This document shows, piece after piece, positions 1-64,000 of a DNA stretch of 64,000 bases (within the stretch, counting starts at the first letter, position 1; every line of letters begins with the position of its first letter). The DNA is from Pseudooctadecabacter jejudonensis (GTDB lineage: Bacteria; Pseudomonadota; Alphaproteobacteria; Rhodobacterales; Rhodobacteraceae), in the NCBI RefSeq assembly GCF_900172275.1, contig NZ_FWFT01000001.1, forward strand, positions 310,001 to 374,000. Direction: 5' to 3'. A model generated the notes under the pieces. That model worked only from the letters and a program-made list of their open reading frames with translations. It searched no databases and was not told the DNA's origin. The position numbers and the translations under genes are program-made.

Positions 1-161
1 AGATCACCGTTTTCTTGGCGCACCACGTTGCCAGGCGTGGCCGCAAAGGTATCCCAATGGGTCGACCCCGCGCCGCCTGTCGCGTGGCCTTCGATCTGAT
101 AGGCAGATGTGGCGGCCCCGAATGTAAAGCCTTCGGGAAAGTCGGATCGGTTGAAATTCAT
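1..161 (-). CDS. GH1 beta-glucosidase, N-terminal fragment
   Basis: Only the first 53 or so codons are inside the window; the gene runs off the left edge. The N-terminus contains [14 protein letters not shown], the conserved opening of glycoside hydrolase family 1, followed by the usual THWDTF segment. The ATG at 161 has an AAGG ribosome-binding site just upstream. It starts 14 bases after the end of aglR on the same strand, so the two are probably co-transcribed. The expected role is hydrolysis of beta-glucosides or related disaccharides brought in by the neighbouring transporter. Family assignment is firm; substrate is inferred from context. Confidence 0.85.
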
Positions 162-175
162 AATATACCTTAGGG

Positions 176-1216
176 TTAAGCCGTTTGTTTCACGGCAGGG
201 GCAGGCCCTGTGGACTGCCCCACGGTCAATTCGACCTCAAGCAATGTGCTTTGGGGGTTCGATGTGGGGTTCTGGATTTGCGACAACAACATTTGCGACA
301 ACGCGCGGCCTGCATCGCGCACCGATGACCGTGTGGCGGTGAAAATCGGAACATCTGCGCCATTGGTCAGATATGACAGGCTGTCGTCGTGGGTGATGAT
401 GGACACATCGCGCCCCATCACAAGGCCCGCCTCTTCGATCGCGCGGCGCACGCCCAAGGCAGAGATGATCGACGACACGAGGAACGCCGTTGGCGGGTTC
501 GGCACCGTGAGCATGTCGCGCGTGGCGGTGTAGCCAAAGGTTTCTGTCATTTCTTCCGACCGCATGAGGCTTGCATCAATGGGCAGATGACGCGCGGTCA
601 GGGCCTCTTCGTAGCCAAGGCGGCGCCGGTGGGCAAAATCCATAAACTCCAACCCGTTCAACAGGGCGATGCGACGGTGACCCAGATCCAGCAGAAAGTC
701 GGTGGCGCGGGCGAAGGCGCTGCGGTTGTTCACATCGAGCCAGCTGTAAGGGGTCGAGATGCCCGAGGCACGGCCATGCACCACAAAAGGCAAGCCGATT
801 TCTGTCAGCAAGTCGATTCGCGAATCGTTCATCTTCGGGCCGTGCAGAATCACCCCATCGACAGTGCTGCGGGTCTTGAACCCGCGGTAGACGTTTTCCT
901 CCCCGCCATCCTGGACGATGGACAGAAGCATTTCGTAATTGTTGGCCGCATAGACTTCACCCGCACCGGAGATGAAATCGCCAAAAATCGGGTTCACCAT
1001 TTCATGGCTGCTGGCCATGGGAATAACGTGTCCGATGGCATTTGAACGGCCTGTGGCAAGACTTTGGGCCCGCAAATTCGGGCTGTAGTTATGCGCCTTT
1101 GCGGCGGCCAGAACCTTTATGCGTGTGGCCTCGTTCACCTCAGGATAGCCGTTCAGCGCGCGGCTGACCGTGGTCTGTGACAAGCCCAGAATTTTGGAGA
1201 GTTCTTTGAGGTTCAT
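176..1216 (-). CDS. aglR: LacI-family regulator of the alpha-glucoside locus
   Basis: A 346-residue LacI-type repressor. The N-terminal helix-turn-helix ([21 protein letters not shown], residues 2 to 22) and hinge are followed by a periplasmic-binding-protein-like sensor domain. I prefer the ATG at 1216 because it places the HTH at the very N-terminus; a TTG four codons upstream is possible. It is divergent from aglE and co-directional with the GH1 gene, the arrangement of aglR in the Sinorhizobium agl locus. A 16-base palindrome with a CG centre lies 8 bases upstream of its start, suggesting autoregulation. Inducer is inferred to be an alpha-glucoside (sucrose, maltose or trehalose). Confidence 0.88.
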
Positions 1217-1223
1217 GGGGTTG

Positions 1224-1239
1224 TTCAAACCGCTTTGAA
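1224..1239. promoter_or_regulatory. LacI-type operator, aglR-proximal
   Basis: TTCAAACCGCTTTGAA is an inverted repeat of TTCAAA around a central CG, the signature of LacI-family operators. It lies directly upstream of the aglR start. A near copy occurs about 158 bases away before aglE, and the pair is the best evidence that it is the AglR site. Confidence 0.72.
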
Positions 1240-1345
1240 GAGATGCAATCGATTTGATTCATGTCGAAACGTGATTGAGAAATCAACAGAATATAGCTGT
1301 TTTTATTGTGCGACTGCAGCATTTCGCACCGCTGAGACGATCTGA

Positions 1346-1374
1346 TTGACAGTCGCGCGGGGATGCATCAAGGT
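1346..1374 (+). promoter_or_regulatory. Possible aglE promoter
   Basis: A perfect TTGACA (1346-1351) lies 31 bases before the aglE-proximal operator. The sequence 17 to 18 bases downstream (CAAGGT/AAGGTT) is a poor -10 match, so only the -35 element is persuasive. A start just downstream would put the operator at 1382 over the early transcribed region. Confidence 0.35.
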
Positions 1375-1381
1375 TGCGGCA

Positions 1382-1397
1382 CTCAAACCGCTTTGGA
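1382..1397. promoter_or_regulatory. LacI-type operator, aglE-proximal
   Basis: CTCAAACCGCTTTGGA shares 14 of 16 bases with the operator before aglR, including the full CAAACCGCTTTG core. It is 59 bases upstream of the aglE start, suited to repression of the transport operon. Confidence 0.72.
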
Positions 1398-1455
1398 CGA
1401 GGCGGGAGTAAGACAAACAATGATTGATGGGGCGTGCCCCATTGGGAGGAACACT

Positions 1456-2814
1456 ATGAAAAAATCTTTGTATGCCGGTGTGGCAGCAGTCGCACTGACA
1501 GCAAGCATGGCCCATGCGGACGGTCACAAGCTGTTTGCGGACGGCGAAGGCCCGTTCAGCTGGGACAGCTTCAACGAATGGGCCGCCGGTGCGCCTGATC
1601 TGTCCGGTGAGACTGTCACCGTGTTTGGCCCCTGGCTGAGCCCAGAGGACGAGTACCTCGACAACATGTTCGTGTACTTCGAAGAAGCGACAGGCGCCGA
1701 TGTGGTTTACACAGGGTCCGACGGGTTCGAGCAGCAGATCGTGATCGACGCGCAAGCTGGGTCCGCTCCGAACATTGCAGTGTTCCCACAGCCAGGTCTG
1801 GCCGCAAACTTGGCTGAACAGGGCCTTTTGACACCATTGGGTGACGACGCTGGTGCTTGGGTTGCTGAAAACTATGCTGCTGGCTCGTCCTGGGTTGACC
1901 TGGGCACCTACGCCGACGCCGAAGGCGCCGATCAGTTCTACGGCTTCTTCTTCAACGTCAACGTGAAGTCGCTGGTGTGGTATGTTCCAGAGAACTTCGA
2001 AGATGCTGGCTACGAAGTGCCTGAGACCATGGAAGAGCTGATCGCTCTGTCCGAGCAGATGATCGCCGATGGTGAGACACCATGGTGCATCGGTCTGGGA
2101 TCCGGCCCTGCAACAGGTTGGCCCGCGACGGACTGGGTTGAAGACATCATGCTGCGCACACAGTCCCCTGCGGACTATGACGCATGGGTGTCCAACGAAC
2201 TGCCCTTCAACGATCCTAAAGTGATCGAAGCCATCGAAACCTTCGGGATGTTCGCCAAGAATGATGACATGGTTGCAGGCGGCGCTGGCGCCGTGGGCAC
2301 CACAGACTTCCGCGACAGCCCTGCGGGTCTCTTCTCGTCTCCTGCGCAGTGCTACATGCACCGTCAGGCGTCCTTTGCACCCGCGTTCTTCCCAGAAGGC
2401 ACAGAAGTGGGTGAAGACGCAGACTTCTTCTACTTCCCATCCTTTGCTGAAAAAGACCTCGGCAACCCGGTTCTGGGTGGCGGTACGTTGATGGCGGTCA
2501 CTGATCCGTCCGATGCGACCTTCGCCTTCATGGAATTCCTGCAGCAGCCCTTCGCCCACGAAGCGATGATGGCCCAGACAGGCTTCCTGACACCCCACAC
2601 CGGTGTGAACCTGGACGCCTATGCTTCCGCTTCTTTGCGCGGTCAGGGCGAAATCCTGCAGAACGCCACCACCTTCCGCTTTGACGCATCTGACCTGATG
2701 CCAGGCGCGATCGGTGCAGGCACATTCTGGACAGGCATGGTGGATTATGTGGGTGGTGCATCCGCAGAAGACACAGCCAACGCGATCCAGGACAGCTGGG
2801 ACGCAATCAAGTAA
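1456..2814 (+). CDS. aglE: Alpha-glucoside ABC transporter, periplasmic binding protein
   Basis: A 452-residue secreted solute-binding protein. The start at 1456 has GGGAGGA 5 bases upstream and gives a classic signal peptide (MKKSLYAGVAAVALTASMAHA, cleavage near residue 21). The mature part has the extracellular sugar-binding protein fold pattern (cluster of AglE/MalE-like proteins). It heads the operon aglE-aglF-aglG-aglA-aglK and should deliver alpha-glucosides to AglF/AglG. Two hairpins follow it, which usually leave the binding-protein message in excess over the permease messages. Confidence 0.9.
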   Translation: MKKSLYAGVAAVALTASMAHADGHKLFADGEGPFSWDSFNEWAAGAPDLSGETVTVFGPWLSPEDEYLDNMFVYFEEATGADVVYTGSDGFEQQIVIDAQAGSAPNIAVFPQPGLAANLAEQGLLTPLGDDAGAWVAENYAAGSSWVDLGTYADAEGADQFYGFFFNVNVKSLVWYVPENFEDAGYEVPETMEELIALSEQMIADGETPWCIGLGSGPATGWPATDWVEDIMLRTQSPADYDAWVSNELPFNDPKVIEAIETFGMFAKNDDMVAGGAGAVGTTDFRDSPAGLFSSPAQCYMHRQASFAPAFFPEGTEVGEDADFFYFPSFAEKDLGNPVLGGGTLMAVTDPSDATFAFMEFLQQPFAHEAMMAQTGFLTPHTGVNLDAYASASLRGQGEILQNATTFRFDASDLMPGAIGAGTFWTGMVDYVGGASAEDTANAIQDSWDAIK

Positions 2815-2831
2815 GACTTGAGACCCAAACG

Positions 2832-2858
2832 GGCGGCGCGGAACACCACCGCGCCGCC
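2832..2858 (+). promoter_or_regulatory. Intercistronic stem-loop after aglE
   Basis: A perfect 10-bp stem (GGCGGCGCGG pairing with CCGCGCCGCC) with a 7-base loop lies 17 bases after the aglE stop. No T-run follows, so it is better read as an mRNA-stabilising or attenuating hairpin than as a full terminator. Confidence 0.7.
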
Positions 2859-2941
2859 TGACGTTCCGGTATAGGGACAACCGGCGACTTTTAGTCAGAT
2901 TTCTGATAAAACCAAACGCACGTCATTACACGCGCAAGCCA

Positions 2942-2967
2942 GATGCCGACCTGAGGAGGCCGGCATC
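2942..2967 (+). promoter_or_regulatory. Second intercistronic hairpin before aglF
   Basis: GATGCCG (2942-2948) pairs with CGGCATC (2961-2967), and an inner CC/GG pair extends the stem after a single mismatch. Together with the upstream hairpin it fills the 221-base gap between aglE and aglF, the only large gap in the operon. Confidence 0.5.
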
Positions 2968-3035
2968 GAAACAGGGACCGAATTTGGGCCATCGATCAGG
3001 CCAGGTGTTCGGCGATCATTTGGGGGAGGGGACCA

Positions 3036-4043
3036 ATGCATCCAGCATTGCTCGGACTAATGACCATCATCGTCGGGGTCGGCGGATGCGTCGGCTATTT
3101 TTACGGGGCGAACCTGTTTTTGGACAAGGTTCTGTTTCCGGCAAAAGGGCCAAACGCAGGGCGCAACATCAACCGCGCCAATATCATCCGCCCTTGGATT
3201 TTCCTGTTTCCCGCTCTGTTCGCGCTTGGTCTGTATCTGGCCTATCCCGTGTTTGCGACACTGCGCCTGTCCTTTCTTGAGAGGCTGCCGGGCAATGAAT
3301 ACGCATTCGTGGGCTTTGAGAACTACACCAAGATGTTCGCTGAGCCGAAGTTCGTAGAAGCCATGAAAAACAACGTCTTGTGGTTGTTGGTGGTGCCTGC
3401 GGCGTCGACCGCCTTGGGCCTTTTGGTGGCGCAGCTGACGGATCGGTTGAAATGGGGCAGCATCGCCAAATCGATCATCTTCATGCCCATGGCGATTTCG
3501 TTCGTTGGTGCAGCGGTGATCTTCAAGTTGGTCTATGAGGCCCGCCCTGAGGACGTGGCGCAGATCGGTGTGTTGAACCATCTGTACTTGCTGTTTGGCG
3601 GTGACTCCCCGCAACAGTGGCTGACCATTCCGTTCTGGAACAACTTTTTCCTGATGATCGTGCTGATCTGGATCCAGACCGGTTTTGCCATGGTGATCCT
3701 GTCGGCCGCGCTGCGGGGCATTCCTGAAGAAACGGTTGAAGCAGCCGTGGTCGATGGGGCCAACCCGTTCCAGATCTTTTTCCGGATCAAAATTCCACAG
3801 ATCATGGGCACGATCGTGGTGGTCTGGACGACAATCACAATCGCCACGCTCAAGGTCTTTGACATCGTGTTCGCGATGACAAACGGGCAGTGGGAAACGC
3901 AGGTTTTGGCCAATTACATGTACGATAAGCTGTTCCGCGCCAACGATTGGGGTATGGGGTCGGCTGCTGCGATGATCATCATGTTGCTGGTGACGCCGAT
4001 CCTCGTTTGGAACGTGTACAACGCCCGCAAGGAGATGCGCTGA
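3036..4043 (+). CDS. aglF: Alpha-glucoside ABC transporter permease
   Basis: A 335-residue inner-membrane permease of the MalF type. Hydrophobic segments appear at about residues 2-25, 52-75, 110-135, 145-170, 205-230 and 300-325. The EAA loop, which contacts the ATPase, is seen as EAAVVDGANPFQIFFRIKIP near residue 235. The ATG at 3036 follows GGGGGAGGGG. The last base of its stop codon is the first base of the aglG start (TGATG), so the two permease genes are translationally coupled. Confidence 0.9.
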   Translation: MHPALLGLMTIIVGVGGCVGYFYGANLFLDKVLFPAKGPNAGRNINRANIIRPWIFLFPALFALGLYLAYPVFATLRLSFLERLPGNEYAFVGFENYTKMFAEPKFVEAMKNNVLWLLVVPAASTALGLLVAQLTDRLKWGSIAKSIIFMPMAISFVGAAVIFKLVYEARPEDVAQIGVLNHLYLLFGGDSPQQWLTIPFWNNFFLMIVLIWIQTGFAMVILSAALRGIPEETVEAAVVDGANPFQIFFRIKIPQIMGTIVVVWTTITIATLKVFDIVFAMTNGQWETQVLANYMYDKLFRANDWGMGSAAAMIIMLLVTPILVWNVYNARKEMR

Positions 4044-5194
4044 TGGAAACCGCAGGTCAAAAGCCACTCGTTGTATGGGCACTCAACATTTCTGTCGTCG
4101 TGTTGGTGCTGTTGTGGATTTTCCCAACTTTGGGGCTGTTTGTCTCGTCGTTCCGCACCGGTGAACAGATCACTGCGTCGGGCTGGTGGTCGTCCATGTT
4201 CCCCGCCGAACAAACCGTGCAGTTGCGCGCGGCCGATCCTGATGACAACCGCATCGAAACCTCCGCCGGTGTGTTCATTGTGGAAGGCAATATCTTTGAA
4301 GGCGGCGATACGCTGACGATTGACGCCTGGGCCACATCGTCGCGCGATTTGGGCGCGTTTGCAGCTGGTGAGACAGCGGATTTGGGCGATGGGGAGACCC
4401 TGACGCTTGAGGCCGACGGATCCTACGTCTGGCAGGGCGATGAGGACCAGTTGTCGGGCCGTGGGCAACGTATTTTCGTCGATGCGACCGTGCCGCCGGA
4501 ATTCACGACCAATAACTACGGCTTTGTCTTGTTTGATGAGGGCAATTCCGAAGGGATGGCGAAGGCGTTCTTCAACACGTTGACCGTTGTGATCCCCGCC
4601 ACGATTATCCCCATCCTGATCGCGGCCTTTGCGGCCTATGCCTTGGCGTGGATGGATTTTCCGGGGCGCGCGTTGTTGATTGCCGCCGTGGTGGGCCTGT
4701 TGGTTGTACCGTTGCAGCTGGCGCTGATCCCGCTGTTGTCGCTGCACAATGCCATTGGCATCGGTAAGGGGTATTTGGGTGTCTGGCTCGCCCATACGGG
4801 ATTTGGCCTGCCCTTGGCGATATATCTGTTGCGCAACTATATGGTCGGCCTGCCGCGGGACATTATTGAAAACGCCCGTGTGGACGGAGCGACAGAGTTC
4901 CAGATCTTCACCAAGATCATTCTGCCGCTGTCGTTTCCTGCCTTGGCCTCATTCGCGATTTTCCAGTTCTTGTGGACGTGGAATGACCTGCTGGTGGCCC
5001 TGGTGTTCCTCATTGACAGCTCCGGTCAGACGACCGTGATGACCAAGCAGATTGTTGAGCTGCTGGGCACACGCGGCGGCGATTGGGAGATCCTTGCGAC
5101 CTCGGCTTTCGTGTCGATCGCGGTGCCGCTGGCTGTCTTCTTCATGATGCAACGATATCTGGTGCGCGGCCTTTTGGCTGGCTCCGTCAAGTAA
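4043..5194 (+). CDS. aglG: Alpha-glucoside ABC transporter permease with periplasmic insert
   Basis: A 383-residue MalG-type permease. After the first membrane segment (about residues 12-34) comes a long hydrophilic stretch (about residues 45-165) before the remaining five segments. The insert contains acidic, beta-rich sequence such as GETLTLEADGSYVW. The EAA loop (ENARVDGATEFQIFTKIILP) is intact near residue 275. I chose the ATG at 4043 because it overlaps the aglF stop and gives the normal N-terminus. The insert is expected to face the periplasm and may contact AglE. Confidence 0.9.
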   Translation: METAGQKPLVVWALNISVVVLVLLWIFPTLGLFVSSFRTGEQITASGWWSSMFPAEQTVQLRAADPDDNRIETSAGVFIVEGNIFEGGDTLTIDAWATSSRDLGAFAAGETADLGDGETLTLEADGSYVWQGDEDQLSGRGQRIFVDATVPPEFTTNNYGFVLFDEGNSEGMAKAFFNTLTVVIPATIIPILIAAFAAYALAWMDFPGRALLIAAVVGLLVVPLQLALIPLLSLHNAIGIGKGYLGVWLAHTGFGLPLAIYLLRNYMVGLPRDIIENARVDGATEFQIFTKIILPLSFPALASFAIFQFLWTWNDLLVALVFLIDSSGQTTVMTKQIVELLGTRGGDWEILATSAFVSIAVPLAVFFMMQRYLVRGLLAGSVK

Positions 5195-5212
5195 AAGAAA
5201 GGGTCTTGGGCA

Positions 5213-6868
5213 ATGACCAAGATGGAAACCATGGGGGACACAGCGTCCTTCGAAAAAGATGCGGATTGGTGGCGCGGGGCGGTGATCTATCAGATCTATC
5301 CGCGCAGCTATCAAGACAGCAACGGCGACGGGATCGGTGATCTTGGGGGCATCGTCGAACGGCTGCCCTATATCGCCAGCCTTGGCGTGGACGCGATCTG
5401 GATTTCGCCGTTCTTCACCAGCCCAATGAAGGATTTCGGCTACGACGTCAGCGATTATTGCGACGTGGACCCGATGTTCGGCACGCTCAGCGATTTTGAC
5501 GCCGTGGTCAGCACGGCCCACGCGTTGGGTGTGAAGGTGATGATCGATCTGGTGTTGTCGCACACGTCAGATCAGCACCCGTGGTTTGCCGAAAGCAAGG
5601 CCGACAAGACCAACGACAAGGCCGATTGGTACGTTTGGGCCGACGCAAAGCCTGACGGGACGCCGCCCAACAACTGGCTGTCGATCTTTGGCGGATCGGC
5701 GTGGCAATGGCATGGTGAGAGGGAGCAGTACTATCTGCACAACTTCCTTGTCTCCCAGCCGGATTTGAATTTCTGGGAACCCGCCGTGCAGGAGGCGCTG
5801 TTGGATGTGGCGCGGTTCTGGTTGCACCGTGGGGTTGATGGGTTCCGGTTGGACACCATCAATTTTTACATGCACGACCGCGAGTTGCGGGATAATCCGG
5901 CCCTGCCGCCCGAACAGCGCAACAGCACCATCGCGCCGTCCGTGAACCCGTATAATCACCAAGAACACCTGTATTCCAAGAACCAGCCGGAAAACCTCGA
6001 TTTCCTGCGCAAGCTGCGCGCGGTGATGGAACCGTTCAACGCCGCGGCCGTAGGAGAAGTGGGCGATGCCCAACGGGGGCTTGAGATCATGGGCGAATAC
6101 ACCGCTGGCGATGATCTGATGCAGATGTGCTATGCGTTTGAATTCCTCAGCGGGGCACAGCCCACAGCAAAGACAATCGCGGATGTGATGAAACGCGTCG
6201 ATGAAAATGCGGCTGATGGTTGGGCCTGCTGGGCCTATTCCAACCATGACGTGGTGCGCCATGCGACGCGGTGGGATTTGCCGCCAGCCGCCCTGAGGGC
6301 CTTTGTATCCTTGATGATGTGCCTGCGCGGGTCTGCGTGCATCTATCAGGGCGAAGAGTTGGGCCTGCCCGAGGCGGACGTGGCGTTTGAGGATTTGCAG
6401 GATCCTTACGGCATCCAGTTCTGGCCCAAGTTCAAGGGCCGTGATGGCTGCCGCACGCCGATGGTTTGGGCCAGCGACAACCAGCATGGCGGGTTTTCGG
6501 ACGCGCCGCGCACGTGGTTGCCCGTCAGCCATGAACATATGCATATGTCCGTGGCCGATCAGGAAGACGATCCCGGCGCGCTGCTGCACCATTACCGCCG
6601 CGCGATTGCCTTTCGGCATGCCCACGCAGCCCTGGCCAAGGGCGACCATGACGGCGTCAAACATGACGGCGACATCGTTTATTTCACCCGCACACACGAC
6701 AGCGAGACCATCTTTTGCGCCTTCAACATGAGCGAGACACCGTCCGATTTCCCCGCGCCAAAGGGAACCTGGCGCACCATCGGGACCGAGATCGGATCGG
6801 CCCAGGTGTCAGACGATGGACACTTACACCTTGGACCGTGGCAGCCGTATTTTGCGGCAGCGATCTGA
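5213..6868 (+). CDS. aglA: GH13 alpha-glucosidase
   Basis: A 551-residue cytoplasmic alpha-glucosidase of glycoside hydrolase family 13. The (beta/alpha)8 barrel motifs are complete: the nucleophile Asp214 in GFRLDT, the acid/base Glu282 in AVGEVG, and the transition-state Asp346 in SNHDVV. The opening WWRGAVIYQIYPRSYQD and QPDLNFWEP are typical of oligo-1,6-/alpha-glucosidases. No signal peptide is seen, so it should split sugars after import by AglEFGK. ATGs at codons 4 and 7 are alternative starts. The gene lies 18 bases after aglG and 24 bases before aglK. Confidence 0.92.
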   Translation: MTKMETMGDTASFEKDADWWRGAVIYQIYPRSYQDSNGDGIGDLGGIVERLPYIASLGVDAIWISPFFTSPMKDFGYDVSDYCDVDPMFGTLSDFDAVVSTAHALGVKVMIDLVLSHTSDQHPWFAESKADKTNDKADWYVWADAKPDGTPPNNWLSIFGGSAWQWHGEREQYYLHNFLVSQPDLNFWEPAVQEALLDVARFWLHRGVDGFRLDTINFYMHDRELRDNPALPPEQRNSTIAPSVNPYNHQEHLYSKNQPENLDFLRKLRAVMEPFNAAAVGEVGDAQRGLEIMGEYTAGDDLMQMCYAFEFLSGAQPTAKTIADVMKRVDENAADGWACWAYSNHDVVRHATRWDLPPAALRAFVSLMMCLRGSACIYQGEELGLPEADVAFEDLQDPYGIQFWPKFKGRDGCRTPMVWASDNQHGGFSDAPRTWLPVSHEHMHMSVADQEDDPGALLHHYRRAIAFRHAHAALAKGDHDGVKHDGDIVYFTRTHDSETIFCAFNMSETPSDFPAPKGTWRTIGTEIGSAQVSDDGHLHLGPWQPYFAAAI

Positions 6869-6892
6869 ATTTGAATTAGGGGAGAGGGACAG

Positions 6893-8017
6893 ATGGCAGA
6901 TTTGAAACTGACGGATGTGGCCAAGGTTTATGGCGGCTCGGTTGAGGTGCTGAAAGACATCAACCTGGACATCAAACAGGGCGAGTTGATCGTCTTTGTT
7001 GGCCCATCGGGCTGCGGAAAATCCACACTTTTGCGCATGATTGCAGGGCTTGAAACGATCACCGGCGGTGAGTTGCAGATCGACGGGCAGGTGGTCAACA
7101 ACATGCCACCGGCGCAACGGGGCATTGCGATGGTGTTTCAGTCCTATGCTCTCTACCCGCATATGACCGTGCGCGAAAACATGAGCTTCGCGATGAAGCT
7201 GGCCAAAAAGCCAAAGGCAGAGATTGAGGCCGCGGTGAACAAAGCGGCCAAGATCCTCCAGCTTGAGGAATATCTGGATCGTTTGCCCAAAGCGCTGTCG
7301 GGCGGGCAACGTCAACGTGTGGCCATCGGACGGTCCATCGTGCGCGACCCGAAGGTGTATTTGTTTGACGAACCTTTGTCGAACCTCGATGCGGCGCTTC
7401 GTGTCGCCACGCGGATCGAGATTGCACAGCTGAAGGAATCCATGCCGGATTCCACCATGATCTACGTGACCCACGATCAGGTTGAGGCGATGACGTTGGC
7501 CAGCCGGATTGTCGTTCTCGATGCACTCAAAGACAATAACTACAGCCATTCGATCGCGCAGGTCGGCACCCCGCTTGAGCTTTATGAGACGCCCGAGAAT
7601 GAATTTGTGGCGCAGTTTATCGGATCTCCGGCGATGAACCTGATGGCTGGTGAAATTGTGGAAACAGGGGACCGCACAGGCGTGACTGTCAATGACGGGT
7701 CTGGCGTGATCTATTCCGACATCAAGACGCAGGCCGCCGACAAGGGGCTAAAGGTCAACGTCGGCATCCGGCCAGAGGATTTTGTGCCCGCCGAGGGGGG
7801 CGCCTATGCGTTTTCGGGCACGGTACAGATCGCCGAAGCCTTGGGTGAAGTGACCTTGCTGTATTTTGAGCCCCCCAAAGCAGACGACGACACCAAAACA
7901 GTGATCGCAAAAATGCCGGGCATTCACAAATCCATGCGCGGGCAGGAGGTTCATCTGACGGCCGATCCGGCCAAGGTGCATCTCTTCTCGAACGGCAAGT
8001 CGCTTTACTACCGTTAA
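6893..8017 (+). CDS. aglK: Alpha-glucoside ABC transporter ATPase
   Basis: A 374-residue ATP-binding subunit of the MalK/UgpC class. It has Walker [10 protein letters not shown] (37-45), Q-loop in [10 protein letters not shown], signature LSGGQ near 137, Walker B and D-loop in [10 protein letters not shown], and the switch histidine in YVTHDQ. A C-terminal TOBE-like regulatory domain occupies about residues 240-374. GGGGAGAGGG precedes the ATG. It closes the agl operon and should energise AglF and AglG. Confidence 0.93.
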
Positions 8018-8037
8018 GCTGCGGGATACGTCGGGGC

Positions 8038-8796
8038 ATGGCTAAGAAACCAACCTCGGGGCCCAAATCACGGGCAGGCAAGAATTCATCAGGTCGCGGG
8101 CAACGCGACCTGACGGTGAAGGTAAAGACCGCCCGCGGGCGTAAAATGTCGTCAACCAAGTGGTTGCAGCGGCAGTTGAATGACCCCTACGTGCAGCGTG
8201 CAAAGGCCGATGGATATCGGGGGCGCGCGGCGTATAAAATCCTGGAACTTAACGAGAAATTCCATTTCTTTACGCCCGGAAAACGGGTGGTGGATCTGGG
8301 CGCGGCCCCCGGTGGGTGGTGTCAGGTTGCCGTGCCACGCATCAATGCGTTGGGCGAAAAGGCGGGCAAGCCTGTGGGCACGATCTTGGGCGTGGACCTG
8401 CAAGAGATGGAGCCTATCGCCGGTGCCACTCTGCATCAGCTTGATTTCATGGAAGACGACGCGGACGTGAAGGTCAAAGAATGGCTCGGCGGGCGCGCGG
8501 ATGTTGTGATGAGCGATATGGCGGCTTCTGCCTCGGGGCACAAACAGACAGATCACTTGCGTATCATCGCGCTGTGTGAGGCCGCGGCCTATTTCGCGTT
8601 TGACGTTCTGGAAGAAGGCGGCGTGTTTATCGCCAAGGTTCTGGCGGGCGGGGCCGAGGGGGATTTGCAAAAGATCCTCAAGCAGAAATTCAACAAGGTT
8701 CTGAACGTCAAACCGCCCAGTTCGCGGTCGGACAGTTCAGAGAAATTTGTGGTGGCCATTGGCTATCGGGGCAACGGTGAGGACGAAGACGAATGA
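8038..8796 (+). CDS. rlmE: 23S rRNA 2'-O-methyltransferase RlmE (FtsJ)
   Basis: A 252-residue FtsJ-family methyltransferase expected to methylate U2552 in the A-loop of 23S rRNA with S-adenosylmethionine. The SAM-binding motif [15 protein letters not shown] is intact, followed by the conserved MSDMAA segment and the FIAKVLAGG catalytic lysine region. A lysine/arginine-rich N-terminal extension of about 45 residues, common in alphaproteobacterial members, probably contacts rRNA. It overlaps glpK by four bases (ATGA). Confidence 0.93.
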
Positions 8797-10259
8797 CCCA
8801 TATTCTTGCGATTGATCAGGGCACGACATCCAGCCGTGCGATCTTGTTCGATGACACTATGGCCGTCGCCCATGTGGCCCAGCAAGAGTTTACGCAGATT
8901 TACCCCCAATCGGGCTGGGTTGAACATGACGTAGAAGAGATTTGGGCAAGTGTTGTCGCGGTGTGCAAAGAGGTCGTGGCCAAGGCGGATGACATCGCCG
9001 CGATCGGCATCACCAACCAGCGCGAAACCACAATCGTGTGGGACCGTGAGACGGGCAAGCCCATCCACAACGCCATCGTCTGGCAGGACCGGCGCACCGC
9101 TAAGTTCTGCGAAGAGCTGCGCGCAGAAGGGTTCGAAGAGACAATCACCCATAAGACGGGGCTGTTGGCCGATCCGTATTTCAGCGCGACCAAGGTGCGC
9201 TATATCCTGCAAACCGTCGAAGGCGCGCAGGAAAAGGCCGAGGCCGGCAAGCTGGCCTTCGGCACTGTCGACAGCTTTTTGATCTGGCGTCTGACGGGCG
9301 GCAAACGGCATGTGACGGACGCCACCAATGCGGCGCGCACCATGCTGTATGACATTCGTGAGGGGCGCTGGTCTTCGACCATGTGTGATCGTCTGGGCAT
9401 CCCCATGTCCATGTTGCCCGAGGTGCTGGATTGCGCGGCTGATTTTGGCACCACAGATCTTTTTGGCCCCCAGCTGCCGATTTTGGGTGTGGCGGGTGAC
9501 CAGCAGGCAGCCACAATCGGACAGGCCTGTTTTGAGCCGGGCATGTTGAAATCCACCTATGGCACGGGGTGTTTTGCGCTGTTGAATACGGGCGAGGATT
9601 TGGTCCAAAGCCAAAACCGCCTGCTTGGGACAATTGCCTATCAGTTGGACGGCAAGACGACTTACGCGCTTGAGGGGTCGATCTTTATCGCGGGTGCGGT
9701 GGTGCAATGGCTGCGCGATGGCTTGGGCATTATTGCCAAGGCCGCCGACACGCATCCGCTCGCGGAAAAGGCGGACCCGTCGGTCGAATTGTATCTGGTG
9801 CCGGCCTTTACCGGGCTTGGTGCGCCCTATTGGGACGCCGACGCACGGGGTGCGATCTTTGGCCTGACCCGCAACGCAGGGCCCGAGGAGTTTGCGAAAG
9901 CGGCACTGGAAAGCGTCGGGTTCCAAACACGCGATCTGCTGGAGGCCATGCACGCGGATTGGTCGGGCGCGGCAGAGGGCACACTTCGAGTGGACGGCGG
10001 CATGTCGGCATCCGATTGGGCCATGCAGTTTCTTAGCGACATCATCGGCGCGCCCGTCGACAGACCAAAAGTGTTAGAGACAACGGCGCTTGGTGCGGCG
10101 TGGCTGGCGGGGATGCGGGCAGGGGTCTATCCCGCGCAGCAGGACTTTGCAGCCACCTGGGCACTGGATCAGCAGTTCACGCCCAAGATGGACGCAGCCG
10201 ACAAGGACCGCCGGTATGCGGGCTGGACGGATGCAATCGCCCGCACCAAAAGCGCATAA
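8793..10259 (+). CDS. glpK: Glycerol kinase
   Basis: A 488-residue FGGY-family carbohydrate kinase that phosphorylates glycerol to sn-glycerol 3-phosphate. The N-terminal ATP-binding signature [10 protein letters not shown], the substrate region ITNQRETT, and the C-terminal [18 protein letters not shown] motif are all typical of GlpK. Length matches the family. Its start codon overlaps the rlmE stop, so the two are probably expressed together although functionally unrelated; no glpF or glpD is next to it. Confidence 0.95.
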
Positions 10260-10271
10260 ACCGCGACGCTC

Positions 10272-10309
10272 ACCTTGCCACTTTTCGTCATGAGGAGGGT
10301 GGGCAAGGT
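10272..10309. terminator. Possible glpK terminator hairpin
   Basis: ACCTTGCC (10272-10279) can pair with GGCAAGGT (10302-10309) across a 22-base loop in the convergent gap after glpK. There is no T-run and the loop is long, so this is a weak call. Confidence 0.3.
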
Positions 10310-10333
10310 CGCGCGGCTTTGCGCAGGGCGGGA

Positions 10334-10528
10334 TCAGTCCAGGGTGCAGACGTCGACGCCATGGGGCAATGTGCTGACCACATGGCCTTGTTCTGTTTTG
10401 CGGACATCATAGCCGTAGCCGCGCAGTCGGAACTTCCATTCGCGGTCGGACAGGGCGCTTGCGCGTTCGTTCATCACGAAGGTGCGGACTTCGGACACGA
10501 TGGTCGCTGTGTTGCTAGTGAAATGCAT
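10334..10528 (-). CDS. Conserved small protein, unknown function
   Basis: A 64-residue reading frame with a good ribosome-binding site (GGAGAA, 8 bases before the ATG). The sequence is well composed (REWKFRLRGYGYDVRKTEQG then STLPHGVDVCTLD) and does not look like a shadow of another gene. It is basic in the middle and ends in a cysteine-containing tail. It sits convergent to glpK and on the same strand as the tRNA-Ser gene. I do not recognise a named family and give no function. Confidence 0.6.
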   Translation of the reverse strand: MHFTSNTATIVSEVRTFVMNERASALSDREWKFRLRGYGYDVRKTEQGHVVSTLPHGVDVCTLD

Positions 10529-10674
10529 TGTTCATTCTCCGATACCAATACTCATCTATTGGAGATGATTGTTTCCACCAATCGTGTTCGGAATTGGGCA
10601 ACGTAAAGGGCATTTGAAGACGTTTGTGGGGCGCGCAGACGGGCGCGTTCGACGTTCGATGCAAGAGGGTGATG

Positions 10675-10764
10675 TGGCAGAGAGACGGGGATTCGAACCC
10701 CGGGTACCCGTGAAGGTACAACGGATTTCGAATCCGCCCCGTTCGACCACTCCGGCACCTCTCC
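10675..10764 (-). tRNA. tRNA-Ser (anticodon CGA)
   Basis: A 90-nucleotide class II tRNA on the minus strand. The 7-bp acceptor stem begins GGAGAGG and ends with UCUCUCU, discriminator G and an encoded CCA. The anticodon stem GCGGA/UCCGU holds loop UUCGAAA, giving anticodon CGA for UCG codons. A long variable arm follows, and the T-arm is CGGGG-UUCGAAU-CCCCG. All features fit tRNA-Ser. Confidence 0.95.
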
Positions 10765-10916
10765 GCGCTGATCTGGTGTGATCGGGGGCGTGATACTGGC
10801 GGGGCGGGCTGCGTGCAAGAGGGCAGATGACTTATCTGTCAATCAAGCCAGCCGCCCCTTGGAAAGCCCTGCTGCGACACATATTGATATGTATGACCAG
10901 CAAAAGGATCACAGGC

Positions 10917-11747
10917 ATGTTTCGCACCACATTGACGGCCGCCGCCATGGGCGCAGTTCTGGCCATTGGCACCCCGGTTTTGGCCCAGGACGCCGAAATT
11001 GATGCGCTGTTCGAAGATCTGATGCTGGAAGACATCCTTTCGATCATGCGCGAAGAGGGCCTGAGCTACGGGGCCACGATCGGGCAGGATCTGTTTGCAG
11101 GACAACCCAGCGCCGAGTGGACGGCCACCGTTGAGAGGATATACGACTATGACGTCATGGTCGGCATGGTCCGAGAGGATTTTGGCGCCGCGTTGGAGGA
11201 CGTGGATTTGGCCCCGATCATCGCCTTTTTTGGATCCGACCAGGGCCAGACTATCGTCAGCCTTGAGGTTGGCGCACGCCGTGCGTTTCTGGATGAGGCC
11301 GTGGAGGCGGCCAGCGAAGAGGCCGCCGCCGCCGCGATGGCCAGCGAAGACCCCCGCATGGGGCTGGTTGAGGATTTTGTGACGATCAACAACCTGATCG
11401 AAACCAACGTCGCGGCCTCGCTGAACTCAAACCTCGCGTTTTATGGCGGGTTGGTCGATGGCGGTGCCTTTGGCGGGTCGTTGACAGAAGAGCAGATTTT
11501 GATAGACGTTTGGGGCCAAGAGGCTGAAATCCGCGCCAACACCACGCAATGGATCCATTCTTTCTTGTTCTTGGCCTATGCCCCCTTGGATGAGGCGGAT
11601 TTGCTGGCCTACATCGCGTTTTCTGAAACCGACGCGGGGGAAGAGATCAACCGCGCCATGTTTGTCAGCTTCGAGAGGTTGTTCAACGGGATCAGCCGGT
11701 CATTGGGCCGCGCTGCGGCCAATGAGATGACAAGCCAGGATCTGTAA
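10917..11747 (+). CDS. Secreted DUF2059-like protein
   Basis: A 276-residue exported protein. The chosen ATG has AAGGAT upstream and gives a signal peptide ending near TPVLA-QDAE; an ATG eight codons earlier is also possible. The mature part is helical and acidic, with the DUF2059 pattern (YASFS-like segment near residue 240, here LAYIAFSETDAG). A low-complexity helix EAASEEAAAAAMASEDP is present near residue 130. Function is unknown. It is convergent with the next lipoprotein gene, with two bases between their stop codons. Confidence 0.75.
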   Translation: MFRTTLTAAAMGAVLAIGTPVLAQDAEIDALFEDLMLEDILSIMREEGLSYGATIGQDLFAGQPSAEWTATVERIYDYDVMVGMVREDFGAALEDVDLAPIIAFFGSDQGQTIVSLEVGARRAFLDEAVEAASEEAAAAAMASEDPRMGLVEDFVTINNLIETNVAASLNSNLAFYGGLVDGGAFGGSLTEEQILIDVWGQEAEIRANTTQWIHSFLFLAYAPLDEADLLAYIAFSETDAGEEINRAMFVSFERLFNGISRSLGRAAANEMTSQDL

Positions 11748-11749
11748 AT

Positions 11750-12103
11750 CTACACGTTAGAGACCACCATGATCGCCGTGATCAGGGCGGCGTAATTGGT
11801 CTGATACAATGCGGCGTCCGATTGCATCTGCAGGGTGTGGGGCGCACGGACGGAGGCCGGGACGTTTGCCAGATCAAACGCCGCTGTCAGGGTCGGGCCG
11901 CCGCCTGCGCGCAAATCCGACATGAGTGCGGGGTGGTTGGTTTTCACGAAGACCTCAACCTTGGCGCGCCGGTTGGCGTAAGCGGCGTTGCCCACGGCAT
12001 TTGACACCGCGTTGAACGGCAAAAGAAGCGGATTGCCAAGGTGGTTGGCCTTATCGCTGCAGGCGGCTAGAAAACACAGACAAAGAAGGGCCGATTTGCG
12101 CAT
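11750..12103 (-). CDS. Small uncharacterised lipoprotein
   Basis: A 117-residue predicted lipoprotein: the start at 12103 gives MRKSALLCLCFLAAC with a lipobox LAAC and Cys15 as the lipidation site. The longer frame upstream has no supporting ribosome-binding site and would bury the signal. The rest (NAVGNAAYANRRAKVEVFVKTNHP, then a short helical end) shows no catalytic motif that I recognise. It is divergent from rplU, whose promoter must lie between them. Confidence 0.65.
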   Translation of the reverse strand: MRKSALLCLCFLAACSDKANHLGNPLLLPFNAVSNAVGNAAYANRRAKVEVFVKTNHPALMSDLRAGGGPTLTAAFDLANVPASVRAPHTLQMQSDAALYQTNYAALITAIMVVSNV

Positions 12104-12240
12104 GAAGATCGCCTCATATGGGTTGACTTGCAGGCGATTTGGCCAGATAAGCCGCCATCCGAGCAAGGCTTTGTTCGGGACATAAGCGAAAATTCGCCCC
12201 AGACGGGCGCGCTGTCCACGGGTTGCAGATGCGATGAACG

Positions 12241-12254
12241 CCTTGGAAACAAGG
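12241..12254 (+). promoter_or_regulatory. Hairpin in the rplU leader
   Basis: CCTTG-GAAA-CAAGG forms a 5-bp stem with a GNRA-type tetraloop 34 bases before the rplU start. It is short but neat and could be part of a leader structure of the ribosomal-protein operon; no known leader family is claimed. Confidence 0.3.
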
Positions 12255-12287
12255 GGCCCCAGAGACGCGATGGAAAAGGAAAAGACA

Positions 12288-13007
12288 ATGTTTGCGGTTC
12301 TTAAAACCGGTGGCAAGCAGTACCGAGTCGCCTCTGGCGACGTTCTGCGTATCGAGAAAATCGCAGCCGAGGCTGGCGATAAAGTTCAATTCAACGACGT
12401 TTTGATGGTCGGCAACACCGTGGGTGCTCCGCTGGTCGAAGACGCTGGCGTTCAGGCCGAGGTCATTGACCAGATCAAAGGCGAAAAGACGATCAACTTC
12501 GTCAAGCGTCGCCGGAAGCACTCCTCCAAGCGCACCAAGGGCCACCGTCAGCAGCTGACGCTGGTTCGCATCACCGACATCCTTGAAAAGGGTGCTGGGA
12601 AATCCGGTGTCATGGCGGCTGTTGCCGGTGCGGGCTTTATGTCTGCGGCGATGATGGAACGCGCAAACGCCAAAGGCGCGCCGACGTCTGAAAAGGCTGC
12701 AGCTGCGGCTGAACGTGCGTCCGCCCCCAAGAAAGCGGCACCTGCCAAGAAAGCAGCCCCCGCCAAGACGGCCGAGCCCGCAAAGGCGGCTGAAGCCCCC
12801 GCAGCGGCAGGCGCAGATGACCTCAAGGAGCTGAGCGGCGTTGGCCCAGCCCTGGAGAAAAAGCTGCACGCATCCGGCATCACAACATTCGCCCAGATCG
12901 CAGCCTGGACAGAGGCCGACGTTGAGGAGTTCGGCGAAAAGCTGTCCTTCAAAGGCCGGATCGAGCGTGAAGGCTGGATTGAGCAAGCCAAGAAACTGGC
13001 GAAGTAA
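12288..13007 (+). CDS. rplU: Ribosomal protein L21 with C-terminal helix-hairpin-helix domain
   Basis: A 239-residue protein, more than twice the roughly 103 residues of bacterial L21. Residues 1-103 are a normal L21 ([13 protein letters not shown], then [16 protein letters not shown] near 85). An Ala/Lys/Pro-rich linker follows (about 135-177, repeated [13 protein letters not shown]). The C-terminus (about 178-239) reads [21 protein letters not shown] and is a helix-hairpin-helix module of the kind found in DNA- or RNA-binding proteins. The ATG at 12288 has AAAGGA upstream. rpmA follows after 23 bases. Confidence 0.92.
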
Positions 13008-13030
13008 GTTCGAGATTTAGGAGATCCCCA

Positions 13031-13300
13031 ATGGCACATAAAAAAGCAGGCGGTTCATCCCGTAACGGTCGCGACTCAGCCGGTCGCCGCCTTGGCATCA
13101 AGAAGTTCGGTGGCGAAGCCGTCATCCCAGGCAACATCATTGCACGTCAGCGTGGCAACAAGTGGTGGCCAGGTGAGGGCGTCGGCGAAGGCAAGGATCA
13201 CACGATCTTTGCAACCGTCGAAGGCGCCGTGTCCTTCCGCAAGGGTTTCAAGGGCCGCACGTATATTTCCGTGATGCCGGTGGCCGAGGCCGCTGAATAA
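13031..13300 (+). CDS. rpmA: Ribosomal protein L27
   Basis: An 89-residue L27 of the 50S subunit, beginning [20 protein letters not shown], the canonical N-terminus that reaches into the peptidyl-transferase centre. No N-terminal propeptide is present. AGGAG precedes the ATG. It is the second gene of the rplU-rpmA operon and is followed by a strong terminator. Confidence 0.97.
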
Positions 13301-13324
13301 CCGAACCCATAGGTTTTGAAAAAT

Positions 13325-13355
13325 AAAAGGGGTCGGTGCAAACCGGCCCCTTTTT
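13325..13355 (+). terminator. Rho-independent terminator of rplU-rpmA
   Basis: AAAAGGGG-T-CGG pairs with CCG-G-CCCCTTTT around a short loop and is followed by five Ts. It lies 24 bases after the rpmA stop. The acetyltransferase gene starts only 30 bases further on. Confidence 0.88.
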
Positions 13356-13384
13356 CGTTGCCGCTGCAAGGGAAGGAGGGCGTC

Positions 13385-13933
13385 ATGACACGAAACACTG
13401 CACAGCCCGTCCTGACGTCGGGGGATGTGTCCTTGCGCAGGGTGACACACGACGACGTCGCAGACCGGTTTGCCCTGGGTCGATCGGCTGAGATCCTGAA
13501 GGGCTATGGCGTCGATGCCGCAGAGATGGGGCCCTACACCCACGACGATGCGAAGGCGTGGGTGGCCGCCCATGTGGATAAGGATCATGCTTTTGCCATT
13601 GATCACCGTGGCGCGCTGACCGGTGTTGTGTTTTTGCATTCCCTCGATGAGACCGACAAACGTGCGATATTGGCCGTGGGACTGTTGGATGAGGCCAAAC
13701 TTGATCAGGGCATCGGGGAGGCTGCGATCCGGCTGATCCTGGGTTACGCGTTTGATACATTGGGTCTGCACCGCGTGGCGTTGCGGGTGCTGGATGACAA
13801 CGCCCGCGCCATCGCCTGTTACCGCAAGTTGGGATTTGTGGAGGAAGGCCGTCTTCGTGAAAACGCCCTCGTGGCGGGCCGGTGGCAGGACGACATCATG
13901 ATGGGCCTGTTGGCGTCGGAGTTTCCCGCATGA
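13385..13933 (+). CDS. GNAT-family N-acetyltransferase (RimJ/RimL-like)
   Basis: A 182-residue GCN5-related acetyltransferase. The acetyl-CoA-binding loop is seen as DQGIGEAAIRLILGYAF near residue 110, followed by LHRVALRVLDDNARAIACYRKLGF, typical of ribosomal-protein or amino-group acetyltransferases. AAGGAGG precedes the ATG. It is the first of three overlapping genes (GNAT, LysE, GNAT) joined by ATGA overlaps between the ribosomal genes and obgE. Substrate unknown. Confidence 0.85.
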   Translation: MTRNTAQPVLTSGDVSLRRVTHDDVADRFALGRSAEILKGYGVDAAEMGPYTHDDAKAWVAAHVDKDHAFAIDHRGALTGVVFLHSLDETDKRAILAVGLLDEAKLDQGIGEAAIRLILGYAFDTLGLHRVALRVLDDNARAIACYRKLGFVEEGRLRENALVAGRWQDDIMMGLLASEFPA

Positions 13934-14538
13934 GCGTTGCGATCTTGCCATTTCTGACCTTCGCGGCCAGCCAAGTGGGCACGCCGGGCCCTGCCAATAT
14001 GGTGCTGCTGACAACGGGCGCGCGGTTCGGGCTGCGTCGTGCGTTGCCTTTCGTGGTGGGTGTGGCATTCGGCAAACAGTTGATCATCTGGCCGTTGGGC
14101 TTTGGCCTGATGGCGGTGCAGGAAGACTATCCGCTGGTGTTTGATATCCTGAAATGGGTGTCGGTGGCCTACATCCTTTATCTGGCGTGGCGTGTGGCTG
14201 GGATGCGACTAACCGTCGGCCAAGCCGACGACCAGCCGCCCGGCTTTCTGGCCGGACTGATCGTGCATCCGCTGAACCCCAAAGCCTGGGGCATGATCAC
14301 GACCGGGTTCACAACCTTCGTGAGCGCGGGCACCCCCCCCTTGCAGGCCACCGCCACCATCGCCATCTGTTTGTTGGGTCTACAAATCCTGCTGCACCCG
14401 ATCTGGACCTTCGCGGGGCAGACCATTGCAGCGGGCGTGGCTGGCAAACCGGCGGAGCGGTATTTGATGTGGACACTGGCGGCCCTGACGGTGGCGTCGG
14501 TGATCTATGCGCTATTCGGAGGAGGACGCGCACCATGA
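13930..14538 (+). CDS. LysE-family amino-acid exporter
   Basis: A 202-residue, roughly six-helix membrane protein of the LysE/RhtB superfamily. The signature TPGPANMVLLTTGARFGLRRALPFVVG is in the N-terminal region (residues 17-45), with NPKAWGM near 115, both hallmarks of the family. Start and stop overlap the flanking acetyltransferase genes by four bases each. Expected role is efflux of amino acids or derivatives; substrate cannot be predicted. Confidence 0.88.
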   Translation: MSVAILPFLTFAASQVGTPGPANMVLLTTGARFGLRRALPFVVGVAFGKQLIIWPLGFGLMAVQEDYPLVFDILKWVSVAYILYLAWRVAGMRLTVGQADDQPPGFLAGLIVHPLNPKAWGMITTGFTTFVSAGTPPLQATATIAICLLGLQILLHPIWTFAGQTIAAGVAGKPAERYLMWTLAALTVASVIYALFGGGRAP

Positions 14539-15098
14539 CAGCACAACTTCAAATCCAGACGGATGATGCATGCCCGCAAATGACGATGACAGCGGACAGG
14601 TTCAATCTGCGGGCCTTGCGGGCCTCTGATGCGGGGCTTTTGGGGATGTATCTGGGTGACGTGCGCGTGGCAGACATGACCCGCCAGATCCCCAATCCGC
14701 TGCCACCGGATTATGTGACGAATATGATCACGCGCGCCAACGCGCCCGATCGGTCTGAGGATTTTTGGGCCATCGACGGCAGCGCTCAGGGCCATGCCGA
14801 GGTGATGGGCCTATTGAAACTCAACCGTCTGGACCGCAACCAATCCGAAATCCGCTATTGGGTGGCGCCAGCCTTTTGGAACAGCGGCATCGCATCGGAG
14901 GCTGTGGCCTGTGTGTTGGCCGCCAACCCGCAAGGTGCTTGCGATATTTATGCGGAAGTTTTTCAGGACAACCCCACATCGGCCCGCGTGCTGACCAATG
15001 CGGGCTTTGCCTATCTGGGTGACGCGGAAACCTTTAGCGTGGCGCGCGGCGCGGTGATCCCCACGTGGACCTATGTGCGCAAGATGGGCACGGCTTGA
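14535..15098 (+). CDS. GNAT-family N-acetyltransferase
   Basis: A 187-residue acetyltransferase of the RimJ/RimL type. The acceptor-side strand (FNLRALRASDAGLLGMYLGD) and the EIRYWVAPAFWNSGIASEAV cofactor loop are recognisable, as is the final DNPTSARVLTNAGFAYLG. The glycine-rich CoA loop is weaker than usual (NSGIASEA in place of GxGxGxA). It overlaps the LysE gene stop. Substrate unknown. Confidence 0.82.
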   Translation: MTAQLQIQTDDACPQMTMTADRFNLRALRASDAGLLGMYLGDVRVADMTRQIPNPLPPDYVTNMITRANAPDRSEDFWAIDGSAQGHAEVMGLLKLNRLDRNQSEIRYWVAPAFWNSGIASEAVACVLAANPQGACDIYAEVFQDNPTSARVLTNAGFAYLGDAETFSVARGAVIPTWTYVRKMGTA

Positions 15099-15132
15099 GA
15101 CACGCAGCGGTTTCGCGTATCGCGTGGCCTGA

Positions 15133-17282
<2,150 letters not shown>

Positions 17283-18548
17283 ATGAAAGACGACATGAAT
17301 ATCAACGCCCTGATGGCCGACATCGGCGCACGGGCAAAAGCGGCGAGTGCCATTCTGGCCACCGCCACCGCCGACCGCAAACATGCCGCCCTTATTGGCG
17401 CGGCTGAGGCCGTTTGGGCCAACCGGCAGGACATAATCGATGCCAACGCCGAGGATTTGGTGTTTGGTGAGGAAAAGGGCCTGTCCGCGGCCATGATGGA
17501 CCGGCTAATGCTGGATGAAGACCGCATTCGCGGCATTGTGGACGCCCTGCGCGCGGTGGCGGAACAGGCAGATCCTGTGGGTGCAGTGCTTGAGGAATGG
17601 GAGCAGCCCACGGGCCTGAAAATCCGACGTGTGCGCACACCCCTTGGCGTTATTGGCGTCATTTACGAAAGCCGTCCAAATGTGACGGCAGACGCCGGCG
17701 CGCTGTGTTTGAAGGCCGGCAATGCGGTGATCCTGCGCGGCGGGTCGGAGAGCTTCCATTCCTCCCGCGCGATCCACGCCTGCCTGCAACAGGGCCTTCG
17801 CGAGGCGGGATTGCCTGAGGATTCGGTACAGCTGGTGCCCACACGTGACCGCGCGGCGGTGCAGCAAATGTTGACCATGACGGACACGATTGATGTGATC
17901 GTGCCCCGTGGTGGCGAGGGCCTTGTGGGGCTTGTCCAACGTGAGGCGCGGGTGCCGGTGTTCGCCCACCTAGAGGGGATTTGCCATATCTATGTGGGCA
18001 AAACGGCCGATAAGAACATGGCGGAACGCATTGTTTTGAATGCCAAAACCCGCCGGACGGGTATTTGTGGCGCGATGGAATGTCTGCTGATGGACTGGCA
18101 GTATTACACCCAACACGGCGCCCATCTGATTGAGGCGCTGATGGCCAAGGGTGTTGAGGTCCGTACGACTGGCAAGCTGCTGGAGACCCCAGGCACGGTT
18201 GAGGCGGCCCCGGATGATTTCGGACGTGAGTTTCTGGATATGATCGTGGCGGTGAAACTGGTCGATGGGTTGGACGAGGCCATTGATCACATCCAGACCT
18301 ATGGGTCCAACCACACGGACGCCATCATCAGCGAAGATCCGGTCGCGGTAGAGACGTTCTTTAACCGTCTCGACAGTGCGATCCTGATGCATAATGCATC
18401 CACCCAGTTTGCCGATGGCGGTGAATTCGGCATGGGGGGCGAAATCGGCATTGCGACGGGCAAAATGCACGCCCGCGGGCCGGTTGGGGCGGCGCAACTG
18501 ACCAGTTTCAAGTATCTGGTGTCCGGCGGCGGGGCTGTGCGCGCCTAA
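17283..18548 (+). CDS. proA: Glutamate-5-semialdehyde dehydrogenase
   Basis: A 421-residue NADPH-dependent gamma-glutamyl phosphate reductase, second step of proline synthesis. Family marks include [29 protein letters not shown], the nucleophile cysteine in [12 protein letters not shown], and [23 protein letters not shown]. The ATG directly follows the proB TGA, so ProB and ProA are made together, as needed for channeling of the labile acyl phosphate. Convergent with chpT, one base apart. Confidence 0.96.
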
Positions 18549-18549
18549 G

Positions 18550-19137
18550 TCAGAACTGGATCTTGACCCAATCGGCCCCATGGCTGAGGGACAAGATCCG
18601 GCTTGCCTCTGCCGACATTTCCGGCAGCACACCGAAATGCACCTGCGCGGGGGTCAGCTCCTCTGGGCAGATGTTCTTGCTCAGCGGGACCCAAAGAGCG
18701 GGATCAAGGTTCAAACGGTCGTGCTGGGTTTGGATCGTCCACGTGTCGCCATCGTAATCGACCGTGATATCGCCCCCCATGGGCAGGGCGGTTTCCACGC
18801 ACATCATCGACAGCAAAGCCACTCGCGCATCGCGGCGACTGGTGCTGCCACTGACATTCCACGAATAACTAAGGCGGCCACCACGGGCGATGGCCTCAAG
18901 CGTGCCCAGAATTTCAGTCCGTGACACAAGCTGATCGGCTGAGGCCGCACCAAAGGCCAAGCGCAGGAATTTCAGACGTGCGGTTGCGTTTTCGACACTG
19001 TCGCCCACCAGGTTCATCTCAGGGCCTTCGGCCACACCCGCAAGGCCCAGCAGTTCAAACCCATTGCTGATCGCGCCCAATGGGTTAATGAGGTCGTGGC
19101 AAATACGAGAGCCAATGAGGGCGTTTAGGTTTGGCAC
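18550..19137 (-). CDS. chpT: Histidine phosphotransferase of the CtrA phosphorelay
   Basis: A 195-residue ChpT-like protein. The phospho-accepting histidine is His14 in SRICHDLINPLGAISNG, followed by FELLG and a degenerate ATPase-like domain (NATARLKFLRLAFGA). In alphaproteobacteria ChpT passes phosphate from CckA to CtrA and CpdR. I chose a GTG at 19137 because CGGAG lies 6 bases upstream and it gives the usual N-terminus. The start is only 19 bases from the divergent DUF3553 gene, so their 5' control regions must extend into each other. Confidence 0.85.
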   Translation of the reverse strand: MPNLNALIGSRICHDLINPLGAISNGFELLGLAGVAEGPEMNLVGDSVENATARLKFLRLAFGAASADQLVSRTEILGTLEAIARGGRLSYSWNVSGSTSRRDARVALLSMMCVETALPMGGDITVDYDGDTWTIQTQHDRLNLDPALWVPLSKNICPEELTPAQVHFGVLPEMSAEASRILSLSHGADWVKIQF

Positions 19138-19156
19138 AGGAGGCTCCGTCTCAGAT

Positions 19157-19333
19157 ATGCAACACTCATTATTCCAGCCCGGTATGATCGTAAGACATCC
19201 ACAGAAGTCAGACTGGGGTGAAGGACAGGTACAATCGTCCGTTGGTGGTAAAGTTACGATCAATTTTCAAAATGTAGGAAAAGTCGTCATTAACGAGGCC
19301 GAAGTCTTGCTGACGATTGTCTCTTTTCCCTAA
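19157..19333 (+). CDS. DUF3553-like small protein
   Basis: A 58-residue protein beginning MQHSLFQPGMIVRHPQKSDWG, then GEGQVQSSVGGKVTINFQ and GKVVIN. This compact all-beta pattern matches DUF3553, related in look to the small SH3-like CarD/UvrD-type tails (GxxVxHPxxxxWGxGxV). Such domains often contact nucleic acid or RNA polymerase, but the function here is not known. It is divergent from chpT. Confidence 0.75.
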   Translation: MQHSLFQPGMIVRHPQKSDWGEGQVQSSVGGKVTINFQNVGKVVINEAEVLLTIVSFP

Positions 19334-19407
19334 CACTTCCAACAGAGTATGTAAGTCATGATTAACAATCAAGTGGTCGTGAAAGAATATTGCGCCCAAA
19401 GTGAAAG

Positions 19408-20163
19408 ATGATGGAACGCCGTCCCAGATTCTCTGCCCGTCTTGCGTCCTGCCCAGACGAAGTGGCAGCGGCGCAAAGGCTGCGATACTCCGTTTTTGTT
19501 GAGGAAATGGGGGCAGATGGCCCCATGGTGGATCATCCGAACAGGCGAGAGATTGACGCCTTCGACGCTCATTGTGAGCAGTTGATTTTGGTGGACCAGT
19601 CGCGGGCCGCAGATGATCAGGTGGTCGGCGTTTACCGCCTTATGGATAACGCCGCCGCGAGGGCCGCTGGTGGGTTTTATTCTGAGGAGGAGTTTGATTT
19701 GACGCGGCTTCACGCCTCGGGGCGGGCGATGTTGGAATTGGGCCGCACCTGTCTGCATCCGGACTATCGGGGGGGCACCGCGATGCTTGTAATGTGGCAG
19801 GCGTTGGCCCGACAAATCGACGCCAGAGGGGTTGAGGTGTTGTTCGGCGCGGCCAGTTTTCATGGCACCGATCTGCACAGCTTGGCCCCTGCGTTGCATC
19901 GGTTGTGGCAAGACCACATGGCGCCTGAAGCATTGCGCGTCACTGCCCGCGGCGGGGCGGTGGTGCCGGATGTGAAAGACATCGACCGGATCGCCGCCAT
20001 GAAACAGGTCCCCGCCTTGATCAAAGCCTATTTGCGTCTTGGCGGGGTCGTGGGGCAGGGTGTTTTCGTGGATCAGCCGTTCAACACAACGGATGTCTGT
20101 TTGATTTTGGACCTTGCCGCCATGTCTGCGCGGCAAAAGGCTATTTATGGGGCGCGGGCATGA
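19408..20163 (+). CDS. olsB: L-ornithine N-alpha-acyltransferase
   Basis: A 251-residue GNAT-fold acyltransferase. Conserved OlsB features are visible: AAAQRLRYSVFVEEMGADG, DAFDAHCEQLILVD, VVGVYRLM, and ELGRTCLHPDYRGGTAMLVMWQA. It should attach a 3-hydroxyacyl group from acyl-ACP to ornithine, giving lyso-ornithine lipid. olsA follows with an ATGA overlap, so both steps of ornithine-lipid synthesis are encoded together. Two adjacent ATGs begin the frame; either may be used. Confidence 0.88.
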   Translation: MMERRPRFSARLASCPDEVAAAQRLRYSVFVEEMGADGPMVDHPNRREIDAFDAHCEQLILVDQSRAADDQVVGVYRLMDNAAARAAGGFYSEEEFDLTRLHASGRAMLELGRTCLHPDYRGGTAMLVMWQALARQIDARGVEVLFGAASFHGTDLHSLAPALHRLWQDHMAPEALRVTARGGAVVPDVKDIDRIAAMKQVPALIKAYLRLGGVVGQGVFVDQPFNTTDVCLILDLAAMSARQKAIYGARA

Positions 20164-20993
20164 CGTGGACATCGGATGATTTGCCGCCAAGCCATAAGGT
20201 GTCCGGCCTAGGTTGGCTGCGCCTTGCGGTGCGGGGCGGCGCGGTGGCGTTTGTGACGTTTGGCTGTTTGCTGATCTTGCTTGTCGTGCGGCTGATTGAA
20301 CGGCCGTTGTTTGGACAAGGGCGCCCTGTTACGCCCTTCATTACGCAGTTTGTGTGCCGCACGGCTTTTGTCCTGATGGGCATCCGCTACCGACGAGTGG
20401 GGACGCCGATGGAGGGGGCCGGTGCGGTGGTGGCAAACCATTCCTCATGGCTTGATATCTTTGCCCTCAATGCGGCCAAGCGGATCTATTTTGTGTCCAA
20501 GGCCGAGGTCGCAAAATGGCCGGGCATCGGCTGGCTGGCGCGGGCCACGGGCACGGTGTTTATTGCACGCGACCGACGAGAAGCGGCGGCGCAAGTCCAG
20601 GTTTTCAAAGACCGGTTGCGCCATGGGCACAAGCTGTTGTTTTTCCCCGAAGGCACCAGCACCGATGGCAGGCAGGTCCTGACGTTCAAACCCACTTTGT
20701 TTGCGGCGTTTTTTGATGACAGTCTGCGCGATCATATGTCGGTGCAGGCCGTGTCGGTGATCTACACGGCCCCCGAAGGCACCGATGCGCGTCATTATGG
20801 TTGGTGGGGCGATATGGAATTTGCGACGCATTTGTTTGCCACGCTGGCCACGTCGCCACAGGGCAGCGTGACGGTTGTGTATCATCCGCCCGTTCAGGTT
20901 GCAGATTTTGCCAATCGAAAAGCCCTGGCCGCGCATTTGGAAGATCAGGTGCGGGCGGGCCATGCGCGGCTGTCGCAGGTGGCGAACGATTAG
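20160..20993 (+). CDS. olsA: Lyso-ornithine lipid O-acyltransferase
   Basis: A 277-residue PlsC-type 1-acyl-sn-glycerol-3-phosphate acyltransferase family member. A membrane segment lies at about residues 25-50. The catalytic NHSSWLD (HX4D) motif is near 98, VFIARDRR near 140 and FPEGTSTDG near 167. Beside olsB, the likely substrate is lyso-ornithine lipid, though OlsA proteins can also acylate lysophosphatidic acid. Its stop overlaps the stop of the convergent ThiE-like gene. Confidence 0.87.
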   Translation: MTWTSDDLPPSHKVSGLGWLRLAVRGGAVAFVTFGCLLILLVVRLIERPLFGQGRPVTPFITQFVCRTAFVLMGIRYRRVGTPMEGAGAVVANHSSWLDIFALNAAKRIYFVSKAEVAKWPGIGWLARATGTVFIARDRREAAAQVQVFKDRLRHGHKLLFFPEGTSTDGRQVLTFKPTLFAAFFDDSLRDHMSVQAVSVIYTAPEGTDARHYGWWGDMEFATHLFATLATSPQGSVTVVYHPPVQVADFANRKALAAHLEDQVRAGHARLSQVAND

Positions 20994-21622
20994 ATCATCG
21001 CAGCGGCGAGGGCCTTGAGCGTGTCTTGCGGCGCGTCGGTGGACCAGACTTCATCGCCCAGCCCGAAGAAATCGGTGTGGGGGGCAAACTGGCGGATCAG
21101 GTCCGCGTCAAGCACGCCTTCAGCGACGACGGGCACTTCGATCATCATCGACCACCATTCGAACAACTCAAGTTCGGCCTGACGGCCATCGCCCAAGGGG
21201 GATTGCCCGATGGGACCGAAGGAGACGTAGTCGGCGCCAAGTTCACCCGCTGTCATACCGTCATGGCGGGAGTTGTGGCAAAACGCGCCCACAATCGCAT
21301 CCTCACCCAGATCCTTGCGGACCTTTTTCACGGACCGTGCCGCATCCGTCAGGTGCACGCCATCAAGGCCAAGACGTTCGACCAACAGCATATGGGTGTC
21401 CATCACCAGGGCCACATCGCGGTCATGGGTGACCATGCGAAGCGCGTCTGCGGCGCGGGCAATGCGGTCTTCGTCTTTGGTTCCAAGGCTAAGGCGGACG
21501 CAGGCGACTTCGGTTGTATCCAGACAGGCCGCCAGTTGGTCAGGAAAACTGGAGAGCTCGAAATCGCTGGGCGTTATCAGATAGATCTGCGGATGATCGG
21601 GGGCGTTGATATCGTCAGTCAT
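20990..21622 (-). CDS. Thiamine-phosphate-synthase-like protein
   Basis: A 210-residue TIM-barrel protein of the ThiE/TenI type. It retains VHLTDAARS, CHNSRHDGMTAGELGADYVSFGP and a C-terminal glycine region, but the TxTK pyrophosphate-binding stretch expected after the GP motif reads IGQSPLGDG. The ATG at 21622 has AAGGA 9 bases upstream. No other thiamine gene is adjacent. It may be a ThiE paralogue with altered activity or a TenI-like protein; family membership is clearer than function. Confidence 0.72.
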   Translation of the reverse strand: MTDDINAPDHPQIYLITPSDFELSSFPDQLAACLDTTEVACVRLSLGTKDEDRIARAADALRMVTHDRDVALVMDTHMLLVERLGLDGVHLTDAARSVKKVRKDLGEDAIVGAFCHNSRHDGMTAGELGADYVSFGPIGQSPLGDGRQAELELFEWWSMMIEVPVVAEGVLDADLIRQFAPHTDFFGLGDEVWSTDAPQDTLKALAAAMI

Positions 21623-21724
21623 GGCGGTCATCCTTGGTCGTGTCGCGCGTCTATAGCGCCCAAATTGCCCTTTGGATAGGGGGCTGCTAAGGGGGGCGCG
21701 CAATTCCTATGACGGAGCCTGACC

Positions 21725-22465
21725 ATGCCCACCGACCGCGCCCAACCGGCCTTTGTGTTGATCCGCCCGCAGATGGGTGAAAACATCGGGGCGGCGGCCC
21801 GTGCGATGTGGAATTTCGGGCTGGACCGCATGCGCATCGTCGCCCCGCGCGACGGCTGGCCAAACCCGTCCGCTGTGGCCATGGCGTCAGGCGCGGGACG
21901 CCTATTGGATGAGGCGGAGGTTGCTGGCGACGTGGCCGAGGGGCTGGCCGACCGCACCTATGTCTATGCCACCACGGCCCGCCCGCGTGAATTGACCAAG
22001 CCCGTGTTTTCGCCTGAAGCCGCCATGCGCGACGCCGCCGCACGTATCGCACGCGGAGAGAAGGTCGCGGTGATGTTCGGGCCCGAAAGATCAGGTATGG
22101 AGAACGCCGATATTGCCCATGCGCAGGCCATTATCACCGTGCCCGTGAACCCTGATTTTCCGTCACTGAACCTTGCGCAATGTGTGTTGCTTGTCGGCTA
22201 TGAATGGCGCCGCGCCTGCGAAGAGGTGACGGACGTTGTCGTGCAGGGCCAACGCACGGATGTGGCGGAGCACCGTGATATCGAAGCCCTTGCACGTCAT
22301 TATGAGGACCGGTTGGAGGAGGCGGGATTCTTTTATCCTGACCACAAGGCCGAGAACATGAAGGTGAACCTGCGCAACCTTTGGGCGCGGATGCCGCTGA
22401 CACGGGCGGATGTGCAGATGCTGCATGGGGCGCTGCGTCAATTGTTGCGCGGAAAAACGAAGTAG
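21725..22465 (+). CDS. trmJ: tRNA (Cm32/Um32) methyltransferase TrmJ
   Basis: A 246-residue SPOUT (SpoU-type) RNA 2'-O-methyltransferase. The three motifs are present: RPQMGENIGAAARAMWNFG near residue 15, FGPERSGMENADI near 120 and VNPDFPSLNLAQCVLLVGYE near 140-160. TrmJ modifies nucleotide 32 in the tRNA anticodon loop using SAM; the C-terminal extension (about 165-246) is the dimer and tRNA-binding part. Divergent from the ThiE-like gene. Confidence 0.9.
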   Translation: MPTDRAQPAFVLIRPQMGENIGAAARAMWNFGLDRMRIVAPRDGWPNPSAVAMASGAGRLLDEAEVAGDVAEGLADRTYVYATTARPRELTKPVFSPEAAMRDAAARIARGEKVAVMFGPERSGMENADIAHAQAIITVPVNPDFPSLNLAQCVLLVGYEWRRACEEVTDVVVQGQRTDVAEHRDIEALARHYEDRLEEAGFFYPDHKAENMKVNLRNLWARMPLTRADVQMLHGALRQLLRGKTK

Positions 22466-22469
22466 GGAT

Positions 22470-22505
22470 GATCTGGTCCTGCGGACACGATCTGGTCCTG
22501 CGGAC
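22470..22505. repeat. 17-bp direct repeat, two copies
   Basis: GATCTGGTCCTGCGGAC occurs at 22470-22486 and again at 22489-22505, right after the trmJ stop. It is two copies with a 2-base spacer and no further units, so not a CRISPR. The rest of the 226-base gap to ctaA is G-rich, with a short hairpin-and-T-run (GAGTTTTTT) near 22576 that may end trmJ transcription. Confidence 0.8.
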
Positions 22506-22691
22506 GGCGGGGGGGGCGCCGCTGGCGCGGCGGATAGAGGCTTGGATGTTTGGCTCGGGTTGGAGCCTCCGGCGGGAGTTTTTTGGGGTCAGATGAAGGG
22601 GGGGTGCGGCGCTTTGGCGGCGCCCTCGTGCGCGGGTTGCCCATGGGGGGCACGCGGCATAGATTGCGCCCAACAAGCCAAGAGGTGAGAC

Positions 22692-23840
22692 ATGGCAATC
22701 AAGCCGCGCAGTATTTTCGAAGAGGTCAGCGAGACGCAAAAGCCGGTGGCCGCCCCAGGTGGGATTGACGCCAAGGGGCGGGGTGCGCGTGGGGCGATCC
22801 GTGTCTGGTTGATGATGCTTTTCGCGCTGGTTGTGGTGATGATCACCGTGGGTGGTTTGACGCGTCTGACGGACAGCGGCCTATCGATCACCGAATGGGC
22901 ACCGCTGTCCGGGTCTGTGCCGCCCCTGAATGCGGCCCAGTGGGAGGCCGAGTTTGAGGCCTATAAGCAAATCCCAGAATACACCGAGCAAAACGCAGGT
23001 ATGTCCATGGCCGAGTTCAAGGTGATTTACTGGTGGGAATGGGGGCACCGGCAGTTGGGGCGGTTTATTGGCCTCGTCTGGGGGCTTGGCTTTGCTTATT
23101 TTCTTGTGCGGCGACAGATCCCCACGGGATGGACCGGACGGCTGGTGTTTATTGGTGCCTTGGGCGGTTTGCAGGGGGCGATAGGATGGTGGATGGTGCA
23201 TTCGGGCCTGCAAGAGGGCATGCTGGACGTGGCATCGTACCGGTTGGCCACCCATTTGGGGCTGGCCTTTGTGATCCTTGGGTTCATCGCATGGTACACG
23301 TTTTCGCTGGGCCGGCGAGAGGCTGATTTGATGCAGGCGCGGCGTGCGGGGGATGCAGGGCTGGTGACGCTCTCGGGCGTCCTTGTGGGGTTTGCCTTGG
23401 TGCAGATTTTGTTGGGCGCGCTTGTGGCGGGCATTGATGCGGGACGAAATTTCCCCAACTGGCCGTTGATGACCACGGGCACAGGGGCGTCGTTCTTTCC
23501 ACCTGACCCATTTTCGTTAACGCCAATTTGGCGCAATTTCTTTGAGGACGCAGGATTGGTGCAGTTTGTGCACCGGATGTCCGGTTATCTGTTGATGGCC
23601 TTTGCCGTTTTCGTGTGGTGGCGGGCGCGACGGTCGCCCAACACGCAGACGCGGTTCGGCTTTAATGCTATGCTTGCCTTGATGGTGGTTCAGATGGTGA
23701 TTGGGATCCTCACAGTTCTTTATTCGGCACCGGTGCAGATTGCGATTGTACACCAGCTCACAGCCGTTGTGCTGTGGATCGCAATTTTGCGGGCGCGTTT
23801 TCTGGCACGGTATCCGATCGCTCAATCCATAAGGGGATAA
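22692..23840 (+). CDS. ctaA: Heme A synthase
   Basis: A 382-residue integral membrane protein of the COX15/CtaA family, converting heme O to heme A for aa3-type cytochrome oxidase. About eight membrane helices are evident. Conserved elements include GGLTRLTDSGLSITEW, EFKVIYWWEWGHRQLGR, WWMVHSGL, ATHLGLAF, RNFPNWPLM, VHRMSGY and VHQLTAV; the paired histidines ligate the hemes. The ATG at 22692 lies 8 bases after AAGAGGTG. Confidence 0.95.
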   Translation: MAIKPRSIFEEVSETQKPVAAPGGIDAKGRGARGAIRVWLMMLFALVVVMITVGGLTRLTDSGLSITEWAPLSGSVPPLNAAQWEAEFEAYKQIPEYTEQNAGMSMAEFKVIYWWEWGHRQLGRFIGLVWGLGFAYFLVRRQIPTGWTGRLVFIGALGGLQGAIGWWMVHSGLQEGMLDVASYRLATHLGLAFVILGFIAWYTFSLGRREADLMQARRAGDAGLVTLSGVLVGFALVQILLGALVAGIDAGRNFPNWPLMTTGTGASFFPPDPFSLTPIWRNFFEDAGLVQFVHRMSGYLLMAFAVFVWWRARRSPNTQTRFGFNAMLALMVVQMVIGILTVLYSAPVQIAIVHQLTAVVLWIAILRARFLARYPIAQSIRG

Positions 23841-23843
23841 GAC

Positions 23844-25313
23844 ATGGCAGCCTATGAAGATTTGATGGCGTTTGAGCGCGAGACACAGGCGTTGGCGCAA
23901 GTGGCGGGCCGATTGGGTTGGGATCAGGAAACGATGATGCCCCGCGACGCGGGCCCTCAGCGCGGCGAAGAGATGGCCGCGATGGAGGGCGTTTTGCATG
24001 CGCGCAGGACGGATCCGCGTGTGGCCGACTGGCTTGAAGCGGCAGAGCCTGTAGGTGAGGTTGAGGCCGCTCAGCTTCACCACATCAAGCGATCCTATAC
24101 GCGCGCCAGCAAAGTGCCCGCGAAGCTTGCCGCACAGATCGCGCGGGTGACCTCAGAGGCGCAGGGAACGTGGGCTGCGGCACGGGAGGTCGACGATTTT
24201 GCAACCTTTGCGCCTGTTCTTCGCGAGGTTGTGGCGCTGAAACGCGAGGAGGGGGCAGCGCTTTCGGCGGGGGGCGATGTCTATGATGCCATGCTCGACG
24301 ATTATGAGCCCGGCGCCACGGCGGCAGAGCTTGCGGCGATGTTTGATGCGTTGCGGCCGGGGTTGGTGGCGTTGCGGTCCGCTGTTCTGGATGCGCCCGC
24401 GCCACCTGAATTGCAGGGTGAGTTTGATGAAGGCGCGCAGATGAAGCTGTCGCGCCAAATCGCCAAGGTCTTTGGCTATGACATGGCGATGGGGCGTGTG
24501 GACAAGGCGGTTCATCCGTTTTCCAGCGGGTCGGGCCTTGATGTGCGGATTACCACGCGCACGTCACAGAGTGACCCGTTCAATTGCATTTTTTCGACCA
24601 TTCATGAGGTGGGTCATGCGGCCTATGAACAAGGGATCGACCGGCGCTATTTGCTAACGCCCCTGGGGGGCGGTGTGTCCATGGGGGTGCATGAAAGCCA
24701 AAGCCGGATTTACGAAAACCAGATCGGGCGCAGCCGTGCGTTTACGGGATGGCTTTATGGACAGATGCGCGATGCCTTTGGCGATTTCGGGATCGCGGAT
24801 GAGGATACGTTTTATGCCTGCGTGAACCGTGTGCAGAATGGCTACATCCGCACGGAAGCTGATGAGGTGCAGTATAATCTGCATGTGCTGTTGCGGTTCG
24901 ACCTGGAACGCGCGTTGATTGCTCGGGATCTTGAGGTTGAGGACCTTGAAGGGGCTTGGAACGAGCGGTTTGAGGCGGATTTCGGGGTTGCCGTGGATCG
25001 TGCCAGCAATGGTGTTCTTCAGGATGTGCATTGGTCTGTCGGGTTGTTTGGGTATTTCCCGACGTATTCGTTGGGCAATGTCTATGCAGGGTGTCTGAAC
25101 GAAGCGATGCGGGCCGCGGTGCCGGATTTGGACAGCGCATTGGCCGAGGGCAATACTGCGCCTGCAACCGATTGGTTGCGCGAGAATGTGCAACGTCACG
25201 GGGGGCTTTATGCGCCACGTGATTTGATTGGGCAGGCGAATGGGGCCACCCCGAGCGAGGCACCGTTGTTGCGATATCTGGATAAGAAATTTCGTGGGAT
25301 TTACGGCATCTGA
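23844..25313 (+). CDS. M32-family metallocarboxypeptidase
   Basis: A 489-residue zinc carboxypeptidase Taq-type enzyme. The zinc site HEVGH is at His254-Glu255-His258, and the downstream glutamate in VHESQSRIYENQIGRS completes the ligands. DPFNCIFSTIHE and the opening WDQETMMP are typical of M32. It removes C-terminal residues from peptides in the cytoplasm. It starts three bases after ctaA, suggesting one transcript, and is followed by repeat copy A. Confidence 0.92.
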   Translation: MAAYEDLMAFERETQALAQVAGRLGWDQETMMPRDAGPQRGEEMAAMEGVLHARRTDPRVADWLEAAEPVGEVEAAQLHHIKRSYTRASKVPAKLAAQIARVTSEAQGTWAAAREVDDFATFAPVLREVVALKREEGAALSAGGDVYDAMLDDYEPGATAAELAAMFDALRPGLVALRSAVLDAPAPPELQGEFDEGAQMKLSRQIAKVFGYDMAMGRVDKAVHPFSSGSGLDVRITTRTSQSDPFNCIFSTIHEVGHAAYEQGIDRRYLLTPLGGGVSMGVHESQSRIYENQIGRSRAFTGWLYGQMRDAFGDFGIADEDTFYACVNRVQNGYIRTEADEVQYNLHVLLRFDLERALIARDLEVEDLEGAWNERFEADFGVAVDRASNGVLQDVHWSVGLFGYFPTYSLGNVYAGCLNEAMRAAVPDLDSALAEGNTAPATDWLRENVQRHGGLYAPRDLIGQANGATPSEAPLLRYLDKKFRGIYGI

Positions 25314-25356
25314 TCTTAAATTCGCTTTGGCTTTGCCAATCTGATCGCTTGGCGGT

Positions 25357-25469
25357 TTCGAATGAGCTTTGCTCATCCGACGGGTGCCCCTGACGGGGCG
25401 CAATAGGGGCGCTGCCCCGCAGACCTGCGGTCTGCCCCCCGAGGTATTTATGACCCAAAGAAGCAGGGG
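25357..25469 (+). repeat. Dispersed hairpin-rich intergenic repeat, copy A
   Basis: About 113 bases containing several inverted repeats: ATGAGC-TTT-GCTCAT, GCCCCTGACGGGGC, and GCAGACC-TGC-GGTCTGC, ending GAGGTATTTATGACCCAAAG. Copy B at 30414-30525 is the reverse complement with about 90 percent identity by eye. It fills the gap between the convergent M32 peptidase and crotonase genes, where it could end transcription from both sides. Confidence 0.88.
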
Positions 25470-25488
25470 CGTTTGGGCGGGGGCGTGG

Positions 25489-26271
25489 TTAGGTCCAGTT
25501 TGGGGGACGTTTTTCCAAGAAGGCCGTGATGCCTTCGTTGGTTTGGACGTCAGCCATGTTTTGCACCATTACATCGCCGGTGTAGGCGTAGGCGTCGGCG
25601 GTTGTCATCTGTGCCTGAGCGTAGAACGCTTCTTTGCCATAGGTGACAGCGGCGGGGAGCTTTTGGGCCACTGTCAGGGCCAGATCGCGCGTGTGTTGGG
25701 CCAGTTCACTGTCGGGGACGGTGCGGTTGATCAGCCCGATCTCGCGCGCCTCGGAGGCGAGGAGAAAACGACCGGTTGTGAGCATTTCAAAGGCCTGCTT
25801 GCGCGGGACGTTGCGGGTCAGCGCGACCATGGGCGTCGAGCAAAACAGGCCAATATTGACGCCGTTGACCCCAAAGCGGGTGGTGTCGGCGGCCACAGCC
25901 ATGTCGCAGGTGGCAACCAATTGGCAGCCTGCGGCGGTGGCAATGCCATGCACCTGTGCGATGACGGGTTGGGGCAGGGACTGCACGGTCTGCATCATCG
26001 TAGCACACCGATCAAAAAGATCGCGCCATGCGACTGTGCCGCCATCCGCATTTTGTCGCGCGGCCTGCATTTCTTTCAGATCATGCCCCGCGCAGAAGGC
26101 CTTGCCCGCCCCGGACAAGATCACCGCGCGGATGGTTTTGTCGGTTTTCAGTGCATCCAGTTCTGTTTGCAGCGCGACCAACATCGCATCGCTGAGCGCA
26201 TTGAGGTTGTCGGGGCTGTTCAACGTCAGATGCGCGATATGGTCGGCGTCGGTGCGGGTCAGCAAGGTCAT
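25489..26271 (-). CDS. Crotonase-family protein, ECHDC3-like
   Basis: A 260-residue crotonase fold. The oxyanion-hole motifs are present (GAGKAFCAGHDL and HGIATAAGCQLVATCDMA). The two catalytic glutamates of enoyl-CoA hydratase are absent: the first position is Gln (CQL) and the second motif reads FGVNGVNIGLFCSTP. This pattern resembles ECHDC3-type proteins rather than true hydratases. AAAGGA precedes the ATG at 26271. It is divergent from the thioesterase-like gene. Confidence 0.85.
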   Translation of the reverse strand: MTLLTRTDADHIAHLTLNSPDNLNALSDAMLVALQTELDALKTDKTIRAVILSGAGKAFCAGHDLKEMQAARQNADGGTVAWRDLFDRCATMMQTVQSLPQPVIAQVHGIATAAGCQLVATCDMAVAADTTRFGVNGVNIGLFCSTPMVALTRNVPRKQAFEMLTTGRFLLASEAREIGLINRTVPDSELAQHTRDLALTVAQKLPAAVTYGKEAFYAQAQMTTADAYAYTGDVMVQNMADVQTNEGITAFLEKRPPNWT

Positions 26272-26327
26272 GTCTTGTCCTTTGGCAAAAGTTGACGGAA
26301 CCTTAGGCAGGCACGAAAGGAAACGCC

Positions 26328-26750
26328 ATGGAAATGAAGATGGATCAGGCCGCATTGCAGGCCTTTCTGGACCGCGATTTTCCGCAAGTCGCCGGTATGT
26401 TTGCCTTCGTCGAGGTTGCACCGCCGGTCGTGTCCATGGCGTTGATCGCCTCTGATCAGCATTTGCGGCCAGGGGGTACGGTGTCTGGCCCATCAATGTT
26501 TGGGCTGGCTGATGTCTGCGCCTATTTCTGCATCCTGAGTGTGCTTGGCCCGGTGGGCTTGGCGGTGACGACGAATTGTTCGATTGATTTCATGCGCAAA
26601 CCTCCGCCCGGTCGGCTGATTTGCCGGATGGAGCTGTTGAAACTGGGGCGGGCCTTGGCCGTCTGCGAAGGGCGCATTTTCAGCGAGGGGGCACAGGACA
26701 AGCCCGTTGCGCGGGCGTCTTTGACGTACTCCATTCCACCAACGGGCTGA
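26328..26750 (+). CDS. PaaI-type hotdog-fold thioesterase
   Basis: A 140-residue hotdog-domain protein. The segment RPGGTVSGPSMFGLADVCAYF carries the central helix, and TTNCSIDFMRKPPPGRLICRMELLKLGRALAVCEG is the usual strand pattern of PaaI/YbgC-like acyl-CoA thioesterases. AAAGGA lies upstream of the ATG. It is divergent from the crotonase gene 56 bases away, which suggests a shared acyl-CoA context; substrate unknown. Confidence 0.83.
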   Translation: MEMKMDQAALQAFLDRDFPQVAGMFAFVEVAPPVVSMALIASDQHLRPGGTVSGPSMFGLADVCAYFCILSVLGPVGLAVTTNCSIDFMRKPPPGRLICRMELLKLGRALAVCEGRIFSEGAQDKPVARASLTYSIPPTG

Positions 26751-26753
26751 GCC

Positions 26754-26778
26754 AAAAAGGCCGGTTTGAAAACCGGCC
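26754..26778 (-). terminator. Terminator of the DUF1127 gene
   Basis: GGCCGGTTT-GA-AAACCGGCC is a perfect 9-bp stem. Read on the minus strand it ends in five Ts, so it terminates the leftward DUF1127 transcript; the same stem can also serve the rightward thioesterase gene. Confidence 0.82.
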
Positions 26779-26805
26779 CAGTCTCGACGTGGCCAAGATC
26801 GCGGG

Positions 26806-27033
26806 TCAGTCGCGCCAGAACGGTTTGGCGGCCTCACGGGCGGCGGTGACCGGATCGAGGCCGACGTCCGACAGCAGATGGTGTGGCATTTTCGACAGAT
26901 GTTTGCGCGTGCGGTGGCGGGCATCCCATTTCGTCACCGCAACCGCGACGACCACCGCCCAATTGGCGAGCGCGGGGAGGCGGTCGGCATTGGACAGAAC
27001 GGACAGGCGGATATCGGTGAGAGCGTGTGACAT
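26806..27033 (-). CDS. DUF1127 protein
   Basis: A 75-residue protein whose C-terminal half is a DUF1127 (YjiS-like) motif: RTRKHLSKMPHHLLSDVGLDP, basic helix then LxDVGL. Small DUF1127 proteins bind RNA in some alphaproteobacteria and influence carbon or phosphate responses; that role is not shown here. AAGGAA precedes the ATG at 27033. It is divergent from a MocR regulator across a 96-base gap with TTGTA/TACAA palindromes, so the MocR protein is a likely controller. Confidence 0.83.
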   Translation of the reverse strand: MSHALTDIRLSVLSNADRLPALANWAVVVAVAVTKWDARHRTRKHLSKMPHHLLSDVGLDPVTAAREAAKPFWRD

Positions 27034-27061
27034 GGGATGTTCCTTTTCGGTCACGGGTTGA

Positions 27062-27148
27062 TTGTATGGATACAAATTGGCATTGTGCCTGATATAGAGA
27101 TACAAAGCCGCAAAGCGTGGGTAAACGAAATGATTGTACCTGATACAA
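27062..27148. promoter_or_regulatory. MocR-type operator cluster
   Basis: The divergent gap holds a perfect palindrome TTGTATGGATACAA (27062-27075), a half-site GATACAA near 27099, and TTGTACCTGATACAA (27134-27148) over the first codons of the MocR gene. A further TTGTATCGGGACAA lies inside the gene at 27221. The repeated TTGTA/TACAA arms suggest cooperative binding and autoregulation. Confidence 0.6.
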
Positions 27149-28533
27149 AATGGCTCCCGAAGATCGAAGGCACTGGCCGATCCAAGTATAAGGCGCTGGC
27201 TGAAACCATCCGTGCGGGCATTGTATCGGGACAATTGCAACCCGGTGTAAAACTGCCCCCGGTGCGAGAGTTGGCCTATCAGATCGGCGTGACCCCGGGC
27301 ACGGTCGCGCGGGCCTATCAACTTATGACAGATGAGGGCCGATTGACGGCTGGCGTCGGGCGCGGCACGTTTGTGGCGGATCGCACGGCGCCGCCCCATC
27401 ACGCCCCTGACGTGCCGCTGATCAACACCGTTGACGAAACGATCGCAGATTTCAGGTCAAGTCGCGTGCCGGATGTTGGGCAGGGGCGGGCCATTGATGC
27501 GGTGATGATGGAGGTCGCGGCGTCTCATCGACGGCGGCACATCAACTACCCCACGCAAGAAACGGATCTTGAGGCGCGAGAGGCCGTGATCGATTGGATG
27601 GCCGGAACGGATTTAGGGGCCGTGGATGCCGATCATATCGTTCTGGCCAATGGCGCGCAGAACGCGGTTGTCTTGTCTCTTCTGAATATCCTCAGCGGGC
27701 CTGCGCCTGTGATCCTCACCGAAGAGTTGGCCTATCCCGGCGTGCGCCATGCCGCCCGTTTGCTCCGCGCCAAGGTCGTTGGTGTGGCAATGGATGAGGA
27801 TGGCATTATACCGGAGGCTCTGGCCGCGGCTTACCGTGAGCACGGCGGGCAGGTCCTGATTACCTCGCCGTCGGTGCATAGCCCTACGGTGATCCGGACG
27901 CCTTTGGCCCGTAAGCTCGAAATTGCAGAGGTTGCGCGGTCCTTGAACCTGTCGATCATTGACGATGATTGCCATGCCTCGCCCAAGGCAGACGTGCCCA
28001 GCTACCGCGCCATTTTGCCGGAACAGACCTATTACGTGTCGTCGCTTACGAAATCGGTCAGCGGCGCATTGCGGTTCGGATTTGCGGTGGCCCCGCTGGG
28101 GCAGGGGGTGGCCCTGCGGCAAGTGGCGCAAAGTGCCCATTACGGCGTGTCACAGCCCATCACCGATATTTGCGCGGCCCTGATCCAGAACGGGCAAGCG
28201 GCGCGCATCCGAGGCCAGGTGGCACAGGCCATCGCCAAACGGGTGCGCATCGCTGTCAATATATTGGGCCGTTGGGACATCCGTTGGCGCGAAGACGCGC
28301 CGTTCATCTGGCTGAGCCTGCCAGTGGGGTGGCGTGCCTCGCGGTTTATGTCGGCGTGTGAGGCCCAAGGGATCGAAGTGAAACCTGCGGATGAATTCGC
28401 TTTGCCAGACGATCGCGCGCCCAATGCGGTGCGGCTTGCCATTGGCACCTGCGTGTCGGATGCTCTTTACACCCAAGCCTTGCGCCAAATGGACACTTTG
28501 CTGGCAAACCCGCAAGGGGGGATGGAAAGTTGA
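27130..28533 (+). CDS. MocR-family (GntR-HTH / aminotransferase-like) regulator
   Basis: A 467-residue two-domain regulator. Residues about 10-80 form a GntR winged helix (YKALAETIRAGIVSGQLQPG, LPPVRELAYQIGVTPGTVARAY). Residues about 110-467 resemble a class I aminotransferase, with the PLP lysine in VSSLTKSVSGALRFGF. Such proteins sense PLP-linked amino compounds. The ATG at 27130 follows the last operator half-site. The divergent DUF1127 gene is a likely target besides itself. Confidence 0.9.
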   Translation: MIVPDTKWLPKIEGTGRSKYKALAETIRAGIVSGQLQPGVKLPPVRELAYQIGVTPGTVARAYQLMTDEGRLTAGVGRGTFVADRTAPPHHAPDVPLINTVDETIADFRSSRVPDVGQGRAIDAVMMEVAASHRRRHINYPTQETDLEAREAVIDWMAGTDLGAVDADHIVLANGAQNAVVLSLLNILSGPAPVILTEELAYPGVRHAARLLRAKVVGVAMDEDGIIPEALAAAYREHGGQVLITSPSVHSPTVIRTPLARKLEIAEVARSLNLSIIDDDCHASPKADVPSYRAILPEQTYYVSSLTKSVSGALRFGFAVAPLGQGVALRQVAQSAHYGVSQPITDICAALIQNGQAARIRGQVAQAIAKRVRIAVNILGRWDIRWREDAPFIWLSLPVGWRASRFMSACEAQGIEVKPADEFALPDDRAPNAVRLAIGTCVSDALYTQALRQMDTLLANPQGGMES

Positions 28534-28534
28534 T

Positions 28535-28556
28535 GGGGTAAAATAATACCTTTTTT
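28535..28556 (+). terminator. Possible weak terminator after the MocR gene
   Basis: GGTA-AAATAA-TACC followed by six Ts lies directly after the stop codon. The stem is only 4 to 5 bp, so efficiency is doubtful; no other terminator is seen before rplM. Confidence 0.35.
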
Positions 28557-28642
28557 ATAACCCTTTGAAATTGCAGTATTCTTTCATGTTCGGTCCTGTT
28601 GACCACGCCCCCGCAGCCCCCTAAAAGCAGCCCATCGCATGC

Positions 28643-28660
28643 GGGCCCCTTTTGGGGTCC
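28643..28660 (+). promoter_or_regulatory. Hairpin in the rplM leader
   Basis: GGGCCCC-TTTT-GGGGTCC forms a 7-bp stem (one G-U pair) 21 bases before the rplM start. It could be a leader structure for control of the L13-S9 operon by a ribosomal protein; no known leader family is claimed. Confidence 0.35.
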
Positions 28661-28681
28661 TTACTCCACTAGGACAGATAC

Positions 28682-29143
28682 ATGAAAACTTTCTCTGCTA
28701 CTCCGGCGGATATTGACAAGAAATGGATCCTGATCGACGCCGAGGGTGTCGTGCTGGGCCGTCTTGCCTCTATCATCGCCATGCGGCTGCGCGGCAAGCA
28801 CAAGCCGTCCTTCACGCCCCATATGGACATGGGCGACAACGTCATCGTCATCAACGCCGACAAGGTACAGCTGACTGGCAACAAGCGCGAAAAGCCAAAC
28901 TACTGGCACACGGGCACTGTGGGCGGCATCAAGTCGCGCACCACAGGTGAGATCCTTGAGGGTGACCACCCTGAGCGCGTCGTCATGCAGGCCGTCAAGC
29001 GCATGCTGCCTGGCAACCGTCTCTCCCGTAAGCAGATGACGCACCTGCGCGTCTTCGCGGGCACCGAGCATGGCATGGACGCCCAGAAGCCAGAAGTTCT
29101 CGACGTCAAAGCGATGAACAAAAAGAATACGAGGACCGCATAA
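28682..29143 (+). CDS. rplM: Ribosomal protein L13
   Basis: A 153-residue L13 of the 50S subunit. Diagnostic segments are [41 protein letters not shown] and [22 protein letters not shown]. Length fits the family. Its TAA stop overlaps the rpsI ATG (TAATG), the usual L13-S9 operon. Confidence 0.97.
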
Positions 29144-29628
29144 TGGCCGATCAAGTGAACTCCCTCGAAGAATTGGGCGCGGTCGCTGAAGGCGCTGCCC
29201 CAGAGGCCGTGACCATCAACCGTGAGCCCGTCAAGGACGATCTCGGCCGGTCCTACGCCACCGGCAAACGCAAAGACGCTGTGGCCCGTGTCTGGATCAA
29301 GCCGGGCTCCGGCAAAGTGACCGTGAACGGCAAGGATCAGGACGCGTATTTCGCACGTCCCGTTCTGCAGATGATCCTGCGTCAACCGTTTGACGTTGCA
29401 GGTGTGTCTGGTCAGTTTGACGTGGTTGCCACCGTCAAAGGCGGCGGCCTGTCCGGTCAGGCCGGTGCGGTCAAGCACGGCATCTCCAAGGCGCTGCAGC
29501 TGTTCGATCCGTCCTTGCGCGCAGCCCTGAAGGCCGCAGGCTTCCTGACCCGCGACAGCCGTGTGGTTGAACGTAAGAAGTACGGTAAAGCCAAAGCCCG
29601 TAAGAGCTTCCAGTTCTCCAAGCGTTAA
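29143..29628 (+). CDS. rpsI: Ribosomal protein S9
   Basis: A 161-residue S9 of the 30S subunit. An acidic N-terminal extension of about 33 residues precedes the core, which starts [34 protein letters not shown] and the C-terminal [11 protein letters not shown] tail, which contacts P-site tRNA, are intact. The extension is common in alphaproteobacterial S9. Confidence 0.97.
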
Positions 29629-29650
29629 TCCGCTGGACATCAGAATTGCG

Positions 29651-29680
29651 AAAGGGCGGCCCACCCGGGTCGCCCTTTTT
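29651..29680 (+). terminator. Rho-independent terminator of rplM-rpsI
   Basis: AAAGGGCGGCCC pairs with GGGTCGCCCTTT (12 bp, one G-U) around ACCC, ending in five Ts, 22 bases after the rpsI stop. Confidence 0.92.
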
Positions 29681-29734
29681 GGTTGGCGGAACAGGGATGG
29701 GGTGCTGGGCGTTGGATGATCAAAGGAGACAAGA

Positions 29735-30409
29735 ATGCCCTATGACATCATCCTGCGCCACGTCGAACAGGTGACGCCCGACACCCGTAAGTTGACATTT
29801 TCCAAACCAGATGGCTTCACCTTCACTCCAGGCCAGGCCACAGACATGGCTGTCCTGCGCGAGGGGTGGGAAAACGAACAACGCCCCTTCACCATGACGT
29901 CCTTCCCCGACGATGATCACCTTGAATTCGTCATCAAAAGCTATCCTGACCACAACGGTGTCACCGAACAGATCGGCGCGTTGCAGGTGGGCGAACATGT
30001 ACGCATCACGGATCCATGGGGCGCGATCAAGGACAAAGGCAATGGTGTTTTCTTTGCGGGGGGCACCGGCATCACACCGTTCATTCCCATCCTGCGTCAA
30101 CGCGCGAGAGAGGGCACACTGAAAGGGTGTACCTTGGTGCTTGCGGCCAAAACCGAAGACGGCCTGATCCTCAAAGACGAATGGGACGCCATGACGGACC
30201 TCGATACGGTCTACGTGCTGAGCGATGAAAACAAACACCCCTTCGACCATGGACGGATCTGTCTCGAGGTCGCCAACGAATTCGTCGCCGGCCATGGTGA
30301 GGGCACCCACATGTTCTACATCTGCGGCCCATCTGGAATGGTGTCGAACGTCAAAGACAATTTGACCTTCATGCGCGTCGCCCCGGAGCGGATCGTCACC
30401 GAAGGATAA
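29735..30409 (+). CDS. Flavodoxin/ferredoxin reductase-like flavoprotein
   Basis: A 224-residue FNR-fold oxidoreductase without an iron-sulfur domain. FAD-binding RPFTMTS is near residue 50, the nucleotide-binding GGTGITPFIPILR near 107, and the C-terminal YICGPSGM near 190. It resembles the reductase domains that pass electrons from NAD(P)H to a partner carrier or to diiron or Rieske enzymes. AAAGGAG precedes the ATG. No partner gene is adjacent, so the acceptor is unknown. Confidence 0.83.
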   Translation: MPYDIILRHVEQVTPDTRKLTFSKPDGFTFTPGQATDMAVLREGWENEQRPFTMTSFPDDDHLEFVIKSYPDHNGVTEQIGALQVGEHVRITDPWGAIKDKGNGVFFAGGTGITPFIPILRQRAREGTLKGCTLVLAAKTEDGLILKDEWDAMTDLDTVYVLSDENKHPFDHGRICLEVANEFVAGHGEGTHMFYICGPSGMVSNVKDNLTFMRVAPERIVTEG

Positions 30410-30413
30410 AGTG

Positions 30414-30525
30414 CCCCGTTTCTTTGGGTCACAAATACCTCGGGGGGCAGACCGCAGGTCTGCGGGGCAGCGCCCCCACTGCGCCCCGACAGGGGCGCGG
30501 ATCGGATGAGCAAAGCTCATTCGAA
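30414..30525 (-). repeat. Dispersed hairpin-rich intergenic repeat, copy B
   Basis: The reverse complement of copy A at 25357, with about 90 percent identity over 112 bases by eye and the same order of hairpins. It exactly fills the gap between the convergent reductase and TetR genes (4 bases after one stop, 1 base before the other). Differences cluster in the loop and spacer positions (for example CGGGT versus TCCGC). Confidence 0.88.
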
Positions 30526-30526
30526 C

Positions 30527-31144
30527 TCATTTATCCGGCGGCACCAGCCCCAGCCCGCGCAAATACACCCCGATCCCCGTTTCCAGCAAATCTTCCGGCG
30601 GGAAGGGGGACTTTGTGCCAGGGGATCCACGGGCAAACAATTCTACCACACCATGGGACATGGCCCAAATATGCGCACTGAACATCTGGGGCGGCGGGCG
30701 TTTTTCTTCGGGAATATGCTCTGACAACTCGACCGCCGCCCGTTCAAGCACCCCCATGGCGCGGGTCGCCACATCGTTCAGTTCGGGCGTGCGTTGGATG
30801 GAAATGCCACTTTCAAACATCGCCACATAGTGGCCTGGATATTTGCGGGCAAAGGCCAGATAAGCGCGGCCCGTCGCCTCGAACGACGCCAACGCCGAAG
30901 GTTGCCCCTTGTCATAGGCGTATTCCATCAGATCGGCGAAAATCTCATACCCCTGACGGGCGGCTTCCGCGATCAGATCGTCGCGTCCGTCGAAATGGCG
31001 GTACACGGCGGCGGGGGTCACGCCGGCCTCCCGGGCGGCCTCGGACAAAGTGAACCCAGTCGGGCCCTTGTCCTCGATCAGGCGCAGGGCGCCGTCGACC
31101 AAGGCCCGTTTCAGGTCGCCGTGATGATAGCCGCGTTTAGCCAC
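30527..31144 (-). CDS. TetR-family regulator
   Basis: A 205-residue TetR-type repressor. The N-terminal helix-turn-helix is [28 protein letters not shown] (about 30-57). The C-terminal ligand domain is of the TetR_C_33 or similar type; ligand unknown. I chose a GTG at 31144, which overlaps the end of ppk2 by 8 bases and gives the common start [12 protein letters not shown]. Translational coupling to ppk2 suggests the two are regulated together. Confidence 0.88.
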
Positions 31145-32012
31145 CCAGCATCTCCGGCCCGCCCAAAATGGCCCGATCAATCTTGCCTAGGGCGTCCGCG
31201 TCCTTGCCGGTGTAATCCAGTTGCGACAGCACGCAGCGGATCGCATTCACGCGGGCGCGGCGTTTGTCGGCGCTGCGGATCACATGCCACGGGGCGGCGG
31301 TGGTATGGGTACGATCAAGGGTTTCGGTGATGGCGGCTGTGTAATCGTCCCACTTTTTCAGGCCCTCAACATCAATCCAAGAGAGCTTCCACTGTTTCAG
31401 CGGATCCCCCTCACGGTCCAGAAACCGCGACAGCTGCGCTGCCCGGTCCACGTTCAGCCAGACTTTGAACAGCTTGATCCCTTCATCCACCAACATCTGT
31501 TCAAAGGGGTTCACCTGTTCGAACCACTTGGCCCGCTGCCGATCGTCGCAAAAACCAAAAACCTTTTCCACGACACCGCGATTGTACCAACTGCGGTCAA
31601 AAAAAGTGATCTCACCCGCTGTGGGAAAATGCTGGATGTAGCGTTGAAAATACCACTGGCCTTGTTCCGTCTCCGTGGGTTTGGACAGGGCGACAACCCG
31701 TGCGCCGCGCGGGTTCAGGTTTTCGCGAAACCGCTTGATCGTTCCGCCTTTGCCAGCAGCATCGCGGCCCTCGAACACGATTGCCACGCGTTGACCGGTG
31801 TCTTTCACCCAAGCCTGCATTTTGACCAATTCGATCTGCAGCCCGTCCAGCGCGGCCTCATACGCGCTGCGTTTCCAGCGTTTGTCGTAAGGAAAGCCTG
31901 AGGCCGAGAGGATTTCACCCTTCTTTGCTGTTTCAATCTCTTTGCGGACGGCATCGGGCGCGTCTTCGCGAAAATAGCGGGTGATTTCACCGTCAAAGGG
32001 CAGGTTGGGCAT
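31137..32012 (-). CDS. ppk2: Polyphosphate kinase 2
   Basis: A 291-residue PPK2 (class I, single-domain) enzyme, transferring phosphate between polyphosphate and nucleoside diphosphates. Walker A is GRDAAGKGG (82-90), the lid and Walker B region [16 protein letters not shown] is near 150, and the final [13 protein letters not shown] is typical. It is the first gene of a leftward pair with the TetR gene. Confidence 0.93.
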
Positions 32013-32037
32013 AGGGCTCTCCTTTTGGGCTGCCGCG

Positions 32038-33036
32038 TCAGCCTAGGTCGGCTGCGACGGCAATGCGATCAATCGCTTGTTCGACCAAGTCAGGGGCTGC
32101 GTGGTGTGGCATATGCCCCACGCCCTCCAGGACAGTCAAAGTCGCATTGGGTGCCACCCGTTCCAGCGGGATGGAGTGGATGTCGAGGGGGACGGTTGTG
32201 TCCTTGTCGCCGTGTAAAATTTCAATCGGCATCGTCAGCTCCTCCGCGTAGCGGCGGGACATTTCCACAATATGGGGCCGCAGGGTGTTCACCTGCCGTG
32301 TGTTGGCGCGGAAGCTGTCAGGGCGGATCGTGAGCGTCGCCCCGATGTGATCAATATACCCCTCAGGCACCGGCTGCGGGGCGAAGATGCCTGCCACGGC
32401 GTCCTCAATTCGCGCGTCCGACGCAAAGGCCGCGATCAAGGGGGGCACGACCGCGCCCCCGACGGCAGAGCCGTTGACCGTATAATAGGCCCCCAAATCC
32501 CCCGGCCAGGGGTGGGAGACACCGGCCAGATTGACGACGCCCGCGGTTTGCTCGGGGTGGTTCAATGCCCACGCCAGCGCAACGGCGCCACCGTAGGAAT
32601 GGCCGACCACAATCGCGCGTTCTATGCCCAGCTGACGCGACGCTGCGTGCAGCATGGCGGCCTGTTCTGCAGGGCTTTCGGCGGCGGCGGTGAACGCGCC
32701 TTCGTAGTCGGCCGATGCCCGGTCGGTGTAGCCCATGCCAGGCCGGTCAAAGACGGTGACACGGTATCGGTCTGTCAAACGGTCCATGAAACTAAAGGTA
32801 AATTCACGTGTGTTGCCGCCCGCACCGTGGATCAAAATGACATCCGGGCCGCGGCCAGCAACCACCGCATGGACCTGTCGACCGTCCACATTGATGAACT
32901 GGCCTTCGGGCGGGAATTCAGTTTCAGCCGCTTGCGTGCGGGACGAGGCCTGACGGTCCGTCAGAACCGCACAGCCCGCAAGGGCAGCAACAGAGAGTGT
33001 AGCAATAAGTTTCAGGGCCAATGTGCGCACCTTCAT
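32038..33036 (-). CDS. Alpha/beta-hydrolase lipoprotein
   Basis: A 332-residue membrane-anchored hydrolase. The signal [22 protein letters not shown] has a lipobox LAGC with Cys22. The hydrolase core follows: [13 protein letters not shown] (oxyanion region), [10 protein letters not shown], nucleophile elbow GHSYGGAVA, and a histidine in [13 protein letters not shown]. It is expected to sit on the periplasmic face of a membrane. Substrate could be an ester or lactone; not determinable here. Confidence 0.87.
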
Positions 33037-33100
33037 GATGTGTCACCTTTTAACATAAGGGTGGAAGGAAAGAACGCAAAGGGCCCGCCACAAGTTTCAC

Positions 33101-34066
33101 TTATTCCGCTACGGCACCCGTTTTTCGCAGATCCGTGCTGCTGAGGCCGATCTGGTCGATGTCATAGGGCGTCGTCAGATAAATTTCGCTGATCCAGTTG
33201 CCGTACAGAAGGTGCGCATGGCTGCGCCACCGGTTGGGCGGCGTTTGAGACGGATCATTGTTCGGGAAATAATCCACAGGCAGTTGAATTTCAGCGCCCT
33301 CAATCTGGTTTGAAGCCAGATCACGTTCGTATTCCTGCGCCAGCGTGTCACTGTCGTATTCGAAGTGGTTGAAGACATAGATCGCGCGGTGGGCTGGGTC
33401 TTCAACCAAGGCGGGACCGACATCGCCGGAATGCAGAAGGATCGGAAGGCCCGCAGCCTCAATCTCGTCTCGGCGCATTTCCGTCCAGCGACTGACGGGC
33501 ATGGCCAATTCATCAGAAAACCCCCGCAAATAAGGGCTTTGCGGCGCAAAGTTCATGTGGCGGTAACAGCCGAACAACTTATGATCGAGGACGTATTTCT
33601 TGACACCGTGGAAGTGGTTGATCATCGCCATGCCGCCCCAGCAGACGCCGAAGGTGGAATGCACGTTGGTCTGGGTCCAGTCCATGACCTCGGTCAATTC
33701 ATCCCAGTAGGTCACATCCTCAAAATCCAGATGTTCGATGGGGGCACCTGTGATGATCAGCCCGTCAAATTTCTGATCCTTCACCTCTTGAAAGGTGCGG
33801 TAGAATTCTTCCATGTGCGACGCTGCGGTGTTGCGGCTTTCGTGTTCAGACATGCGGATCAACGTCAGTTCAATCTGCAATGGCGTGGCCCCGATCAGCC
33901 GCGCAAATTGGTTCTCCGTCTGGATCTTTTTGGGCATCAGGTTCAGCAGGCCAATGCGCAGCGGACGGATGTCTTGTTGATCCGCCGCAGACTGGCCCAT
34001 CACCATCACACCTTCATCCGACAGGACGTTATAGGCGGGCAGGGATCGGGGCAGGCGGATGGGCAT
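33101..34066 (-). CDS. metA: Homoserine O-acetyltransferase (MetA type)
   Basis: A 321-residue MetA-family enzyme that activates homoserine for methionine synthesis. Catalytic Cys142 (GVCWGG) and the FNHFEYD histidine/glutamate are present. At position 111 (TGAPIE) there is glutamate. Work on the Bacillus cereus enzyme linked Glu111 to acetyl-CoA use and glycine to succinyl-CoA, so acetyltransferase is the prediction. The ATG at 34066 has AGGAC upstream. No SAM riboswitch fits the 52-base gap before it. Confidence 0.9.
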
Positions 34067-34118
34067 TGATTTGGGTCCTGTGACTGACGTGAGAGAGAGG
34101 GATGTAGGCCTTTGCGCG

Positions 34119-34976
34119 CTACCCCTCAAGGGCTGCGGCGATGACTTGGGTAAAGTCTGCTTGATCGCGCACAGTGGCCATATCGGCGGCCTCAACAGTG
34201 ATGCCCCAGTTTTGGGCGATGGCAGCATACAAGGGGTCGCGATGGGCAAGCGCGCGCGCATAGGTCCAGCGGACGAAGGCATCAGGATCGACATCCGCCT
34301 CGGCCTGTCCGGTCTCGTCCAGATAGGTTATCCAGCCGGTTTCCAGAAAGTCTGGGCGGTAGGCCATGGGTTTCGGGGCCTTGTCAAAGCGGCGGATCAG
34401 GTCGGCGGTATGGGCGTCGGACCCTTTGATCCAGACCATCAGGCAACGGTCGGACAGATGGGTCAACACCGGATCCTTAGGGTCGGCAGGATCCACCCAT
34501 TCGCACAGGGACCCGCCGGTGTCGCAAACAAAATGCGGATAGCCATAAAGCGCCTGCGCGCGGTCGATGAAATAGCCGGTGTCCATCAACGCGTTGATTT
34601 CGGCCTGTTCGAACTGCTGTTGGCGGCGTGTATATTCCTGCATCGGAAGCCCGCCCAGATCCGGATTGCCCGGCTTGCCCAGATAGGTGCTGACAGGCGT
34701 CAGGTTGTCGAAGCTGATGTTGGATTTGATGTCGATACTGTCCGACATCAGCAAATCGCGCAGGAACGGGTTCTTCATCGCCTCACGCTTGGCATTGTCG
34801 GCGATGTATTCGCCCATGTAACGCGTGCCGATGCGGTAATCGACGGAGTAGTGAAACCAGTCGCCCGTGTCGCGCAACATGTTGGACACATGGGTTTTCC
34901 CAAGGCCCGACATGGCGAAAATCACGACACGTTTTTGTGCGGCTGCGGTCCAGTCAGAGGCGGAAGAATACAACAT
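34119..34976 (-). CDS. P-loop ATPase, unknown function
   Basis: A 285-residue protein with a Walker A motif near the N-terminus ([17 protein letters not shown], residues 17-33), resembling small nucleoside-kinase-like NTPases. A possible Walker B aspartate lies in [15 protein letters not shown] near 155. [21 protein letters not shown] and the acidic C-terminus match no family I can name. It is directly upstream of metA on the same strand, so it may share its transcript. Function not assigned. Confidence 0.72.
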
Positions 34977-35011
34977 ATCCCCTGCTACGGCGGCGCGAAG
35001 GTGAGGGCAAT

Positions 35012-35040
35012 AAAAAACCCCGAACGCAATGTTCGGGGTT
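35012..35040 (-). terminator. Terminator of the FadL-like gene
   Basis: AACCCCGAAC-GCAAT-GTTCGGGGTT is a perfect 10-bp stem. On the minus strand it ends in six Ts, 29 bases after the porin stop codon. Confidence 0.9.
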
Positions 35041-35068
35041 CTTTAAGTGTGGATTTTCGGGCGACGAC

Positions 35069-36178
35069 TTAGAAGTTGTAGCCGATGCGGAAGCCTGCGC
35101 CGATGGCGGAGTTGTCTTCGAAGTCAAAGGCCAGCGTCTCGCTTGCGTTCACGACCTGATCGCCCAGCTCAACGTAGGAGATACCGCCGGTCAGTTCCAG
35201 CTGGCCCATGGTGTAGGTTGCGCCGATGCCCACGCTGCGCGTCCCTGTGGTGGGGGCCAAGGCTGTGGTGGACGGGCGCACGCCCGCATCTTCAAAACCG
35301 ATGGTCGCAAAGACAGACAGGCTGTCGGACAGGCGACGGCCAACGCCCACGGAATACGCTGTGGTGTCGTCCGCAAAGCTAACGAATTCAGCATTGTCCG
35401 TCGTCAGGTTATAGCCGTCATACATCGCGTGACGGATAGAGCCGAACAACAGCGTGTCTGCGGCGATACCTGTCTGGAATTCCAGATTGATGCTTTCCGG
35501 TGAGGTCACCGTGAACGCTGTCCCGACCGTCGCTGTTGGATCCGCTGGCGTGTTGTTTTCGATCCCGGTCAGGTCGTTGTCGATTTCGCTGTTGTAGGTC
35601 ACAGCGATGCGCAGCGCGATGTCGGGACGCTCATAGGCGGCACCGACCAAATACCCGAAATCAAAATCGGATTCAGCGCGCAGGAAACCAGCGCCCGCCA
35701 GGATTTCACCACCAATTTCCTGGGCACGAACACCGCCGTGCACCGAGAAGCCGTTGTTCAGTTTATAGCGCAGAACGCCCGTCACAGCGGTTGACCCGAT
35801 GTTGGCGCGGCCGTTGTCCAGATCGGTCAGCGGGCTACCGCCAAAGGCGCCGTCAGTATATTCGACGTTCACGCCGAAGGGCTCATCGATGATCAAAGCC
35901 GCGGACAGCTGATCGCTCAGATCCGTTTTGTACGCAAAGCTCAGCGATGAATAGGACGACAGCGGATCGCTGGGCACAAAAGCGCTCGCTGGACCTGGAA
36001 TGTCGTTCGCGTTCGCCTCGGGGCTGACGTAACCGAATGAGAATTGGAAATAGCTTCCGGTTTCGCCGCCTTCTTCGAACAATGGGCCCAAGAACTGGCC
36101 CGACCGGTCGATCCCGCCGGCAACGGCAGCTGTGGTTGTCAAAAGCAGTGCTGCGCCTGCCGTCATATACGTTTTCAT
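35069..36178 (-). CDS. FadL/OmpP1-family outer-membrane protein
   Basis: A 369-residue predicted outer-membrane beta-barrel. The ATG at 36178 gives a signal peptide (MKTYMTAGAALLLTTTAAVA). The mature part has alternating amphipathic strands, FADDTTAYSVGVGRRLSDSLSV, and ends in phenylalanine (GYNF), the signal for outer-membrane assembly. The LTGGISYVELGD region fits the FadL/TodX hydrophobic-substrate channels. Ligands may be fatty acids or other hydrophobic compounds. It has its own terminator. Confidence 0.85.
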   Translation of the reverse strand: MKTYMTAGAALLLTTTAAVAGGIDRSGQFLGPLFEEGGETGSYFQFSFGYVSPEANANDIPGPASAFVPSDPLSSYSSLSFAYKTDLSDQLSAALIIDEPFGVNVEYTDGAFGGSPLTDLDNGRANIGSTAVTGVLRYKLNNGFSVHGGVRAQEIGGEILAGAGFLRAESDFDFGYLVGAAYERPDIALRIAVTYNSEIDNDLTGIENNTPADPTATVGTAFTVTSPESINLEFQTGIAADTLLFGSIRHAMYDGYNLTTDNAEFVSFADDTTAYSVGVGRRLSDSLSVFATIGFEDAGVRPSTTALAPTTGTRSVGIGATYTMGQLELTGGISYVELGDQVVNASETLAFDFEDNSAIGAGFRIGYNF

Positions 36179-36327
36179 TACCCTATCCCTTATCCATGAG
36201 TGTTGGACGTCTCCTGCCCGCACCCTATGAAGGGCGGTCCAAACCGGTCAATTCTTTCCCTACGTCACTTAAGCATCGGGCCGAGTACTGCGTCTCATTT
36301 GTGACACAGATCGGGGCGACGCCTGCC

Positions 36328-37182
36328 TCAGCGGGATCCGAACCGGATGTTCATGTAATTCGCCCCGAAAATCAGCGCAGCGCCAGCAAAAACAAGAGGA
36401 TCCAGCGGTTCGGCATAAACCTGTGCTGCGACGATGGCAATGACTGGAAGGCGAATGAAATCAATCGGCATCACAATGGAGGCCGGGGCCAAGGACAGGG
36501 CCGTCGTCAGACAGAAATGCGCCAACAGCCCCGCGCAGCCGATCAAGACCAGCCATGGAACCGAGGCCGCGGACGGCACCGCGATATCGCCGTCATAGCC
36601 CGCAGCGATCAGCCCGAACACCGCCTGCATAGTGGTCAGCCAGAACAGAATGCAGGTGATGGTCTGGGTGCGGGTGAGTTTGCGGGTGAAAATCGCCGTC
36701 AGGGCAAAGCCGATGGCGGCAGTCGCAGCAGCGATCGTGCCGCTGGATATCGCGGTGGCGCCCGGCTGGGTCACAATCATAACGCCTGCGAACCCTAAGG
36801 CTGCGGCCACCGCGCCAATGGCCGTGATCCGTTCCCCGAGAAGCAGCGGGGACAGCAGGATAACCCAGATGGGTGTGGTGAATTCCAACGCGAAGACCTG
36901 CGCCAGTGGAATGACCGTCAGGGCGTAAAACCACAGGTTTTGGCCCGTGAAATGCGCCAGATTGCGGATTCCGTGCAGGCCCAATTGGGCGCTGTTGACT
37001 TGGCGCAAGGTGCCCGCAAAGGTCCCCACGGCCAGAACAATGACGATCCCTGTCAGCGACCGGAACAACATAATCTCAAAGGTATCGAGCTCAAAACTCA
37101 CCGCGCGGCCCGCAATCGCCATGGAGGTGAAGGACACAATCGCCCCGATCATCCAGAACGCCGCACGCAGTGTGTTTGACAT
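36328..37182 (-). CDS. EamA/DMT-family transporter
   Basis: A 284-residue membrane protein with ten predicted helices in two EamA repeats. It opens MSNTLRAAFWMIGAIVSFTSMA; the first repeat ends with VFALEFTTPIWVILLSPLLLGE and the second with SIVMPIDFIRLPVIAIVAA. These are typical of drug/metabolite transporters such as RhaT/RarD-like exporters. GAAAGG precedes the ATG at 37182. It is divergent from a peptidase-like gene. Substrate unknown. Confidence 0.87.
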   Translation of the reverse strand: MSNTLRAAFWMIGAIVSFTSMAIAGRAVSFELDTFEIMLFRSLTGIVIVLAVGTFAGTLRQVNSAQLGLHGIRNLAHFTGQNLWFYALTVIPLAQVFALEFTTPIWVILLSPLLLGERITAIGAVAAALGFAGVMIVTQPGATAISSGTIAAATAAIGFALTAIFTRKLTRTQTITCILFWLTTMQAVFGLIAAGYDGDIAVPSAASVPWLVLIGCAGLLAHFCLTTALSLAPASIVMPIDFIRLPVIAIVAAQVYAEPLDPLVFAGAALIFGANYMNIRFGSR

Positions 37183-37257
37183 GAAATGAAGCCTTTCAAT
37201 CGCGTGCCGAAGGCTTGGCAGGTTGACACCCGCGCCGCAAGAGGGCTGGGTGGGTGC

Positions 37258-37866
37258 ATGAGGTTGATTTTCGCACTGACATTTTGCGCCACACCTGTTG
37301 TGGCAGATCCGTACGCCGTTGTGGACACAGCGCGGGCTATGTTTGACCGCATGCCCGAGGTGCAGATGGCCGATCCGTTGGCGGCGCAATGCGGCGCGGG
37401 GGCGCAGACCAACCCGCAGGTGTTTTATTGCACCTCAGACAACACGATCTACCACGGGCCCGACTTCCCGACCCGCCCGCAAGCGGGCTATGAAATGGCG
37501 CATCTGTTGGGACATGCGGTTCAGGTCCAACATGGCGTGGCCGATGTGGCGCTGCGGACCATCACCCGCAACCGCGACCGAGAGGCAGAGCTGCGCGGCA
37601 TGGTGGAACGTCAGGTGAATTGCATTGCGGGCGTTTTGATGGCCCGCGCGGGCCAGCCCGGTTTGGATATTGCGACTGCATTTGACGGTGAGCCGTTCCA
37701 GAATGCCCATTGGGGCAGATCCCCCGTAGACGATGGCCCGCATCTGCCCATCGGCGTGGCCGCTGTGCAAGAATGGCTGGACCGTGGCTATCAAGCGCAA
37801 GACGTCAGCGTTTGTGCCGTGGGGGAATTTGGGTCGGAGTTGTTGGTTGAGGCGCTGAACGATTAA
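37258..37866 (+). CDS. Secreted YpfJ-type metallopeptidase homologue lacking the catalytic Glu
   Basis: A 202-residue exported protein (signal MRLIFALTFCATPVVA). It keeps the frame of the YpfJ-type neutral zinc metallopeptidases: FYCTSDNTIYHGPDF, then a helix, then ERQVNCIAGVLMARAG. The HExxH motif reads HLLGH (His82-Leu-Leu-Gly-His86), so the catalytic glutamate is lost, and the third-ligand motif has Asn in place of Asp. It is probably not an active peptidase. Its stop overlaps the convergent gene end. Confidence 0.78.
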   Translation: MRLIFALTFCATPVVADPYAVVDTARAMFDRMPEVQMADPLAAQCGAGAQTNPQVFYCTSDNTIYHGPDFPTRPQAGYEMAHLLGHAVQVQHGVADVALRTITRNRDREAELRGMVERQVNCIAGVLMARAGQPGLDIATAFDGEPFQNAHWGRSPVDDGPHLPIGVAAVQEWLDRGYQAQDVSVCAVGEFGSELLVEALND

Positions 37867-38213
37867 GACAGACAACAGCCCGTCAGCAAAACGGGTGTTT
37901 CGCCGCGCTGCGTCAAAACCATAGCATCATAGCCGCCTGCGTCTGTGCCAAACCGGCAGGCATCTGTCTTTTCCAAAATCAAGATGGCGCTGTCGCCGCG
38001 TCCGATGAGTGTCAAGGCGCGCGGTGCAGCCTCGCCCACTGCAGGCGTGTCCAGCATGAGCGTCAGATCGGATGTGCGACGATAGTCAAACTCCACCGTC
38101 TCACCGTTCAGTGTCAGGGACCAGTCAGGCGCAGTGCCCGTGCAGGCCAGATCAAGGGTTTGGGCAACGGCAGGTGTGCCAGCAAGGGTCAGCAAGGTGA
38201 GGGCGTATTTCAT
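37863..38213 (-). CDS. Small secreted protein, COG3650-like
   Basis: A 116-residue exported protein with signal peptide MKYALTLLTLAGTPAVA. The mature part is about 99 residues with cysteines at LACTGTAPDW, DACRFG and LLTGCC, suggesting disulfides. The opening CTGTAPDWSL resembles the C-x-G-x-E-P-F-W start of COG3650-type periplasmic proteins, but I am not certain. Convergent with the peptidase-like gene; function unknown. Confidence 0.6.
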   Translation of the reverse strand: MKYALTLLTLAGTPAVAQTLDLACTGTAPDWSLTLNGETVEFDYRRTSDLTLMLDTPAVGEAAPRALTLIGRGDSAILILEKTDACRFGTDAGGYDAMVLTQRGETPVLLTGCCLS

Positions 38214-38235
38214 GGGATGAGCCTAGACGCAGACG

Positions 38236-38895
38236 TCAGTGAAGCCAATTCACATCCGGGTCAGGGGCCACGGAATAGGCCACCGCGCGTCCAAGGTTGA
38301 ACCAGATCGCAAGGCTTTCGCGGGCCAGGATGCGCCAGTTGGGGGTGCCGCTTACCGGATCACGGCGCACGGGTTCGGACATAACCAATGAGATCGAAGG
38401 GCTGGGCAGGCCCACCTCCCACGCGGCCCATTTGTAGGAGGCGTAGCTGCGCGGCAGATGGAAGGCTTCGGTGACCAGAACGATCCGGCGTGGCGCAGGG
38501 ATCATGTCAAAGGTGAACAGCGCGTTTTGTAAGGTGGATTGCGCACGTCCTTCGACGACTGCGGCGTCTGTTGGCAGACCAAGGGTCGCGGCGAAGCGTG
38601 CCATTTGCGTGCCAGCATCGGGCCCGTTTTCAGCCGCCGTGCCCCCCGTGAAGACAACAAAGGGCGCGATGCCGGCCTCATGCAGTTGGACGCAACGCTC
38701 AATTCGGGTCAGAACCGCCTGAGCTAGCGTGCCATCAGGGGACATTCCGCCGCCCAGACAGACAATGGCATCCGCAGGCTGGACCGCATCGGGATCGGGG
38801 TCAGGCCACAGAAATGTCCACGCCAACAAGGCCGCCGACATGAGTAAGTAAGCGCGGAGGCCATACCGGATCACACGAGAGAGAAGACGGATCAT
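38236..38895 (-). CDS. YdcF/SanA-type DUF218 protein
   Basis: A 219-residue membrane-anchored protein. One N-terminal segment (about 10-30) precedes the DUF218 domain: ADAIVCLGGGMSPDG, FVVFTGGTAAENGPDAG, and LVTEAFHLPRSYASYKWAAWEVG. These are hallmarks of the YdcF/SanA family, linked to cell-envelope integrity. It starts upstream of the tandem repeat that follows guaA. Confidence 0.87.
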   Translation of the reverse strand: MIRLLSRVIRYGLRAYLLMSAALLAWTFLWPDPDPDAVQPADAIVCLGGGMSPDGTLAQAVLTRIERCVQLHEAGIAPFVVFTGGTAAENGPDAGTQMARFAATLGLPTDAAVVEGRAQSTLQNALFTFDMIPAPRRIVLVTEAFHLPRSYASYKWAAWEVGLPSPSISLVMSEPVRRDPVSGTPNWRILARESLAIWFNLGRAVAYSVAPDPDVNWLH

Positions 38896-38988
38896 GGATC
38901 AATCAACGTACTTTGCTGGCATTTGCCATGGCCTGGGACATGGTTTCGGCCTGCGCGCTTGAGCGCAGAAACCGAAGCCAAACAGCCG

Positions 38989-39114
38989 GGGCTCCGCACG
39001 TGATCTGTTCAGAAGATCCACTGGACCGTTTGTCGGCTTTGCCGAACCGCTGGGCTCCGCCCATGATCCGCCCAAAAGGTCCCCCGGACCTTTTGTCGGC
39101 ATAGCCGAACCGCA
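38989..39114. repeat. Tandem repeat of a 63-bp unit, two copies
   Basis: GGGCTCCGC begins each unit (38989 and 39052), and TTGTCGG-CCGAACCGC ends each. Copy 2 contains AAAAGGTCC pairing with GGACCTTTT, a terminator-like stem just past the guaA stop; copy 1 has diverged there (AGATCCACTGGACC). Partial duplication of the guaA terminator is the simplest reading. The remaining part of this gap (38896-38988) shows nothing further. Confidence 0.78.
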
Positions 39115-39116
39115 GA

Positions 39117-40694
39117 TCATTCCCACTCAATCGTTCCGGGGGGTTTTGACGTGATATCGTAGGTCACTCGGTTGATGCCGGGCACTTCGTTGATGATCCG
39201 CGTGGCGGTTTCGCCAAGAAATTCATGGCTGTAGGGGTAGTAATCCGCCGTCATCCCATCGACAGATGTGACCGCGCGCAGCGCACAGGCGTAATCATAC
39301 GTCCGCCCGTCGCCCATGACGCCGACCGTGCGTACGGGCAGGATCGCCACAAAGGCCTGCCAAATCTCATCATAAAGGCCATGCTTGCGGATCTGGTCGA
39401 TGTAGACTGCATCCGCTTGGCGCAGGATGTCCAGCTTTTCGCGGGTGATCTCGCCCGGACAACGGATGGCAAGGCCAGGCCCGGGGAAAGGGTGACGGCC
39501 GATAAAGGAGGCGGGCAGGCCAAGTTCACGACCCAAGGCGCGCACTTCGTCTTTGAACAGCTCTCGCAGGGGTTCGACCAGCTTTAGGCCCATCTTTTCG
39601 GGCAAGCCGCCCACGTTGTGGTGGGATTTGATGGTAACAGACGGGCCGCCCGAAAAGCTGACGCTTTCGATCACGTCCGGATACAGCGTGCCTTGGGCCA
39701 GAAACTCAGCACCCTCAATCTCATTGGCGTATTTCTGGAACACGTCGATAAAGAGGCGCCCGATGATCTTGCGCTTGGTTTCGGGGTCGGATTGGCCTTC
39801 GAGCTCACCCAAAAACAGCTCCGTCTCGTCGGCGTGGATGACCTTCAGGTTCATGTGGTCGCGGAACATGGTCACGACCTCCTCCGCCTCATTGAGGCGG
39901 AGCAACCCGTGATCCACGAACACACAGGTCAGTTGATCGCCAATCGCCTCATGCAGCAGGGCGGCAGCAACGGAGCTGTCCACGCCACCAGACAGGCCAC
40001 AGATGACCTGTTTGTCGCCCACCTGCTGCCGGATTTTCTCAATCGCGATGTCTTTATAGGCGCCCATGGTCCAGTCACCGGAAAAGCCGGCCAGACGCAC
40101 GAAATTTTCAAAGAAGGTGGCGCCGTTGGGGGTGTGGTGGACCTCAGGGTGGAATTGCACCGCGTAGAATTGACGGCTGAGATCGGCGGTGATGGCATAA
40201 GGCGCATTTGGGGAGGTGCCGTAAACCTCAAACCCTGGGGCGAGTTTTGCCACGTGGTCGCCATGGGACATCCAGACCTGTTCTTTTTCTTCCAGGAACC
40301 AACCGGCGAGGGCGTCGATCCGGTCTTTGGTGGGTGTCACGTATGCGCGGCCGAATTCAGCCGTGCCACCGCCGCCGGTGATCTTGCCGCCGTGTACCTC
40401 ACCGCCCAGCTGTGTCATCATCACCTGCTGGCCGTAGCAAATGCCCAAAATCGGCACGCCCATCGTCCACAGGCTGTCGGGCGCGCGCGGCGAGCCTTCG
40501 CGGGTCACACTGTCCGGGCCACCAGACAGGATCACGGCCTTGGGCGCGATTTCGGCCAGCTTGGCGTCGGTGACGTTCTGGTAGGGGTGGATTTCACAAT
40601 AGACGTTCAATTCCCGCAGGCGGCGCGCAATCAGCTGCGTGACCTGGGATCCGAAGTCGATGATGAGGAGGCGGTCGTGATCAACAATATCCAT
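39117..40694 (-). CDS. guaA: GMP synthase (glutamine-hydrolysing)
   Basis: A 525-residue enzyme converting XMP to GMP. The class I glutamine amidotransferase domain carries the nucleophile cysteine in GICYGQQVM near 87; the ATP-pyrophosphatase loop is [15 protein letters not shown] near 235; and [13 protein letters not shown] lies near 385. The ATG at 40694 begins [27 protein letters not shown] hairpin follows the stop. Confidence 0.96.
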
Positions 40695-40801
40695 GATGCT
40701 CGTTAAATCGCGAGGGCACGGAGGGCAAGGATTCGCAGGTGGGGGCCATGGTGGAGAGCGACCCTGCGGGACGAGTTTTTCCGGTCAGATGAAGCGGGGC
40801 G

Positions 40802-41267
40802 TCAGAGAAGATCTAGAAGGCCTGAGGGGAACAGTCGGGTTTTGCCAGTGCGAATGACCGTCAAGGGAATCCAAGCGGCGCGGTGGTTGGACCCGTCGTC
40901 TTCGGTCAGAATGAAGCTGTCGGCGGATGCTTGGCCGGGGTCGGTGAGGGTGACGGCATAGAGCAAAGACGACCTCATGTCCGGTTTCGCCGTGGTGGGT
41001 GTAGATGTTTTCGAGCACACCGCGCAGGCCGATGATCTCTGCTGTGGCGGAGATTTCTTCGCGTATTTCGCGCAGCACGGTGTCCGCCGCCCGTTCGCCA
41101 AATTCGACAGTGCCGCCCAAGGGGCGCCAGCCTTTGACGCTGCCATCGTCGTTTCGAATGGCGCAGGCCAAAAGGCAATCGTCGCGCCATGCCACCGCCA
41201 GCGCTTTGATGCTCACACCAGGAGCGGGTCGGCAGTGGGTTTGAATAGGGGTGCTGTGATCGGCCAT
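40802..41267 (-). pseudogene. Nudix hydrolase with internal frameshift
   Basis: The first part, from ATG 41267, reads MADHSTPIQTHCRPAPG and contains the full Nudix box GGTVEFGERAADTVLREIREEI. The frame breaks near 40970: the reading changes from GHEVVFALC to a second frame that continues YAVTLTDPGQASADSF and ends GLLDLL at 40802, which completes a normal Nudix domain of about 155 residues. Removing one base near GCTCTATGCC would restore it. Either a true pseudogene, a sequencing error or a programmed frameshift. Confidence 0.75.
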
Positions 41268-41393
41268 GGCCTTGGCTAACGTCGCGCAGGGGGTATGGCA
41301 ATGTCGCTTTCGCACGTCAGAGGGCGGAAACCATCCTAGGCGTGCCACGCCCGCGGTGTAGCACAGGACCAACGGGATTCTATGAGGTGAGCC

Positions 41394-42950
41394 ATGACGG
41401 ATGCAGCAGCAACACCAGCACGCGGACGCAGAGGCCGGGGCGGCGGCGGGGCCGCGCGGCGGGCCGAACGGTCCGCGGTGTCGTTTGAAACTGCGCCCAC
41501 AATCACACGCAACATCCCCAACCTTGAGATGTTGTCCGAGCGGACGCTGGAGATCATCGAAGCTAACGCAGAGCAGGTGTTGGAAGAGATCGGCGTGGCC
41601 TTTGTGGACAATCCGGCCGCGTTGGAGCGGTGGAAAGAAGCGGGGGCCAATGTCGATGGTGAACGCGTGCGTATCCCCAAGGGACTGGCGCGGAAACTGT
41701 GCAGCACCGCGCCGTCGCAGTTTACACAACACGCACGCAACCCTGCCAAATCCGTCATCGTGGGCGGTGACAATCTGGTGCTGGCCCCCGTCTATGGCCC
41801 GCCCTTTGTGCGCGATGCGGACGGCGGGCGGCGCTATGCGACGTTGGATGACTTCCATAAATTCGTGAAGCTGGCCTATATGTCGAAGTGGCTGCATCAT
41901 TCGGGCGGCACGGTGTGCGAGCCCACGGATGTGCCCGTCAACAAGCGCCACCTTGATATGTTGATGGCCCATATGACGCTGAGCGATAAGCCGTTTATGG
42001 GATCAGTCACCGATCCTGTACGTGCACAGGACAGCATTGAGATGTGTGAGATCCTGTTCGGTGCGGATTTTGTGCGCGACAACACGGTGATGACATCCCT
42101 GATCAACATCAACAGCCCGTTGACCTTTGATGAAACAATGATGGGCGCGCTGGAGGTGTACGCGGCGCACAATCAAGCATCGATCATTTCGCCCTTTATT
42201 GTCGGCGGGGCGATGGCGCCGGTGTCGGTGGTAGGCACGCTGACCCAAGTTTTGGCCGAGGTAATGGCAGGCGTGGCCTATAGCCAGATCATCCGCCCGG
42301 GGTCCCCCGCGATCTTTGGAACGTTCGTGACATCCATAGATATGAACAGCGGCGCGCCGACCTTTGGCACACCCGAAGCGGCGAAGATCACAAACGGGGC
42401 GGGCCAACTGGCGCGCCGCATGGGTCTGCCGTATCGCTCCGCCGGGTCGTTCTGCGGATCGAAGTTGCCGGATGCGCAGGCAGCTTATGAAACGGCGAAC
42501 AGCCTAAATATGGGGCTGCTGTCCGGCGTGAACTTTATGTTGCATTCCTGCGGGTGGCTCGAAGGGGGGCTGGTGGCCGATTTCGAGAAATTCGTGCTGG
42601 ACGCCGATCAACTGGGCACCCTGCATTCCATGGCAGCCGGGGTTGAGGACGACGAGAACGCCCAAGCGATGGATGCCATCCGTGAGGTCGGCCCGGGCGG
42701 TCACTATCTTGGCTGCGCCCACACGCAGGCCAACTTCAAGACAGCCTTCTGGCGGTCGGAGGTGTTCGATTACAAACCCTTCGAGACCTGGGAAGAGGAG
42801 GGCGCCCGCGACAGCCAGGCCCTTGCGGCGGCCCGCGTTGCAAAACTCTTGTCAGACTATCAGCCGCCCGCCCTTGATCCTGAGATCAAGGCGAAGCTGG
42901 AGGCCTATGTGGCCGACAAAAAAGCGTCCATGCCGGACAGCTTTATGTAG
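41394..42950 (+). CDS. MttB-family (trimethylamine/glycine-betaine type) methyltransferase
   Basis: A 518-residue protein of the MttB family. Recognisable segments are TLDDFHKFVKLAYMSKWLHHSGGT, NINSPLTFDETMMGALEVYAAHNQASI and GLPYRSAGSFCGSKLPDAQAAYE. No in-frame UAG occurs in the 518 codons, so it is not a pyrrolysine protein; non-Pyl members include glycine-betaine demethylases. An Arg/Gly-rich N-terminal tail (about 8-25) is unusual. No corrinoid protein gene is adjacent. GAGGTGAG precedes the ATG. Confidence 0.88.
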   Translation: MTDAAATPARGRRGRGGGGAARRAERSAVSFETAPTITRNIPNLEMLSERTLEIIEANAEQVLEEIGVAFVDNPAALERWKEAGANVDGERVRIPKGLARKLCSTAPSQFTQHARNPAKSVIVGGDNLVLAPVYGPPFVRDADGGRRYATLDDFHKFVKLAYMSKWLHHSGGTVCEPTDVPVNKRHLDMLMAHMTLSDKPFMGSVTDPVRAQDSIEMCEILFGADFVRDNTVMTSLININSPLTFDETMMGALEVYAAHNQASIISPFIVGGAMAPVSVVGTLTQVLAEVMAGVAYSQIIRPGSPAIFGTFVTSIDMNSGAPTFGTPEAAKITNGAGQLARRMGLPYRSAGSFCGSKLPDAQAAYETANSLNMGLLSGVNFMLHSCGWLEGGLVADFEKFVLDADQLGTLHSMAAGVEDDENAQAMDAIREVGPGGHYLGCAHTQANFKTAFWRSEVFDYKPFETWEEEGARDSQALAAARVAKLLSDYQPPALDPEIKAKLEAYVADKKASMPDSFM

Positions 42951-42987
42951 GCCGCAATCGGGGTGGCCCTGCGTGGGGCCGCCCGAC

Positions 42988-43302
42988 TTAGCCTTCGGCC
43001 ATGGCCGCGGACCTCGCTGATTTTTGCGACTTCAGGATCCGCGCCTCACACATCAAGGCCACCAGAATTTCAACGTGATGGGCCACCGAATACTCGGCGC
43101 GTTTGGTTTTGCGTTGCTGATCGACAACAGCCTCGATCTCCATCAGTTTGATGATCGCCTGGCCCGGGCCGGGCAAAGTTTCGGCCTTCAGCGCGCGGCG
43201 CAGATGCACCACACGGTTGTAATCGGCAATGCCGTGGCGGGCCGTGCGCACCAGTAAAGTTGGGCGTTTTAGGCTTGAGATCAGTGTCAGAACGTCTTGC
43301 AT
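42988..43302 (-). CDS. DUF6477-like small protein
   Basis: A 104-residue helical protein starting MQDVLTLISSLKRPTLLVRTAR and containing RRALKAETLPGPGQAIIKLMEIE, with the final ALMCEARILKSQKS. The pattern matches DUF6477, which I know from Rhodobacteraceae genomes; function unknown. GGGAGA lies 7 bases before the ATG at 43302. It is divergent from the DUF6456-like gene across an AT-rich 216-base gap carrying DnaA boxes. Confidence 0.72.
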   Translation of the reverse strand: MQDVLTLISSLKRPTLLVRTARHGIADYNRVVHLRRALKAETLPGPGQAIIKLMEIEAVVDQQRKTKRAEYSVAHHVEILVALMCEARILKSQKSARSAAMAEG

Positions 43303-43360
43303 GTGCAGTCTCCCATGAACGAAGTGCCACAAAGATGACACAACCATTAAGGGTGTTGCG

Positions 43361-43456
43361 TGTGGATAACTTGTAGCGAACGCAGCGTTTACAATTATTT
43401 ACACTTTGGAAACAATTTTGGTGTCTGTGGATAATGTTAACATTTCGGAAACAATT
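43361..43456. promoter_or_regulatory. AT-rich divergent control region with two DnaA boxes
   Basis: TGTGGATAA, the exact reverse complement of the DnaA box TTATCCACA, occurs at 43361-43369 and 43426-43434. Between and after them are AT-rich runs (TTTACAATTATTTACA) and a direct repeat GGAAACAATT at 43408-43417 and 43447-43456. This is the most AT-rich interval noticed in the window. It separates the DUF6477-like gene (leftward) from the DUF6456-like gene (rightward). Confidence 0.65.
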
Positions 43457-43518
43457 ACACGCAAGGGTTGTGTCACCCCGAAATGCTGGGTTGGGGCAAA
43501 TGGGAAGATGGTGCGGAC

Positions 43519-44547
43519 ATGAGAGATGCAAAAAGAGTATCGCTGGCGGTGCCTGCGTGGGTGCCGGCGGACGTCAGGAATTATGTATTTCACACAGAGA
43601 TGGGTCAGCCGATCCGGGCGCTGGCGCGGTCACAGTCGTGCCATGCGTCCACAATCATGCGTCAGATCCGCAAGGTGGAGACACGCCGCGATGACCCTCT
43701 TGTTGACAGTGCCATCAAAGCGCTGGCCGAGGCGGACGGTGCAGACGCAACCCCGTCAGATATAGAGCTGATGCAGGCGTTGCGCCGTCTGGCAGCTCCC
43801 AAAGCCATGCTGGCGATTGCAATTGGCATGGATCAGGGTGTCATTCTCCAAGACACCGCCACGCAGGAGCCTGATCACGCAAGTAAGCTGGCCTCACAGA
43901 CGGCAATGACCCTTGCGTTGCAGGGGTGGATCAGCTGCGGCAATACCATCGGGCGGGTGCTGCGATACCGGATCACATCTGCTGGGCGGGTGGCCTTGCG
44001 TGAACTGGTCGCGCGTACGGAAAATCAGGCGCGCGCCATGGCCGAAGCACCAGAGGCCTTCGTGGGGGCGCCCGCAGGTGTGGGAACATGGCAGGCCGGT
44101 GCAATGACACGGATGCCCCAGCAAGACAGCCCCGTGGTTTGCCTGTCGCGCCGAAAAGACAAGGACGGCAATCTGTTTTTGACCCGTGCCATGGTGCGCG
44201 CGTCCGAGCGCCTGCGCGAAGATTACGAACTCGCACGTGTTGACGCCCAACGTGACGGCAAAACGCCCCCAGACTGGCAACAGCTGTTGCAGGCGATCGA
44301 CCGCCATGCGGGCGTCGACACCGAAGGCGCATCCGCTGGGGCACAGGTGCGTGCCGCGCTGTCGTTTCTGGGGCCAGGTCTGGCGGAGGTCGCATTGCGG
44401 TGCTGTTGTTTGCTCGAAGGGTTGGAGACCACGGAAAAGCAAATGGGATGGGCGGCACGGTCGGGTAAAGTGGTGTTGCGCATCGCGTTGCAACGGCTGG
44501 TCCTGCACTATGAACAGACCGGCGAATTAGGCCCGCGCATCGGATAA
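43519..44547 (+). CDS. DUF6456-like helix-turn-helix protein
   Basis: A 342-residue protein. The N-terminal part has an HTH-like stretch VFHTEMGQPIRALARSQSCHASTIMRQIRKVE (about 24-55) followed by RRDDPLVD. The middle has winged-helix-like sequence (LRYRITSAGRVALRELV). The C-terminal 120 residues are helical (GPGLAEVALRCCCLLEGLETTEKQMGWAARSGKVVLRIAL). The pattern matches DUF6456; a DNA-binding regulator is likely, target unknown. Start is uncertain: ATG 43519 is chosen for the family N-terminus, and ATG 43483 is possible. Confidence 0.72.
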   Translation: MRDAKRVSLAVPAWVPADVRNYVFHTEMGQPIRALARSQSCHASTIMRQIRKVETRRDDPLVDSAIKALAEADGADATPSDIELMQALRRLAAPKAMLAIAIGMDQGVILQDTATQEPDHASKLASQTAMTLALQGWISCGNTIGRVLRYRITSAGRVALRELVARTENQARAMAEAPEAFVGAPAGVGTWQAGAMTRMPQQDSPVVCLSRRKDKDGNLFLTRAMVRASERLREDYELARVDAQRDGKTPPDWQQLLQAIDRHAGVDTEGASAGAQVRAALSFLGPGLAEVALRCCCLLEGLETTEKQMGWAARSGKVVLRIALQRLVLHYEQTGELGPRIG

Positions 44548-44642
44548 GACATGCATCTGGCGCAACCCTGATGCCTGCGCCAGCATGACCCTTGGACAAA
44601 AAGGATACGCTTGCCTACATAGGGGACCAAGAGGAGTGCACC

Positions 44643-45629
44643 ATGTCCCCAAGTGATACAAACACGCGTGATCTCAAAACACGGGATCTGAAAATTCCAG
44701 CGCAGCGTCATCCTGAAAAGCAACGGCGCCCGGATGCACCTCAGCCCAAAAAACCGGACTGGATCAGGGTGAAAGCCCCCACATCCGAAGGCTACCGCGA
44801 GACCCGCGACATCATGCGGGAAAACAAACTCACCACCGTGTGTGAAGAGGCCGGTTGTCCCAACGTGGGCGAATGCTGGAGCCAGGGCCACGCAACCATG
44901 ATGATCATGGGGGAGGTTTGCACACGGGCCTGTACCTTCTGCAATATCGCAACGGGCAAACCGCCTGAGGCGTTGGACGTGTTTGAGCCGGGCCGTGTGG
45001 CCGATGCGGTCAAGAAACTGGGGCTAAACCATGTGGTGATCACCTCCGTTGACCGCGATGACGTGGAAGACGGCGGGGCGGAGCATTTCGCCCAAACCAT
45101 TCGCGCCGTGCGCCGCCAATCCCCGGGCACCACCATCGAGATTTTGACACCTGACTTTATCCGTTGCGATGACAGCGCGCTGGAGATTGTCGTGGCGGCC
45201 AAACCCGACGTGTTCAACCACAACCTTGAAACGGTGCCGGGCCTGTATCCGGAAGTCCGCCCCGGCGCGCGGTATTTCCATTCCTTGCGTCTGCTGCAGC
45301 GGGTGAAAGAACTGGACCCCACGATGTTCACCAAATCGGGCATCATGGTCGGATTGGGTGAAGACAAACAGGCGGTGGTGCAGGTCATGGACGACATGCG
45401 CGCCGCCGACATCGATTTTCTGACCATCGGGCAATACCTACAGCCCACACCAAAGCACCACGCGGTGGACCGATTTGTGACGCCCGAGGAATTTGCGGTT
45501 TATGAAAAGACCGCCTTCAACAAGGGGTTCTTGATGGTGTCGGCCACGCCATTGACGCGGTCAAGCTATCACGCAGGCGATGACTTTGCGAAATTGCAAG
45601 CGGCACGGATTGCAAAACTAGGATCGTAG
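44643..45629 (+). CDS. lipA: Lipoyl synthase
   Basis: A 328-residue radical-SAM enzyme that inserts two sulfurs into octanoyl domains. The auxiliary cluster motif is [12 protein letters not shown] (C-x4-C-x5-C), and the radical SAM motif is CTRACTFC (CxxxCxxC). TLTPDF-like and GYLQPTPKH-like (here [13 protein letters not shown]) segments follow. The start at 44643 has AGAGGAG upstream; an upstream frame start is unlikely. A strong terminator follows. Confidence 0.96.
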
Positions 45630-45649
45630 GGCGCCTGCGGCGGGCGGGG

Positions 45650-45671
45650 CCAAAATCTGATCAGATTTTGG
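45650..45671. repeat. Perfect 22-bp palindrome after lipA
   Basis: CCAAAATCTGA followed directly by TCAGATTTTGG is a perfect inverted repeat with no loop, 21 bases past the lipA stop. It is followed by the terminator hairpin; it could be a regulator site or a cruciform/insulating element. Confidence 0.7.
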
Positions 45672-45673
45672 GT

Positions 45674-45700
45674 ACAAAGTCTCTTTGAGACTTTGTTTTT
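45674..45700 (+). terminator. Rho-independent terminator of lipA
   Basis: ACAAAGTCTC-TTT-GAGACTTTGT is a perfect 10-bp stem with loop TTT and a T-run of five (45696-45700). It sits 45 bases past the lipA stop and before repeat copy C. Confidence 0.92.
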
Positions 45701-45727
45701 AGGTATTTTTGACCCAAAGAAACGGGG
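45701..45727 (+). repeat. Dispersed intergenic repeat, truncated copy C
   Basis: AGGTATTTTTGACCCAAAGA followed by AACGGGG matches the terminal part of copy A (AGGTATTTATGACCCAAAGA). It lies between lipA and the leftward 58-residue gene, again a convergent junction. The remaining hairpin portion of the repeat is missing here, replaced by the palindrome and lipA terminator. Confidence 0.68.
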
Positions 45728-45745
45728 CGGCGGCGCATTGGACGG

Positions 45746-45922
45746 CTAGGGGCGGCCCTGTAACTTTTCGACGGTGGCCCAGTCTGGCCAGCCGATGAAT
45801 TTTTCGATCCCGACCAGGATCAGGCAAACCACGACGACACCGATAACCAGTTTGACGCGGCCTTCTGATGGTGGGTTGCGGGCCCACTGGCTCATCTTCA
45901 AGAACATGCGGGTGACGTTCAT
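45746..45922 (-). CDS. Small single-pass membrane protein coupled to hpt
   Basis: A 58-residue protein [18 protein letters not shown], then one hydrophobic helix [16 protein letters not shown] (about 24-39), then [18 protein letters not shown]. The ATG overlaps the hpt TGA (ATGA), the usual sign of translational coupling. The basic N-terminus suggests it stays inside. It is too short for common gene-calling cut-offs, but coding is well supported by the junction. Function unknown. Confidence 0.75.
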
Positions 45923-46455
45923 GTGAAACGGACCTTACCGATAAAGGGCAGGTTGCGATTGCGTTGGGCGTAGTCGATGCCGTAGCCCACCACGAATTCG
46001 TCGGGGATTTCAAAACCTGTCCAGGTGGCTTTCATGTCGACTTCCCGGCGGCTTGGTTTATCCAAGAGGGCGATGGAGTTCAGCTTGGCGGGGTGGCGCG
46101 TGTTCAGCATGTCTATGACCTGATGTAACGTATGGCCTGTGTCGACAATGTCTTCGACCACAAGGACATCGCGGCCTTCAATCTGGCCGCGCAGATCTTT
46201 GAGGATGCGGACCTCTCGGCTGCTTTCCATGCCATCCCCGTAGGAGCTGGCCTCCAGAAAATCGACTTCGACGGGCAAATCCAATTCACGCACCAGATCG
46301 GCGATGAACACAAAGGAGCCGCGCAGAAGACCCACGACGATCAGTTTGTTTGTGTCTTTGTATTCGGCCTCAATCTCAGTGGCGAGGTCTTCGATGCGCG
46401 CGGCGATCGATTTGGCTGAGATCATTTGATCGATCACATAAGGCTTTTGCGTCAT
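45919..46455 (-). CDS. hpt: Hypoxanthine phosphoribosyltransferase
   Basis: A 178-residue purine-salvage enzyme that makes IMP (or GMP) from hypoxanthine (or guanine) and PRPP. Conserved elements are [20 protein letters not shown] (flexible loop region), the PRPP-binding [14 protein letters not shown] near 100, and [22 protein letters not shown]. The ATG at 46455 has a weak ribosome-binding site (GGGGT). Divergent from the RatA-like gene. Confidence 0.93.
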
Positions 46456-46539
46456 TGGGTCACGACCCCGTTCGAGTGGCTTGTAATTTTGCCCTGACCA
46501 TACGACATGAATTTTAGAAGTCACGACTGAAAGCCACCT

Positions 46540-46983
46540 ATGCCCGCCCATTCCGAGACCAAGCGCCTGCCGTACACACCGGACCAGATGTATGATCTGG
46601 TGGCGGATGTTGCGAATTATCCGAAGTTTTTGCCGTGGACAGCGGCCGCACGGATCCGGTCCACCACCGACAAGGGCGATCATGTTGAGATGTTGGCCGA
46701 TCTGGTGATCAGTTTTAAGGTGTTTCGGGAACGGTTTGGAAGCCGTGTGACCCTCTGGCCCGAGACCAAACGCATCGACACGGAATACATCGACGGTCCG
46801 TTCAAATATCTGGAATCCACATGGACATTCACCGAGGCCGAGGGCGGCTGTGATGTGCATTTCGAAGTGGATTTTGAGTTTCGCAACAAGTTGCTTCAGG
46901 GGGCTGCGGGCATGTTTTTCAATGAGGCCATGCAGCGGATCGTGCGCGCTTTTGAACGTCGCGCAACAGAGCTTTACGGCTAG
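46540..46983 (+). CDS. RatA/Coq10-type START-domain protein
   Basis: A 147-residue polyketide-cyclase/START-like protein. It opens with [26 protein letters not shown], includes [17 protein letters not shown] and [18 protein letters not shown], all typical of Coq10/RatA proteins that bind ubiquinone or lipids. In alphaproteobacteria it often lies near lipA, as here. RatA was also described as a ribosome-association factor in E. coli; the ubiquinone role is the safer guess. Confidence 0.87.
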
Positions 46984-47007
46984 CGCGCACTGGGGCAGGG
47001 TGGCGCT

Positions 47008-48342
47008 ATGTTAGGCCCTTTGACCCCCATCCCTTCATTTGTGCATGCGTCTTTGGCAGGGGACATCCCCGACACGGCGCTTGAAACGATGCGGCTGTGT
47101 GCCTTGGATTGGGCCTATTGCGGATTGGCTGTCGCAGATGAGGACAGCGGCATCCCCGTGGCCATGGCCGATTATGCCCGCCATTGCGGAGCAGGGCCAG
47201 CGTCCGTGTTCTGGACATCGAATGTCATTCAGCACGGCGGGGCGCATCGTTTGGCAGCGCGTGATGCGGCGTTGATCAATGGGACACTCGGGCATGCGCT
47301 GGATGTGGATGACACGCATTTTGCCCATATCGGCCACGTCAGCACTGTGGTTCTTCCTGCCGCGATGGCAGTAGCCGAAATGAAGGGGCGCAGCTTTGAC
47401 GACGTGATCATGGCCGCGCGGATCGGGGCCGAGGTTGCGGTGCGGGTTGGGCTGTGGCTTGGCCGATCCCATTATCAGGCGGGCTGGCATCAGACGGCCA
47501 CGTCTGGGGCTTATGGGGCAGCGGTCGCCGCGACCTGTTTGCTGGCCGAGGACGCCGTCGAGCCCAAGGTCACATCCGCCATCTTGAATGTCGCGGGAAT
47601 GGCTGGGGGGCTGAAAGCACAATTCGGGAGCCCCATGAAACCGGTCAATGCGGGCCTTGCTGCGTCCCAAGGGGTTGAGGCCGCCTTTTTGGCCCACTCA
47701 GGTCAGGGTCTGTCTGGTTCGACTGATGTTCTGGACGCGGTGTTGGCCACCCAAGCGGGGGAAGGCAACGCGGACGCGTTCGACACTTTGGGGCAGGCCT
47801 GGTTGTTTGATACGGTCAGCCACAAATATCACGCCTGCTGCCATGGCACCCACGCCATGTTGGAGGCCTTGACGGCGCTTAACTTGCCTCGATCGGCGCA
47901 AGTGGACCGGATCGACATCACGACCCATCCCCGTTGGATGACTGTCTGCAATAAGCCCGCACCGACCACCTGGCTTGAGGGCAAGTTCAGCTATAGATTT
48001 TTGGCGGCCATGTATCTGGATGGGCAGGACAGCTTTGGTGCGGGGCCGACACTTTATTTCCCGATCCCGCCGCATGTCCAAAGCACGATGGATCGCACCA
48101 ATGTCGCAGCGGACGAAACCATGGCAGAAACCAGTTGCGCCGTGGCGGTGACGCTGCGCGATGGAACGCGGCATGACGGATTTTACGATCTGCAGCGGCC
48201 TGAGACATTGGATCAGCGGCGCGATAGGCTCGTGCAAAAAGGGCGGGCGCTGCTGCACCCAACCCTTGCCCAAGAGGTCGCCGCTGCGGTGTCGGCGCGT
48301 GATATGGCGGCGTTTACCCGTGCCATCCGACAGACCGCTTAA
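47008..48342 (+). CDS. MmgE/PrpD-family protein
   Basis: A 444-residue member of the 2-methylcitrate dehydratase (MmgE/PrpD) family. [20 protein letters not shown] (residues about 88-107) and [19 protein letters not shown] are family signatures, as is [16 protein letters not shown] near 270. No prpB, prpC or acnD is adjacent, so the methylcitrate cycle is not implied. The real substrate could be another hydroxy-di- or tri-acid or cis-aconitate-like compound. Confidence 0.86.
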
Positions 48343-48352
48343 AGGGCACCAT

Positions 48353-48378
48353 AAAAAACGGGCGCCCTTGGGCGCCCG
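48353..48378 (-). terminator. Bidirectional terminator between prpD-like gene and amtB
   Basis: CGGGCGCCC-TT-GGGCGCCCG is a perfect 9-bp stem. On the minus strand it is followed by a run of six Ts, terminating amtB; the plus-strand side lacks Ts (CTTTC) but the stem may still serve the PrpD-like gene. Confidence 0.88.
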
Positions 48379-48402
48379 CTTTCGGTGTCCGTGATGACGG
48401 CC

Positions 48403-49584
48403 TTAGCTTGACATATCGTAGGCGCGTTCGCCGTGCGATGTCAGATCAAGTCCGGTGTGTTCGTCTTCTTCGCTGACGCGGATCGGGAAGACCGCCTTGG
48501 CGACCAGAACGATCACGGTGGTGGTTACGATCGTCCAGATGCCAACCACGGCCAGACCACCCAGCTGGGCTGTCCAATCGGCATAGCCGAAGACGGCCAG
48601 CATGATGATGCCGAACATCCCGCCCACGCCGTGCACCGCGAACACATCCAATGTGTCGTCGATATTCAGGGTGTTTTTGACAATCCCGCACAGCTCTTGG
48701 CACAGAATACCGGCCACACCGCCGATGATCAGCGCCTCCACCGGGCCGACAGACCCGGAGGCCGGGGTGATCGAGGCGAGGCCCGCAATGGTACCCGTCA
48801 CCAAGCCCACAAGGGAGGTTTTGCCGTAGCGGATGCGTTCCCACAAAATCCACGTGAGCGATGCGGTCGCAGCCGACAGGTGCGTCACGGTCAACGCCAT
48901 CGCAGCCGAGCCATTGGCCGCCAGTTCAGACCCGCCGTTAAAGCCGAACCAACCGACCCAAAGCATCGCCGCACCGATCATAACCATGCCGGGATTATGG
49001 GGCGGTTTGCCCTTGTCCCGACGCCCACCCAGGAACGCGGCCACGATCAACGCCGCGATCCCTGCGGTCTGGTGCACCACGATGCCACCGGCAAAGTCAT
49101 TCACACCTTCGGCAAACAGCGCACCTTCGCCACCTGCCAATAGACCGCCGCCCCAAACCCAGTGGGCCACGGGCGCGTAGCAGATCAACATCCACAACGC
49201 AGAGAACAGCATGACAAACCCAAACCGGATGCGTTCCACATAGGCGCCCACGATCAAGGCCGGCGTGATGATCGCAAAGGTCATCTGAAACGCGAAGAAC
49301 AGCACTTCGGGGATGTTGCCCGCCATGGTTTCTTCGTCCACGCCACTCAGGAACGCTTTGCCAAGGCCGCCCCAGTAGGCGTTGCCGTCCCCGAAGGCGA
49401 TGGAATAGCCCGCAACAAGCCACAAAATACTCATCAGACAGGCGATGCCGAAGCACTGCATAAACACGCTGAGCACGTTGCGTGCGCGCACAAGGCCGCC
49501 ATAAAACAGTGCCAGACCCGGCAGGGTCATAAACAGCACAAGGGCTGTGGCGACGATAATCCAAGCGGTATCCGCTGCATTCAT
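48403..49584 (-). CDS. amtB: Ammonium transporter AmtB
   Basis: A 393-residue Amt/MEP/Rh channel for ammonium. About 11 membrane helices; the pore histidines are in VAHWVWGGG and VFAVHGVGGM. The family signature DFAGGIVVHQTAGIAALIVAAFLGGR is intact. The ATG at 49584 has GAGGGGGA upstream. No signal-peptide-like extension is present. glnK is not beside it, although the two genes are usually adjacent. Confidence 0.94.
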   Translation of the reverse strand: MNAADTAWIIVATALVLFMTLPGLALFYGGLVRARNVLSVFMQCFGIACLMSILWLVAGYSIAFGDGNAYWGGLGKAFLSGVDEETMAGNIPEVLFFAFQMTFAIITPALIVGAYVERIRFGFVMLFSALWMLICYAPVAHWVWGGGLLAGGEGALFAEGVNDFAGGIVVHQTAGIAALIVAAFLGGRRDKGKPPHNPGMVMIGAAMLWVGWFGFNGGSELAANGSAAMALTVTHLSAATASLTWILWERIRYGKTSLVGLVTGTIAGLASITPASGSVGPVEALIIGGVAGILCQELCGIVKNTLNIDDTLDVFAVHGVGGMFGIIMLAVFGYADWTAQLGGLAVVGIWTIVTTTVIVLVAKAVFPIRVSEEDEHTGLDLTSHGERAYDMSS

Positions 49585-49700
49585 GTGAGTATCCCCCTCA
49601 TTAATATTCAAGTGGCGTCAAACACGGATTCGCCGCGCTTGAAAAAGAGGCCATGGCGCACAAAGGCGCACAACAGACGGGCACATCGCAAAGTGATTAA

Positions 49701-49715
49701 ATTTTAGGCTAAAAT
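49701..49715. promoter_or_regulatory. 15-bp palindrome upstream of amtB
   Basis: ATTTTAG-G-CTAAAAT is a perfect inverted repeat with a single central base in the 157-base gap before amtB. It could be a regulator site; it does not match the NtrC consensus. A nearby direct repeat GCGCACAAAG is also present near 49655. Confidence 0.4.
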
Positions 49716-49741
49716 ATCAGCGATTGCACAGAAATGCGCCA

Positions 49742-50209
49742 TCAATAGGTTGAGGCCCGAAGAAGGATCGACAGGGCATGATCAACAGTGGCTTGCCGCA
49801 CCTCGGCGCGCCCCAGGGGACCAAATTCGACGGTCTGCGCTGTCACACCCTGCGCTGTGGCCAGACCAAAGCACACGCGCCCTTCGGGTTTATGGTCTGA
49901 CCCGCCAGGGCCTGCGATACCCGTCACTGAAACGGCGATCTGGGCATCAGAACGCGCGAGAGCACCCGCAGCCATGGCCCGCGCCACAGGCTCAGACACC
50001 GCCCCGTGAGAGATCAGCAGGCCCTGCGAAACGCCAACCATGTGCATCTTGGCCTCGTTGGAATAGGTGATGAACCCGCGATCAAACACCGCAGACGATC
50101 CTGCGACATCCGTAACAGCGGCCGCAATCAGGCCGCCTGTGCAACTTTCGGCGGTGGCCATCATCCAGCCGCGCGCCTTGAGCGCCTCAATCAGCGCCGC
50201 CGCGCTCAC
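49742..50209 (-). CDS. pncC: Nicotinamide-nucleotide amidase (CinA C-terminal domain)
   Basis: A 155-residue stand-alone CinA C-terminal domain, expected to deamidate NMN to nicotinic acid mononucleotide. The catalytic serine lies in ATAESCTGGLIA near 20, and SVTGIAGPGG near 95 is the second conserved loop. The GTG start at 50209 overlaps the pgpA stop (GTGA). Order ispDF-pgpA-pncC is a common alphaproteobacterial operon. Confidence 0.9.
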   Translation of the reverse strand: MSAAALIEALKARGWMMATAESCTGGLIAAAVTDVAGSSAVFDRGFITYSNEAKMHMVGVSQGLLISHGAVSEPVARAMAAGALARSDAQIAVSVTGIAGPGGSDHKPEGRVCFGLATAQGVTAQTVEFGPLGRAEVRQATVDHALSILLRASTY

Positions 50210-50706
50210 CCGACCGCACCGTGGAACAGGCCCGCCAGCGCGCCCACGCAAATTGCGGCCAAAACGCCGGCGATCACATCATCAAGCATGACGCCCGTTG
50301 CATTGTCCTTGCGGTCGGCCCAGCCCACGGGCCCGGGTTTGGTGATGTCGAACAGCCGGAACAGCACAAACGCCGCGACCCAGCCGGGCCAAAGGGCAAG
50401 AACATCCACACCTGCATGGGCCGCACCGACGAAAACGGGCAACAGGGCAATCCACTGACCCACGACTTCATCAATGACGATCTCGGACGGGTCGTGGTTG
50501 TCTTGCCCTTGGGTCATCCAAAGGGTGGCGTAGTAGCCTTTGATATAGGCCGCTGGAATTGCCAGAACGAACAGCCATAGCCCGCCCAGCGTGTAGATCA
50601 GCCACGCCATAGGCAGGGCCGCCAAGGACCCCCACGTGCCAGGTGCCGGCTTCAGGTAGCCTACGTAAAACACTGTGGCCGTGATCTTGGCCCACGCGTC
50701 TTTCAT
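50206..50706 (-). CDS. pgpA: Phosphatidylglycerophosphatase A
   Basis: A 166-residue integral membrane phosphatase for phosphatidylglycerol synthesis. Marks are [14 protein letters not shown] near 21, [19 protein letters not shown] near 68 and [18 protein letters not shown] near 115, with several hydrophobic helices between. The ATG at 50706 overlaps the ispDF stop by four bases (ATGA), as the next gene does with pgpA. Confidence 0.93.
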
Positions 50707-51833
50707 GATTTCACCAATGTGACCGTCGCCAAAGCCGCGATACCTTCGCCGCGCCCGGTGAAGCCCAGACGTTCGGAGGTCGTGGCCTTCACGCTGACGC
50801 GGTCCACATCCAACTGCATGATCCGCGCCATTTCCGCACGCATAGCCGCAGCAACTGGGCCGATTTTGGGGAATTCGCAAATCAGCGTGCAATCAACATG
50901 GGTGAGGGTGAACCCCATGTCACGGGCCATCTGGCAGGCATGTTCAAGGAAAATATAGCTGGCCGCACCTTTCCACTGCGGATCACTTGGCGGAAAATGC
51001 TGCCCAATATCGCCCCGCGCCAAAGCGCCGTAAATGGCGTCTGTCACGGTGTGCATGCCCACATCCGCGTCCGAGTGGCCCTGCAACCCGCGCTCATACG
51101 GCACCTTCACACCGCACAGCACCACGTGATCCCCGGGACCAAAGCGGTGCACATCAAAACCGTTGCCTGTGCGAATATCCATGGGGACCTCCAGATGGTG
51201 GGCGGCGCGGGCGAAATCGCCGGGCGTCGTGATTTTCAGATTGCGTTCGTCGCCTCCTACGATGGCCACGTCAAGGCCTGCACTGCGGGCGATTTCCACG
51301 TCGTCGGCCGCGTCTTGCGCGCAGGCGCCGTGGGCCGCCAGAATGGCTGTCCGGTGAAACCCTTGTGGGGTTTGTGCGCGGAACAATCCAGTGCGGTCCC
51401 GCACGCCGGACACCAGCCCCTGCGCGCCTGTCCACAACGCATCCGTCACCGCAAGGGCAGGGGCCGCGCCGTCGTGCGTTTGCAGGGCATCGATGACACG
51501 GTCAATGACATCCGCAGGAACAGCGCAGCGCGCGGCGTCGTGGATCAGTACGTAATCGGCGTTGGTTCTGGCCAGCCCTGACAGCACTGATGCGGCCCGT
51601 GTTGACCCGCCATGGGCGATCGTCGCGCGCGCCTCAAGGCCAAGGGCGTCCACAAAGTCGAGGTCTTCGGCGGCAACAACCAAAACGATGTCATCGACGT
51701 GGGGGTGGGCCGCGAACCTGTCCAAGGTGTGCTCCACAACCGTTTGACCTGCAATCACCTGCCATTGTTTGGGCACATCACCGCCCGCACGCGTGCCGCG
51801 CCCTGCGGCGACGATGATGGCGGCGGTTGTCAT
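50703..51833 (-). CDS. ispDF: Bifunctional IspD/IspF isoprenoid enzyme
   Basis: A 376-residue fusion. Residues about 1-215 are IspD (MEP cytidylyltransferase): [19 protein letters not shown] and [12 protein letters not shown]. Residues about 218-376 are IspF (MEcPP synthase): [41 protein letters not shown], and metal ligands in DVH. The fusion is typical of alphaproteobacteria. It heads ispDF-pgpA-pncC and is divergent from dusB. Confidence 0.95.
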
Positions 51834-51993
51834 GGGGCATTCCTTTGGTGGTTCTGGTGTTTTGTAGTCCTTGCCGCAAAGCGGGGGAAGGGGTCGCGGA
51901 CGAACGCTGAAATTTTAGGCACAACATGTTTTGCGCCTATATTTTCAACGCTCGCGCATTGCGAAGCGCGCCACAGCAGTTTAATTATTGGGC

Positions 51994-52971
51994 ATGCGGC
52001 GCGATATTCCTCTTCCAGACCCGGACAGCCCAGTGGCCTTGGCCCCCCTTGCGGGGATTACAGACTTGCCGTTTCGCAAGCTGGTGTCGTCTTTTGGCGC
52101 CGGATGGGTTGTCAGCGAAATGGTGGCCTCACAGGAAATGGTGCAGGCCAAACCGGGGGTGCGGGAAAAAGCAGAACTTGGGTTCGATCAGGCGAACACA
52201 GCGGTGCAACTTGCAGGCCGCGACGCCTATTGGATGGCCGAGGCCGCGCGCACGGTTGAGGGCAATGGCGCGGCCATGATTGACATCAACATGGGCTGCC
52301 CGGCCAAGAAGGTCACCAACGGCTATTCAGGCTCCGCGCTGCTGCGCGATCTGGATCACGCGTTGACATTGATTGAGGCTGTGATCGACGCGGTTGATAT
52401 CCCCGTGACACTCAAAACGCGGCTCGGGTGGGATGATACTTTGCACAACGCGCCCGATCTGGCGCGGCGGGCCGAAGCTGCGGGCATTCAGCGCATCGTG
52501 ATCCACGGGCGCACGCGGTGTCAGTTTTACAAGGGCCATGCGGATTGGGCGGCGATTGGCGCAGTGAAACGCACCGTGGACATACCGGTGATCGCCAATG
52601 GTGATATCGTGGACACGCAGACAGCCAAGGCCGCACTCGATCAATCGGGCGCGGACGGTGTGATGATCGGGCGCGGCGCGCAGGGGCGGCCTTGGGTTTT
52701 GGCGCAGGTAGCGGCCGAACTTCAGGGCAGGGCCGCGCCGCCCGCCCCGACGGGGCGCGCCTTGGTGGACATGGTCTGCGCCCATTACGAGGACATGTTG
52801 TCGTTCTATGGCAACGAGCTGGGCGGCAAAGTCGCCCGCAAACATCTGGGCTGGTACATGGATCAATCGGACCCGGCCCCTCAGCTGCGCAAAGAGGTCC
52901 TGACAACCCGTGATCCGTCACGTGTGATGTCTTTGCTGCCCGATGCTTTGACAGAAAGGGCTGCCGCATGA
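51994..52971 (+). CDS. dusB: tRNA-dihydrouridine synthase B (NifR3)
   Basis: A 325-residue flavoenzyme that reduces uridine in the tRNA D-loop. It opens VALAPLAGITDLPFRKLVSSFGA; the catalytic cysteine is in INMGCPAKKVTNGYSGSALL near 90-110; HGRTRCQFYKGHADW and IANGDI follow. The ATG at 51994 is preferred over the TTG two codons upstream. Placement before ntrB matches nifR3-ntrBC. It overlaps ntrB by four bases. Confidence 0.94.
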   Translation: MRRDIPLPDPDSPVALAPLAGITDLPFRKLVSSFGAGWVVSEMVASQEMVQAKPGVREKAELGFDQANTAVQLAGRDAYWMAEAARTVEGNGAAMIDINMGCPAKKVTNGYSGSALLRDLDHALTLIEAVIDAVDIPVTLKTRLGWDDTLHNAPDLARRAEAAGIQRIVIHGRTRCQFYKGHADWAAIGAVKRTVDIPVIANGDIVDTQTAKAALDQSGADGVMIGRGAQGRPWVLAQVAAELQGRAAPPAPTGRALVDMVCAHYEDMLSFYGNELGGKVARKHLGWYMDQSDPAPQLRKEVLTTRDPSRVMSLLPDALTERAAA

Positions 52972-54062
52972 ATGCGCTTTGGAATTCGCTGCCCGTGCCT
53001 GCGCTGCTGTTGAACGCCGATGACACCATCGCCGAAAGCAATTCCGCAGCCGAAAGTTTTCTCAACCTGTCGGCCAAATCCCTGAAGGGCGGGCTGGTCT
53101 GGGATAAGGTCATGATTGACGCACCGATCGAAAAGGCCTTTGCCCGCGCCACCGCGAACCGGTCGTCCCTGTTTGTGAATGACGTGGATGTGGGCAGCGG
53201 CGAAAGGGCCCCGTTGCAATGCAACATCCAGTTCGCACCGCTGATTGATGAAAGCCAGGCAGGTGGCGGCGACCAGATGCTGATGATCTTTGAGCCGCGA
53301 GAGATGGCCACGCGGATGACCAAATCCGCCCAATCCGTGCGCGCCGCGAAATCCGCCATTGGTATGGCCGAAATGCTGGCCCATGAAATCAAGAACCCCT
53401 TGGCGGGCATCACGGGGGCGGCACAGCTGCTGTCGATGACGCTGTCCAATGGGGACCGTGAATTGACGGATCTGATCGTCGAGGAATCGCGCCGCATCGT
53501 CAAACTTCTGGAACAGGTCGAACAATTCGGCAATGTGCAGCCCCCCAACCGCGCGCCTGTGAACATTCACGATGTGCTCGACCGCGCACGGCAATCTGCC
53601 TCTGTGGGGTTTGGGGCGCATATGATGATGATCGAGGATTATGACCCGTCCTTGCCGCCGACCTATGCGGACGGTGACCAGTTGTTGCAGGTGTTTCTGA
53701 ACCTTTTGAAAAACGCGTCCGAGGCGGGCAGCGCAGGCGGGTCCATCCGGATACGGACGTTTTATGAACCCTCGTTGCGGGTGCAGCGCGTTGATGGCAG
53801 CGGCGCGCGGTTGCCTTTGCAGGTCGAAATCATCGACGACGGTCCCGGCCTGCCGCCAGACATCGCCAGCGACGTGTTTGAACCCTTTGTGTCGGGCAAG
53901 GAAAACGGCACAGGGCTAGGCCTTGCATTGGTCAGCAAGCTGATCGCGGACTTGGGGGGCTGGATTTCGGTCGACAGTGTGCCGGGCAAAACCGTGTTCC
54001 GCATCTCATTGCCGACGGTGCCGAAAGAAGCTGAATACATGATGACGGATGGAGAAACCTAA
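52968..54062 (+). CDS. ntrB: Nitrogen-regulation histidine kinase NtrB
   Basis: A 364-residue soluble sensor kinase. An N-terminal PAS-like domain (about 1-125) precedes the phosphorylated His139 in [14 protein letters not shown]-box [11 protein letters not shown]1 [10 protein letters not shown] and G2 GTGLGLALV form the ATPase. NtrB phosphorylates NtrC under nitrogen limitation, controlled by PII. It overlaps dusB upstream and ntrC downstream. Confidence 0.94.
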
Positions 54063-55420
54063 TGGACGGAACTGTACTTGTTGCCGATGACGACCGCACC
54101 ATTCGCACGGTCCTGACCCAAGCTCTCACGCGGGCGGGGTGTAAGGTGCATGCGACCTCTTCGCTTGTGACGCTGATGCGCTGGGTCGAAGAGGGCAAGG
54201 GCGATCTGGTCATTTCCGATGTGGTCATGCCGGACGGAAACGGGCTGGAACAGCTGCCCAAAATCGCTGAGGCCCGCCCCGGGTTGCCTGTCATCGTGAT
54301 CTCTGCCCAAAACACCATCATGACAGCTATTCAAGCGGCTGAGGCGGATGCCTATGATTATCTGCCCAAACCGTTTGACCTGCCCGATCTGATGAAACGG
54401 TCTGCCCGTGCGTTGGACATCAAACAACGCGCCCGTGTCCCGCGCACGGATGACGCCGAGCCTGATGACCTGCCGTTGGTGGGGCGCACGGCGGCCATGC
54501 AGGCGCTTTATCGGCTTGTGGCGCGGGTGATGAACACGCCGCTTTCGGTGCTTGTCACCGGCGAAAGCGGCACCGGCAAAAGCCTGATCGCACGCGCCAT
54601 TCACGACTTTTCCGACCGCCGGTCGCTGCCCTTTGTTGTGGCTTCTGCCGCTGATCTGGAGGGGATGGACGGCCCGTCTGCGCTGCTGTCACGGGCCAAG
54701 GGTGGCAGCCTTGTGTTTGATGAGGTGGGCGATCTGCCCATGGACACGCAGGCCCGTATTGTGCGCATGCTGGATGCCTTGGGTGACACCGCCCCTCGGA
54801 TCATGGCGACGTCGCGGTCGGATTTGCTGGAATCACTGGACGAAGGACGGGTGCGCGAAGATCTGTATTACCGTCTGGCAGGGGTCACCGTCACAGTGCC
54901 CGCTCTGCGCGACCGCGTGGATGACATCCCGCTGTTGGCCGAACACTTTTTGCTGCGCGCCGAACGTGACGGCGCGCCACAGCGTGTGCTTGGAAGCTCC
55001 GCTCAGGATCTGATGCGCGCCTATACGTGGCCTGGCAACGTGCGACAGCTTGAAAACGTGGTGCGCCGTCTTGTGGTCACCGCCACCAGTGATGAGATCG
55101 GGCGGACGGAAGTCGAACAGGTTTTGGGGTCCCAACCCGCCGTTGAACCTTTGCAGACCGGCAATTCGGACAAGCTGTCCGGGTCTGTGGCGCAGCATCT
55201 GAAACGGTATTTTGATTTGCACGGGGGCATGTTGCCACCGCCCGGTCTGTACCAACGTATCCTACGCGAGGTGGAGGCCCCGCTGATCGAAATCGCCCTA
55301 GATGCGACCTCCGGCAATCAGGCTAAATGTGCGGACCTTCTCGGCATCAACCGCAATACCTTGCGCAAAAAGATCACTGATCTGGATATTCACGTGACAC
55401 GCCGCCGCAAATTGATGTAA
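54062..55420 (+). CDS. ntrC: Nitrogen-regulation response regulator NtrC without GAFTGA
   Basis: A 452-residue response regulator. The receiver has Asp53 (SDVVMPDG). Walker A is GESGTGKS (167-174) and Walker B FDE is Asp220-Glu221. The segment between them is short and lacks the GAFTGA loop that contacts sigma-54. A Fis-type HTH ends the protein ([23 protein letters not shown]). Rhodobacter capsulatus NtrC is known to lack GAFTGA and to work with sigma-70 polymerase, so the same is predicted. Confidence 0.94.
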
Positions 55421-55441
55421 AACGGCAACATAACCGTGGCC

Positions 55442-55463
55442 CATCGGACGCAGCCGTCCGATG
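55442..55463 (+). promoter_or_regulatory. Intercistronic hairpin between ntrC and ntrY
   Basis: CATCGGACG-CAGC-CGTCCGATG is a perfect 9-bp stem in the 93-base ntrC-ntrY gap. There is no T-run. It may weaken read-through or protect mRNA ends, leaving ntrYX with its own promoter. Confidence 0.6.
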
Positions 55464-55513
55464 CAGGACCATATCAACAGGCGGTGGGGGCGTACATCAG
55501 GCGTTTCCCTTAA

Positions 55514-57772
55514 ATGAGTGGGGCGTTTCGCGTGCAGCGATCCCTCTTGGGTATCAACATGCTGGCGTTTTCGCGCTGGCGCAGGTTGCGTCGCGTGCGC
55601 AATGCCGCGACGGTGATGCTTGTTGTGCTGGCGCCGGTTCTGGTTGTTCTGACCATTTCCGCCCTCAGGCCTCTCGATCAAACGGGGCGCACGGATACCC
55701 TGCGGCTGATCTTGCTGGCCGATATCACCTATGTCCTGATTATTGCCGCACTGGTGTTCAGCCGCGTGTTTGCCATGGTTGCGGCACGACGGGCCAAATC
55801 GGCAGGGTCGCGCCTGCACCTGCGTCTGACGGGCGTCTTTGGCCTTTTGGCCCTGATCCCGACCGTGGCTGTGGCCGTCTTTGCGGTTCTGACCATCAAC
55901 ATCGGGCTTGAGGGGTGGTTTTCCGAACGGGTGCGGGATGTGGTCGGCAATTCACTGGCCGCGGCTGAGGCCTATGAAGAAGAACACCGCCAAGAGGTCG
56001 CCCGCGATGGTAGGGCCCTCGCTGGATACCTGAACACCGAACGCCTGCAGACGTTTTTCATGGAACGCGGCGAAGTGCGGCAAGCCCTCGAACGGGTCCA
56101 GGGCCAGATTGAACGGGGCCTGACAGAGGTGTTTGTGCTGGATGGCACCGGCGAGATTTGGGCCCGCGGAGAGCAATCTTACGAATTCTACTTCGAACGC
56201 CCCACGGCCCTTCAGATGGCCGAGGCCCGCGAAACCGGGCTCTTGGTGATCGAGGACTGGGAAAACAACGAATTTCGCGCGTTGATCCCGCTGGAGGCCT
56301 TCAGCGACAATTACCTTTATGTCACCCGTGAGGTCGATGGCGAAATTCTGTCCCTGTTGGATGACACCCAGGCCACCGTGGCTCTCTATGATCAGTTGGA
56401 AAACGATCGGGGGCGGGTGCTGTTTGATTTCGGCCTGTTTTATCTGGGTTTTGCGCTGATCCTGATCATCGCCGCTGTTTGGGTGGGCCTGTGGTTTGCC
56501 GAACGGCTGTCGCGCCCCATCGGGCGGCTGGTGGGGGCCTCCCAACGTGTGGGCGCAGGTGATTTGAACGTGCGCGTACGCGAGGAAGAGGGCGAGGACG
56601 AGATCGCACAGCTTGGCCGCTACTTTAACCAGATGACCGCCCAATTGCGGGGCCAACGAGAAGAGCTGTTGGACAACACCCGCCAGATCGAACGCCGCCG
56701 CAGATTGTTTGACAGTGTCTTGTCGTCTGTCCCGTCCGGCGTGGTCGGCGTTGATCCCGAAGGGCGCGTGACGTTTGTGAACCGCTCTGCGGATCGGCTG
56801 TTGCAGACGGATGGCGGCGATCATGCGGCCCTCGCCGTGATGGTGCCAGAATTCGCGCCCCTGTTTGAAGAAGTCCAGACCGGCGCAAAACGTGTGGCAC
56901 AGGGTCAGGTGAACCTTGTGCGCGGTGGCCAGCAAGAAAGCCTGCTTGTGCGCATGTCCCCCCGAAAACGCGAAGACGACACGTTGGAAGGCTACGTTGT
57001 CGCGTTTGAGGACGTGACCGATCTGGTGTCGGCCCAACGCATGGCCGCATGGGGCGATGTGGCGCGCCGGATTGCCCATGAAATCAAGAACCCGCTGACC
57101 CCCATTCAGCTGTCCGCAGAACGCATCAAACGCAAGTACCGCACCGTGAACGAAAGCGAAACGTTGACCCAGTTGACCGACGTTATTGTGCGGCAAACCA
57201 ATGACTTACGGCGCATTGTTGATGAATTTTCCAAGTTCGCCCGCATGCCGGAACCAGACCGCCACACCCATGATGTGACCATGATTTTGCGCGACGCGGT
57301 GGAATTGCAGATTTCCGGCCAGCCCGAGGTGTCGTTCGACATTGATATTCCGGATCGCGTGGTCTGGGCCAATCTTGACAGCACAATGATCACGCAGGCC
57401 CTGACAAACTTGATTAAGAACGCAGGCGAAGCCATTGAAACCTTACAACAAAAGCAGCCTGACATTGCTGTTTCGCCGCAGATCCGCATTACCATGACCG
57501 TGGTTGAGGACACCGCAGAAATCCGCATCGCCGACAATGGCATCGGACTGCCAGAGGACCGCGCGAAGCTGTTTGAACCCTACGTGACGACACGCGACAA
57601 GGGCACGGGGCTCGGCCTGCCCATTGTCAAAAAGATCATCGACGAACATGGCGGCACGCTGACCCTTGCGGATGCGCCTGCCTTCGACGACAGCGACCGC
57701 CGTGGGGCGATGGCGGTCATTTCCCTTCCAATCGACGCCGCTGCAAGCGCGTTGCAACAAGAAACTGCATGA
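55514..57772 (+). CDS. ntrY: Nitrogen-regulation sensor kinase NtrY
   Basis: A 752-residue membrane kinase. Segments at about 32-52, 68-92, 105-130 and 310-332 (LFYLGFALILIIAAVWVGLWF) frame an extracytoplasmic region. A HAMP (about 333-385), a PAS domain (about 395-500), His522 in [15 protein letters not shown], then N-box NLIKNAGEA and GTGLGLPIV complete the kinase. It partners NtrX, involved in nitrogen and redox responses. The ATG at 55514 has a poor ribosome-binding site; an ATG at 55559 is possible. Confidence 0.93.
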   Translation: MSGAFRVQRSLLGINMLAFSRWRRLRRVRNAATVMLVVLAPVLVVLTISALRPLDQTGRTDTLRLILLADITYVLIIAALVFSRVFAMVAARRAKSAGSRLHLRLTGVFGLLALIPTVAVAVFAVLTINIGLEGWFSERVRDVVGNSLAAAEAYEEEHRQEVARDGRALAGYLNTERLQTFFMERGEVRQALERVQGQIERGLTEVFVLDGTGEIWARGEQSYEFYFERPTALQMAEARETGLLVIEDWENNEFRALIPLEAFSDNYLYVTREVDGEILSLLDDTQATVALYDQLENDRGRVLFDFGLFYLGFALILIIAAVWVGLWFAERLSRPIGRLVGASQRVGAGDLNVRVREEEGEDEIAQLGRYFNQMTAQLRGQREELLDNTRQIERRRRLFDSVLSSVPSGVVGVDPEGRVTFVNRSADRLLQTDGGDHAALAVMVPEFAPLFEEVQTGAKRVAQGQVNLVRGGQQESLLVRMSPRKREDDTLEGYVVAFEDVTDLVSAQRMAAWGDVARRIAHEIKNPLTPIQLSAERIKRKYRTVNESETLTQLTDVIVRQTNDLRRIVDEFSKFARMPEPDRHTHDVTMILRDAVELQISGQPEVSFDIDIPDRVVWANLDSTMITQALTNLIKNAGEAIETLQQKQPDIAVSPQIRITMTVVEDTAEIRIADNGIGLPEDRAKLFEPYVTTRDKGTGLGLPIVKKIIDEHGGTLTLADAPAFDDSDRRGAMAVISLPIDAAASALQQETA

Positions 57773-57779
57773 GGTTCCT

Positions 57780-59189
57780 ATGGGCGATATTCTGATCACT
57801 GACGACGAACGTGACATCCGCGAATTGATTTCCGACATCCTCAAGGATGAAGGGTTCACCACACGGCTGGCGGGCACATCCGACGAATGCATGTCCCAGA
57901 TCGAGGCCGAGACACCAGCGCTGATGATCCTGGACATCTGGCTGAAAGACAGCCGGATGGACGGCATTGATATCCTCAAACACGTCAAACGCGACCACCC
58001 TGAGGTGCCGGTGGTCATCATTTCCGGCCATGGCAACATTGAAATCGCCGTCGCGGCGATCAAACAGGGGGCTTATGATTTCATCGAAAAGCCCTTCAAT
58101 ATTGACCAGTTGATGGTGGTGATCCGCCGCGCGATGGAAACCAGTCGACTGCGGCGCGAAAACATCGCGCTGAAACGGTCTGACACGGCGCCCACCGATA
58201 TGATTGGCGAAAGTGCGGCGTTCAAAACCTTGATCGGGCAGCTGGACAAGGTGACGAAATCCAACGGTCGCGTGATGCTGACTGGCGAAGGCGGCGCGGG
58301 CAAGGAAACCGCCGCGCGCTTTATTCACGCCAATTCCGACCGCTCCGATATGCCCTTTGTGTCGGTCAATTGTGCGACGATCGAACCCGATGGCATGGAA
58401 GAGGTTCTGTTTGGCCGTGAAACCGATGGCCGCGGGGTGGAACGGGGCCTGCTCGAAGAAGCCAACGGCGGGGTGATCTACTTTGACGGTGTGGCCGATC
58501 TGCCGCTTGGCACGCAATCCAAACTCTTGCGCGTCTTGGTGGATCAAAAGTTCCAAAGGGTGGGCGGCGTCGATAAAATTCAGGTTGATGTGCGCGTTAT
58601 TTCCAGCACGAACAGTGATTTACAGGCCGCAATTGAAGCAGGCGTCTTCCGGCAGGAGTTGTATCACCGCCTGAATGTTGTGCCGATCCATGTGCCGAGC
58701 CTTGAAGAACGCCGCGAGGATATTCCCCTGCTGGCCAGCCATTTCATTGCCGAGTTACACACCACACAAGGGTTGAGCTCCCGCACGTTAAGCGAAGAGG
58801 CGGGCGCCTTGTTGCAGACCATGCGCTGGCCGGGCAACGCCCGTCAGCTGCGCAATGTGATGGAACGGGTGCTGATCCTTGGCGACGACAACGGCCCGAT
58901 TGAGGCAAAGGAGCTGCCGGATCAGGCAGACGCCGGGGGGGACGACGGACGGGTCATGCTGTCGGGCAGCCTTGCGACCTTGCCGCTGCGCGAAGCGCGG
59001 GAGCTGTTTGAACGTGAATACCTGCTGACGCAAATCAACCGATTTGGCGGCAACATCAGCCGCACGGCCAGTTTTGTTGGCATGGAACGCTCGGCGCTTC
59101 ATCGCAAACTCAAGACCCTCGGCGTGGTCACCTCCAACAAGGCGGGGGCACGCGTGGCCCATGTTGAGGATGACGTCGAAGCCACGTAA
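57780..59189 (+). CDS. ntrX: Response regulator NtrX with degenerate AAA+ domain
   Basis: A 469-residue response regulator. The receiver has Asp52 (LDIWLKDSRMDG). The AAA+ domain has Walker A GEGGAGKE (169-176); where GAFTGA is expected there is FGRETDGRGVERG; and Walker B reads YFDGVADLP, with Gly237 in place of the catalytic glutamate. The C-terminal Fis-type HTH (GNISRTASFVGMERSALHRKLKTL) is intact. It should bind DNA and act without ATP-driven sigma-54 activation. It starts 7 bases after ntrY. Confidence 0.93.
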   Translation: MGDILITDDERDIRELISDILKDEGFTTRLAGTSDECMSQIEAETPALMILDIWLKDSRMDGIDILKHVKRDHPEVPVVIISGHGNIEIAVAAIKQGAYDFIEKPFNIDQLMVVIRRAMETSRLRRENIALKRSDTAPTDMIGESAAFKTLIGQLDKVTKSNGRVMLTGEGGAGKETAARFIHANSDRSDMPFVSVNCATIEPDGMEEVLFGRETDGRGVERGLLEEANGGVIYFDGVADLPLGTQSKLLRVLVDQKFQRVGGVDKIQVDVRVISSTNSDLQAAIEAGVFRQELYHRLNVVPIHVPSLEERREDIPLLASHFIAELHTTQGLSSRTLSEEAGALLQTMRWPGNARQLRNVMERVLILGDDNGPIEAKELPDQADAGGDDGRVMLSGSLATLPLREARELFEREYLLTQINRFGGNISRTASFVGMERSALHRKLKTLGVVTSNKAGARVAHVEDDVEAT

Positions 59190-59261
59190 GGCGAACAGAT
59201 CGTTGACCTGACTGCGCGCATCTGTCACCACGGCTGAACCGATACGATCAGGGATGTCTCT

Positions 59262-60638
59262 ATGAAGGTCATCATTTGCGGCGCAGGGCAGGTGGGGTGG
59301 CAGATTGCCCGTCACCTCGCGTCAGAGCGCAACGACGTCACGGTTGTCGACAACAACCCCGATCTGGTGCGCCGCGCTACCGATACCTTGGATGTGCAGG
59401 GCATTGCGGGCTTTGCGAGTTATCCTGATGTGCTGGAAAAAGCCGGTGCGAACGATGCCGATATGATCATCGCCGCGACCCATTCCGATGAGGTGAACAT
59501 GGTCACCTGTCAGGTGGCCCATTCGGTCTTTGCCATCCAGCGCAAAATCGCGCGTCTGCGGGGGCAAAGCTATCTGAACGCGATTTATTCCGACCTGTAT
59601 CGGCGGGATCATTTGCCGATTGACGTCGTGATCTCCCCCGAGGTTGAGGTGGCAGAGGCCGCGTTGCAGCGCCTTGCGGCCCCCGCAGCATTCGACACTG
59701 AGAGTTTTCTGGAAGGCAACGCCCAGCTTTTGGGGATCTCCATCGACGAAGACTGCCCGGTCATCAACACGCCACTGCGCCAGCTGAGCGATCTGTTTTC
59801 AACCCTCAAGGCGGTCGTGGTGGGCATCCGGCGCAAAGGCACTCTCTTTGCGCCGTCCCCCGGCGATCAGATTTTCCCTGACGACGATTGCTACGTCATG
59901 ACGGAAAACACCGACATGGCCCGCACGTTGGAAATTTTCGGCAAAACCCAAGGGAAGTTGGAACGGGTTGTGGTCATCGGTGGCGGCAATGTCGGGCTGG
60001 CAGTTGCACGCGCGTTGGAGACCCGCACCGACCGCGTCCGCGTCCGCGTCATCGAACGGGACCGCGCCATTGCTGAGGCCACGGCCGACCAATTGGAACG
60101 CACTATTGTTCTCAACGGCGATGGGCTTGATGCTGGGCTTTTGGACGAGGCCAACATTGCCAATGCCGACGCTGTTCTGGCCGTGACGGACGACGATAAA
60201 ACCAACCTGCTGGCCGCTGTGCGCGCCAAGGGCATGGGCTGCCCGATGGCGATCTGTCTGGCCAATGATCCGACGCTTGTGTCGCTGATGGCCCCCTTGG
60301 ATATTGACGCCTACATCAACCCGCGCGCCACCACCGTCAGCTCAATCCTGCGCCATATCCGTCACGGGCGCGTGCGATCCGTTTACTCCATTGGCGATGC
60401 CGAGGCTGAGATGATCGAGGCGCAAGTGCTGACCACCAGCCCCATCGCGGGCAAAAAGCTGCGCGATATCGACTTTCCCGAAGGCGTGCTCGTGGGCGGT
60501 GTTCTGAAAGCCGGACGCATGCACAAACCGCGTGGCGACATGCGCATTGAAGAAGGCGATATCGTCGCGATTTTCGCCATGGCCGATCAGGTGTCTGCGG
60601 TTGAGGCACTTCTGCAAGTCACGATCGATTTCTTTTGA
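59262..60638 (+). CDS. trkA: Trk potassium uptake regulatory protein TrkA
   Basis: A 458-residue peripheral membrane protein with two RCK (TrkA-N/TrkA-C) units. The first NAD-binding motif is ICGAGQVGWQIARHL at residue 4, the second VVIGGGNVGLAVARALE near 237. Each is followed by a TrkA-C domain (about 145-225 and 370-458). It gates the TrkH channel encoded next. The ntrYX-trkAH order is conserved in alphaproteobacteria. Confidence 0.95.
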   Translation: MKVIICGAGQVGWQIARHLASERNDVTVVDNNPDLVRRATDTLDVQGIAGFASYPDVLEKAGANDADMIIAATHSDEVNMVTCQVAHSVFAIQRKIARLRGQSYLNAIYSDLYRRDHLPIDVVISPEVEVAEAALQRLAAPAAFDTESFLEGNAQLLGISIDEDCPVINTPLRQLSDLFSTLKAVVVGIRRKGTLFAPSPGDQIFPDDDCYVMTENTDMARTLEIFGKTQGKLERVVVIGGGNVGLAVARALETRTDRVRVRVIERDRAIAEATADQLERTIVLNGDGLDAGLLDEANIANADAVLAVTDDDKTNLLAAVRAKGMGCPMAICLANDPTLVSLMAPLDIDAYINPRATTVSSILRHIRHGRVRSVYSIGDAEAEMIEAQVLTTSPIAGKKLRDIDFPEGVLVGGVLKAGRMHKPRGDMRIEEGDIVAIFAMADQVSAVEALLQVTIDFF

Positions 60639-60642
60639 TCCG

Positions 60643-62160
60643 ATGATCGCGCGCCTTTCAAAACGGCCCTTCTTTGTCATCCTGATGGGTCTGGCCTGTG
60701 TGGCGATGATCATCCCGTCAGTCCATGCGCTGATGTTGGAGGACTTCGCCGTCAGCCGTGCGTTTTTGTATTCGGCGTTGTTGTTCTTTGTCCTGACGTT
60801 GTTTGTCGGGTTCGCCACGGCCAATTACCAGGTGGGCGCGTTGCGGGGCTATCTTGTGTCGCTGGTGGCCGCGTTTCTGGTGTTGCCGCTGTTGATGGCT
60901 GTGCCGATGTACGAATCCGTGGCGCGGATGAGCTTCGTTGAGGCCTGGTTTGAGGCCGTAAGCTCATTCACCACCACAGGGGCCACACTTTACGACAACC
61001 CGCGCCAATTGCCGCCGTCTGTCCATTTGTGGCGGGCCTTGATGGGATGGCTGGGCGGGCTGTTGATGTGGGTTGCAGCGATTTCGATCTTTGCGCCTCT
61101 CAACATCGGCGGGTTTGAGGTCCGCGCCCTGCGGGGGGGATCCGCCAGCAGCCAAAGCCTGACCCAGATCGGGCGTGTCACCGACCCCTCTGCACGCCTG
61201 GTCCGGTTCGGCGCGAAACTTATCCCGCTCTATACCGCCCTGACGGCGCTGTTGTGGTTGGGCCTTATTGCCGTGGGGGAGGTTCCCTTTGTGGCGCTTT
61301 GCCATGCGATGTCGGTGCTCTCCACCTCTGGTATCTCGCCGGTGGGCGGGATCGTTTTCTCCTCCGGCGGGTTTCTGGGGGAATTGATCATCGCAGGCTT
61401 TTTCGTCTTCGCCTTGTCGCGTGTCGCCTTTTCGCGTGGTCTTGCGGGACAAGAATTGAACCCCCTTCACAAGGACAGCGAATTCCAGATGGGCCTTGCC
61501 CTGATCGGGATTTTGGCGATGGTGCTGTTCTTGCGGCACGGATTGTTTGCCTTTGATGAGGGGGCCAACAATGACATTACGATTGGCCTTCGCGCCATGT
61601 GGGGGGCGCTGTTCACCATTGCCAGCTTTCTGACCACCACAGGGTTTGAATCCGCCGATTGGACCGCCACCCGCCAATGGTCCGGCCTTGGCACACCGGG
61701 GCTGATGTTGGTTGGCCTGTCCCTCATCGGGGGCGGCGTGGCAACGACGGCGGGCGGTATCAAACTGCTCCGCGTCTACGCACTGTGGAAACATGGCCAG
61801 CGCGAGGTTGAACGGTTGGTGCATCCGTCGTCCGTGGGCGGGGCCGGGGCCGCGGCCCGCCAGATCCGCCGGCAAGGCGCGCAGATTGCCTGGATTTTCT
61901 TCATGCTGTTCGTGATTTCGATTGCCGCGGTCATGGTGCTTTTGGCGCTGACGGGTGTGCAATTTGAAACGGCGCTGGTGCTGTCTGTGGCGGCGCTTTC
62001 CACCACAGGGCCCTTGGCGGCTTTGGGCGCCGAAACACCCATTTCCTATGCGGGCATTCCCGATTTGGCCAAGATCGTTTTGGTCTTCACCATGGCGCTG
62101 GGACGACTTGAGGCGCTGGCGATTATTGCCCTTTTGAACCCCGAATTTTGGCGCAGGTAG
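60643..62160 (+). CDS. trkH: Trk potassium channel subunit TrkH
   Basis: A 505-residue membrane protein with the four pseudo-repeats of the potassium-selective pore: SSFTTTGATL, SVLSTSGISPVGG, SFLTTTGFESADW and ALSTTGPLAALG. About ten membrane helices in total. The ATG at 60643 lies four bases after the trkA stop. Together with TrkA it imports K+; hfq follows after 133 bases. Confidence 0.95.
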   Translation: MIARLSKRPFFVILMGLACVAMIIPSVHALMLEDFAVSRAFLYSALLFFVLTLFVGFATANYQVGALRGYLVSLVAAFLVLPLLMAVPMYESVARMSFVEAWFEAVSSFTTTGATLYDNPRQLPPSVHLWRALMGWLGGLLMWVAAISIFAPLNIGGFEVRALRGGSASSQSLTQIGRVTDPSARLVRFGAKLIPLYTALTALLWLGLIAVGEVPFVALCHAMSVLSTSGISPVGGIVFSSGGFLGELIIAGFFVFALSRVAFSRGLAGQELNPLHKDSEFQMGLALIGILAMVLFLRHGLFAFDEGANNDITIGLRAMWGALFTIASFLTTTGFESADWTATRQWSGLGTPGLMLVGLSLIGGGVATTAGGIKLLRVYALWKHGQREVERLVHPSSVGGAGAAARQIRRQGAQIAWIFFMLFVISIAAVMVLLALTGVQFETALVLSVAALSTTGPLAALGAETPISYAGIPDLAKIVLVFTMALGRLEALAIIALLNPEFWRR

Positions 62161-62293
62161 CACCGTTTTTACGCAGTCTGGACAAGCTGTTGTTTTTGGG
62201 GTGGAATTGGGCAGCGTGTCACGACATAGTATCGCGTGATGGGAACGATTGGCCGGGATTGCGGTCACAAGAAGAATAAGGATGGGACAACCA

Positions 62294-62527
62294 ATGGCCT
62301 CAGACAAACAGAACTTGCAGGACGCGTTTCTGAACAACGTCCGCAAAGCCAAGGTTCCGGTAACGATTTTTCTGATCAATGGTGTGAAACTTCAGGGCGT
62401 GATCACGTGGTTTGACAGCTTTTGTGTGCTGCTGCGCCGCGATGGTCAAAGCCAGCTGGTGTATAAATCCGCCATCAGCACCATCATGCCGGCCCAGCCC
62501 ATCAGCCTGTACGACGGCGAAGAATAA
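62294..62527 (+). CDS. hfq: RNA chaperone Hfq
   Basis: A 77-residue Hfq. Sm1 ([43 protein letters not shown]) and Sm2 ([17 protein letters not shown]) are both present. In Sm2 the common YKHAIST reads YKSAIST. The C-terminal tail is short. The ATG at 62294 has AAGGATGGG upstream; an in-frame ATG four codons earlier would leave no spacing. hflX follows after three bases, the classic hfq-hflX pair. Confidence 0.95.
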
Positions 62528-62530
62528 ACC

Positions 62531-63826
62531 ATGGGTGACGAACGGCCCGTGACGCGGGCGTTTGTCCTGCATCCCGAAATCAAATCGGATCTGAACCGCC
62601 GCGATGCGCAGGCGGGTCTCGAAGAAGGGGTGTCTTTGGCCCGCGCGTTGCCCGAATTGGATGTGGTGGGCGCGCAGATTGTTGGCCTGCGCGACGTGCA
62701 TCCCGGCATGCTCTTCGGCTCCGGCAAAATTGCCGAGATCAAAGAGTGGCTGATTGAGGCCGACGCCGGTCTGGTTCTGATCGACGGCCCCGTGAGCCCC
62801 GTACAACAGCGCAATCTGGAAAAGGAATGGAAGGTCAAACTTCTGGACCGCACCGGCCTGATTTTGGAGATCTTCAGCGACCGCGCACGCACCCGCGAAG
62901 GGGTCCTTCAGGTTGAGATGGCAGCGCTGAGCTATCAGCGCACGCGGCTGGTGCGCGCCTGGACGCACCTCGAACGTCAACGCGGCGGTTTGGGGTTTGT
63001 GGGCGGTCCTGGTGAAACTCAGATCGAGGCCGACCGCCGTGCCATCGACGGGCAATTGAACCGGCTGCGCAAACAGCTAGAGAAGGTCGTCAAAACACGC
63101 GAGTTGCACCGCAAGGCACGCGCCAAAGTGCCGTTTCCGATTGTGGCGTTGGTGGGCTACACCAATGCGGGCAAATCAACGATGTTCAACCGCCTCACGG
63201 GGGCGGAAGTCTTCGCCAAAGACATGTTGTTCGCAACACTGGATCCGACCATGCGCAAGGTCGAATTGCCCACCGGCGATGATGTGATCCTCAGCGATAC
63301 GGTGGGGTTCATCTCCGAATTGCCGACCCAACTTGTCGCCGCCTTCCGCGCCACGCTGGAAGAAGTCCTGGAGGCGGACGTGATTTTGCACGTCCGCGAC
63401 ATCAGCCATCCCAATTCCGAAGATCAAAAGGCCGCCGTTCTCGACACCTTGCGCGCGCTGGATGTGCGGCCCGACGTGCCCATGCTCGAAGTGCTGAACA
63501 AAATTGACCTTCTTGGCCCAGAGGATGCGGCCCTCTACGACAACATCCACCTTCGTGACGAGGGCACTTTTGCCATGTCGGCGGTCACAGGGCAGGGGAT
63601 CGACACCCTGCTCAGCCATGTCAGCGATCTTTTGCGCGGCCAAACCCGTGTCCAGACCCTCACATTGACATGGGCGCAAGGGGCCGCGCACAGCTGGCTG
63701 CAACGTGAAGGCGTGATCGAAGACGAACGACAGACAGAGACGGGCTGGGGCCTTGATGTGCGATGGTCCCCGCGCCAGCAGGCGAAATTCGAAAAATCAT
63801 ATCCGGACGTCGTGTCCGGCGACTAG
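62531..63826 (+). CDS. hflX: Ribosome-rescue GTPase HflX
   Basis: A 431-residue GTPase that splits stalled ribosomes. The N-terminal HflX domain includes GSGKIAEIKEWL and GGLGFVGGPGETQIEADRRAI (about 155-175). The G domain follows: G1 GYTNAGKSTMF near 210, G3 DTVGFI, G4 NKIDLLG near 318, and the C-terminal helices. The ATG is three bases after hfq. Repeat copy D follows the stop. Confidence 0.95.
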   Translation: MGDERPVTRAFVLHPEIKSDLNRRDAQAGLEEGVSLARALPELDVVGAQIVGLRDVHPGMLFGSGKIAEIKEWLIEADAGLVLIDGPVSPVQQRNLEKEWKVKLLDRTGLILEIFSDRARTREGVLQVEMAALSYQRTRLVRAWTHLERQRGGLGFVGGPGETQIEADRRAIDGQLNRLRKQLEKVVKTRELHRKARAKVPFPIVALVGYTNAGKSTMFNRLTGAEVFAKDMLFATLDPTMRKVELPTGDDVILSDTVGFISELPTQLVAAFRATLEEVLEADVILHVRDISHPNSEDQKAAVLDTLRALDVRPDVPMLEVLNKIDLLGPEDAALYDNIHLRDEGTFAMSAVTGQGIDTLLSHVSDLLRGQTRVQTLTLTWAQGAAHSWLQREGVIEDERQTETGWGLDVRWSPRQQAKFEKSYPDVVSGD

Positions 63827-63854
63827 GTCGCGCACGGCCTCTGCCCCTCTGTCT

Positions 63855-64000
63855 TTGTTTCACAAATATCCCGGGGGAGGCGCGCCTCGCGCCGGGGGCA
63901 GCGCCCCCAATATAATTTCCACATTGACGCCTGACCGCGACCCGGCCCCATAGACGTTCCTAGTCTCAAGCGCCCGTCAGGGCGCGCGGGTCGGATGGGC
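63855..64000 (-). repeat. Dispersed intergenic repeat, diverged copy D
   Basis: Downstream of hflX and cut by the window edge. The order of parts matches copy B: TTTCACAAATATCCCGGGGG, then GGGGGCAGCGCCCCC, then GGGCGCG and TCGGATGGG, with about 50 extra bases inserted in the middle. Identity is lower than between copies A and B. The next gene lies beyond the edge, so its direction is unknown. Confidence 0.6.

Follow-up and report, generated by a model that had tools for sequence, protein, structure and literature searches.

Candidate DnaA Boxes in the Promoter of gafA, the Gene Transfer Agent Activator Gene, in Rhodobacteraceae

Introduction

Gene transfer agents (GTAs) are domesticated virus-like DNA carriers whose release lyses the producer cell and is confined to a small stationary-phase fraction. 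In the window analyzed here (the whole stretch of 64,000 nucleotides), two perfect DnaA boxes stand in an AT-rich gap between two divergent genes, which raises the question of what DnaA might do there. The initial annotation took the gap for a promoter serving DnaA-dependent, replication-linked transcription of a lineage-specific regulator, or for a minor DnaA-titration site, and regarded both flanking genes as uncharacterised. Our analysis leads to a more specific reading, to which we assign a probability of roughly 0.6: predicted DnaA binding at the promoter of gafA would gate GTA production and link it to replication state. If this is true, direct DnaA input at gafA would be a concrete, mutable cell-cycle link beyond CtrA, and the boxes hint that replication status helps to time GTA release.

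Much of the setting is already published, namely the gene, its CtrA site, the binding of GtaR and GafA, and the terminus location, which has been described for gafA in Rhodobacterales (PMC8116508) and from which a coupling of GTAs to replication has been suggested (PMC6473078, PMC8116508). A search of the main texts of a limited set of papers returned no paper that joins "gafA" with "DnaA box," nor both with "gene transfer agent"; the available text of PMC6699656, the one paper of that set where "DnaA box" and "gene transfer agent" meet in a Rhodobacterales context, uses the boxes for oriC prediction.

Materials and Methods

Gaps between gafA and its divergent DUF6477 neighbor were collected from 156 loci with both genes (duplicates counted), and 14 other fetched gafA loci, at which the search located just one gene of the pair, were excluded. 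After removal of identical gaps and of one 1395-bp gap, the set comprised 17 gaps from the window's genus and 126 from other genera. The named relatives are mainly Octadecabacter, plus one Pseudooctadecabacter. The non-genus loci represent about 139 of the 178 matching family genomes, among the matches listed, and were chosen by contig convenience, not at random. The gafA starts in the survey were set by alignment to the GafA of the window.

Results and Discussion

Identity of the Locus

The initial annotation assigned the neighbors of the gap to DUF6477 and DUF6456, and the domain matches agree, with DUF6477 on the minus strand and DUF6456 on the plus strand (Table 1). DUF6456 proteins, retrieved across widespread Rhodobacterales with the R. 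capsulatus GafA as query, are GafA homologues (PMC9638019), so that the plus-strand gene is, on the strength of its PF20057 match, gafA, the activator of GTAs. GafA is a direct activator of the GTA genes (PMC9638019, PMC6363796) that controls GTA expression and autoregulates through its C-terminal region (PMC9638019). The DUF6477 gene we infer from position alone to be the counterpart of rcc01866, the divergent neighbor of gafA in R. capsulatus, which mature particles also require (PMC9638019). The window's genome carries a GTA structural cluster with portal, capsid, and a GTA_TIM/Rcc01698-like protein (contig C13), and it encodes a DnaA that carries RDHTT, as well as one candidate CtrA, which matches the DNA-binding region of a CtrA-like phage protein with 53% identity over query residues 2-92. 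Given the gene identities, the published facts on GafA, its CtrA site and rcc01866, and the GTA cluster in the genome, the gap is the gafA promoter, shared with the divergent neighbor.

The flanking genes are thus better known than was first supposed. DUF6456 is GafA, and in R. capsulatus its promoter is bound by CtrA, GtaR, and GafA (PMC6363796, PMC9638019). Nor is the regulator lineage-specific, as the DUF6456 domain is found in 178 of 198 family genomes and also in other alphaproteobacterial families.

As published (Fogg 2019, PMC6363796; Sherlock and Fogg 2022, PMC9638019), the R. capsulatus gafA promoter shares the gene and the divergent layout with the window. Its CtrA site, TTAAC-N6-GTAAC, usually precedes the start codon by 65-71 bases (PMC6363796), a range into which the CtrA-like site of the window falls, and the conserved upstream block of the window lies near the position of the predicted -35 element and of the GafA C-terminal site. 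Unlike the published site, that of the window's genus has GAAAC as the second CtrA half-site; DnaA boxes are unmentioned in the available text of both papers, and the gafA model in that of PMC9638019 contains no DnaA input.

Table 1. Features of the gafA promoter region and its flanking genes (positions in the window).
Feature	Coordinates	Strand	Remarks
DUF6477 gene, divergent gafA neighbor	42988..43302	-	PF20083, E 4.5e-35; rcc01866 position
Divergent promoter region gafA / DUF6477	43303..43518	.	75% mean column identity across 11 aligned genus gaps
Conserved block TGACACAACC...GGGTGTTGC (also TGACACAACC...GGGTGTTGCG), DUF6477 side	43336..43358	.	Word conservation
Left DnaA box TTATCCACA (TGTGGATAA on gafA-sense strand)	43361..43369	-	76 bp upstream of CtrA-like site
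Upstream repeat copy TTTACACTTTGGAAACAATT, candidate -35 / GafA C-terminal domain site	43398..43417	+	Assignment inferred from EMSA passage of PMC9638019
Right DnaA box TTATCCACA (TGTGGATAA on gafA-sense strand)	43426..43434	-	2 bp before CtrA-like site
CtrA-like site TTAAC-N6-GAAAC	43437..43452	+	End 66 bases before ATG; second half-site GAAAC, not GTAAC
gafA (DUF6456, PF20057), GTA activator	43519..44547	+	ATG at 43519; PF20057 E 3.1e-47, residues 198-333

Elements Within the Promoter

Both perfect boxes are present as had been described, with starts 65 bases apart. The 3.41-Mb genome contains 17 copies of the word TTATCCACA, compared with 23 of the same word read backwards, and among the 17 copies the next-nearest pair is about 26 kb apart; the third copy in the window, at 13573, is isolated. 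The pair in the gap is therefore beyond chance. Across 197 genomes, counts of the word and of its reverse look similar in most when compared by eye and not summed, with exceptions such as G059 (95 vs 22). The gap is also the most AT-rich interval, as claimed: of 12,774 overlapping 130-bp windows, the one with the lowest GC starts at 43331 (0.369, against a mean of 0.594 for the whole window).

The direct repeat reported between the genes was recovered as well: GGAAACAATT lies at 43408-43417 and 43447-43456, within a 20-nt direct repeat whose copies are 85% identical and 39 bp apart, and TTTACAATTATTTACA starts at 43388. With one mismatch allowed, GGAAACAATT is not in excess in the window (5 vs 4.86 expected). 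The 20-nt repeats, at 43398-43417 and 43437-43456, resemble two copies of one element, TTWAC-N6-GAAAC-AATT, and this repeat may be the GafA C-terminal/-35 site. In 16 genus gaps, the GAAACAAT part of the upstream copy precedes the CtrA-like site by 28-29 bp, and gaps of other genera with both elements have a similar spacing of 27-30 bp, most often 28.

Fewer gaps retain the DnaA box than the block at 43336-43358, on the DUF6477 side. The word GGTGTTGCG of this block occurs in 14 of the 17 genus gaps and 52 of the 126 others, and the words GGGTGTTGC (56/126) and CACAACCTA (35/126) are likewise more widely retained in non-genus gaps than the box. In other genera, inverted words related to this block (TAGGTTGTG) are found close to the gafA side.

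Conservation and Arrangement of the Boxes

Within the genus, 19 perfect boxes occur in 14 of the 17 distinct gaps, and TTATNCACA occurs in all 17. Sites with at least seven of nine matches lie at offset -11 from the CtrA-like site in 15/17 gaps and at -76 or -77 in 16/17. In an alignment of 11 genus gaps, runs of invariant columns cover much of the left box, repeats, and CtrA-like site, with more variation in the right box. The CtrA-like motif TTAAC-N6-GAAAC is present in all 17 genus gaps, and the strict TTAAC-N6-GTAAC in none of them, compared with 53 of the 126 other gaps.

Beyond the genus, 25 of the 126 gaps hold 27 perfect boxes, against a mean of 0.23 and a maximum of 3 in dinucleotide shuffles. 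The remainder of the surveyed loci has two perfect boxes in 632 kb, and low-GC control windows have two boxes in 378, one of them among the 157 that match the mean GC of the gaps (0.51). A looser set of ten words, chosen post hoc after the orientation result, finds a site in 47/126 gaps, compared with 1.9 in shuffles. The boxes are strongly oriented relative to gafA: in the non-genus gaps 25 perfect boxes read in the gafA sense and two against it, and with the looser set the counts are 59 sense and 6 antisense. DnaA boxes in gafA gaps are thus above chance and conserved, being present in 14/17 genus gaps and enriched in the other genera. Of the 126 non-genus gaps, 101 are without a perfect box and 79 without any site of the looser set. 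On a GafA tree with 138 leaves, presence requires at least 22 changes for the perfect box and at least 27 for the looser set (mean of 45 with shuffled labels), so that box presence reflects inheritance in part, and regain or loss in part.

The boxes also hold preferred positions and form arrays. Among the non-genus gaps, offsets were measured in the 53 that have a strict CtrA site; counted from the start of that site, gafA-sense boxes concentrate at +32/+34, +43 to +46, and +55 to +58. Box presence itself has no association with that of the strict site (Fisher p 0.27). Head-to-tail pairs or triplets in steps of 11-13 bp, defined by at least seven of nine matches, a threshold independent of the ten-word set, occur in 28 of the 126 gaps, compared with a mean of 0.2 and a maximum of 1 in shuffles, with 3 on the opposite strand and with 2 pairs in 630 kb of remaining locus sequence. 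All but two of the 28 are no more than 90 bp from the gafA start, the two others (L100, L109) being further upstream; no head-to-tail array was seen in the window's genus. A coding repeat was considered as the source of the 12-bp step and rejected, as steps of 11, 12, and 13 all occur and an in-frame stop precedes residue 1 at 17 of the 28 array loci; at the other 11, which have no such stop, an error in the start codon is possible.

These positions bear on the direction of any DnaA effect. DnaA might activate gafA, DUF6477, or both, so that GTA production would rise with initiation-competent DnaA. The genus boxes, upstream of the CtrA-like site, are in an activator-type position, and gcrA, ftsZ, and podJ of Caulobacter, likewise an alphaproteobacterium, are DnaA-dependent, with DnaA acting there as a transcription factor at promoters to which it binds (PMC8203912). 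Placement of 26 of the 28 arrays of other genera within 90 bp of the gene start is better suited to blocking, however, and we consider activation possible, more so in the window's genus, yet unlikely overall. Repression by DnaA is more likely than activation, the direction being a guess from position. Unlike the Caulobacter DnaA promoters, the target here is a GTA activator, and other genera have head-to-tail arrays close to the start of the gene, in steps of 11-13 bp.

The Box Word at the Probable Origin, and the Position of gafA on the Chromosome

If the boxes are DnaA sites, the same word might be found at the origin. Upstream of maf, on the likely oriC side (800 bp in each of 10 genomes), there are 11 perfect boxes in 8/10 genomes and 22 sites of the looser set, and boxes are absent both from the downstream control of this maf and from the region upstream of the other Maf gene in the same 10 genomes; of the two Maf genes per genome, the first set (L265-L274) was scanned first, after a box had been seen beside it in the window's own genome, and the second served as a later control. 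The maf-side region is probably oriC, judging by gene order together with the clustering of boxes. The box word is, moreover, one of three used to predict Rhodobacteraceae oriC (PMC6699656). Upstream of the one Maf gene in L265-L274, boxes recur at near-fixed positions, about -164 and about -20 from the matched start, and in genome G120 boxes adjoin maf and aroE.

Could the gap itself be a replication origin, either oriC or a second one? An AT-rich stretch with two perfect DnaA boxes would suit this, and a check of GC skew and oriC position had been proposed. Skew is positive in 28 of the 32 2-kb windows, with no minimum at 43 kb, and the oriC-type boxes sit at maf on contig C6. Distances along the chromosome, for which positions were entered by hand and the gafA-bearing contig was treated as a whole circle, separate gafA from dnaA by 0.30-0.50 of the chromosome in 18 chromosomes, 14 of which have 0.40 or more, and from the oriC-side maf by 0.405-0.50 in 9/9, in agreement with the terminus location published for Rhodobacterales (PMC8116508). 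Because gafA lies near the terminus, the gap is not oriC, and skew, maf boxes and terminus position together rule out an origin there, a reading to which we give practically no weight.

The same location might suit a minor role near the terminus in DnaA titration, which the initial annotation had suggested in second place, or in timing, with incidental effects on transcription; in favor of this are the distance from maf and the fact that the gap holds two of the 17 perfect boxes in the genome. A datA-like titration site has many boxes and no promoter-related bias in orientation or position. The gap has only two, and in relatives the 25:2 orientation and the preferred offsets from the CtrA site speak against simple titration, which is the weaker reading and, in our judgment, very improbable.

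DnaA or GafA as the Binding Protein

The main rival binder is GafA itself, which could recognize the boxes through its N-terminus in an autoregulatory loop. Its N-terminal DNA-binding domain is described as DnaA-like, with resemblance to DnaA domain IV (PMC9638019). In the window's GafA, the N-terminus matches HTH_38 only, below the cut-off of that profile (E 0.037), and a profile search of PDB sequences for a DnaA-like fold returned four matches up to E 10, none of them DnaA. Against GafA self-binding, promoters of the GTA cluster, which need full-length GafA, are free of boxes in all 30 stretches scanned (about 700 bp each), and the identical word marks the maf-side oriC. Residues D433 and H434 of DnaA contact bases. 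In 30/30 aligned GafA N-termini, in the alignment register of PMC9638019, the residues at these positions are H and A or P, so that the specificities of GafA and DnaA should differ. Weakened by the box-free GTA promoters and by these recognition-helix residues, binding by GafA seems to us improbable, though less so than titration.

Related loci are likewise poor in boxes. A class-wide draw of DUF6456 loci has no perfect and two looser boxes in 26 stretches (1500 bp upstream of the domain), of which 25 are from other families (Caulobacter not among them) and one (L219) is from the same family, and in which two-gene operons may put promoters outside the stretch; 5.9 kb around the gafA homologue of RDJL Phi 1 holds no looser-set box. 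In Caulobacter, gafYZ are homologous GTA activator genes, whose known inputs, as given in the available text of PMC9632790 and PMC11150451, are RogA, IHF, and GafY, unlike the window's gap with its DnaA boxes.

Proposed Role of DnaA at gafA

What stands of the original replication-linked reading is the divergent promoter with boxes kept in the genus and enriched in the family; the undescribed genes and the lineage-specific regulator do not. Our account of DnaA input at gafA is built on computation, that is, on gene identity (by family and position), on the enrichment, orientation, and position of the boxes, on array geometry, and on the shared word at the maf-side oriC. DnaA binding, the direction of its effect, and its physiological timing we infer.

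The two TTATCCACA boxes would serve as DnaA sites. In the window's genus, DnaA would be bound beside the CtrA-like site, where it could compete or cooperate with CtrA, and in most box-bearing relatives it would sit downstream of the CtrA site and ahead of the gafA start, the head-to-tail sites in 11-13 bp steps allowing cooperative binding. DnaA near the gene start may then block gafA transcription in replicating cells, and a drop of DnaA in starvation or stationary phase would release gafA, given other GTA-favoring signals. In Caulobacter, DnaA is cleared on entry to stationary phase (PMC4489657), and by that precedent loss of DnaA would permit gafA expression. As box position differs between the window's genus and most relatives, one mechanism may not fit all. 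Also against this account are the many non-genus gaps that lack a box and the wider retention of other words in the gaps.

A broader version, which we offer as speculation and think rather more doubtful than the core prediction, is that in many Rhodobacteraceae DnaA would assemble on head-to-tail arrays at the gafA promoter, near the terminus, and sense the state of replication, GTA particles and lysis then being permitted only in cells that are done initiating or replicating, with lineage-dependent box placement rewiring the balance between DnaA and CtrA.

Closely Spaced Boxes at Other Loci

Closely spaced boxes were also seen away from gafA. Two perfect tandem TTATCCACA boxes with starts 12 bp apart precede a luxI-like gene at L249 (G165:C57:77116-77136). 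A wider luxRI/quorum-sensing theme suggested by this pair was rejected, as 29 other luxI upstream stretches (one of the 30 sampled being too short, and G165 lying outside the sample) have no perfect and three looser boxes. In genome G142, two perfect tandem DnaA boxes with starts 11 bp apart lie in an intergenic-looking stretch at L251 (G142:C179:8347-8366), and at L248 (G142:C134:11100-11254) four perfect TTATCCACA boxes fall within 155 bp, directly after an open frame.
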